DNA of 37,188 bases from Limnothrix sp. CACIAM 69d (GTDB taxonomy: Bacteria > Cyanobacteriota > Cyanobacteriia > CACIAM-69d), in contig MKGP02000008.1 of the NCBI GenBank assembly GCA_001913845.2, positions 1-37,188 on the forward strand. The letters run 5' to 3'. Under the pieces are notes generated by a model. The model was not told the origin of the DNA. It did no database searches and saw only the letters and a program-made list of their open reading frames with translations. Below, piece by piece: positions 1 through 37,188 of the stretch. Positions within the stretch are counted from its first letter, which is position 1. Each line of letters starts with the position of its first letter. Both the position numbers and the translations under genes were made by a program.

Positions 1-2
1 AG

Positions 3-116
3 GTTGTCTCTAAATCAGTACATATGGTTGACCTGACCATGGCATTATTTGCCAAATTTCGGGTGAATGGCACGATTGATCTGCTACGCAACTGGCGCTT
101 AGCATTACTGTCTTGA
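3..116 (+). CDS. 3' end of an unidentified gene, cut by the window edge
   Basis: One frame is open from the left edge and ends at TGA 114-116, giving 37 residues that end WRLALLS. I do not recognise the family. The inverted-repeat element just downstream (145-275) makes a transposase tail possible, but that is inference from position only. An open stretch this short could also arise by chance. Confidence 0.3.
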   Translation, partial: VVSKSVHMVDLTMALFAKFRVNGTIDLLRNWRLALLS

Positions 117-144
117 AGCTCTCAATTTCAGGATTTAATCGTTA

Positions 145-275
145 GAGGATGTCTGAGAAGTATCTTTTGGCCTGTGCCAAACACCAATAGTTGCAGGGGC
201 AAGGGGCTTAAGCCCCTTGTCTACATCGATTCCTGGGGCGTACAGAGTAGCAATTTTGGCTTTTCAGACATTTTC
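145..275. mobile_element. MITE-like element with imperfect terminal inverted repeats
   Basis: ATGTCTGAGAAG (149-160) is mirrored by CTTTTCAGACAT (260-271), 11 of 12 matching. The match extends weakly to about 16 bp (145-160 and 260-275). The 120-130 bp between carry no gene but hold a perfect 18-bp palindrome (201-218). The size and ends fit a non-autonomous element. No clear target duplication is visible, so the call stays tentative. Confidence 0.4.
201..218. repeat. 18-bp perfect palindrome
   Basis: AAGGGGCTTAAGCCCCTT is a perfect palindrome in the middle of the inverted-repeat element. Motifs of the form 'aaggggcttaagcccctt' are common as dispersed repeats between cyanobacterial genes. 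Here it could form the tip of a cruciform or hairpin. Confidence 0.6.
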
Positions 276-337
276 TTAGGAGATTGTTTGCAAATAAGTG
301 GTTGGAAGTCAGGCGCTTTCAAGCACTTTCAAGCCAC

Positions 338-1171
338 CTAACTTTCCTGCTTGACAGCACTTTCATGCCAATCCTTGAGGAGGGCATCGGACAAGGCCGA
401 AAGACCCACAAAAATCAAAATCCCCAAGCCCGTCACCAACAACAATGCTGCAAACATTTTCGGAATTTGCAGATTGTAACTGGCAATCAGAATTTGATAG
501 GCAATTCCTGATTTTGCGCCACCGGTTCCGGCCACAAATTCCGCCACCACGGCTCCAATGAGTGACAGTCCACCGCTGATTCGTAAGCCCCCTAAAAAGT
601 AGGGCAACGCGCTGGGTAACCGGAGATAAATCAATCGTTGCCAAGGATTGGTGTTGTAGAGCTTGAAGAGGTTGGTTAGGTTGCGATCGACGCTGTTTAG
701 CCCCAGGGTGGTGTTAGCGACAACTGGAAAAAAGGCCGCAATCCAGGCACAAAGCACTAATGCACCTAGGGTATTATCCTTGAGCCAAATCACAATCAGC
801 GGCGCGATCGCCACCAAGGGTGTGGTTTGCAAAATCACCGCATAGGGAAACAGGCTTCGTTCAATCCACTTGTTCACCGTAAACAGCACGGAAATCCCTA
901 GGCCAGAAACCGCCGCCGCCAAAAATGCAATGACCGTAATTTGCAGCGTCACCATCAAGGACGAAAACAGCTCATTCCAGTTTTCAAAGAGGGTTTGCAA
1001 CACCAAACCAGGCCGAGGGAGTAGATAGGGTGGCAGTCCGGTGATTTGGACAAATAAATCCCAAGCCAACAGAAAAGCCAATCCCACCCCCAAGGGGGCC
1101 AACACGTCGGCGGAAAAAACGCGCTGAATGAGCGATCGCTTGGGAATTAGGGAAGAACGACTGCGGCTCAT
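338..1171 (-). CDS. ABC transporter permease, SsuC/TauC/ThiX type
   Basis: A 277-residue inner-membrane subunit of a binding-protein-dependent importer. Hydrophobic segments begin near residue 26 (LAPLGVGLAFLLAWDLFV) and recur to the C-terminus. The second half carries the cytoplasmic coupling loop (NPWQRLIYLRLPSALPYFLGGLRISGGLSLIGAVVAE), the EAA-type motif of the BPD_transp_1 family used for sulfonate, taurine, nitrate or pyrimidine import. The ATPase gene lies upstream on the same strand after an unusually long 266-bp gap. No binding-protein gene is in view on either side, so the substrate cannot be inferred. ATG at 1171 is the only good start. Confidence 0.85.
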   Translation of the reverse strand: MSRSRSSLIPKRSLIQRVFSADVLAPLGVGLAFLLAWDLFVQITGLPPYLLPRPGLVLQTLFENWNELFSSLMVTLQITVIAFLAAAVSGLGISVLFTVNKWIERSLFPYAVILQTTPLVAIAPLIVIWLKDNTLGALVLCAWIAAFFPVVANTTLGLNSVDRNLTNLFKLYNTNPWQRLIYLRLPSALPYFLGGLRISGGLSLIGAVVAEFVAGTGGAKSGIAYQILIASYNLQIPKMFAALLLVTGLGILIFVGLSALSDALLKDWHESAVKQES

Positions 1172-1235
1172 AGGCTTTCAATTTCGGGAATAATTCAGAA
1201 GATTCAGGATCAGGAGGGAATGCTCAGAACCGATC

Positions 1236-1401
1236 TTTCAGCGGTTTTTCAGCAGTTCTCAAGCAGTTTTTAAGGGATTGCTGGGCAGTTCTGGAATCAT
1301 TTTAGGGAGTTTCCCAGCCATTCAAAACCAGAATTTTGCAGTCTAAGCTCAGTCAATGCTCAGTTGATTGCGAGTAAATTTGAGTCAATTGGGGCAAATT
1401 C
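1236..1401. repeat. Degenerate 11-bp tandem repeat array between ATPase and permease genes
   Basis: Successive 11-bp windows from 1236 read TTTCAGCGGTT, TTTCAGCAGTT, CTCAAGCAGTT, TTTAAGGGATT, GCTGGGCAGTT, CTGGAATCATT. A second run from 1347 reads GCTCAGTCAAT, GCTCAGTTGAT, TGCGAGTAAAT, TTGAGTCAATT. The two runs are separated by about three units plus one base. The array fills most of the gap inside the minus-strand operon. No promoter or terminator is evident there. Confidence 0.6.
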
Positions 1402-1437
1402 GCAAAATTGACATTTGCACCATTCCCATTGACACCC

Positions 1438-2253
1438 TTACAAGGGCACCGTCGCACCCATTCCGAGGGCTAACGCCTCCGCCAACTGATAGCGATATTG
1501 ACCAAAAATGGGAGATTGACGAAACGTTTCCGATCGGGGATAGGGTTCGGGAATGTCCAGCTCCGTGACGATCCGCCCGGGATTAACCCCCATCACTGCC
1601 ACCCGCGTTGACAGATAAACCGCTTCATAGATGTTGTGGGTGACAAAAGCGATCGTCCAGCGCTTTTGATGCCACAGGTTCATCACGTCTTCATTCAGTT
1701 TGTTGCGAGTAATTTCATCCAGGGCCCCAAAGGGTTCATCCATCAACAACACCTTGGGTTGGGTGACGATCGCCCGGGCGATCGAAACCCGCATTTTCAT
1801 CCCGCCGGACAGTTGCCGGGGGAAGGATTTTTCAAACCCCTGTAGCCCCACCAGCTCGATCGCCTCCGCCACGCGGTCTTCGCTGGCCGATCGGGAAATT
1901 CCCGCCAACTTCAATGGCAACCGAATATTTTCTTGCACTGTCGCCCAAGGCAACAGGGCAGAATCTTGGAACACAAAGGCCAAATTCCGGCGAGCGTCCG
2001 GCATCTGCCAAGTCAAATCTCCTTGGGTGGGACTGCTCAGACCCGCAATCAAGCTCAAAATGGTGCTTTTCCCACAGCCGGAGGGCCCCACCAAGCTCAA
2101 AAACTCACCCTCATGGATGGTGAGGGACACGTCTTGCAGGGCAACGGTTCCTGTGGAAAAGGCCTTGGTGACGTTGCTCAGGGAAATGGCGGGTTTCAAG
2201 GTCGATCGCACTGGAGGAACGGTGGAACTCACGGGGCAGACACTCAAAAACAA
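1438..2253 (-). CDS. ABC transporter ATP-binding protein, SsuB/TauB type
   Basis: ATPase partner of the permease downstream. Visible motifs are Walker [10 protein letters not shown] (residues 56-64), Q-loop FVFQDSALLPW, signature LSGGMKM (148-154), Walker B VLLMDE (168-173) followed by PFGALD, and a switch histidine in FVTHN. The domain starts near residue 22 and the length is normal for the family. The start is uncertain: this frame opens with TTG at 2253, an in-frame GTG lies at 2232, and neither has a clear ribosome site. Three copies of an 11-bp motif lie just upstream (2262-2336). Confidence 0.85.
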   Translation of the reverse strand: MFLSVCPVSSTVPPVRSTLKPAISLSNVTKAFSTGTVALQDVSLTIHEGEFLSLVGPSGCGKSTILSLIAGLSSPTQGDLTWQMPDARRNLAFVFQDSALLPWATVQENIRLPLKLAGISRSASEDRVAEAIELVGLQGFEKSFPRQLSGGMKMRVSIARAIVTQPKVLLMDEPFGALDEITRNKLNEDVMNLWHQKRWTIAFVTHNIYEAVYLSTRVAVMGVNPGRIVTELDIPEPYPRSETFRQSPIFGQYRYQLAEALALGMGATVPL

Positions 2254-2261
2254 ACTTCAGC

Positions 2262-2336
2262 GCTGTTAACCAGCATGGTTGGCTCCTGCTGTTCACCAGA
2301 ACGCGGCCAACGACCGCTCAGCACGGCTGTTAACCA
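2262..2336. promoter_or_regulatory. Three direct copies of GCTGTTAACCA upstream of the ABC operon
   Basis: GCTGTTAACCA occurs at 2262-2272 and 2326-2336, and GCTGTTCACCA at 2288-2298. They lie in the 159-bp space between the ATPase start and the end of the Ycf66 gene. Three near-identical 11-mers in 75 bp look like operator sites for an unknown regulator of the importer. This is inference from position. Confidence 0.35.
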
Positions 2337-2412
2337 TTGTAGCGGCTTGCTTTGACCCGTCTGGGAAGCTAATGAGCGCGAATCGGTTCCTCCCGAACCA
2401 CCCAAACTCCCC

Positions 2413-3429
2413 TTACCCGGCCGGTGGACGACGGGGCCGCGGTGGGCGCGGGGGCAACTCTTCGTAATCCACCACCACTTCATCGGGCAAATTGGCCCCG
2501 TCGAGTTTGACCGTGCGCGAGGGGGTGGGTCGGGGGCGGGGTGGTCTGGGGGCGATCGGTGCTGAATTGTCCGGCTTTGTGGCAGCGGGCGACGGTGAAT
2601 CCGCCGCTGCATTGGCAGGCGTTACGGGATTTGCACTGGGGACAGAATTGGGATTGGGGGCAGGGGATGGGTTTTCCAGGGCCTGACGATATTTCTTGCG
2701 CACGTAAACGGGTTTGGAACCCTCGGGCACAGGCTCAGGGGAGGGAGCAGGCGACGGCGTAGTCTGGGTTGGGGGCGAACCTTCCGGCGGTTGACGATAT
2801 TTCTTGCGCACATAAACCGGTTGCCCTGTGCTTTGCCCTTCGCTGCCTGTGGTGGTGCTCACCGGAGCAGGCGGCGCGGCCGCGGCGTTGGTCGGGGGTG
2901 GCGTTGGGCTGGGCGTTGGTTTGGAGGCTGGGTTGGACGTTGGCGTGGGCGTTGGGTTGGGCGTTGGGGCAGGACTGCCGCCGGGCGATCGGGACGCTCG
3001 CAGGTTGGCCAATTGGCCCTGGATCTGGAGCCAAAGCACGATCCCCAAACCGGTGAGCGATTGGCGGAAGGCTTGCCAACCGGTCAAGTTAGGCTGGCTG
3101 GGGCGAAAGAGATTCAGCAACCCGGCCCAGCGATCGAACTGGGGCAACGCGGCAACGAGCACTTCATCGAGGCTCGATCGCGCCACTTGTTCGCGCAATA
3201 CCAAGGTTTGCCACCCTTGCCAGGCGATCAGCCCCACCACCACCCCTTGGCTGAGCAGCACGGCCCCATGCAGTTGACCACTGCAAACCCACAACACGAG
3301 GGCATAAAACAGGCCAAAGCTGCTCCAAATCACGTCACTACGCCGTGACAGGATCGGAAACCGCAGGGCGATCGCGTAGAGCAACAGGCTCCCGATCGCC
3401 ACTAAAATCGCCAATCCATACGCCAACAT
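2413..3429 (-). CDS. ycf66: Ycf66 family protein with long proline-rich tail
   Basis: Residues 1-85 contain two or more hydrophobic helices (LAYGLAILVAIGSLLLYAIAL, VIWSSFGLFYALVLWVCSG) typical of Ycf66, a membrane protein family of cyanobacteria and some plastids with no assigned function. Residues from about 150 onward are low complexity: a PTP/NP-rich stretch, then two copies of PVYVRKKYRQ about 35 residues apart, then Pro/Arg-rich sequence to the end. Plastid Ycf66 is much shorter, so the tail is a cyanobacterial addition. It is probably cytoplasmic and disordered. The gene starts 27 bp after the DUF3172 stop on the same strand, suggesting co-transcription. Confidence 0.85.
   Translation of the reverse strand: MLAYGLAILVAIGSLLLYAIALRFPILSRRSDVIWSSFGLFYALVLWVCSGQLHGAVLLSQGVVVGLIAWQGWQTLVLREQVARSSLDEVLVAALPQFDRWAGLLNLFRPSQPNLTGWQAFRQSLTGLGIVLWLQIQGQLANLRASRSPGGSPAPTPNPTPTPTSNPASKPTPSPTPPPTNAAAAPPAPVSTTTGSEGQSTGQPVYVRKKYRQPPEGSPPTQTTPSPAPSPEPVPEGSKPVYVRKKYRQALENPSPAPNPNSVPSANPVTPANAAADSPSPAATKPDNSAPIAPRPPRPRPTPSRTVKLDGANLPDEVVVDYEELPPRPPRPRRPPAG
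2684..2811. repeat. Duplicated DNA segment encoding PVYVRKKYRQ
   Basis: TGACGATATTTCTTGCGCAC occurs at 2684-2703 and again at 2792-2811 and continues with one mismatch into TAAAC. It encodes the two PVYVRKKYRQ blocks of the Ycf66 tail. The near-identity at DNA level suggests a recent internal duplication or conversion. Confidence 0.8.
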
Positions 3430-3456
3430 CCCGTCTTTATTCCCCCGTGGATCACG

Positions 3457-4086
3457 CTAGAAACGATCGCTCTCTTGGGCCGGAACCACGCCGGGCTGAT
3501 TCAAGAACAGGTTCCCCGCCGAGTCGTTTTGATAAACACAGTCCACTCGGGGTTTGCTGTCAATGCTGCCGGTGAACGCAAAGGTATTCATCCGGTTTTT
3601 GCATTCGGAAACCTGCTTATCTGTCACCACGCCCCGTTGTTGCAGCACGGCCCAGTTGTTGCTGCGCATGACGCAACCGGGCTGCATTTCCGGTTGGGAC
3701 ACGTAAACACTGAAGGGGCTGAGGGTCACGAAAATGCGTGCATTCATGGAAATGGCGCTGGCTCCAAATTGGGCACAAAGTTCCGGGTTAGGAGCCGCCC
3801 GATCGATAAATTCCCGCGAAGCCACATTTTGCGGATCAACACTGGCCGAAGAGCTGAACCCAATGCCCACGCCCATCCCCAGGATGAACACGCCGGCCAA
3901 AATCGCCACCACCGTGTAGTTAAAGCCTTTTTTCTTGGGTGGTTCGGGCGATCGCCCTTCCGATCGCGGTTCGCGTTCCGCGTCGCGCCCGGCTGACTCG
4001 CGAGCGCTTCCCCGATAATCACTGCGATAACTGTCGCGATCGCGGTAGGGATCGCGGGCGGGTTGCCGTTTGCGGTTCATAGCCAA
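3457..4086 (-). CDS. DUF3172 domain protein
   Basis: A 209-residue protein. Residues 1-50 are very rich in Arg, Asp and Ser (RDPYRDRDSYRSDYRG), followed by one transmembrane helix near residues 57-75 (YTVVAILAGVFILGMGVGIGF). A C-terminal region with paired cysteines (PELCAQFGAS, PGCVMRSNNW, VSECKNRMN, RVDCVYQND) probably faces the lumen or periplasm. The pattern matches the cyanobacterial DUF3172 family of unknown function. It is the first gene of a likely two-gene unit with ycf66. The gene starts at ATG 4086. Confidence 0.8.
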   Translation of the reverse strand: MAMNRKRQPARDPYRDRDSYRSDYRGSARESAGRDAEREPRSEGRSPEPPKKKGFNYTVVAILAGVFILGMGVGIGFSSSASVDPQNVASREFIDRAAPNPELCAQFGASAISMNARIFVTLSPFSVYVSQPEMQPGCVMRSNNWAVLQQRGVVTDKQVSECKNRMNTFAFTGSIDSKPRVDCVYQNDSAGNLFLNQPGVVPAQESDRF

Positions 4087-4402
4087 TGGTTAATCACCGA
4101 TAGGAATTTACTGATAATCAATCTGAATCTCAGTCTAGATTGATCCAGTCTGGATTGATGCATGGTTTGTGGATCTCGCGGGGCCCCGATCGGGATTTCC
4201 AACCCCAAAATTTCAACGAGTCTGGTATCCTGCAAGCGATCGCTTACCTACGAAAAAGCGCCCCACCGATGGGACGCTCGTGTGCAGAGGAGCGATAGTC
4301 GATCGTTTTGATGAGTCACATGCGAGTCTAACATGGGAGTCAGACCCCTCTGGGCCGGAATTGTTAACCGGTTTGGGGTTGATTTTGATTGCCCATTCTT
4401 GC
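4087..4402. other. Intergenic region upstream of DUF3172 gene
   Basis: No gene is supported in these 316 bp. They hold the minus-strand terminator at 4253-4278 and, next to 4086, an AT-rich stretch likely to contain the promoter of the DUF3172-ycf66 unit. The direct words 'tctagattgatccagtctggattgatgc' near 4133 repeat GATTGATSC but form no clear site. Confidence 0.6.
4253..4278 (-). terminator. Rho-independent terminator after the TrpD-like gene
   Basis: Read on the minus strand, AGCGTCCC and GGGGCGCT form an 8-bp stem with one G-U pair and a six-base loop, followed by TTTTT. It lies about 125 bp downstream of the stop codon at 4403. Confidence 0.65.
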
Positions 4403-5494
4403 CTATTTTTGGGCGATCGCCAGATGGGATCGCAGATCCAAAAGCTTCTGCCAGGCCAATCCTTGATCCAAGATGGTGGCCGCCTGAGCCAAGTAATTCT
4501 TCAGTGGCGTTCGATCGGTGAAGTCAGTGGGGCGATCGGAACCAGCGCTGCTCAATCGCCAAAGATAAAAACCCGCATTCCAAATCACACTGGTGCGCCA
4601 GGGGTGATCTTGACCATGACTCCCTTGGAACAGGGAACTCAGGTTTTCAGCCCATTCAGCGGCCGTCCCCAGGGGCAGATTGCCTTGGCTATATCCCAAA
4701 TCCCAGGGATTGAGACAGAGGCGATCGAACCGGCCCGGCTGCCCCAGTCCCGTGATCACGGTTCGATCGTGCGGCAAATCGGGACTGCCTTCGAGGCCCT
4801 TGACCGTGGTGAAAGACTCAATTTGATGCAGCGCCAAGGCATCACGCATCATCTGTTCCGTGGGCGGATGCACAAACCCCATCACCCGATGTTGGGGCCC
4901 TTGGTAGGGCGACCACAACAGCTCCAGGGTGGCCAGGGGCGGCCGTTTGCCAATTTCATCGCGGTAGGCCGCCAAGGGCACGGTTTCGGGAAAATGCTTC
5001 GGCACATAGCAGTAGGTTAACCCCTGCTCTGCCAAGCACCGTTCCACCTGCTCCCAACTCACCTGAGTCCAATCCAAACCCAAGGCCTGCCATAGTTCCG
5101 TGAGGGTGAGGCCATATTTCGTGGCCATGCGATCGCCCCCATGGAACAGCAAGGGAAACCCCGCCGCCGCCAGGATCAGCCCCGTGGCGATGCCCAAAGG
5201 GGCCGTGCGTGATCGCCCGTCATAGGGAATCCCAAAGCTGACCAAGGGCCGATCGAGGGCGATCGGCCCCAAGCGTGGCCCCAACTCAGCGTAAGCATCC
5301 AACATGCCCGCCAACTCTTCCCCCGTGGGCCGCTTAATCCGATGGGCAATCAGAAACGCACCAATTTGGGCTGGGGTGGCCGCCTGGGTCAACATCAGTC
5401 GCATGGCTTCGGCGGCCTGCGATCGATCCAAATTTTTGCCTGTGTGGGGCCCGCTGCCGATGGTTTTCAGCAGCTCGCGGAAGACTTTGCTCAT
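4403..5494 (-). CDS. Anthranilate phosphoribosyltransferase-like protein (TrpD2-type)
   Basis: A 363-residue member of the nucleoside phosphorylase/anthranilate phosphoribosyltransferase fold. The N-terminal helical domain (RSQAAEAMRLMLTQAATPAQIGAFLIAHRIKRPTGEELAGMLDAY) matches Glycos_trans_3N. The GTGGD phosphate loop of true TrpD is replaced by IPYDGRSRTAP (residues 89-99), while the second loop HGGDRMATKYGLTLTELWQALG (118-139) is kept. The divergent loop argues against ordinary tryptophan synthesis and for the TrpD2/YbiB-like group often annotated as 'anthranilate phosphoribosyltransferase family protein', whose substrate is unclear. The gene stands alone on the minus strand and ends in a terminator. 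Confidence 0.8.
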   Translation of the reverse strand: MSKVFRELLKTIGSGPHTGKNLDRSQAAEAMRLMLTQAATPAQIGAFLIAHRIKRPTGEELAGMLDAYAELGPRLGPIALDRPLVSFGIPYDGRSRTAPLGIATGLILAAAGFPLLFHGGDRMATKYGLTLTELWQALGLDWTQVSWEQVERCLAEQGLTYCYVPKHFPETVPLAAYRDEIGKRPPLATLELLWSPYQGPQHRVMGFVHPPTEQMMRDALALHQIESFTTVKGLEGSPDLPHDRTVITGLGQPGRFDRLCLNPWDLGYSQGNLPLGTAAEWAENLSSLFQGSHGQDHPWRTSVIWNAGFYLWRLSSAGSDRPTDFTDRTPLKNYLAQAATILDQGLAWQKLLDLRSHLAIAQK

Positions 5495-5846
5495 GGGAAA
5501 CGGCAGGTTACTTGCGGGTGATTGAAGGTGGTTCAGCGGAGTTTGGCGGGAGAGGCGGTCGGGGCCTTGGCAGTCCGGGGCGTATTATCAAGGGCGATCG
5601 AGAGATTAGCAAACTCCCTTGGTGGCCGATGTAGCCTGTTGCGTGCTTTTGGCTGAAGCCGAATTGGCCTGAACCGGGCCCATCAGCCGCCACCGTCGCC
5701 AAAACTGTCCCGATCAGCCCCTTTGACCCGGAATCAGGCCCAACCTCACCGTCAGAATGATTAGGGATGGGGAATTGCCTCAAGCATCCCAGCAGTGATA
5801 CATTCCGGCTCAATTCCTTTCTCGATCGCGTTCCACGCCGCAGCCT
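5495..5846. other. Divergent promoter region
   Basis: These 352 bp separate the divergently read TrpD-like gene and SGNH hydrolase. No coding frame here is convincing. TGATAAT on the minus strand (about 5584-5590) and TGATACAT on the plus strand (about 5797) could be -10 elements. Neither has a good -35 box. Confidence 0.4.
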
Positions 5847-6581
5847 ATGCAAGCTCCGATCGCGTCTCCTGTCATGCGCCATAACGCCGTGGTGACTCCA
5901 TTTCGGCCCAAGCAACCGCAACCCCTCCGCATCATTGCCATGGGCGACAGTGTGATTTATGGCTACGGCGATCTCAGTGGCGGCGGTTGGGTTGAACGGT
6001 TGCGCCGCCAGTGGATGGCTCCCGACTCAGCCGGCCATGTGATTTATAACTTGGGTGTTCGGGGCGACAAGGTGAGCCAAGTGAGCGATCGACTGGAGTT
6101 GGAATTTCGGAGCCGGGGCGAGTTGCGCAATCGCCTGCCCGATCGCCTGATCCTTTCCGTGGGCACCAATGATTCGCCGCGAGTGGGCCGGGCCGACGGC
6201 AAAACCATGACCCCCATTGAAATTTTTGGGCCCCAAGTGGAAGCCTTGCTCGATCGGGCCCAGGGTCTCTGCCCCGTTTTGTTTGTGGGCATGATTCCCG
6301 TTAACCCCAGCAAAATGCCCTTCCTAGAGTGTTTGTATTACAACCACGCCGACCAGTACCAATATAAAGAGGTGATCCGTCGGGCCTGTGAGGCGCGGCG
6401 GATTCCGTTTTTAGACTGTTTTGAATTGTGGCTCGCACGCGGGGCTTCCTGGGTTGAACAGCGCCTCGGCTCCGATGGTTTGCACCCCAATGATTTGGGC
6501 TATGAAAGTCTCCTGGCGGATGTGACCGCATGGCAACCGATCGCCCAACTTGCCGTCACGGACACCAAGCCGATCGCCTAG
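5847..6581 (+). CDS. SGNH/GDSL-type hydrolase
   Basis: A 244-residue esterase/lipase-fold enzyme. Block I MGDSVIYGYGD has the nucleophile Ser35, block II YNLGVRGD gives an oxyanion Gly73, block III SVGTNDS has Asn108, and block V SDGLHPNDLGY has catalytic Asp210 and His213. All four SGNH residues are therefore present and the enzyme should be active. No signal peptide is visible, so it is probably cytoplasmic. The substrate cannot be predicted. An alternative start at Met10 (5874) is possible because residues 1-25 precede the fold. Confidence 0.85.
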   Translation: MQAPIASPVMRHNAVVTPFRPKQPQPLRIIAMGDSVIYGYGDLSGGGWVERLRRQWMAPDSAGHVIYNLGVRGDKVSQVSDRLELEFRSRGELRNRLPDRLILSVGTNDSPRVGRADGKTMTPIEIFGPQVEALLDRAQGLCPVLFVGMIPVNPSKMPFLECLYYNHADQYQYKEVIRRACEARRIPFLDCFELWLARGASWVEQRLGSDGLHPNDLGYESLLADVTAWQPIAQLAVTDTKPIA

Positions 6582-6662
6582 AAAATGCCGTAGATCCCTG
6601 AATTTCCGATTATCCAGAAGAGATTGGACAAGTATTTTGAGTCCCTTCCCCAGCGCTAACTA

Positions 6663-8735
6663 TCATGGGGTCAGAAACTTCAATTTCTTGTCTATGTTGC
6701 TCTGTAAATTTGGCTCAGTTTCCCGTTCCTGTGCCACGGAAAATCGCGTTTCGATATAGGGCAGCTCGATCATAAAACAACTGCCCACAGTCACCTCACT
6801 GGTCACCCCCACACGACCACCGTGAAGTTCCACAATCCGCTTCACCAGGGCCAAACCCAGACCCGTTCCCTCATATTTACGATTGAGGGCACTGTCAATT
6901 TGCACAAACGGCTGAAAAAGACGCTTGATATCTTCTTGCGCAATCCCAATTCCCGTATCAGTGATCGAAATTCGCACAAAATATTTTTGTAATTCTCCAT
7001 TCTTTTCTGCCTCATCTTCATCCTCGCCTTCTTCCTTTTGGCAAGTCACTTCTAGGGTGATACATCCGCCTTCTGGCGTAAATTTAAAGGCATTACTGAG
7101 CAAATTCAACAAAACTTGGCGAATACGACGCTCATCAATATATAAATCTGGCAAATTAGGCGATAGATTGGTTTTCAATTGAATATTCTTTTGTTCGGCT
7201 TGGGGCTGAATGAATGCCAAGCTTGATGCGCAAAGCGGCCCGATCGCAACGGTCGTGCAATTCAGCTCCAAAAACTCCGACTCGATCTTGGCAATATCCA
7301 AAATATCGTTAATTAGATCCAAAAGATGCGCACCGCTTTTTTCAATATTTTCCAAGGCTTTATATTGTTGCTTATTAACTCCACCAAAGATACCCTCTTG
7401 CAAAATTTCCGCCACTCCCAAAATCGTATTTAACGGAGTACGGAGTTCGTGGCTCATGGTTGCCAGAAAATTATCTTTCAGTCGATTCGACTGCGCGAGT
7501 TGATTGTTGGCTGTTTGCAACTTGCGTAGCAGGGTTTGCTGCTGATTAACCATATTGAAAAAGACATCAGACAAATGGCTAATTTCATCCCCTGAATTGT
7601 TGATATCGCTATGATTCCCGATCGTGCGATCGCAAACATCTAAAATGGGTTGCAAACGACGATTTAAAAGTCGAATAAATAACCAGACAACCAAGAGCAA
7701 GAAGATGGCTGCAATGACTGTGGCGCTAATGGCTCCTAATAAAGCAGGTTTAGCAACAGTCTCATAGGGAATCGCTTCCAACATCACCCATTGAGTTCTG
7801 GGAACTATTTGATAAACCCAATAGATTGAATCAGATTCAAAATGTGATTTTTCAATGCCTTGACTAATTTGGTAACGAACTTGTTCCCAAATAGGTTTTA
7901 GGGATGGAATGGATGAAATATTGGCCAATTGAGCAGCCTTGCGAGGATCAAGAGAATAGCTCAATAGTTGTCCATTTTTTGTGACTAGGGCGTAGTAGCC
8001 ACTGTTATTGAACGAAAGATCATCTTGACTTAAATTCAGATCACTAGCATCAATGTCTTTATTAAGATCATCAATATTAATATCTCCGTTCATCACAGCA
8101 ATCAACTGACCTTTTTGATTTCGGATCGTTCCTGAAAAAGTCATGAGTGCAATGGGATAATTATCATTCATATAAGGCTTTGACCAAAGATAGCGATCGG
8201 CCTTAACTGCATCTTTAAAATATTGCATCTTGGGGTATTGATCTACTGCCCATAGATCAACCAACGTGAATTTAGGATTTCGAGCAAGGGTAACCCCGCG
8301 ATCGGGAATAGATTCTTCAATATAGGGCCCAAACCACTCACGATCGACCAACCCCCTAGGGAACTGCATCACCCCAAATCCGGTGATCAGTTTAGGACGA
8401 GCTGACATAAATGAAAGTACTAATTTTTCATAGGCCTCGGGCGATCGCACACCACTATCGTGCAAGAAAATTGTTGCAGAAACCAAACTCTTTAAGAAAG
8501 TTTCACCACTGAGCAGCTCCGCATCGAGATGCCGAACCTTATTATCTGTTTCCGAAGTTAGTTGCAAAATCCGAACGGATTTCAGCTCACTATAAAATAA
8601 ATACCCTAAGCTGCCGAGACCAATGGAAGCAGCAGAAATCACCGCCACAAACAAGCGAGTGCCGATCGAACGAAGTCCAAATTTCATTGATTTAGCCGGA
8701 ACGGTTAGACCGTTTTGGGTTGAATGGCTTGTCAT
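6663..8735 (-). CDS. Membrane sensor histidine kinase with extracytoplasmic Cache domain
   Basis: A 690-residue kinase. Transmembrane helix 1 lies at about residues 28-48 and helix 2 at about 332-355 (LLGAISATVIAAIFLLLVVWLF). The 280 residues between look like a double Cache sensor (YFKDAVKADRYLWSKPYMND, LIAVMNGDINIDDL). A HAMP-like linker follows, then HisKA with His429 in MSHELRTPLN, and HATPase with N-box LNLLSNAFKF (about 543-552), G1 DTGIG (593-597) and G2 GTGLG (623-627). An acidic insert (EEGEDEDEAEKNGE) interrupts the ATPase domain. No response regulator is adjacent, so it is an orphan kinase. Confidence 0.9.
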   Translation of the reverse strand: MTSHSTQNGLTVPAKSMKFGLRSIGTRLFVAVISAASIGLGSLGYLFYSELKSVRILQLTSETDNKVRHLDAELLSGETFLKSLVSATIFLHDSGVRSPEAYEKLVLSFMSARPKLITGFGVMQFPRGLVDREWFGPYIEESIPDRGVTLARNPKFTLVDLWAVDQYPKMQYFKDAVKADRYLWSKPYMNDNYPIALMTFSGTIRNQKGQLIAVMNGDINIDDLNKDIDASDLNLSQDDLSFNNSGYYALVTKNGQLLSYSLDPRKAAQLANISSIPSLKPIWEQVRYQISQGIEKSHFESDSIYWVYQIVPRTQWVMLEAIPYETVAKPALLGAISATVIAAIFLLLVVWLFIRLLNRRLQPILDVCDRTIGNHSDINNSGDEISHLSDVFFNMVNQQQTLLRKLQTANNQLAQSNRLKDNFLATMSHELRTPLNTILGVAEILQEGIFGGVNKQQYKALENIEKSGAHLLDLINDILDIAKIESEFLELNCTTVAIGPLCASSLAFIQPQAEQKNIQLKTNLSPNLPDLYIDERRIRQVLLNLLSNAFKFTPEGGCITLEVTCQKEEGEDEDEAEKNGELQKYFVRISITDTGIGIAQEDIKRLFQPFVQIDSALNRKYEGTGLGLALVKRIVELHGGRVGVTSEVTVGSCFMIELPYIETRFSVAQERETEPNLQSNIDKKLKFLTP

Positions 8736-9065
8736 TGCTTAGCCCAGTAGCCTCAGTAGTGGACTGTGCAAAGTATAAAGAAGCACCTCTTTAACTAAAG
8801 AAAACCTAGTTTGAAACGCTAGTTAAGGCATGTGGCAAAATCACGAGGTATAAAAACATAATTGAATCCTAAATTTATGGATGCCAAATTTTTAAATTAG
8901 ACTGAGAAAGATACAATAAATCTAACAGCAGTTAAAGTTTTTGCCCATAATTAATTAACTGTTGAATGACCTAATCAACAGCTCATCTTCAGCCCGCTCT
9001 TGGTTGCCCAGCCGATACCCACAGCCCTCGTCTGCTGACTTTGGATGGTGGGCAAATTTTGGGGT
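8736..9065. other. AT-rich intergenic region upstream of the kinase gene
   Basis: No gene is supported. TTAACTA (8791-8797) and TAGTTAA (8820-8826) form a 7-bp inverted repeat about 60 bp upstream of the kinase start, a possible regulator site or 5' leader hairpin. The rest is AT-rich and featureless up to the decayed regulator copy at 9066. Confidence 0.4.
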
Positions 9066-9097
9066 GTTTTGCGTAATGCTTTTCCGGCCGTTCCCGC
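9066..9097 (-). pseudogene. Decayed third copy of the tandem XRE regulator
   Basis: Immediately after the stop of the downstream regulator, the minus strand continues as the 5' end of another copy. It reads G-T-A-G-K-A-L-R-K-T, against M-G-K-A-G-K-A-L-R-K-T in the intact gene. The start codon is lost (GCG in place of ATG) and similarity ends after about 32 bp. The junction is the same 'stop, then next copy' arrangement seen between the two intact genes. Confidence 0.6.
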
Positions 9098-9361
9098 TCA
9101 GTCCTCGCCCTCGGCCTCTTTAGGAGCCAACTCCCCGATCGCCCGGCCCAAATACACCTCAACAAAGGCCCGCGCCGCTTTCGGGTTCAACTGCTCCAGT
9201 GCATCCACGATCGCCGGAACCGATTCCGCCGTCGGGTCGCGTGTTTCCGCGAACCAATGGCTAATAGTGGCGCGATTGATGCCCATGCTCACCGCCAATC
9301 GATTTTGGGCGATGTTGTACTGCTGCAATGTTTTGCGTAGTGCTTTCCCGGCTTTTCCCAT
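9098..9361 (-). CDS. Small helix-turn-helix (XRE-like) regulator, second of tandem pair
   Basis: An 87-residue protein with an N-terminal helix-turn-helix (LQQYNIAQNRLAVSMGINRATISHWFAETRDPT) followed by a helical tail (VPAIVDALEQLNPKAARAFVEVYL). The tail is like that of small cyanobacterial Cro/CI-type regulators. It is closely similar along its whole length to the gene upstream. Its ATG directly follows that gene's TGA with no gap (TGAATG), so the pair should be translated in series. It probably binds DNA. The inverted repeat at 9665-9713 is a candidate target. Confidence 0.75.
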   Translation of the reverse strand: MGKAGKALRKTLQQYNIAQNRLAVSMGINRATISHWFAETRDPTAESVPAIVDALEQLNPKAARAFVEVYLGRAIGELAPKEAEGED

Positions 9362-9634
9362 TCAGTTTTCTCGCCCAAATTGCTTGGGTGACAGTTCCCC
9401 GATCGCCCGGTCTAAGTAAGCCTCGACAAAGGTTCGAGCTGCCGCAGGATTTAACTGCTCTAGGGCATCCACAATGGCCGGAATTGCCTCTGCCGTCGGG
9501 TCGCGCGTTTCCGCCACCCAATGGCTCATCGTGCCGCGCGCAATTCCCATCGTCACGGCTAAACGATTTTGCGTGAGGTTGTGCTGCTGTAGCGTTTCGC
9601 GTAATGCTTTCCCGGCTTTTCCCATGCCGCTCAT
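9362..9634 (-). CDS. Small helix-turn-helix (XRE-like) regulator, first of tandem pair
   Basis: A 90-residue protein, paralogous to the next gene. The helix-turn-helix is LQQHNLTQNRLAVTMGIARGTMSHWVAETRDPT and the shared tail is AIPAIVDALEQLNPAAARTFVEAYLDRAIGELSPK. Two Met codons (MSGM) offer alternative starts; the second matches the start of the paralogue. It is divergent from the 73-residue protein at 9727, and a 13-bp inverted repeat lies between them, which suggests autoregulation. Confidence 0.75.
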   Translation of the reverse strand: MSGMGKAGKALRETLQQHNLTQNRLAVTMGIARGTMSHWVAETRDPTAEAIPAIVDALEQLNPAAARTFVEAYLDRAIGELSPKQFGREN

Positions 9635-9664
9635 GGTGTCAAACTCGGGAAATCGCGTAAAGGT

Positions 9665-9713
9665 TGCGAGTTGACAACTTGATCGATTACAGTGGTTTTG
9701 TTGTCAATTCGCA
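9665..9713. promoter_or_regulatory. 13-bp inverted repeat, candidate operator of the XRE pair
   Basis: TGCGAGTTGACAA (9665-9677) is mirrored by TTGTCAATTCGCA (9701-9713), 12 of 13 positions matching, with a 23-bp spacer. Both arms include TTGACA, a -35-like hexamer, each pointing inward. The site sits between the divergent regulator pair and the small plus-strand gene, where an autoregulatory operator would be expected. Confidence 0.5.
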
Positions 9714-9726
9714 GCATTTAATCGAT

Positions 9727-9948
9727 ATGACTACCCCAACCAATGGCGATCGCCCTATTCTGGAACGCCTGAACCGCCTGGACGATCGCTGCAATCGGAT
9801 CATCCTCGTGGGTCAAGGCGAGTGGGTCGATCGCCTAATCAAGAGCCTGCACCTCTGCGGCATCGGCGAAACCATCCTTTGGAGTCCCGCCGTCCCCACT
9901 GGTCAGCCCGATCAAGTCGTCCGCATCCTGTCCCGATCGCGCCTCTAA
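9727..9948 (+). CDS. Small hypothetical protein
   Basis: A 73-residue protein starting at ATG 9727. A longer reading frame from 9664 would run through the putative operator, so the later start is preferred. The core RIILVGQGEWVDRLIKSLHLCGIGETILWSPAVPTG looks like an alternating strand/helix fold. The family is not recognised. It is divergent from the XRE pair and may be controlled by it. Confidence 0.6.
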   Translation: MTTPTNGDRPILERLNRLDDRCNRIILVGQGEWVDRLIKSLHLCGIGETILWSPAVPTGQPDQVVRILSRSRL

Positions 9949-9963
9949 CCCCCGTAGCCAAAA

Positions 9964-10009
9964 CAGACAGCGCCCCGCGATCGCCTGGTTGTAAAATGAG
10001 CGCTGTCTG
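9964..10009. repeat. 10-bp inverted repeat downstream of the small protein gene
   Basis: CAGACAGCGC (9964-9973) pairs perfectly with GCGCTGTCTG (10000-10009) around a 26-bp loop that contains GCGATCGC and a TAAAAT hexamer. There is no T-run, so it is not a simple terminator. Its right part belongs to the direct repeat shared with the purL promoter. Confidence 0.5.
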
Positions 10010-10015
10010 AATTGC
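9978..10015 (+). repeat. Left copy of direct repeat shared with purL upstream region
   Basis: These 38 bp align with 13478-13518 at 34 identical positions, 4 mismatches and 3 gapped bases. The shared core runs CGATCGCCT, GGTTGTA, AAT, CGCT, TCTGAAT, GC. Both copies have the same orientation. Confidence 0.55.
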
Positions 10016-10154
10016 TTCTTCAGAGCATTGCTAGTCGCAAAAAAGACAGTGAACCTGTTAGGCTAACCAGCAGTACTATGTTAGTGGTCAAAAATACCAC
10101 TTGACTTTCAAGCAACTTAGTACAAACAAATAATAGTATCAATGTACTTTTTCT

Positions 10155-11252
10155 ATGATGAATTCACTAATTATTGAAAAATTCAAACTATTCGATTACC
10201 TAGAAATCAAGAAACTCAGCCGAATTAATTTAATCGTCGGAAAAAACAATGTTGGAAAAAGTACTTTACTAGAAGCCCTAAAGCTTTATGCATCCAACGC
10301 CTCTGTCAATGAACTATTGGCAATTCTGGAAGACCGAGGCGAAATCTGGAAAAGTGAAGCATTCCCACTAGAGAAACAGTTAGCCGGTCACTTCCTCAGA
10401 AATTTATTTTTTGGTCGCAATATTCCTGATGTAGGAGCCAGAGGTATTGTGATTGGCCCTGCCGATCACCAAATTCGCATTTCTACGGCCTCCCGAAAAT
10501 ATACTCAAACAAAACTTGAATTTGGAGTTCCAACTCTTGACGATATCGAAGATCCTATAGAAGTAGTAACATTTCTATTTCTTGAGCAAAATAATAAACG
10601 ACAAACAATTCTCAGACTAGATCAGGGGCTTGCAGAAGCCCGAAGAAGATATCTCGCAAAAGTGTATTCTGCAGGGGAAGATGAAATCAACTATGCCCAT
10701 CAAAGTGTTTCAACTAAAAAGACATCTAGTCGAGTTCTAGACAACTTGTGGAATCTAAAGCGCTTGTCTTTGGGTGATGAGGTGATCAATGCACTGCAAC
10801 TTATTGATCATAAAATTTCCGGAATTACTTTCATTGACGACAATAGCTCTTCCCAAGAAAGAATTGGCTTAGTACAAATTGAGGGATCAGACGATCTCGT
10901 ACCCTTAAAAAGTATGGGAGATGGGATTAATCGACTCTTTGAAATTAGTGTGGCGCTGATTAATGCTCAAAATGGTTTGTTGCTGATTGATGAATTTGAA
11001 AATGGACTGCATTGGACAGTTCAGCCTCGTATTTGGGACATTATTTTTCAATTGGCAGAACGTCTTAATGTTCAGGTTTTTGCAACAACCCATAGTCGTG
11101 ATTGTGTGCAAGGCTTTGAGGCTGCATGGAAAAAGTATCCCAAGTTAGGATCCTACATTCGCCTAGATCAGAAAAATATAGGCATTCGAGCAACCGAATA
11201 TACACTCGAAACCTTGAGTGATTCTCTGGAAATGGATATTGAAACTCGGTAA
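10155..11252 (+). CDS. AAA/ABC-type ATPase, OLD-like (first gene of a pair)
   Basis: A 365-residue protein. Walker A is GKNNVGKST (residues 29-37), close to the N-terminus after a short strand (IIEKFKLFDYLEI). The ABC-like signature region is SMGDGINRL, Walker B is LLLIDE (275-280) followed by FENGLHW, and a switch histidine His313 lies in ATTHSRD. This is the AAA_15/AAA_21 architecture of OLD-family and AriA-like ATPases. It lacks a TOPRIM domain of its own; the next gene supplies a TOPRIM-like protein, so they probably act together. Codon use is AT-rich compared with purL, fitting acquired DNA. Confidence 0.8.
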   Translation: MMNSLIIEKFKLFDYLEIKKLSRINLIVGKNNVGKSTLLEALKLYASNASVNELLAILEDRGEIWKSEAFPLEKQLAGHFLRNLFFGRNIPDVGARGIVIGPADHQIRISTASRKYTQTKLEFGVPTLDDIEDPIEVVTFLFLEQNNKRQTILRLDQGLAEARRRYLAKVYSAGEDEINYAHQSVSTKKTSSRVLDNLWNLKRLSLGDEVINALQLIDHKISGITFIDDNSSSQERIGLVQIEGSDDLVPLKSMGDGINRLFEISVALINAQNGLLLIDEFENGLHWTVQPRIWDIIFQLAERLNVQVFATTHSRDCVQGFEAAWKKYPKLGSYIRLDQKNIGIRATEYTLETLSDSLEMDIETR

Positions 11253-11259
11253 TCGAAAA

Positions 11260-11934
11260 ATGCCCATCGTTTTTCAACAAGATCGAAAGAGAAATAAACA
11301 AAGAAATTGGTCACCCAAAGTTTTGCTAGTTGAAGGGCCCGATGATTGCCATGTCATTGCGAGCCTCAGTCAAGCCCATAAAATCCCTGATGTCTTTGAT
11401 ATTTGTGATTGTGGTGGATCACCGGAAGTGATTAAGCAGCTCAATGCACTGATTGCTCAATCAGATCCTCCCAAAATCATTGGAATTGTGATCGATGCTG
11501 ATGATCCGTCCTTGGATCAGAAATGGACTAGCATTCGAGACAAGCTACGGAACAATCATGGATATCAGCTTCCCATCAAACCTGTGGTTGAGGGCACTTT
11601 GATCAGGGGTAATAATGATCTCCCTGATCTAGGGTTTTGGTTGATGCCCAACAACCAAGTAACTGGCAAGTTAGAAAGCTTCTGTGCCGAATTAGCCGAT
11701 CCAGCTTCGCTAGCATTTTCAAAACATTGCGTTGCTGCGGCCCAAGAGCAAAACCTGACAACCTTCAAACCAGTTGACCTAGAAAAAGCGATTATCCATA
11801 CCTATTTAGCGTGGCAGGATGAGCCGGGATATCCCTTAGGGAAAGCAATTACGGCCCAATCGTTGCGCCCTGAGACTCCAATTGCTCGTGAATTTACGAA
11901 TTGGCTAACGCGCTTATTTGTCACCGATTCATAG
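11260..11934 (+). CDS. DUF3226-like TOPRIM protein (second gene of the pair)
   Basis: A 224-residue protein starting at ATG 11260, 8 bp after the ATPase stop. An upstream start at 11218 would overlap the ATPase gene by 35 bp. VLLVEGPDD carries Glu25 and IVIDADD carries Asp79 and Asp81, the E...DxD metal-binding set of TOPRIM folds. The remainder (LPDLGFWLMPNNQVTGKLESF, TYLAWQDEPGYPLGKAI) fits DUF3226. TOPRIM partners of OLD-type ATPases are nucleases in several antiphage systems. The nuclease role here is inferred. Confidence 0.75.
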   Translation: MPIVFQQDRKRNKQRNWSPKVLLVEGPDDCHVIASLSQAHKIPDVFDICDCGGSPEVIKQLNALIAQSDPPKIIGIVIDADDPSLDQKWTSIRDKLRNNHGYQLPIKPVVEGTLIRGNNDLPDLGFWLMPNNQVTGKLESFCAELADPASLAFSKHCVAAAQEQNLTTFKPVDLEKAIIHTYLAWQDEPGYPLGKAITAQSLRPETPIAREFTNWLTRLFVTDS

Positions 11935-12246
11935 CCCTACCAAATTCAGGTGATCGCCCCTGAGGGTAGGTTTATACTGCATCCCCGCGCTCGTGACCCG
12001 AACAGCACTGGTCGATCGAGGCGATCGGGGTAGGTTTGCTGAAAGTATGCCCGCAGTTGATGGGTGATGGGAATCAGTGCTGCTGGTAAATCGGGGGCTT
12101 CCATGGGATTAGCGGGGCGATCGCTTTGATAATATCGGTATAGACCAATTGATCTAGAGACTCTTTCTTATAGCAGTTTTTATGATAGGTTAATGTATGA
12201 TCGCCCACTGCACTCGTTAGACTTAATATTTTGAAGTTTTAATTCT
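11935..12246. other. Gap holding a broken nucleotidyltransferase gene
   Basis: About 310 bp without an intact gene. The left half is the minus-strand remnant at 11946-12104. The right half is AT-rich and should contain the promoter of the HsdR-N-like gene. The 13-mer ATCGCCCCTGAGG at 11953-11965 recurs at 13449-13461, just upstream of purL. Confidence 0.6.
11946..12104 (-). pseudogene. Truncated minimal nucleotidyltransferase (MNT) gene
   Basis: The minus strand encodes 52 residues including LRAYFQQTYPDRLDRPVLFGSRARG. VLFGSRARG (residues 33-41) is the signature of minimal nucleotidyltransferases, which normally continue with a DxD-type SDIDL motif and about 50 more residues. Here it runs CSINLPSG and stops, so the catalytic aspartates are missing. 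MNT proteins are antitoxins or partners of HEPN toxins, so this is probably the stump of a lost pair. Confidence 0.65.
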
Positions 12247-13392
12247 ATGCCTCCAAGAAATTTCTGTGATATTGACTCAAAATATTATCTTTTCGGAAAA
12301 TCAGATACTCCTGAAGAGAAAGTTCGTCAATGGATGATCTTTGAACTGCTAGCGGTCTACAACGTGCCAGTTCAGGCAATTTCAATAGAGTCGCCTGTAA
12401 AAGTGGGTACGAGATCACATTATGCCGATATTCTCATTCTCAAGGAATATCGACCATGGGCTGTTATCGAGTGCAAGAGGCAGGAAGACAGTGATATATC
12501 TAGCGGAATTCAGCAGGCAGTAAGCTATGCCAGTTGCTTACAAGCAGAGTTTGCTGCTTTTACAAATGGCACAGATTGGCTAGTAAAACGCTTCCATGCT
12601 GGTCAATGGTTTTCAGTACCTGATTTTCCAAGTTATAGTGCCAGAAATCATTCTAGAGTTAAATTAAGACAATTATCTTCATCCTATAGAGGGCTTTTTC
12701 TGCTTGTGCGATGGATTCACCAACATTCAAGCAACTTAGAATCACGAGATTTTTTACTGACTGCTTTAGAAAGGTTTGCTGATCAACTACCCCTTATATT
12801 TGATAGCAATTCGATGCTTCTTTGGTCGAATTTTCTAGGCGATTTTATAAAATTTTTCAAGGAACCCGGGTGGAGTCGTTGCGAAAATTCATCAGGCTTT
12901 GCACAAAATGAAGAAGGATATAAAGGATTTGTCAGATTATTTATATCTTTAACTAGGTACTATGAAAAAATTGATATGAGATTCAATTTTGAATTTCTAA
13001 ATATTCCCGCTGTACGCCTCTCATCTTGCTGTAGTTCTTCCTTGGATGAAATACTTGACTCCTATCATCGTGATCCTGGTTTGATCGGAGAAATTTCTGA
13101 TCTTTTTACACTATATATCGATACGCTCAATAAGCGCTACGAAGATCTACCTGGTCTTGAGCCAATCCTGATTAAGTTAATCCATTACTTGACACGTCAT
13201 TTTTATTTTGAAATGTCCTGCGCACAGAAGATTCCTATTCCAAACGCCGACATCAAGCTAAATCTAATTTTAATAGAGTTGATAAAGTTTATCTTTGAAG
13301 ATCATTTTTGCGTTTCTATTCCATGTCTTCTTGAAGAAAAAGAGTCTGGGGACTGGGAATCAATCTATGAAGACTTAGGTGAAGAAATATAA
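12247..13392 (+). CDS. Stand-alone protein with HsdR N-terminal-type nuclease domain
   Basis: A 381-residue protein. Residues 20-110 match the N-terminal PD-(D/E)xK nuclease domain of type I restriction subunit HsdR: TPEEKVRQWMIFELL (Glu23/Glu24), then ADILIL (Asp61), then AVIECKRQ (Glu75, Lys77). Residues 120-381 are AT-rich in codon use, contain no helicase motif and are not recognised. No hsdM or hsdS gene is nearby. Similar lone HSDR_N proteins are common in accessory DNA and are of unknown function. DNA cleavage is an inference from intact active-site residues. Confidence 0.75.
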   Translation: MPPRNFCDIDSKYYLFGKSDTPEEKVRQWMIFELLAVYNVPVQAISIESPVKVGTRSHYADILILKEYRPWAVIECKRQEDSDISSGIQQAVSYASCLQAEFAAFTNGTDWLVKRFHAGQWFSVPDFPSYSARNHSRVKLRQLSSSYRGLFLLVRWIHQHSSNLESRDFLLTALERFADQLPLIFDSNSMLLWSNFLGDFIKFFKEPGWSRCENSSGFAQNEEGYKGFVRLFISLTRYYEKIDMRFNFEFLNIPAVRLSSCCSSSLDEILDSYHRDPGLIGEISDLFTLYIDTLNKRYEDLPGLEPILIKLIHYLTRHFYFEMSCAQKIPIPNADIKLNLILIELIKFIFEDHFCVSIPCLLEEKESGDWESIYEDLGEEI

Positions 13393-13477
13393 CGAAGCAA
13401 GTAAATGGAATTCCCATTCTGACTGCCTTGCGCTAGGTATTTTTGTCAATCGCCCCTGAGGTTGGGAGCGGGCCCGC

Positions 13478-13518
13478 CGATCGCCTCGGTTGTACAATTA
13501 GGGCGCTTTCTGAATCGC
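13478..13518 (+). promoter_or_regulatory. Putative purL promoter region, right copy of direct repeat
   Basis: This copy includes TACAAT (13493-13498), a reasonable -10 hexamer 33 bp before the GTG chosen as purL start. There is no recognisable -35 box. It is the counterpart of 9978-10015, where the hexamer reads TAAAAT. Confidence 0.4.
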
Positions 13519-13530
13519 GCCACCAAAGCC

Positions 13531-15858
13531 GTGTCAACCCCCGAAACCGTTCTCGAATCCGCACCCTTCCCGATCGCTGAAATCACCGCCGAAGGCATCA
13601 AGCCCGATGAATACGTCGATATTGTGAATCGACTGGGCCGCCACCCCAACAAAGCCGAACTGGGGATGTTTGGCGTGATGTGGTCGGAACACTGCTGCTA
13701 CAAGAATTCTCGCCCCCTGCTCAGCCAATTTCCCACCAGCGGCCCGCGCATCCTCGTGGGCCCCGGCGAAAACGCTGGCGTGGTGGATCTGGGCGATGGG
13801 CTGCACCTGGCCTTCAAGATCGAATCCCACAACCACCCGTCCGCCGTGGAACCCTTCCAGGGAGCGGCGACCGGTGTGGGCGGCATCCTGCGGGACATTT
13901 TTACGATGGGGGCCCGCCCGATCGCCATTCTCAATGCCTTGCGGTTTGGCTCCCTGGATGACGCACGTAACCGCCGCCTGTTTGAAGGTGTGGTCGCTGG
14001 CATTTCCCACTACGGCAACTGCGTGGGCGTGCCGACCGTCGGCGGTGAGGTTTATTTTGACCCCGCCTACAGCGGCAACCCGCTGGTGAACGCCATGGCC
14101 CTGGGGCTGATGGAAACGCCGGAAATCGTCAAGGCGGGAGCCTATGGGATTGGCAACCCGGTGCTGTACGTGGGGTCAACGACCGGCCGCGACGGCATGG
14201 GCGGGGCCAGCTTTGCCAGCGCGGAGCTGACCGATGAGTCGATGGACGATCGCCCGGCCGTGCAAGTGGGTGATCCGTTCCTGGAAAAATCCCTGATTGA
14301 AGCCTGTCTCGAAGCCTTCAAAACCGGCGCAGTGGCGGCGGCCCAGGACATGGGCGCGGCGGGCATCACCTGCTCCACGGCGGAAATGGCAGCCAAGGGC
14401 GGCGTGGGCATCGATTTGGATCTGGACAAAATCCCTGTGCGCGAGTCGGGGATGGTTCCCTACGAATATCTGCTGTCGGAATCCCAGGAGCGGATGTTGT
14501 TTGTGGCCCACAAGGGCCGCGAACAGGAATTGATCGACATCTTCCACCGTTGGGGTCTGCAAGCGGTGGTAGCCGGGGAAGTGATCGAAGAGTCGATCGT
14601 CCGGATTCGTTTCCAGGGTGGGATCGCGGCGGAAATTCCGGCCACAGCCCTGGCGGACAATACCCCGATCTATCGGCGGGAACTGCTGGCGGAAGCACCG
14701 GCTTACGCGCAACAGGCCTGGGCTTGGTCGCCGGACTCGCTGCCTGCTTGTTCCGTGACGGGATTAGCCGATCGCCCCTGGAGCGAGGTGCTGCAAAGCC
14801 TGCTGGAAACTCCCTCGATCGCCTCGAAATCCTGGGTCTATCGTCAGTACGATCACCAGGTGCAAAACAACACAGTGATCGTCCCCGGTGGGGCCGATGC
14901 GGCCGTGGTGCGGCTGCGGCCCCAACTAGCCACGGACAACGGCATGCCGTTCACCAAGGGCGTGGCGGCCACGGTGGATTGCAACGCCCGCCATGTGTAC
15001 CTCGACCCCTACCAGGGGGCTTTGGGTGTGGTGGCAGAAGCGGCTCGCAACCTGTCCTGCGTGGGGGCGGAACCGCTGGCCGTGACCGATAACCTCAACT
15101 TCGGTAGCCCCGAAAAGCCCGTGGGCTATTGGCAATTGGCGAATGCTTGCCAGGGTTTAGCCGATGCTTGCCGGGAACTGGGCACGCCGGTGACGGGTGG
15201 TAACGTGTCGCTCTACAACGAAACCCTGGATTCGGAAGGCAAGCCCCAGGCAATCTATCCCACGCCCGTGGTGGGCATGGTCGGGGCGATCGAGGACATC
15301 AACCAAATCGTTGGCCAGGGCTTCCAAGGCGCAGGCGATGCAATCTACCTGTTGGGCGCACAAGCTCCCGTCACCCTGGGCGCGTCGGATTATTTGGCGG
15401 CGATTCACAACACGATCGCCGGTCGGCCGCCCGTGGTGGAGTTCGATCGCGAACGAGCCGTGCAAGCCGCTTGCCGCAACGGGATTCGCCAGGGCTGGAT
15501 TCGATCGGCCCACGACTGCGCCGAAGGTGGCCTAGCCGTCACCCTGGCCGAGTCCTGCATTAGCGGCAACCTGGGTGCAACGGTGACGATCGACCCCGGG
15601 AGCGATCGCTGGGATGCGGCCCTGTTTGGCGAAGGCGGCGCAAGGATCGTGGTGTCCGTGGCGGGCGATCGGGCGGCCGCATTTGAAGCCTGGTTGACGG
15701 AGCAGCTCGGGTCGGATTGGGCCAAGCTGGGAATCGTCGGGGGCGATCGGCTGGTGATCAACGCACCGGACGGCGCAACGGCCCTGGATGCAGTGCTGGC
15801 TAATCTGTCCGAAGGCTGGAGCGAGGCGATCGCCCGTCGCATGGAACGGTTGGTGTAG
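13531..15858 (+). CDS. purL: Phosphoribosylformylglycinamidine synthase subunit PurL
   Basis: Converts formylglycinamide ribonucleotide to the amidine with ATP and ammonia in purine synthesis. It is the small-type PurL, which works with PurQ and PurS. At 775 residues the length suits this class. Conserved blocks are [43 protein letters not shown] and [10 protein letters not shown]. The start was placed at GTG 13531 because residues then begin [13 protein letters not shown], like other cyanobacterial PurL, and a -10 hexamer lies just upstream. The frame remains open back to TTG 13462. GC-rich codons contrast with the accessory genes upstream. purF follows. Confidence 0.93.
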
Positions 15859-15909
15859 GGGCGATCGGCCGCACGCCCCTACTTGAAACCTACCGGAATT
15901 CTAGGTTTC
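15855..15909 (+). other. Two consecutive hairpins after purL
   Basis: GTAGGGGCG (15855-15863, containing the purL stop codon) pairs with CGCCCCTAC (15874-15882). Directly after, GAAACCTA (15885-15892) pairs with TAGGTTTC (15902-15909). Neither is followed by a T-run. They may attenuate or process the purL-purF transcript, or slow exonucleases. Confidence 0.5.
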
Positions 15910-16181
15910 TACCGGGCGATCGATGTTTCCCGGGGATTCGTCCTGAATTCGCCATCGCCACAGCCGATCGATTCCGCAACTTCTGTTACTGTTAAGGCGG
16001 GATCGTTAAGGGCTTGTTAACTTCCTGAGTCGCCGATCTTTTGGCTTCCAATCGCTGCACCAGGGATGACCTGGCTTAGGAACCGTTGCGCCAACCAGCC
16101 GCGCCAGCCTCACTTGACCACGATTCTGACCGTCTTTTTGCTAATTCACCCGCTCTTGCTGCTAGGAGTCATTGTCGCCCA
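15910..16181. other. purL-purF intergenic remainder
   Basis: No gene is supported. A frame continuous with PurF runs upstream from 16182 to 16086 but is not expected to be translated. TGTTACTGTTAAGG near 15984 could hold a -10-like element. AGGAG at 16164-16168 precedes the chosen purF start by 13 bp. Confidence 0.4.
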
Positions 16182-17666
16182 ATGTTTCCCTCCGAGTCTG
16201 AAGACCTGTTCGATCTGATGGGCGATCGGCCCGACAAACCCGAAGAAGCCTGTGGCGTTTTTGGGGTTTACGCGCCGGGCGAAAACATCGCCACCCTTGC
16301 TTATTTTGGCCTCTTTGCACTCCAGCACCGGGGGCAAGAATCGGCGGGGATTGCCACCTTTGATGGCTCAACGGTGCATGTCCACAAGGACATGGGCCTC
16401 GTTTCGCAAGTCTTCAACGAAAAAATCCTGCAAGAGCTACCGGGAAATTTGGCCGTGGGCCACACCCGCTACTCCACCACCGGATCGAGCCGGCGCGTCA
16501 ATGCGCAACCGGCCGTGGTGAAAACGCGCTTGGGATCTTTGGCCCTGGCCCACAATGGCAACTTGGTGAACACAGCGGAACTACGGGATTCCTTGGCCGC
16601 CCGGAACTGTGAATTTGCCACCACCACGGACTCCGAGGCGATCGCGATCGCCATTGGCCAAGAGGTGGACAGCGGTTTGGGTTGGATGGAAGGGGCCATT
16701 CGGGCCTTCCAGCAATGCCAAGGGGCCTTCAGTTTGGTCATTGGTACTCCCGACGGCATGATCGGCACTCGCGACACCAACGGCGTACGGCCGCTGGTGA
16801 TTGGCACGCTGCCCGGTGCGCCCGAGCGCTATGTTCTGGCTTCGGAAACCTGCGCCCTAGACATCATCGGCGCGGAATATCTGCGGGATGTGGAACCGGG
16901 GGAAATGGTTTGGATCACGAACGATGGTCTTGCCTCCTTCTTTTGGGCCACGCAGCCGGAGCCGAAATTGTGCGTTTTTGAGATGATCTATTTCGCTCGC
17001 CCAGACAGCAAGTTCCACAACGACAGCCTCTATAGCTATCGAATGCGGTTGGGACGACGCTTGGCGATCGAGACCCCGATCGATGCGGACATTGTGATTG
17101 CTGTGCCCGATTCCGGTGTTCCTGCCGCGATCGGCTATTCCCAAATTTCGGGCATCACCTACGCCGAAGGGTTGATCAAAAACCGCTACGTGGGCCGCAC
17201 CTTCATTCAACCGACCCAAACCATGCGGGAGTCGGGAATTCGGATGAAGCTAAACCCGCTGCGGGATGTGCTCGCGGGCAAGCGAGTGGTGATTGTGGAT
17301 GATTCGATCGTCCGGGGAACCACCAGCCGCAAGATCGTAAAAGCCTTGCGGGATGCGGGAGCCACGGAAGTTCACATGCGAATTTCCTCGCCGCCGGTCA
17401 CCCATCCTTGCTTCTATGGCATCGACACCGATAACCAATCGCAATTGATTGCGGCCACCAAGTCCGTGCAAGAAATTGCCGATCAAATTGGTGTGGATAC
17501 GCTGGCTTACCTGAGCGAGGAAGGGATGCTGGAAGCGACCCAAGATGCTACGCAGAATTTCTGTACGGCTTGTTTCAATGGTCGCTACCCAATTCCAGTG
17601 CCAGCCATGTTGAAGCGATCGAAGCTGATGTTGGAAAAGCTGGAACCGGCCACGGTGGGTTCCTGA
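16182..17666 (+). CDS. purF: Amidophosphoribosyltransferase PurF
   Basis: First step of purine synthesis: PRPP plus glutamine to phosphoribosylamine. With ATG 16182 the protein has 494 residues, a 23-residue propeptide and the nucleophile Cys24 in EEACGVFGVYA, as in Bacillus-type PurF where the propeptide is removed. Glutaminase blocks are LQHRGQESAGIA, GHTRYSTTGSS and HNGNLVNT. The PRPP site is VVIVDDSIVRGTTS. C-terminal NFCTACFNGRYP carries cysteines expected to bind the 4Fe-4S cluster of this type. An upstream start at 16086 would lengthen the propeptide and is less likely. The gene ends in a strong terminator. Confidence 0.93.
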   Translation: MFPSESEDLFDLMGDRPDKPEEACGVFGVYAPGENIATLAYFGLFALQHRGQESAGIATFDGSTVHVHKDMGLVSQVFNEKILQELPGNLAVGHTRYSTTGSSRRVNAQPAVVKTRLGSLALAHNGNLVNTAELRDSLAARNCEFATTTDSEAIAIAIGQEVDSGLGWMEGAIRAFQQCQGAFSLVIGTPDGMIGTRDTNGVRPLVIGTLPGAPERYVLASETCALDIIGAEYLRDVEPGEMVWITNDGLASFFWATQPEPKLCVFEMIYFARPDSKFHNDSLYSYRMRLGRRLAIETPIDADIVIAVPDSGVPAAIGYSQISGITYAEGLIKNRYVGRTFIQPTQTMRESGIRMKLNPLRDVLAGKRVVIVDDSIVRGTTSRKIVKALRDAGATEVHMRISSPPVTHPCFYGIDTDNQSQLIAATKSVQEIADQIGVDTLAYLSEEGMLEATQDATQNFCTACFNGRYPIPVPAMLKRSKLMLEKLEPATVGS

Positions 17667-17699
17667 ACCACCAATGAATTAACTAAGGATTAACCAGCG

Positions 17700-17731
17700 G
17701 GGCGATCGAGAAGTTCGATCGCCCTTTTTTT
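17700..17731 (+). terminator. Rho-independent terminator of purF
   Basis: GGGCGATCGA (17700-17709) pairs perfectly with TCGATCGCCC (17715-17724) across a 5-base loop and is followed by seven T. It lies 33 bp after the purF stop codon. Confidence 0.9.
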
Positions 17732-17874
17732 GATGGTTTTGATAGTTTGGATTGTTTTGAGTTGGATTATTTCTAGTAGCGTGGCTGCCTTAATTCGCTG
17801 AGTTCAATCACATGGCTGTTACCGTCACCTGATCGTTAAGCAGCAAGGGGCTTAGGGCGTGTCGTCTCATGGTA

Positions 17875-18636
17875 CTAGGGGGTTTGGGGTTCTCGATCGC
17901 CGGGTGAATTTTCCAAGGGCGGCAACTCCAGGGGGAGCAACTGCTGGGCCGGCGTGCGTATGTCAGTGGGTTGTTCAAAAAACAGCTCGATCGAGCTGTG
18001 AATTTTGGTTAGCACCGCCTCCGCCGTCGGATTTTCACGGGGGTTATAGCTCCCCACCAGCAACAAACTCAAGCGCGGGGTGACGGGAACCAGGGTGAAC
18101 CAGGTGCGATCGAACTCTGGGCCCGCTTCTGGTTTTGTGTCTTTTGCCTCCGAAATCACTTGATCTGAAATCACCCGATCTAAAACCATTCGCACAGCCG
18201 ATCGCCCGGCCAAGCGCAGGGTCGATCGCTCGGTTAAGGTCAATCCTGCCGCCTCTGCCCGGGTGGTTAAATCCGTTTCCGCCGCTTCCATGGATTGATC
18301 TAGCAGCACCAAATCCAACCGAATCAGCGATCGGGGCAGGGGTTTGAGCTGCAATCCCCGCGACGGGGCGATCGGCTCGCTATAGAACACCGAGTGATAA
18401 TCCCGATGGAGCGGCATATTCCAATCGATCGGCAGTTCGATCGCCCAAAAGCCTTGGGGATGGCGCACTTTGCGATATTGATAACGCCAGTCCAAGGGCG
18501 TTTGGGGTGCTTGCACAACTGGCCCCGGCTCGGCCCCGGCTGGGGTCAGGATTCCACCCCACAGCCACCCCAGACAGCCCACCAACCCGATCGCTCGCCA
18601 ACGCCAGCCACTCCGCACTCCTTTCACCATTCCCAA
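17875..18636 (-). CDS. Secreted protein of unknown function
   Basis: A 253-residue protein with an N-terminal signal peptide: basic residues, hydrophobic IGLVGCLGWLWGGIL, and a likely cleavage after PAGA near residue 35. The mature part includes GFWAIELPIDWNMPLHRDYHSVFYSEP, a Thr/Glu-rich helical stretch and WFTLVPVTPRLSLLLVGSYNPRE. The pattern recalls small lumenal PsbP-like or DUF1795-like folds, but the resemblance is weak and I do not assign a family. The C-terminus is rich in Pro and Leu. It is convergent with purF and divergent from the DUF1517 gene. Confidence 0.65.
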   Translation of the reverse strand: MGMVKGVRSGWRWRAIGLVGCLGWLWGGILTPAGAEPGPVVQAPQTPLDWRYQYRKVRHPQGFWAIELPIDWNMPLHRDYHSVFYSEPIAPSRGLQLKPLPRSLIRLDLVLLDQSMEAAETDLTTRAEAAGLTLTERSTLRLAGRSAVRMVLDRVISDQVISEAKDTKPEAGPEFDRTWFTLVPVTPRLSLLLVGSYNPRENPTAEAVLTKIHSSIELFFEQPTDIRTPAQQLLPLELPPLENSPGDREPQTP

Positions 18637-18886
18637 ATCCCGACTACCGCCGAATCATCGCCCAAACGCTGTCCATTTGCCCCGATCGCGCGATCGATCG
18701 CTTCCCTAAAACTCCCCCTCGCCCCACCTCGCTTCAGGAATTCAACGCAGTCGATACCCGATCAGCCATCATTCCGCTAGGCCGGCCAGCGGTCGGTTAT
18801 CTCGCCAGAGCCACCCCTGCTCCACAGGATAAGCTGGACGGTAGGCAAGCCAAGGCTTGCACGCTTTTGGATTTTGAGCCACTCCC
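18637..18886. other. Intergenic region with a short hairpin
   Basis: No gene is supported. GCAAGCC (18845-18851) and GGCTTGC (18854-18860) form a tight hairpin followed by ACGCTTTT. It could act as a weak plus-strand terminator or be a dispersed repeat. The promoter of the minus-strand secreted protein should lie near 18640-18700. Confidence 0.4.
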
Positions 18887-18993
18887 TTTGCATTCAATTT
18901 GCATTCAAACCGTATTGATTTGATCTCGAATCAAGACTGAATCAAGACCGAATCAGTACCGCGTCAACATCGCGTCAACGGCGTTCCAGAACC
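18887..18993 (+). repeat. 11-bp tandem repeats leading up to the DUF1517 start codon
   Basis: TTTGCATTCAA occurs twice in perfect tandem (18887-18897, 18898-18908). From 18928 the sequence steps in 11-bp units: GAATCAAGACT, GAATCAAGACC, GAATCAGTACC, GCGTCAACATC, GCGTCAACGGC, and a diverged GTTCCAGAACC that abuts the ATG at 18994. The array therefore forms the whole leader of this gene. Confidence 0.75.
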
Positions 18994-19596
18994 ATGAGTT
19001 TAGGTGATCAGTGGAATCGACTGACGGGCAAAAGCCGCTTCGTCGTCACCCGCATTTTTGTGCATCTAGCTGGGTCAGAAGTGGCCCCCTCGCTGGGCAA
19101 GCTCAACCAAATTGCGCGGGAGGCGATCGAAGCGGAAGGGGACTTGGACGTTTTGGGCCAGGGCCTGTCAGACCTTTGTGAAAGCCTGTTGCAATATCGA
19201 ACCTATTGGCAGTCCGCCAGCAATGAGGGGGATGTGTTTTGGGATGAAGGAGAAGCGGGCGATCGGTTCAATGACCTATTCACCGACTCGGCGGCCCGCT
19301 ATCTCAGCCAGCCTGACCTGGATTTGCCCAGTCAACTGGATGACGACCTGCTGACCCTTCCGGCCACGAGCAACCTGTTGGTGATGTTGACGGTGGGCTA
19401 TGAAGGCGAAGTCCCCAGCCTCGAAACCAACCTGGCCGATTCTGAAGCCTTAGCAACGGGTCTCAAGGCCCTGGCAAACCTCCACTACAATCAAAAATTG
19501 CGGGCCGTGCAGGTACACTTTGCCCCCGCCCGTCTGGGAGATGAGCTAACGAATGATCAGCTCCTGCAAAATTTCCCAGAACTGATTCCGCTGTAG
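18994..19596 (+). CDS. DUF1517 domain protein
   Basis: A 200-residue soluble protein. Conserved DUF1517 features are ARYLSQPDLD, LLVMLTVGYEGEVPSLETNLADSEALATGLKALANL and the closing VQVHFAPARLGDELTNDQLLQNFPELIPL. This family occurs in cyanobacteria and plants, usually with an N-terminal membrane anchor, and its role is unknown. This member has no transmembrane segment. There is no obvious Shine-Dalgarno site, because the leader is the 11-bp repeat array. A terminator follows within 25 bp. Confidence 0.8.
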   Translation: MSLGDQWNRLTGKSRFVVTRIFVHLAGSEVAPSLGKLNQIAREAIEAEGDLDVLGQGLSDLCESLLQYRTYWQSASNEGDVFWDEGEAGDRFNDLFTDSAARYLSQPDLDLPSQLDDDLLTLPATSNLLVMLTVGYEGEVPSLETNLADSEALATGLKALANLHYNQKLRAVQVHFAPARLGDELTNDQLLQNFPELIPL

Positions 19597-19598
19597 AA

Positions 19599-19620
19599 AC
19601 TCCCGCTTCGGGGGTCTTTT
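19599..19620 (+). terminator. Rho-independent terminator of DUF1517 gene
   Basis: ACTCCCG (19599-19605) pairs with CGGGGGT (19609-19615), including one T-G pair, around a 3-base loop. TCTTTT follows. It begins three bases after the stop codon. Confidence 0.7.
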
Positions 19621-19863
19621 GGAGGAATGCCGTCCCATCGGAATCACAATCCGAGGAATCAGGGTCGGTCTTTTTTAATCAATGCTCGCTTGTTGTTTTG
19701 GCTTGCTGTTTTGGGGCTGCGGCTTTTGGTTCGGCCGCCACCGAGCGATCGATTCGCTGCTGGCGGATTGCAGACTTGGCCCATTGCTGGCTTGGCCCAC
19801 AGGACTCAGCTTCTTGGCCACCCAATGGCCTCAAGCGTGATTTTGTTGTTTTGAGATAGCCCT

Positions 19864-20733
19864 ATGCTCCGAAAATTATTGGCTTTGGTACTGGCGATCG
19901 CGATCGCCTGGGTCACGATCACCGGCTCACCAACGGTGGTGCGGGCAGAAGCTTTGCCCAGCGCGATTGTGGCCGCCGCGCCCAGTGTTGCCAAATCCCT
20001 GCCCACGGGCGACTATCCAGTTCAGCAGGCCGCCTATGACGACGGCACGGGGGAATATGCCCTGATGCTGTTAAACACGCCCGCTGGTGCTTCGCCGGTT
20101 TTTCGTACCTCTGAGTTGCAGATGGCCCGGCTAGATGACGAGGCGATCGCCCAAGGGAAAAAGCCCTACTTGGCCGTGAAAGATGGTCAGCCCGTGCTGT
20201 ACCTCAACGAAGACTTCAAAATCGAATATCTCCATAGCGAAACCGCTGTCCAAACCAATCCCCAAACGGGCGAGCAACAAACGGTGATTGTTCGCCGTGA
20301 GTCTAGCTTCTGGTCGCCTTTTGCGGGGGCGATCGCGGGTCAAGTGGTGGCGAATGCTCTGTTTGCGCCCCATTACGTATTGCCCCCGGCCTATCTGCCC
20401 GGTCGCCCCTTGGTGGGCTACGGCGGCTATGGTCGCAGCTACGGTGATGCCATCAGCAGCTATCAAAACCGCTACAACGCTGCCCCTGTGGCTGAGCGCA
20501 ACCGCCAGCAGTTCCGCGCCACCGGCAATGTGGCTCGCAAGGCCACGGGTCTGAGCCGCCCGGCCGCCAACAACCGAGCCAAGGCCACTGGCTCCGGCTT
20601 TGGCAGCAGCACCTTCCGCAGCACCCCCAACCGTCGTGTGGCGGCTCCCCGGCCCCGCAGCAGCTTTGGCAGCAGCTTTGGGCGATCGCCCGTGCGGATG
20701 CGATCGAGCTTTGGCAGCTTCCGCCGTCGGTAG
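19864..20733 (+). CDS. Secreted protein with basic Ser/Arg-rich tail
   Basis: A 289-residue protein with a clear signal peptide (MLRKLLALVLAIAIAWVTITG, cleavage after VVRA near residue 28). A globular middle part (YALMLLNTPAGASPVFRTSEL, KPYLAVKDGQPVLYLNEDFKIEYLH) is followed by a hydrophobic Gly/Ala segment (FWSPFAGAIAGQVVANALFAPHYVLPPAY). The tail has repeated SFGSS/SSFG and many Arg residues, giving a strongly basic, disordered end. The family is not recognised; similar architectures are common among cyanobacterial exported hypotheticals. The basic tail could bind nucleic acid or cell-surface polysaccharide, which is a guess. Confidence 0.7.
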   Translation: MLRKLLALVLAIAIAWVTITGSPTVVRAEALPSAIVAAAPSVAKSLPTGDYPVQQAAYDDGTGEYALMLLNTPAGASPVFRTSELQMARLDDEAIAQGKKPYLAVKDGQPVLYLNEDFKIEYLHSETAVQTNPQTGEQQTVIVRRESSFWSPFAGAIAGQVVANALFAPHYVLPPAYLPGRPLVGYGGYGRSYGDAISSYQNRYNAAPVAERNRQQFRATGNVARKATGLSRPAANNRAKATGSGFGSSTFRSTPNRRVAAPRPRSSFGSSFGRSPVRMRSSFGSFRRR

Positions 20734-20820
20734 TCGATCTCAATCGATCCCCATTGGTTACCGCCCAATGAGCGGTAGCCTGCGGAGCGAATTCCAACAG
20801 AACTAGCCGTTTTGAGCAAG

Positions 20821-20858
20821 GCGATCGATTCCTGAAACAGGGGAGTCGATCGCTTTTT
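20821..20858 (+). terminator. Rho-independent terminator after the secreted protein gene
   Basis: GCGATCGATTCC (20821-20832) pairs with GGAGTCGATCGC (20842-20853), including one T-G pair, and TTTTT follows. A weaker stem-loop (GGTTACCGC / GCGGTAGCC, 20757-20780) precedes it. Confidence 0.75.
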
Positions 20859-20912
20859 GATCCCTGACTTTTTCAAACTGGCTAACCGCATTGCTAACCC
20901 CTGGCAAAATGG

Positions 20913-21494
20913 CTAGCAAAATGAGCATCGATGCTGGGTTGCACGATGCAACAGCACCTCGTAGTGGCGATCGCGGATGTTGTAAGCCCCAAATCGTTCC
21001 AAGTGTGGGTTCATCATTTGGGCATCAAACAACAGAAAATCTCGACGGCGCAGATGCTCAACCAGCTTGACCATGGCCACCTTTGAGCCATCGGGAATTT
21101 GATAAAACATCGATTCGCCAATGAACGCTCCACCAATCACAATTCCCAAAATGCCGCCGGCCAGGTGGTCGCCCTGCCAGGTTTCAAAACTGTGGGCATA
21201 GCCAGCGCAATGGAGCGCCCAATAAATTTCCTTTAGCTCTTCTGAGATCCAAGTGGTGTCCCGATCGGCACAGCCTTCCACCACATCCCGAAATGCTCGA
21301 TCGATCGCCACCGTAAACCGATTTTGATTTAGCGCTCGTCGCAGGGACTTGGGATATCGGAAGCGATCATCTAGCGGAATCAGCGTCCGTTCCCGGCTGC
21401 AATACCAGCCCAAATCGTTACCCGTTTCATCGGCCATTAAAAAATAGCCGCGCGAATAGCCAGCAATCAGCGCCGGAATATCGTATTGGGACAT
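20913..21494 (-). CDS. aat: Leucyl/phenylalanyl-tRNA-protein transferase
   Basis: Adds Leu or Phe to N-terminal Arg or Lys of proteins, marking them for ClpS/ClpAP degradation (N-end rule). Family blocks are visible: GYFLMAD, WYCSRERTLIPLD, FRYPKSLRRAL, FTVAIDRAFRDVVEGCADRDTTWI, GYAHSFETWQGDHLAGGILGIVIGGAFIGESMF and FDAQMMNPHLERFGAY. The start was set at ATG 21494 (MSQYDIPALI), which matches the usual cyanobacterial N-terminus. Two upstream Met codons extend the frame to 21536. At 193 residues it is compact, as usual in this phylum. It stands alone. Confidence 0.9.
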   Translation of the reverse strand: MSQYDIPALIAGYSRGYFLMADETGNDLGWYCSRERTLIPLDDRFRYPKSLRRALNQNRFTVAIDRAFRDVVEGCADRDTTWISEELKEIYWALHCAGYAHSFETWQGDHLAGGILGIVIGGAFIGESMFYQIPDGSKVAMVKLVEHLRRRDFLLFDAQMMNPHLERFGAYNIRDRHYEVLLHRATQHRCSFC

Positions 21495-21536
21495 GCAGGA
21501 GTCGGTGGTGTTGCCCATCGGCCCTTGAAATAGCAC

Positions 21537-21954
21537 AGTGGAGCCGATTCTAGCGCGATCGCCTGATCCCTATGCAACCAATCCTCTGAATCTCTGCAAC
21601 TGATCAGCCAGCCAGCCTCAATTTAGATCTCCCCTGGGATATCCATTAACCGATCGATCAAAACCGATCAAAGTCGGTCAGAGATCAGTAGAAATTGATA
21701 GAAGTCGAAAAAATCAACGAAAATCAATCAAGATCACTAGAAATAACGAAAAATTACCCATTTAAAAGGTTCTTGACGATCCCAAGATTCACCATCATAC
21801 AGCAGAGTTAGGCCAAAGAATTCGCACAGAAAATGGAGTCGATCGCGCAGTTAAGATTATTCAGAACTTGGAAATTTGACATCTACGTTGATGTAATAGC
21901 TTTTTGTGTTTTATTGTTTTAAGTTTTTGTATAAACTACGATCAACTTGTTACT
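21537..21954. other. Intergenic region with 10-bp periodic repeats
   Basis: About 420 bp without a supported gene between aat and the AT-rich orphan. It contains the 100-bp periodic array at 21655-21754 and, near 21886, a TTGACA hexamer that could be a -35 element for the orphan gene. ACATC/GATGT (about 21889-21894) forms a minor inverted repeat. Confidence 0.45.
21655..21754. repeat. Degenerate 10-bp periodic array
   Basis: Consecutive 10-bp windows read CGATCAAAAC, CGATCAAAGT, CGGTCAGAGA, TCAGTAGAAA, TTGATAGAAG, TCGAAAAAAT, CAACGAAAAT, CAATCAAGAT, CACTAGAAAT, AACGAAAAAT. Most end in a short A-rich run, so A-tracts recur once per helical turn, as in intrinsically curved DNA. Confidence 0.55.
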
Positions 21955-22425
21955 ATGCTGCAATTGAACGAAGAAGTTCAAAATAAGCTGAAAACCATAG
22001 CTCCTCTCATTGCTTTTTTTGGATTGCCTGAATTAGGACAAGTTGCCATCTTGCCAAGACTGAAGGAGAGAAAATATGACTTTCCAGAGGGAGACCTAAT
22101 CACGCGCAGCGCAATTGAAGTTTTGGTTAATGCTTACAACGCCCACTTAAATTCAATTTCGATTCGGCTCTTGATTGTAAAAGATCAGTCAGACAGTGAG
22201 GACGTAAAAAAACTGGCAATTTCTATTGATCAATTACTGGAAATAACTAATGAGATTATAGATCGATATTCTTTTCAAAAATCGAACTACAGCAATTGCT
22301 TCAAAACCACTCAATGGAAAAGGCTTTGCCAAATTTCCCTCGAGATTCAACAGGCGCTAGAAATTCAGTTAGTTGTTGACACTAAAACTCTAGAGAACTG
22401 CATAGAATACTGGCTTCACCCTTAG
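21955..22425 (+). CDS. AT-rich orphan protein of unknown function
   Basis: A 156-residue protein from ATG 21955; an upstream TTG at 21904 in the same frame is less likely. It is predicted largely helical (LNEEVQNKLKTIAPLIAFFGLPELGQVAILPRL at the start) with no transmembrane span, signal or known motif. Codons are markedly more AT-rich than those of the flanking genes, suggesting recent acquisition. It is convergent with the PAS-domain kinase, with 29 bp between their ends. Confidence 0.6.
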   Translation: MLQLNEEVQNKLKTIAPLIAFFGLPELGQVAILPRLKERKYDFPEGDLITRSAIEVLVNAYNAHLNSISIRLLIVKDQSDSEDVKKLAISIDQLLEITNEIIDRYSFQKSNYSNCFKTTQWKRLCQISLEIQQALEIQLVVDTKTLENCIEYWLHP

Positions 22426-22454
22426 TGATTGATCGATGAACCATTGACCTACTT

Positions 22455-23744
22455 TTACACTGTGCTCCAACCAAGCGGTAACGTAATTTTAAAAGTCGTC
22501 CCCACATTGAGCCTGCTGTCTACTTTGATTGTTCCATGCTGCAAGTCTACAAAGCGCTTGACAATATTCAAACCCAACCCAGTTCCAGGAATATTACTGA
22601 CGTTTTTACCTCGATGAAAAGGTTCAAAGAGGTGGGGTAAATCTTCGCGGGGAATGCCGATGCCTTGATCGCAAATTTGGAACGTCACCTGACCGCTGCG
22701 CTTTGATAGCCGTAAATGGATTGGGTTTTGATGATGATGGGAATATCGAATTGAGTTAGAGAGGATATTGGTTAAAATTGATCGCAATAGCTTTTTGTCT
22801 AAATTGGCCATCACGTGACGATGCCGACTCAACAGCAATAGCGATTGTTGATCAGATGTCGCTTGCATTTCTACTACCAAGCCATGGCAGAACTGTACTA
22901 GCTCAATCGGCTGAGGTTCAACCATTAGCTTATGTGCCTCAGTTTTACCGATCACTAGAATGTCATCAATCATTTGAGTCATGCGCTCTACATCGTTCTT
23001 GACTCCCTGAAGGTAATTTTGGCGCTGTTCTTGGGAAAGCTGCGCATCGTAACGGTCAAGCGATGATGCCGACAGCAAAATATTATTCAGTGGATTGCGA
23101 AATTCATGACAAACCATCGAAACAAAACGAGATTTGAGATCGCTTAGTTCTTGTAATTCCTGATTGGCACGATGAAGTTGATCCGTGCGATCGCGCACTT
23201 TTAATTCAAGCTCTTCATTGGTTCGCTGTAACAAAGTCTCTGCCCATTTTCGTTGGGTAATGTCTTGGAAGGTAACCACCGTTCCAATCACATTTCCCTG
23301 CTGATCTTGCATGGGTGTGCTGATATATTCAACGGGAAAACTCGATCCATCCTTGCGCCAAAAAACCTCCGTATTGGCGCGATGAATTCGTCCGTCTTGA
23401 AAAGCTTGATAAATTGGGCAGTCATGGATGGGATAGGGTTGGCCATCGGGTTTGGAATGATGCAAAACCGAATGCATGGACTGACCAATCAAGTCCTGAA
23501 CTTCCCAACCAATCATGCTGGCGGCCGCTGGATTCACAAAGGTTACTCGACCTGCTAAATCTAGCCCATAGACCCCCTCGCCCACCGCATTCAGGATTAA
23601 CTCATGCTGGCGACGCAGGGTTTCTAGGTCAGTTTCCGGCGATGCTCGCAGGGCAGAGAGATGCACCTCAGCCGGTGTCGTGGTCGGCTTTGAAACAGGC
23701 TGTGACCAATAATATTGCCGCATGATGTCCAGAATTCCTGACAA
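22455..23744 (-). CDS. PAS-domain sensor histidine kinase
   Basis: A 429-residue soluble kinase. The PAS domain lies at residues 45-165 (ILNAVGEGVYGLDLAGRVTFVNPAAASMIGW, ending in VVTFQDITQRKWAE), followed by a coiled coil (ERTNEELELKVRDRTDQLHRANQELQEL type). HisKA has His213 in VCHEFRNPLN. HATPase has N-box LRSILTNILSNSIRYS, G1 DQGIG (359-363) and G2 GTGLG (387-391). There is no membrane segment. It is divergent from the AraC-type response regulator at 23859, its likely partner, and the pair lies next to the cyanate operon. The signal sensed by PAS is not evident. Confidence 0.9.
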   Translation of the reverse strand: MSGILDIMRQYYWSQPVSKPTTTPAEVHLSALRASPETDLETLRRQHELILNAVGEGVYGLDLAGRVTFVNPAAASMIGWEVQDLIGQSMHSVLHHSKPDGQPYPIHDCPIYQAFQDGRIHRANTEVFWRKDGSSFPVEYISTPMQDQQGNVIGTVVTFQDITQRKWAETLLQRTNEELELKVRDRTDQLHRANQELQELSDLKSRFVSMVCHEFRNPLNNILLSASSLDRYDAQLSQEQRQNYLQGVKNDVERMTQMIDDILVIGKTEAHKLMVEPQPIELVQFCHGLVVEMQATSDQQSLLLLSRHRHVMANLDKKLLRSILTNILSNSIRYSHHHQNPIHLRLSKRSGQVTFQICDQGIGIPREDLPHLFEPFHRGKNVSNIPGTGLGLNIVKRFVDLQHGTIKVDSRLNVGTTFKITLPLGWSTV

Positions 23745-23858
23745 ATTTTGCGACTGATGAGGATGTGTATCCTTTTACACTACACAGTCTGGGGAATACG
23801 CCCGAAACTTGGCCGGCATGGTACACCACCCAGGTCATTACTGTAAATCAGGCAGTTC

Positions 23859-24635
23859 ATGACAAAAGTTTTGGTGATTGAAGACGAAGCGCAAACCCGC
23901 AGCATCTTCATGGGATGCCTGACGTTTGAGGGGTTTTGTGCGATCGAGGCCGAGAACGGTTCGATCGGGATTAAGTTAGCCCAAATGCATCTGCCAGATT
24001 TGATTATCTGCGACATTATGATGCCCGATCTTGATGGTTACAGCGTTCTATCGGCAATTCGTCGCCATCCGGTCACCGCTGCAATTCCATTCATTTTCCT
24101 CACTGCCAAAGCAACCATGGCAGACTTGCGGCAGGGGATGGAATTGGGTGCAGATGATTATTTAACCAAGCCCTGTAGCGTTGAGCAATTATTAGCGGCG
24201 ATCGCTACTCGCCTAGAACGAAAAGCCCAATTGGCAGCGAGTTTTCATGCATCTCCAGCAGAAAGCAAAATAAGCGGTCAATCCGAAAACGGAATTTTTC
24301 CCGACTGTTCCCGTTTATCACAAGTATTTGCATTCATTGAAGCTAATTATCACCGCCCGATCGGGTTAAATGATGTGGCCAAAGCGGTCGGCTATTCTCC
24401 CGCCTATTTAACGAATTTGACCCAAGAGCTAACGGGCTACAGCATCAAGCGTTGGATTACGGAACGCCGTATGTTCCAGGCCCGGATGTTACTTTGTGAA
24501 ACCGATCAACCCGTGCGTCAAATTGCAGCGGGAGTGGGCTATGCAGACGTGGCTTACTTCACTCGCCAATTTCGTCAGCTCTATGGTGATCCGCCCCAGT
24601 CCTGGCGCAACTCTGTGCGACTACGATTTGCATAG
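23859..24635 (+). CDS. Response regulator with AraC-type DNA-binding domain
   Basis: A 258-residue protein. The receiver domain (1-120) has acidic pocket Glu8/Asp9, phosphoacceptor Asp52 in IICDIMMPDLDG, Thr82 and Lys104 (YLTKPC). The linker is followed by an AraC/XylS DNA-binding region (about 152-250) with two helix-turn-helix units: LNDVAKAVGYSPAYLTNLTQELTGYSIKRWITERR and PVRQIAAGVGYADVAYFTRQFRQLYGDPPQSWR. It is divergent from the PAS kinase, sharing a 114-bp promoter region, and is followed in the same direction by cynA. A local two-component system controlling cyanate genes is a reasonable inference. Confidence 0.9.
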   Translation: MTKVLVIEDEAQTRSIFMGCLTFEGFCAIEAENGSIGIKLAQMHLPDLIICDIMMPDLDGYSVLSAIRRHPVTAAIPFIFLTAKATMADLRQGMELGADDYLTKPCSVEQLLAAIATRLERKAQLAASFHASPAESKISGQSENGIFPDCSRLSQVFAFIEANYHRPIGLNDVAKAVGYSPAYLTNLTQELTGYSIKRWITERRMFQARMLLCETDQPVRQIAAGVGYADVAYFTRQFRQLYGDPPQSWRNSVRLRFA

Positions 24636-24668
24636 GGATGGTATTGAGTACAACAAAGTAGATTAATG

Positions 24669-24699
24669 ATCTGTGTATAAAACTATCTGTGTATAAAAC
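24669..24699 (+). promoter_or_regulatory. 15-bp tandem direct repeat, candidate response-regulator site
   Basis: ATCTGTGTATAAAAC occurs at 24669-24683 and, identically, at 24685-24699, one base apart. Perfect tandem 15-mers upstream of a transporter operon and next to an AraC-type response regulator suggest two adjacent binding half-sites. Confidence 0.5.
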
Positions 24700-24715
24700 G
24701 CAGATGTGATTTCAA

Positions 24716-24759
24716 AATTTCAGAAAAATTGACGCTTTTTGCTTGATTTTTCTGAAATT
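24716..24759. promoter_or_regulatory. 14-bp perfect inverted repeat between the regulator and cynA
   Basis: AATTTCAGAAAAAT (24716-24729) and ATTTTTCTGAAATT (24746-24759) pair perfectly around a 16-base loop. It could be an AT-rich terminator of the response regulator (no T-run follows the stem) or an operator. Confidence 0.5.
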
Positions 24760-24891
24760 AGGGACTTCTAGTGCATTATTTTCCAAATGAGAATTTTCTA
24801 AACTTTCCACAGAGTCCTTGGTTATTTTTTCAAGAGCGAAAAAAAATCCTACTCTTGCCAAAAAAATTCTAATGCGATCGCCCATTATTCC

Positions 24892-24941
24892 TTGGTATTG
24901 TGCAAAGCGACAGACCCGAATATTGTCCTGCGCAATACCAA
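24892..24941 (+). promoter_or_regulatory. Inverted repeat abutting the cynA ribosome-binding site
   Basis: TTGGTATTGTGCA (24892-24904) is mirrored by TGCGCAATACCAA (24929-24941), 12 of 13 matching, with a 24-base spacer. The right arm ends three bases before GGAG (24944-24947), the likely Shine-Dalgarno of cynA. It may be an operator or an mRNA stem affecting translation. Confidence 0.5.
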
Positions 24942-24953
24942 TTGGAGCAGCTC

Positions 24954-26531
24954 ATGTCATCAGTGGATATTCGCTCTCAGGCTCAAGTTGAACTCAGTCG
25001 TTGTCCCTGCGGAGGAACTCATTTTCCTCAGGATCACTGGCAAGCGGCTGAAGGAATGCCCCACGATCCAGTAGAACTCGTTAATGATCTCATTCGGATG
25101 GGTTTGTACAAGCCTGAAACCCTAGAGCTGGCCAAGACACTGACTGAAGTGGAGATGAAAGAAGCGCTGCTGCTGCGACAAATGGGCGGCAACCCAGAAC
25201 GAGAACGCTTTTGTCAGGCGCTGATTCAGGAAGCAGGCGGACTTGACCAGGTATTCGCAGCCGCATTCGGTGTTCACTCCACAGAATTTTTTAGCAACAC
25301 TATTCACAAAAGTGAATTTAGCCGACGAGAATTCCTAAAACGGGTGGTGGTGGCTGGAGCATTGATCGCCGCTGCTAGCTGCGGCCCACAACAGGGTCAA
25401 CCCCCCACGACAGACCAGTCCCCTGCGGCGGATGCTCCAACGAATTTGGAGAAAAAGGATTTAACGATCGGGTTCATTCCCATCACCTGTGCAACACCGA
25501 TCGTCATGTCAGAGCCGCTGGGCTTTTACAGCAAATATGGCTTGAATGTGCAGGTGAAAAAGATGCCCAACTGGGCTGCGGTTCGAGACTCCGCGATCGC
25601 GGGTGAATTGGATGCTTATCACATGCTTTCTCCCATGCCGATCGCGATCACCCTCGGCTTAGGTTCAGCAGCATTTCCCATCAAGCTGGCCAGCATTGAA
25701 AACATCAATGGTCAGGCAATTACCGTTGCTGCTAAGCATAAAGGCAAGGTGAAGGAAGCCAAAGATTTCAAGGGCTTCAAAATTGGCGTACCCTTCCCCT
25801 TCTCAATGCACAATATGCTGATTCGCTATTATCTAGCAGCAGGGGGGCTTAATCCAGATAAGGATGTGCAAATTTCACCTGTGCCACCGCCGGACAGTGT
25901 TGCCAAAATGGCAGCGGGTGAAATTGATGCCATGTTGATGCCTGATCCCTTCAATCAACGGGCTGTGTTTGAACAGGTTGGGTTCATTCACATGTTGACC
26001 AAAGACCTGTGGGATGGACACCCCTGCTGTGCTTTTGCCGCAAGTCAACCGTGGATTGATGCAAATCCTAATACCTTCCGGGCTGTGAACAAGGCGATCA
26101 TTGATGCGGCTGCCTATGCAAATACGCCAGCAAACCGTCCCGAAATTGCCAGGGCTTTGATTGAGCGTAAATACCTCAATCAACCCCTGCCGGTGGTGGA
26201 AGCCGTGCTCACTGGCAAGTTTGAAGATGGGCTGGGCAATACCCAAGATGTGCCCGATCGCATTGGCTTTGATCCCTACCCCTGGAAGAGTTTCTCCAAG
26301 TGGATCGCAGCACAATTAGTTCGCTGGGATTTGATGCCCAAAGACAAGGCAGATTACGAGAAGATTTCCCAAGATATCTTCTTAACAGATTTGGCAGCAG
26401 AACTTCAGAAAGAATTAGGTCAAACGCCGCCTAGTGCTGCCGAGCGGTCTGAAAAGCTGAAGTACGATACCTTCGATCCCAAAGACCCCGCTGCTTATGT
26501 GGATGAGCAAATCAAGCGGTTTAAAGTCTAG
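24954..26531 (+). CDS. cynA: Cyanate/nitrate-type ABC transporter substrate-binding protein with N-terminal extension
   Basis: A 525-residue binding protein of the NrtA/CmpA/CynA family. The mature domain starts at about residue 170 (LTIGFIPITCATPIVMSEPLGFYSKYGL). Start ATG 24954 is supported by GGAG six bases upstream. A twin-arginine lipoprotein signal (SRREFLKRVVVAGALIAAASCG; Arg124-Arg125, lipid Cys143) is internal: about 120 residues precede it, beginning with RCPCGGTHFPQDHW and continuing as a helical domain. NrtA-type proteins normally begin a few residues before the twin arginines. The gene leads an operon with cynB, cynD and cynS, hence cyanate as the likely substrate. Cyanobacterial CynABD systems can also carry nitrite. 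Confidence 0.85.
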   Translation: MSSVDIRSQAQVELSRCPCGGTHFPQDHWQAAEGMPHDPVELVNDLIRMGLYKPETLELAKTLTEVEMKEALLLRQMGGNPERERFCQALIQEAGGLDQVFAAAFGVHSTEFFSNTIHKSEFSRREFLKRVVVAGALIAAASCGPQQGQPPTTDQSPAADAPTNLEKKDLTIGFIPITCATPIVMSEPLGFYSKYGLNVQVKKMPNWAAVRDSAIAGELDAYHMLSPMPIAITLGLGSAAFPIKLASIENINGQAITVAAKHKGKVKEAKDFKGFKIGVPFPFSMHNMLIRYYLAAGGLNPDKDVQISPVPPPDSVAKMAAGEIDAMLMPDPFNQRAVFEQVGFIHMLTKDLWDGHPCCAFAASQPWIDANPNTFRAVNKAIIDAAAYANTPANRPEIARALIERKYLNQPLPVVEAVLTGKFEDGLGNTQDVPDRIGFDPYPWKSFSKWIAAQLVRWDLMPKDKADYEKISQDIFLTDLAAELQKELGQTPPSAAERSEKLKYDTFDPKDPAAYVDEQIKRFKV

Positions 26532-26545
26532 AGAGGTTTACCATC

Positions 26546-27376
26546 ATGACCCATGAAGTATTCCGCTCTGCCCCACCGAAGGTTAAGCCATTTCGGCTGA
26601 ATACCGATCAACAGGCGTTCTTGCTGTTCATCACCATTTTGCTGGTGTTCTTGGGGCTATGGGAGTTAGGGGCAAATGCAAAACTCTTCCTGCCAATCAT
26701 GCCCTCTGCCAGCCAAACGATCGCCGATCTTTGGTTTTGGATCTCAAACCCGTTTTTTGATAATGGGCCGAATGATCAGGGCATTGGTTTTTTGTTATTA
26801 ACCAGTTTGCGCCGAGTTTTGAGTGGTTTTTTGATTGGCACGGCGATCGCCATTCCCCTGGGCATTCTGATTGGTCTATCGCCCGTGGTTTCCAAAGCCG
26901 TTGACCCATTCATCCAAATCCTGCGTCCCGTTTCTCCGCTCGCCTGGCTGCCGTTGGGCTTGGCGCTGATGCGAGATTCGGAAAGAACAGCCCTGTTTGT
27001 TATTGCGATCACCAGCATCTGGCCCACCCTAATTAACACCAAATTTGGGGTCAGCAATGTGGATCCAGCCTATCTAAATGTGGCCCACACCTTAGGTGCT
27101 TCCCGTTGGCGAATCATTACCAAAGTGATTTTGCCTGCCGCTGCTCCCAATATTGTGTCCGGGCTACGGATCAGCTTAGGAATTGCTTGGTTGGTGATTG
27201 TGGCGGCGGAGATTCTGTTGAGTGGTGGAATTGGTTATTTCGTTTGGAATGAGTGGAATAACTTGAAGATCACCAGCATTATTACTGCGATTTTGATTGT
27301 GGGGCTGGTGGGGCTATTGATGGACTACCTATTTGGTGTATTGCAACATAGAGTTTCCTTTGGCCAAAGGTCTTAA
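26546..27376 (+). CDS. cynB: Cyanate/nitrate-type ABC transporter permease
   Basis: A 276-residue inner-membrane permease of the NrtB/CmpB/CynB group. The first helix is FLLFITILLVFLGLWELGANAKLFLP. Other family segments are LRRVLSGFLIGTAIAIPLGILIGL and the coupling loop LGASRWRIITKVILPAAAPNIVSGLRISLGIAWLVIVAAEIL. The start lies 14 bp after the cynA stop with GAGAGG upstream, and it ends 3 bp before cynD. Tight spacing marks one transcript. Confidence 0.9.
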   Translation: MTHEVFRSAPPKVKPFRLNTDQQAFLLFITILLVFLGLWELGANAKLFLPIMPSASQTIADLWFWISNPFFDNGPNDQGIGFLLLTSLRRVLSGFLIGTAIAIPLGILIGLSPVVSKAVDPFIQILRPVSPLAWLPLGLALMRDSERTALFVIAITSIWPTLINTKFGVSNVDPAYLNVAHTLGASRWRIITKVILPAAAPNIVSGLRISLGIAWLVIVAAEILLSGGIGYFVWNEWNNLKITSIITAILIVGLVGLLMDYLFGVLQHRVSFGQRS

Positions 27377-27379
27377 CCC

Positions 27380-28261
27380 ATGCAATCTTCTGCATCTAAA
27401 ATGGCGCTCCCCTCCCTTGAACCTCCTGTAGCGCATCTGACACTGCAAGGTATTTCTAAAGTGTTTCCGGGACGCACGGGCACGGTGGACAAATTACTGC
27501 GGCGCACCTCAAAACCCTTTGTGGCGATCGCAGATATTGACCTAGAAGTGGAGCCTAACACCTTCGTTTCGATCATTGGGCCGTCGGGTTGCGGCAAGTC
27601 CACTTTGCTCAACATTATTGCGGGCTTGTCTCAGCCCACCACGGGACAAGTCAGCATCAATGGTCAACCCGTTTCTGCCCCTGGACCCGATCGCGGTGTG
27701 GTGTTTCAAAACTATGCCCTGATGCCCTGGATGACGGTTGCCGAAAACATCGATTTTGCAGTGGAAACGGTCTACCCAAGCATGGGAATTGCCCAACGCA
27801 AATCGATCGTTCAAGACTACATTTGTTTGGTGGGGCTACGGGGCGCTGAAGCTAAACATCCCCATGAACTTTCGGGGGGAATGAAGCAACGGGTGGGCAT
27901 TGCCAGGGCATTAGCCATTAATCCCCAAATTTTGTTGATGGATGAACCGTTTGGCGCTTTGGATGCGCTCACACGCGGTTTTCTCCAAGACGAAATCGAG
28001 CGAATTTGGGAGCAAGAACGCAAGACCGTAATTCTGATTACCCACAGCATTGAAGAAGCGCTGCTGCTGTCTGACAAAATTGTGATGATGACACGGGGCC
28101 CCGCTGCGGGGATCGCTCAGGTGTTGGATGTGCCCTTTCCTCGGCCGCGCCGTCGGGAAGAACTGGATCAATATCCGGGCTACCACGAACTCAAAGCAGC
28201 CATGGAGCAGCATTTGTCCTACGAAACACGGGCTGTGGAAGAGTCTCGGGTGCGGAAATAA
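27380..28261 (+). CDS. cynD: Cyanate/nitrate-type ABC transporter ATP-binding protein
   Basis: A 293-residue ATPase of the NrtD/CynD type. Walker A is GPSGCGKST (67-75), Q-loop [14 protein letters not shown], signature LSGGMKQ (164-170), Walker B ILLMDE (184-189) and switch His in [23 protein letters not shown]. It lacks the extra C-terminal substrate-binding-like domain of NrtC and CmpC, so the transporter has a single ATPase type, as in the known cyanate system. It ends 72 bp before cynS. Confidence 0.9.
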
Positions 28262-28333
28262 CTACCGTTGGCCGCAGACAGAATCAACCCCGTCAAAATC
28301 AGCAAAGCAACCCAAACATTGAAAGGAAAAAAT

Positions 28334-28783
28334 ATGTCTACCACTGAAATTCCCGCAATCACCGCAACCCTGTTGGCAGCTAAAAAGGCAAAAGGGGTGA
28401 CGTTCACGGAGCTAGAACAGGCGATCGGGCGAGATGAAGTGTGGATTGCAGCGGTGATCTATCGCCAGGCTTCCGCCTCTGCTGATGAAGCTAGCAAGCT
28501 GCTAAATGCTCTGGGCCTCAGTGAAGATTTGGTGCCAGAGCTAACAGATTCCTCAGTGAAAGGGCTGGGGCCTGTGGTTCCCACGGATCCGCTGATCTAT
28601 CGGTTCTACGAAATCATGCAGGTCTATGGAATGCCGATGAAGGCGGTGATTCACGAGAAGTTTGGTGATGGGATCATGAGCGCGATCGACTTCACCTTGG
28701 ACATTGAAAAAGAGGAAGATCCCAAGGGCGATCGCGTGAAGATCACCATGAATGGCAAATTCCTGCCCTATAAAAAATGGTAA
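28334..28783 (+). CDS. cynS: Cyanate hydratase (cyanase)
   Basis: Decomposes cyanate with bicarbonate to ammonia and CO2, letting the cell use cyanate as nitrogen source or detoxify it. The start is ATG 28334, preceded by GAAAGGAAAA, and the length of 149 residues is typical. The N-terminal helical domain is followed by the catalytic part [36 protein letters not shown]. The catalytic triad Arg90, Glu93 and Ser116 is present. The C-terminus [14 protein letters not shown] matches other cyanases. The fourth gene after cynABD fixes the function of the cluster. Confidence 0.95.
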
Positions 28784-28795
28784 GGAGCATCAACC

Positions 28796-28930
28796 ATGAA
28801 ACAGCGTCATGCTGCTGCTAGGTCAACGGCTAAAACTGACTGGCTGGCCTACATCACCAAAATCTTAGCTTTCATCGGACTTTGGCAAGTCATTTCTAAC
28901 AGTGCCCAATTGCTGACCCATTGGTTTTGA
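28796..28930 (+). CDS. 44-residue membrane protein at the end of the cyanate operon
   Basis: A short ORF with a good ribosome site (AAGGAG, 28782-28787, 8 bases before ATG 28796). It starts 12 bp after the cynS stop codon TAA (28781-28783). The product has a basic N-terminus (MKQRHAAARSTAK), one hydrophobic helix (WLAYITKILAFIGLWQVI) and a short tail ending THWF. The spacing and Shine-Dalgarno argue that it is translated from the cyn transcript. It may be a small accessory of the transporter or CynS. I know no named family. Confidence 0.6.
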   Translation: MKQRHAAARSTAKTDWLAYITKILAFIGLWQVISNSAQLLTHWF

Positions 28931-28947
28931 TTGGTGAAAACTTTTGG

Positions 28948-28978
28948 TGTGGAAGCGATGCGATGCATTACTTCCACA
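28948..28978 (+). other. Hairpin after the cyanate operon
   Basis: TGTGGAAG (28948-28955) pairs perfectly with CTTCCACA (28971-28978) across a 15-base loop, 17 bp after the small ORF. No T-run follows, so it may stabilise the 3' end rather than terminate by itself. The remaining bases up to 29185 show no gene. Confidence 0.45.
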
Positions 28979-29185
28979 TCAACTACAGTTAAACGATGCC
29001 TGTGAGGCGATGATTACTAGGAAGATTGCTTATACAGAAAGGCTTCTACTCGTTCCTCATTGATCAATCATAAAATCGATATTCCTAAACAGGGCGATCG
29101 GCTTGTAGTTTCTTCAACGTCCTTCCTGACCCTTGCTCCATGCCATCTCGACTAGCCTGTAACCAACTACATCAACAAAAATGCT

Positions 29186-31855
29186 TTATCGCATCCCTTT
29201 TTTGTTCATATTGAACCCATAAACGTAAAGGTCAGCGAAGCGATATCGCTCATCCTTGGGTCGCCACTCCGCCAGCCCGATCAACTTCAAGAGTTGCACA
29301 AACCGCTCAAAATCCGGCTCAACCTCTCGGGCAGAATTTTCCCAGCATTGTTGCAACTCTTCCGGTTGAAGTAAGGCATCTTTTCCTGATAAGGAATCAA
29401 AGAATGCTGAGAGATTGCCATATTCTTCACGCATTTCGTTACACCGCGCTCGTGAGGCTTCTACCAGTGCATCTGCCATAAAGCGGCTACGAAATAGGCG
29501 ATCTACTTGCAATTTAGGATCGTTTTTGTGTTGTAACTCTAATCTTTTCGCCTCAGTCAGTAGCACTACCAAGCTACGGGGATAGGTTGCGCCACTAGTA
29601 TCACTCAGGCGATCGTAGACCCAGCGATAGAGATATTTCCCACGCGATCCCAACCGAATGCGATCGCCCCACAAGATCTTCAAGGCTTCAACCAACGTCT
29701 CTTCTGTTGCTGAATCGGGATCAGGGATGGGAACAACTTGACTGACCAGAGCTTTAAACTTCTCTGATTGAATAACCTGACGATAAGCAAAGCGCAGTAG
29801 GTCAACTCGCTTCCACTCTAGTTTTATGGATCGACCGCGAAGATGACTTCTATTGTCAAAAATTAATCTTTCCCAAATATCTTCACGGAGAAAAATTTTA
29901 ATCCGAAGATTGGTTAACTCTTTGGCATCAAACTCTTGAACCAATTTAAGGAGTCCGATTAATGCATCACTGCGCAAGTTATTGGCTTCCGCCAAGTCTT
30001 GATCTAGATTGTCATAAAGCAGCCAAATTTTTTGGACCTGCTTCTTGAGATGGCTATTAATGTCTTTTAAGGCATCAAAAATCAATGGTCTTAGCTCGCG
30101 GCTTTCAGACCATTGAAGCAATAGCGCTTGATGCTCCGAGCCAAATTGGAGATTCTTTACGGTACTGAAGCCATCTTTTAGAGCTTTGTATTTATCTTTT
30201 CTAAGACTAGTCAAGGTCTGGTTATGATCAGACATAATTCTGAAGAGTGCATAGGCAGCCCAAAACCCCAACCAACTTGCCTGAGATGTACTTAAGTCAC
30301 CACGGATAAAATCAAATTCATTCTGAGTCAGACGACCAGAAGATAACATGCCGTGCCCTGAGAGAACGGTAATATTGTTCAAGCGATCAGTGAGTTTTTG
30401 AGCAATAGAAAAATGTTTCAAAAACAGGAAGTAGAGAGCTGTTTTGCCAGTTCCTTTTCGACCGGTAACTAAACAGACTTTATCATCTAGGAAATCATAG
30501 AAACTGGATGTCTTTTGAAAAATGTGACTGAGGTTGGTCTGTTCCTGGGCAGCATCAACATCCGAAAACCGGAGATCTTCAATGATCTTCCAGCGATCAC
30601 GTTGCAATTGAGTGGACACGGATGCACTGGAGCTTGAGTCTTTTAGGATTAAATTAGCGATCGGCTGATACCAATCCAAGACAGAATGAACTGGATAGTG
30701 GGGAGCGACTGCGATCGGCACGAGATATTCAATACAAATTAAGTCATCATTGCTGGCCAGATCTTCATCATTCAGATCGCCATTACTAGCTAGTGGAATA
30801 AACTGATTAATGATTTCATTCAGATCTAGTTGAATTGACTGAGCTATTTCTTTTGAGTCTAAATTAGGAATTGGCGAAAAGACAAAATTAATATTTTGCT
30901 TACCCAGTGAGCCAAGGGCTTGAACTAAGATTTTTGCCCCCTCTGCATTTTGAGCATTAGGAAATAATACCAAAATGGCAGAATCTGCTGCTTGAACTAG
31001 GGAAAAAGCACCCCATTGATTCAAGCCAGTTCGAGAATCTACTAAGATCAAATCTGGCTCAATCTGTTTTTTGATATCGCGGGTAAAGACATCCCACAGA
31101 GACTCATTGCCATTGACCCAAGCACTGGCCTTTAAGTCATCAACTTTTGCTAAATAATCGAGATCAAGTTTTCCTGTGGGAATAACAAAGAAACGACCAC
31201 CACGGGTATCACCCAATTGCTGATCTCGGTATTCCGCTAAAATATCGCCAATTTGAATCTCATAATCCGCTCCATCAGGCGCATAAGCCCGCTCATAGAA
31301 ATAATCAACAATGCCGACTTCTGGTAAGTCATCCAGATCCAACGCTTTACTCAGTCCTGGCGCTTCGATATCTAGATCAACTACGACAACTTTTTTGCCT
31401 TGTTTGACTAACAGCCAAGCTACGTGAATTAAGGCTGTAGTACGACCAACACCCCCTTTGAAGGAATAGAAAGCAACCGTGCGGGGCGATCGGAGCGATC
31501 GCTCTTGCACCTCACCGTGATTCTGGGGATTTTGCGCCCAAATGGCTAAGTCATGCCAAGTTCTGACCGATTGAGCGCGATCACTAATAGGCTTCTCTAT
31601 TTCCAGAACTTTTGCTTCATCTTGTGTATAGAGAGATAGGGAACCTGTTGGACTTTGAACAATTCCATTGACCTGAGCGCGTCGGTCAGCATAACTAATA
31701 CCGCGAAATTGATCACTGACAACTGTAATATTCAGTAGCCCAGAGGATGATCGATATAGATGAACCCAGTCCTTTGATGAGCCGGCAACAAATCGATCTC
31801 TTAGACGTTGGTAAATATTTTGAATATCCCAGGGGCTAAATGGTTGTTGGTTCAT
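29186..31855 (-). CDS. Double-ATPase protein: KGGVGR ParA-like domain plus Sll1717-like P-loop domain
   Basis: An 889-residue protein in three parts. Residues 1-75 contain LLNITVVSDQFRGISYADRR, which resembles the BolA signature (VVSD.F.G.S...R). Residues about 125-400 are a MinD/ParA-type domain with deviant Walker A FKGGVGRTT (132-140), VVVDLDIEAPG (158-166) and DSRTG (273-277). Residues about 425-889 start with LRFSDVDAAQEQTNLSHIF and a second Walker A GRKGTGKTA (465-473), like the cyanobacterial 'Sll1717 family' ATPases, followed by a long helical region (LLYDNLDQDL may be Walker B). It is encoded 21 bp after a HEPN-like gene. The function is unknown; a conflict or stress role is inferred from this pairing. 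Confidence 0.75.
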   Translation of the reverse strand: MNQQPFSPWDIQNIYQRLRDRFVAGSSKDWVHLYRSSSGLLNITVVSDQFRGISYADRRAQVNGIVQSPTGSLSLYTQDEAKVLEIEKPISDRAQSVRTWHDLAIWAQNPQNHGEVQERSLRSPRTVAFYSFKGGVGRTTALIHVAWLLVKQGKKVVVVDLDIEAPGLSKALDLDDLPEVGIVDYFYERAYAPDGADYEIQIGDILAEYRDQQLGDTRGGRFFVIPTGKLDLDYLAKVDDLKASAWVNGNESLWDVFTRDIKKQIEPDLILVDSRTGLNQWGAFSLVQAADSAILVLFPNAQNAEGAKILVQALGSLGKQNINFVFSPIPNLDSKEIAQSIQLDLNEIINQFIPLASNGDLNDEDLASNDDLICIEYLVPIAVAPHYPVHSVLDWYQPIANLILKDSSSSASVSTQLQRDRWKIIEDLRFSDVDAAQEQTNLSHIFQKTSSFYDFLDDKVCLVTGRKGTGKTALYFLFLKHFSIAQKLTDRLNNITVLSGHGMLSSGRLTQNEFDFIRGDLSTSQASWLGFWAAYALFRIMSDHNQTLTSLRKDKYKALKDGFSTVKNLQFGSEHQALLLQWSESRELRPLIFDALKDINSHLKKQVQKIWLLYDNLDQDLAEANNLRSDALIGLLKLVQEFDAKELTNLRIKIFLREDIWERLIFDNRSHLRGRSIKLEWKRVDLLRFAYRQVIQSEKFKALVSQVVPIPDPDSATEETLVEALKILWGDRIRLGSRGKYLYRWVYDRLSDTSGATYPRSLVVLLTEAKRLELQHKNDPKLQVDRLFRSRFMADALVEASRARCNEMREEYGNLSAFFDSLSGKDALLQPEELQQCWENSAREVEPDFERFVQLLKLIGLAEWRPKDERYRFADLYVYGFNMNKKGMR

Positions 31856-31876
31856 ACGAATTATTAATATGATGAA

Positions 31877-32341
31877 TTAGGGAGATGACAACAGTTGCTG
31901 ATCCAACCAAGTTTTAAAAATTTGATATTGGGTTTCCCAACCTTCATAATCTAATGCCTCTAAAGAACCACCATAGTAACGAAGATTAATAAATGAGTAT
32001 CCAGGTAAAGGATTCTGAATAGTAGCTAACGCATCTTGAATGTTCTCGTTATTCTCATCAGGTGCCTTTACCACTCCAAGCTTGTCCAGTTCATTCAGTG
32101 CCTGATGTAAGTCATGTCCAGGATTAAAAATATTGCAATGATGACTATGCTGATGCTTGGATTTCGGGTTTGGCTTCCAGTCCCGCTGCTTTTCGGGGAA
32201 ATGTCCGAGGATTAACGCTTTCAAACGACATTCAATAGCGATCCCACCCATATGCATTGATGCAATACGACGATCTCCCTTATCAAGAATGGACTGGTCT
32301 ATAGCGCGTTCTAGGTGGGCGCTTTCGTAATCTTCAATCAT
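31877..32341 (-). CDS. HEPN-like protein
   Basis: A 154-residue helical protein. GGIAIECRLKALILGHFPE (residues 32-50) and GHDLHQALNELDKLG (75-89) match the two core helices of HEPN-fold proteins, and LRYYGGSLEALDYEGW (120-135) fits the usual third element. A possible RNase-type R-x4-H lies at Arg25-His30, but it is not placed as in typical HEPN nucleases, so activity is open. A histidine-rich loop (SKHQHSHHC, 61-69) is unusual and could bind metal. It is the first gene of a two-gene unit with the double ATPase. Confidence 0.65.
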   Translation of the reverse strand: MIEDYESAHLERAIDQSILDKGDRRIASMHMGGIAIECRLKALILGHFPEKQRDWKPNPKSKHQHSHHCNIFNPGHDLHQALNELDKLGVVKAPDENNENIQDALATIQNPLPGYSFINLRYYGGSLEALDYEGWETQYQIFKTWLDQQLLSSP

Positions 32342-32362
32342 CAGCTTATCGCATACAACAGA

Positions 32363-32386
32363 GGGTAGACAGGTCGCTGTCTACCC
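32363..32386 (-). terminator. Strong hairpin between chlH and the HEPN gene
   Basis: GGGTAGACAG (32363-32372) pairs perfectly with CTGTCTACCC (32377-32386) around a four-base loop. On the minus strand it follows the chlH stop codon by about 45 bp and is followed by CTCTGTTGT, only moderately T-rich. It probably ends or protects the chlH transcript. Confidence 0.6.
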
Positions 32387-32430
32387 CCGAAGTCTATTCT
32401 AGCCGAGACTCACAATAGAGTCTACAGCGC

Positions 32431-35400
32431 TTACTCGATGCCTTCGATGCGGTCTTCCACTTCTTGGTAGAGGTCGCGTAGGCGATCGAGGTTTTCATCG
32501 CTCGTATCCCAGTAGCCGCGGCCGTTGGCTTCCAGCAGCGTGCCCAGCATCCGGCGGAAGGAGTGAGGATTCAGATCCATCAGCCGCTTGCACATTTCGG
32601 GATCGGCGATGAAGGTGTCATTTGTGTCTTCATAGACCCAGTTGTCCACCGCGTCCGCCGTGGCGCTCCAGCCCAGGGTGTTGTTCAGGCGCTTGGCCAG
32701 CTCGCGCACCCCTTCGTAGCCGTGGGAGAGCATCCCTTCGTACCACTTGGGATTCAACATCTTGGTGCGGGCATCCAGGCGGACGGTTTCCGACAGGGTG
32801 CGCACTTGAGCGTTGGCGGTGCTGGTGTCGGCCATGTAGGCGGCGGGCTTTTTGCCGTCACCACGCAGGCTGGCCACCACCTTGGTCGGGTCGGAGTCGT
32901 AGTAGTGCGACACGTCGGTCATGGAGATTTCCGACGAATCCAGGTTCTGGAAGGTCACGTCCACAGTCTTGAGGGCGCGTTCCAGCAACTCGCGGGACTG
33001 CTCCATCTCGCCGGGGTTGTCGGCGGAGAAGGCGAAGGACTTGCGCGACAGGTACATGTCTTGCAGGTCTTTTTCCTGTTCCCAGGTGCCGTTTTCCACC
33101 GCCAAACCAACGTTGGTGGAGTAGGAGCCGGAGGAGTTGGTGAACACGCGGGTGGCGGCTTGGCGCAGGTTGATGCCTAGCTCTTGCGCTTGGGCCATGG
33201 CGTGTTTACGGACAAAGTTCATTTCCAATGGCTCGTCGGCTTCGGCGGCCATCTTGACGGCGCGATCGAGCAGGGCCATTTGGTTCACGAACAGATCCCG
33301 GAACACGCCGGAGCAGGTGATCACCGTGTCAATCCGGGGGCGGCCCAGTTCCTCAAGGGAGACCAGCTCCAGCTTGTTGACGCGACCCAGGGCATCGGGC
33401 ACGGGTTTCACGCCCACCAGCCAGAGGATCTGCGCCAGGGATTCGCCGTAGGTCTTGATGTTGTCGGTGCCCCAGAGCACGCAGGCGATCGTCTCGGGGT
33501 ATGCGCCGCCGTTGTCTTGGCGTTGGCGATCGAGTAGCCGATCGACCACCACCTTGGCCGACTGTACCGCCGCCGTGGTCGGGATCGACTGCGGGTCGAG
33601 GGCGTGCATGTTCTTGCCGGTGGGCAGCACATCCGGGTTGCGCACCGGGTCGCCGCCGGGACCGGGCAGGATGTATTCCCCTTCCAGGGCCCGCAGCAGG
33701 GAGGCCATTTCGTTGTCGGCCACGATTTGCTGGAGGCAGAATTCCAGGTACTCGAACAGGGGTTTCAGGGAGTCGCGATCGACGTTGTTAAACCCGGCCT
33801 CGCCCAGGGCATCAACCCAAGGTTGTTTCTGGGTTCCGAAGCCGAAGAAGTTGAACTTCGCCAGTTTCGAGAGGCGACCGTCCGTATCGATTTGGGCATC
33901 GACCATCGCTTTCACGGCGGTGCGGGTGGCCAGGGTGATTTGTTGCAGCAGCTCCACATCGGCCAGCACGCCCTTATCGCTGTTGCGGTAGATCTCTTCG
34001 ATGTCGCGATAGATGCTGTTGGCGATGATCCGAGGCAGGGCGATGATCCCGTCTTCGGGGCGATCGAGGGCGGCAATGTTCACCAGGGTGGCCACCGCTT
34101 CTTCGGCCGTGGGCGGCTTGCCAATCACATGCAAACCACAGGGCAGCAAGCGTGACTCAATTTCCATCAGCTTGCGGTAGACGGAACCCACCACCGTGTC
34201 CCGTTGCTCGGAACTCAGATCCTTACCGGACGTTTCCGGCAGCTCCACATCCTTATCCAGGTTGACGGCGCGGGCTTGCTCGATGATCGCATCGACGATC
34301 GAGGGGCCGCGACCCGTATCCTTCAGGGTTTGGTAGGAGCCGATCAAATCGCTCAGCTCCTTCAGACCCTTATAGAGGCCGGCGTTTTCCGCAGGCGGGG
34401 TCAGGTAGGAAATGGTTTCCGCGTAGCCCCGGCGCTTGGCGATCGTCGCTTCGCTGGGGTTGTTGGCGGCGTAATAGTAGAGGTTGGGGATCGAACCGAT
34501 CAGGCTGTCGGGATAGCAATCGTTGGACATGCCGATTTGCTTACCGGGCATGAACTCGAGCGATCCGTGGGTGCCGAAGTGCAGCACCGCATCCGCGCCC
34601 CAGACCTTTTCCAGGTAGGTGTAGTAGGCGGCGAACCCGTGGTGGGGGCTAGCCGATCGCGAGAACAGCAGCAACATCGGGTCGCCCTCGTAACCGAAGG
34701 TGGGCTGCACGCCGATAAACACATTGCCGAAATGTTTCCCAAACACCAGCAGGTTTTGGCCGTCGCTGTTCAGGTTCCCCGGCGGCTTGCCCCAGTTTTC
34801 TTCCAGCTTCTTAGAGTAGGGGGTGAGCTTTTCGTATTCCGCCACGCTCATCCGGTAGGCCACGTTCAGCTCGGGGCTGGCGTATTGGGCCTGGGCATCC
34901 TTCAGGACGGCTTCCATCAGCTCCTTGGGCGATTCGGGCACGTCCTGCACGTCGTAGCCTTCGCGCTTCAGGCCTTGCAGCACTTCGTGGATTGAGCCAA
35001 ACACGTCCAGATAGGCCGCAGTCCCCACGTTGCCCTTATCCGGCGGGAAGCTGAAGACGGTGATCGCCACCTTCTTGTGCAGCTTCGGTTTGCGGCGCAG
35101 GTTGGCCCACTTGAGGGCCCGCTCGGCGATCGCCTGGATTCGGTCTTGCAGGGCGATCGCCTTACCGGTGTTGCCATCGCGACCGGAGACAATAATCGGC
35201 TCGATCGCCCCATCCAACTCAGGAATTGCGATTTGTAGCGCCACTTGGATCGGGTGCAAGCCCAGCTCGCTTTCTTCCCACTCCTCGGTGGTTTGGAACA
35301 CCAACGGCAGCGCCACCATATAGGGTCGGTTCAGCCGCTTCAGGGATTCGATCGCCTTCGGGTGATCCTGCCGAGCCGGGCCGCCCACCAGGGCAAACCC

Positions 35401-36447
35401 GGTCAGCGACACCACCGCATCCACGATCGTTGTCGGTTCACCGCCGTTTTTGCTCGGCAAATAGAAATACTCATCCACCGGCTTCGAGAAGTCCAAGCCC
35501 CCCGCAAACACCGGGATCACCTTCGCGCCTTGGGCTTCAAACTCCTGCACCATGCCTACATAGTGCGCGTCGTCGCCCGTTACTAGGTGCGTCCGCTGCA
35601 ACACCAAACCCACGCAGGGTGCATCGGGATCACGCACCGCATCAGGCATTAGTTCTGAATTGCGATACCAAGCCAAATACTCGTTCGTATCCTCAAACAT
35701 CTTGGGAGCCAGCGGATGCCAAATCCCCATGTCGGGATAAGTGACCGGCTCGGCATAATCCAAATCAATCTTTTCGCGTGACTGATCGCGGCCCGATTTG
35801 TCTGTTTTGAAGACATATTTATCGGCCAGCATCAGCAGGAAGTTTTCCAGGTTCTCCGGCGAGCCACCCAGCCAATATTGAAAGCTGAGCATGAAGCTGC
35901 GGGCATCCTGGGCCTTCTCGACCGGCAAGAATTTCAGCACGTTCGGCAGCGTCCGCAACAGCTTCAGCATTGCGTCTTCAAAGCCGCTGCCGTTTTGCTG
36001 TTTGCGCTTCTTCATGAACTCGCCGATCACGCTCTTGGACTGGCCCAATTGCGCCATCGAGAAGGTGCCCAGCTTGTTCAGCCGCATCACCGGAGGCATA
36101 GAGGGGAAGACCACTGCCGCATCGAGGCGATCGCGGTGGGGCTGCACGGCGGCCACCACCTTTTCGGCCAGGTCTTCAATAAAGATCAGTGAAGCAATGA
36201 AGATGTTCGCTCCGGCCACATCATCACAAAAGGCTTCGTAATTTTCGGGGCTACGCAGCTCTTCAATCAAATAGCCGCTGATTTCCACGGCTACATTCGG
36301 ATTGTTGGCATTAATCGACTTGACTGCTGCCGTCAAGGCGCTCTGGTACTGCGCTTCCAGAACGACGTAGACCACCTTGACTAAAGACCGCCCCCGAAGA
36401 TCTTCGGGTTGGACGTGGCGCACGGCGGGCTTGACGTAGGTGAACAT
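32431..36447 (-). CDS. chlH: Magnesium chelatase subunit H
   Basis: The large porphyrin-binding subunit that inserts Mg2+ into protoporphyrin IX with ChlI and ChlD, the first committed step to chlorophyll. At 1338 residues it is of normal length. The N-terminal DUF3479 domain ([24 protein letters not shown]) is followed by the CobN/Mg-chelatase region with [56 protein letters not shown] and [22 protein letters not shown]. The C-terminus [20 protein letters not shown] is also typical. The start at 36447 is supported by AGGAGAGAG upstream. No chlI or chlD is nearby. Confidence 0.97.
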
Positions 36448-37112
36448 CCGGTACTCTCTCCTGCGGCTGGGTTGGATGAGGATGGAAACTCGAAAACGCT
36501 TGCTCTCTAGGCACTTTTACCAGATTGCCGATTGGCGCTGATCTGCAATTCTAGGATCTGACACAATTCGATAAAAATAATCCTGTTCATTATTTCAGTT
36601 TGTTGCAAATCAAAAACTGTAAGCGATCGCCTGATTCGGCAGATTTGTCTTGAGTCGTTGATGGGCTGGATCTTTAATTGGGAGGGGTTTTTACAGTTGT
36701 CGGAATCAACAGAAACGAGAATTTTTTTCAATTAGGATTCAGATAAAAATATCGACAAAACCAAAATCAGTCTGCCCCTAACTGGCACAATCCTCTCTGA
36801 AATGGGTTTGGTTCGATCGGTCTGGCTTGGTTCAATCCTTACGCCCATGGGTGATCGTCATGGCTCACAAAACGAGCTATCCCAGGCACTGTGGGCGATC
36901 GACTGGGGCCTTTGACATCCTGCTTTGGAAGATGGGAACTGAGTATGGCGTGAGAGACCAATTGAATTGGCAAAAAATCGAGCAAAAGCCAGCGATTTTG
37001 GTGATCAATTGGTCTTGATTAATCCATGTTGATCTATTTTGGCTCATTCAACTTTGGCTGATTTAATCTCTAAGGGTCAATTCCCCGCCGCTCTGCGGCG
37101 TAAAAATCAGAG
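36448..37112. other. Long intergenic region upstream of chlH
   Basis: About 665 bp with no supported gene; a 63-codon plus-strand frame at 36827 lacks family features. Near chlH lie the Shine-Dalgarno AGGAGAGAG and AT-rich DNA that should contain its promoter. AGACCAATTG (36955-36964) and CAATTGGTCT (37006-37015) form a perfect 10-bp inverted repeat. TTTGGCTCATT (37038-37048) and TTTGGCTGATT (37053-37063) are near-identical direct repeats close to the insertion sequence end. Confidence 0.5.
37086..37100 (+). mobile_element. Hairpin at the left end of an IS200/IS605-type element
   Basis: CGCCGC-TCT-GCGGCG is a perfect 6-bp stem with a 3-base loop, 12 bp before the transposase start. Subterminal hairpins like this are the recognition structures of single-strand IS200/IS605 transposases. 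The rest of the element lies beyond the window. Confidence 0.6.
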
Positions 37113-37188
37113 ATGAGCGAATATATCCACAAAAGTCATAACGTCACAATTTTGCTTTACCACTTAGTGTTCCCAGCAAAGTATCGAC
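37113..37188 (+). CDS. tnpA: IS200/IS605-family transposase TnpA, 5' end only
   Basis: The 25 residues visible read MSEYIHKSHNVTILLYHLVFPAKYR before the window ends. SHNVTILLYHLVFPAKYR matches the N-terminus of Y1 transposases, whose usual form is YHLVFxTKYR. The protein should be about 130-150 residues, with the HUH motif and catalytic tyrosine beyond the edge. The start codon is ATG 37113. Confidence 0.8.
   Translation, partial: MSEYIHKSHNVTILLYHLVFPAKYR

Follow-up and report, generated by a model that had tools for sequence, protein, structure and literature searches.

A HEPN-fold protein encoded beside a fused double NTPase in Limnothrix sp. CACIAM 69d, most likely a one-chain variant of the candidate defence system PDC-M28

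The PDC candidates derive from a guilt-by-embedding screen (Payne 2024, a preprint, as cited in PMC12988326), and validation is pending for most of those discussed in PMC12988326. PDC-M28 is represented in PADLOC-DB 2.0.0 by models of three components, M28A, M28B and M28C, and a literature search returned no published work naming PDC-M28, KGGVGR or Sll1717. Dyads of a HEPN gene and a gene for a ParA/Soj-type ATPase, including that of MAE_18760, were proposed as toxin-antitoxin pairs by Anantharaman (2013; PMC3710099). The same survey described AbiV and AF0298 (2hsb), in which the His of the HEPN motif is missing while the Arg is kept, and proposed a second conserved His, located in an insert between helices 2 and 3, as a possible alternative active site (PMC3710099). 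A HEPN toxin with a nucleotide-handling partner, a nucleotidyltransferase, makes up the MNT-HEPN toxin-antitoxin systems, and the anti-phage system Septu (PtuAB) combines an HNH nuclease with an SMC-like ATPase.

The locus described here lies in a stretch of 37,188 nucleotides from Limnothrix sp. CACIAM 69d (the window) and consists of two genes, A and BC. Homologues of all three PDC-M28 components are encoded together in it, with M28A matching A (2e-7) and M28B and M28C matching the two halves of BC (1e-37 and 7e-27); the gene order is that of the split forms, and among 64 relatives of A, 57 match one M28A model and 5 another. The window differs in that B and C form a single 889-residue chain with a BolA-like N-terminus, a difference that the existence of separate models need not make defining for PDC-M28. 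A-BC is thus, judged by these sequence matches, most likely a fused-chain variant of a catalogued candidate system, and the description of the unit as undescribed in an earlier note on this DNA does not stand, given the PADLOC-DB entries and the dyads proposed in 2013. Identity with the DefensePredictor system DS-41 is not claimed, since its model matches with only E 0.0047, far below the cut-off.

The MAE_18760 dyad likewise unites a HEPN gene with a ParA-type ATPase, but its HEPN protein belongs to another HEPN family and keeps the RX4-6H motif, and a second NTPase is not described there (PMC3710099); no MAE_18760-type match occurred among the Pfam families found in the relatives of A. With AbiV and AF0298 protein A shares the fold, an Arg without the motif His and an alternative His after helix 2, whereas no such NTPase partner is given for AbiV in the 2013 survey (PMC3710099). 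A HEPN chain of an MNT-HEPN system (7bxo) matches A with Z 7.5, but the partner of A is a double NTPase. Septu has the same two-gene layout of effector and ATPase and occupies the same chromosomal slot in a congener, although its proteins are unrelated to A and BC.

The gene pair and its surroundings

Both open reading frames lie on the minus strand, so that A is the upstream gene, and 21 bp separate it from BC; their lengths, their coordinates (Table 1) and this gap all agree with the earlier note. The pair also sits between metabolic operons as claimed there, with flanks that we take, from reading of the open reading frames, to be chlH upstream and the cynABDS cluster (the cyanate operon) downstream. 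At 42-43%, its GC content is below that of chlH (60%) and of the cyn genes (51%), and so is its third-position GC (37-39%, against 78% and 55-56%, respectively), values by which the pair looks foreign to the chromosome. An adjoining insertion sequence, to an end of which the earlier note had placed the unit close, was rejected because the spacer towards the cyn genes (403 bp) occurs only once in the genome and no inverted repeat was found in it.

The cyn-side spacer region also holds the truncated start of an ABC permease gene just after cynS (28797-28930, plus strand), and about 84 bp (28979-29062) are missing from a congeneric genome, G033. On the other side, the hairpin preceding A may be a chlH terminator or a leader element. 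Some 17 kb from A-BC, the window carries a second PADLOC candidate (10155-11934, plus strand), in which a gene for an AbiL-like ATPase (PDC-M38A, 9e-88) precedes one for a TOPRIM-like protein (PDC-M38B, 6e-54); next to this pair is an open reading frame (12247-13392, plus strand) with a restriction-subunit-like N-terminal part and weak MTase_I matches.

Table 1. Features of the A-BC unit, with positions in the window
Feature	Position	Strand	Basis
A: 154-aa HEPN-fold protein, PDC-M28A homologue, predicted effector	31877..32341	-	ORF, PADLOC model, AlphaFold and structure search
A Glu37 of the Ex3K motif (invariant E37, C38, K41)	32231..32233	-	alignment
A His76, loop after helix 2, candidate alternative catalytic His	32114..32116	-	alignment, model, PMC3710099
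A Arg121-Tyr122, invariant in 64/64; HEPN-motif R without following H	31976..31981	-	alignment
BC: 889-aa fused protein, PDC-M28B and PDC-M28C homologue	29186..31855	-	ORF, PADLOC models
BC residues 1-90, BolA-like N-terminal domain	31586..31855	-	hhalign, predicted secondary structure
BC residues 122-411, MinD/ParA-like (SIMIBI) domain, KGGVGR variant	30623..31492	-	NF047398 1.1e-48; MinD Z 23
KGGVGRT P-loop	31439..31459	-	Lys133 of the signature retained; Arg138 in place of the P-loop Lys in 41/41
BC residues 429-780, Sll1717-family P-loop NTPase (ORC/STAND-like)	29516..30571	-	NF047389 1.6e-41
Walker A GRKGTGKT (465-472)	30440..30463	-	sequence, alignment
BC C-terminal region, predicted winged-helix-like element (831-878)	29189..29488	-	secondary-structure prediction
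12-pair hairpin	32361..32388	-	between chlH stop and A start, 20 bp before A start; kept in G033 with changes

Domains and candidate active site

The A protein of the window matched no Pfam family by itself, and of two sequence profiles searched against the PDB the first returned nothing and the second unrelated noise only. Its relatives and its predicted structure are more telling: PF05168 (HEPN) matches 8 of 19 relatives (best 3.6e-8), and the AlphaFold model, built from 64 sequences with a pLDDT of 89, has as its best eight PDB chains in VIA-align exclusively HEPN structures (Z 7.2-10.0), followed by a next match with Z 4.8. Foldseek returned the same HEPN names with weak E-values, and a viral structure library yielded no reliable match to the model. 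The small protein is therefore HEPN by predicted fold, as the earlier note had supposed from the sequence and had proposed to check by structure prediction.

The canonical RX4-6H motif near the RY motif is absent from 62 of the 64 A relatives, so that any RNase activity of A would have to rest on an alternative site and A may not cut RNA. Five residues, E37, C38, K41, R121 and Y122, are invariant in all 64, and H76, which falls between the predicted helices 25-46 and 99-109 of the model, is conserved in 57 of 59 aligned residues, five sequences being gapped there. A conserved Arg, an Ex3K motif and a second His between helices 2 and 3, all present in A, are the sequence features of alternative-site HEPN proteins of the AbiV/AF0298 type; 2hsb is among the best structural matches of A (Z 9.0), and the AbiV model PF18728 matches two A relatives (best 0.0013). 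By analogy with this precedent, and with these matches, RNase activity of A through an alternative site is plausible, if unproven.

The absence of RX4-6H can also be read as marking A as a non-catalytic HEPN adaptor, in which case BC would itself be the effector or sensor; it might, for instance, bind foreign DNA via its winged helix and interfere with replication or partition via its ParA-like domain. That HEPN domains devoid of the motif can serve as binding modules (PMC3710099) and that BC has a MinD/ParA fold with Z 23 are in keeping with such a role, but the conservation of E37, K41, H76 and R121 while the remainder of A diverges is not, and we regard an adaptor function as quite improbable.

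Within BC, the KGGVGR (residues 133-138) and GRKGTGKT motifs named in the earlier note are both present and invariant in close relatives. Set against the deviant Walker A signature KGGxGK[ST] of ParA/MinD ATPases, the first of these goes with the expected fold and has K133, while the P-loop Lys is Arg in every one of 41 sequences. The second NTPase domain is ORC/STAND-like, and archaeal ORC2 (1w5t) appears in the Foldseek list for BC with E 9.5e-5. ParA/MinD folds took up the list of aligned structures for BC, which therefore says little about the N- and C-terminal parts of the protein. The C-terminal helix-strand-strand element is consistent, as a prediction, with a winged helix.

Residues 1-90 of BC match an alignment of cyanobacterial BolA-type proteins in hhalign with a probability of 91-93% (P 2.5e-7 at 93%), while Pfam BolA reaches only E 0.2; as controls, seven further segments of BC, the BolA profile in reverse and a HEPN profile all remained below 1%. 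The predicted order of elements, helix-strand-strand-helix-strand-helix, is in keeping with BolA topology. Similarity to BolA was not detected in the split-form B protein.

Pairing, spread and loss of the unit

Of 80 loci in the genomes of named organisms, 72 have A immediately upstream of BC and in the same orientation, with gaps of -64 to +208 bp, a regularity that makes the pairing more than chance and bears out the adjacency that the earlier note had proposed to look for. The other eight loci comprise two that start at a contig end, two with A and a broken BC, three with a decayed A, and one (L091) without a recognisable A. Separate B and C genes occur in L066, L134-L148, L153 and L154. 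They are neighbours in 11 virus contigs, which as a set contain terminase, portal and integrase genes, and A was detected before them in seven. A conjugative Enterobacter plasmid carries the three-gene form adjoining an integrase and a TIR protein (TIR-domain gene L153:12755-13558), and one cyanobacterium has a split three-gene unit (L066:4048-7367) about 2.2 kb from a fused copy. A tblastn search of fused BC against phage GenBank records gave no match, nor did a DNA search of the split-form unit against E. coli genomes.

Carriage of the split forms by a plasmid and prophages, together with the tight spacing or overlap of A and BC and the precedent of the HEPN-ParA/Soj dyad (PMC3710099), would suit an addiction pair, in which A is a HEPN toxin that BC neutralises, the pair stabilises the element carrying it, and any effect on phages is secondary. 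A BC of 889 residues with two NTPases is, however, far above the usual size of an antitoxin, and chromosomal copies of the unit are often lost or decayed; a toxin-antitoxin function accordingly seems unlikely to us.

Intact A-BC copies are under purifying selection, with dN/dS values between the window and G033 of 0.19 for A and 0.10 for BC. A and the BolA-like domain evolve faster than the other parts, but the divergence of the one shows no specific correlation with that of the other (partial r -0.07), and a special link between the two was dropped. It is the ParA-like domain whose divergence best accounts for that of A (partial r 0.47; 0 of 500 permutations), a correlation over 741 pairs that are not independent and hence a hint.

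BC relatives are present in 28 of 291 cyanobacterial genomes, in two of these only in the ParA-like part. A tree of 80 rows spans Cyanobacteriota, Pseudomonadota, Bacillota, Thermodesulfobacteriota and Chloroflexota; in it, three Spirulina/Oscillatoria rows are nested in a clade (support 97) made up mainly of Pseudomonadota, and one Chloroflexota row groups with the main cyanobacterial set, placements that suggest horizontal transfer but fall short of proof. Local comparisons add loss to this pattern. In Nostocaceae the preferred site of the unit is the one behind groEL; among 60 such sites inspected, eight hold intact units and three hold remnants (G072, G066, G410). Two genomes of a single genus differ there, in that a decayed unit separates groEL from ureD in G410 while ureD directly follows groEL in G374. 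The A-BC unit is patchy, probably horizontally spread, easily lost and often decayed.

At the site occupied in the window, the congener G033 has an intact A-BC, whereas the congener G354 retains only the last 47 codons of BC and has a Septu system (PtuA 1.7e-122, PtuB 2.4e-56) between this remnant and chlH. This replacement is a single case; as the anti-phage system of a sister species in the same spot, it adds to the reading of A-BC as most likely a one-chain version of PDC-M28. A piece comprising the same last 47-50 codons of BC remains in two unrelated slots, beside chlH in G354 and beside groEL in G072 (L237:3064-3203 and L241, oriented 457-609).

That the unit keeps its place next to groESL in many Nostocaceae and next to chlH in two congeners might point to a housekeeping or stress regulator unrelated to invaders, acting for example in chlorophyll or cyanate metabolism or in a GroESL response. 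Such a role is very improbable, as A-BC is found in fewer than one in ten of the sampled cyanobacteria and has other neighbours elsewhere, and as its foreign GC content, its prophage copies and the Septu replacement all speak against it. The neighbourhoods themselves show no clear enrichment in defence genes, for which the earlier note had suggested a search: at E 1e-15, 70 PADLOC families were counted in 149 open reading frames near loci of non-cyanobacterial type, against 54 in 144 control open reading frames of the same genomes, the matches in both sets being mostly single-protein or generic. In genomes lacking A-BC, the groEL slot contained toxin-antitoxin-like genes, two Cas12f-like proteins and generic matches, and is not clearly a defence hotspot; in Nostocaceae, A-BC is often stable beside groESL and outside defence islands.

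A proposed mechanism and its implications

The case for defence rests on membership in PDC-M28, carriage by prophages and a plasmid, patchiness and loss, and the one replacement by Septu. Taken together, these make it reasonably probable that A-BC is a fused PDC-M28 variant serving abortive-infection-type defence, in which the NTPase BC gates the HEPN effector A. The central idea of the earlier note, that of a conflict system in which a large NTPase controls a HEPN effector, is supported by near-universal adjacency, the HEPN fold and the presence of Septu in the slot of a sister genome.

In the gated mechanism that we favour, A would serve as the effector, a HEPN-fold protein that is probably an RNase relying on E37, K41, H76 and R121 in place of RX4-6H, and would be kept inactive by BC or docked on it. 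The MinD/ParA-like KGGVGR domain could contact A and work as a slow nucleotide switch, while the Sll1717/ORC-like NTPase and the winged helix would detect the invader or a signal of stress, and a docking or ligand module might be provided by the BolA-like N-terminus. Activation would free A to damage RNA or block translation, such that the infected cell would no longer support phage or plasmid. More tentatively, and with some doubt on our part, the unit may represent a distinct class of defence, in which a single chain with a BolA-like part, a MinD-like switch bearing the Arg substitution and a sensor of ORC/STAND type restrains an H76/R121 HEPN RNase, and which would be spread over at least five phyla and swapped at chromosomal slots with systems such as Septu.

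These comparisons take PDC-M28 from a database candidate to a specific and testable mechanism with named residues. They also reveal that its two NTPases are encoded separately in prophages and plasmids but commonly joined in one chain in cyanobacterial chromosomes and in other genomes. The replacement by Septu speaks, on independent and positional grounds, for a role in defence away from classical defence islands, and the A-BC unit bears on the suggestion made in 2013 that AbiV-type HEPN proteins with an alternative site are RNases.
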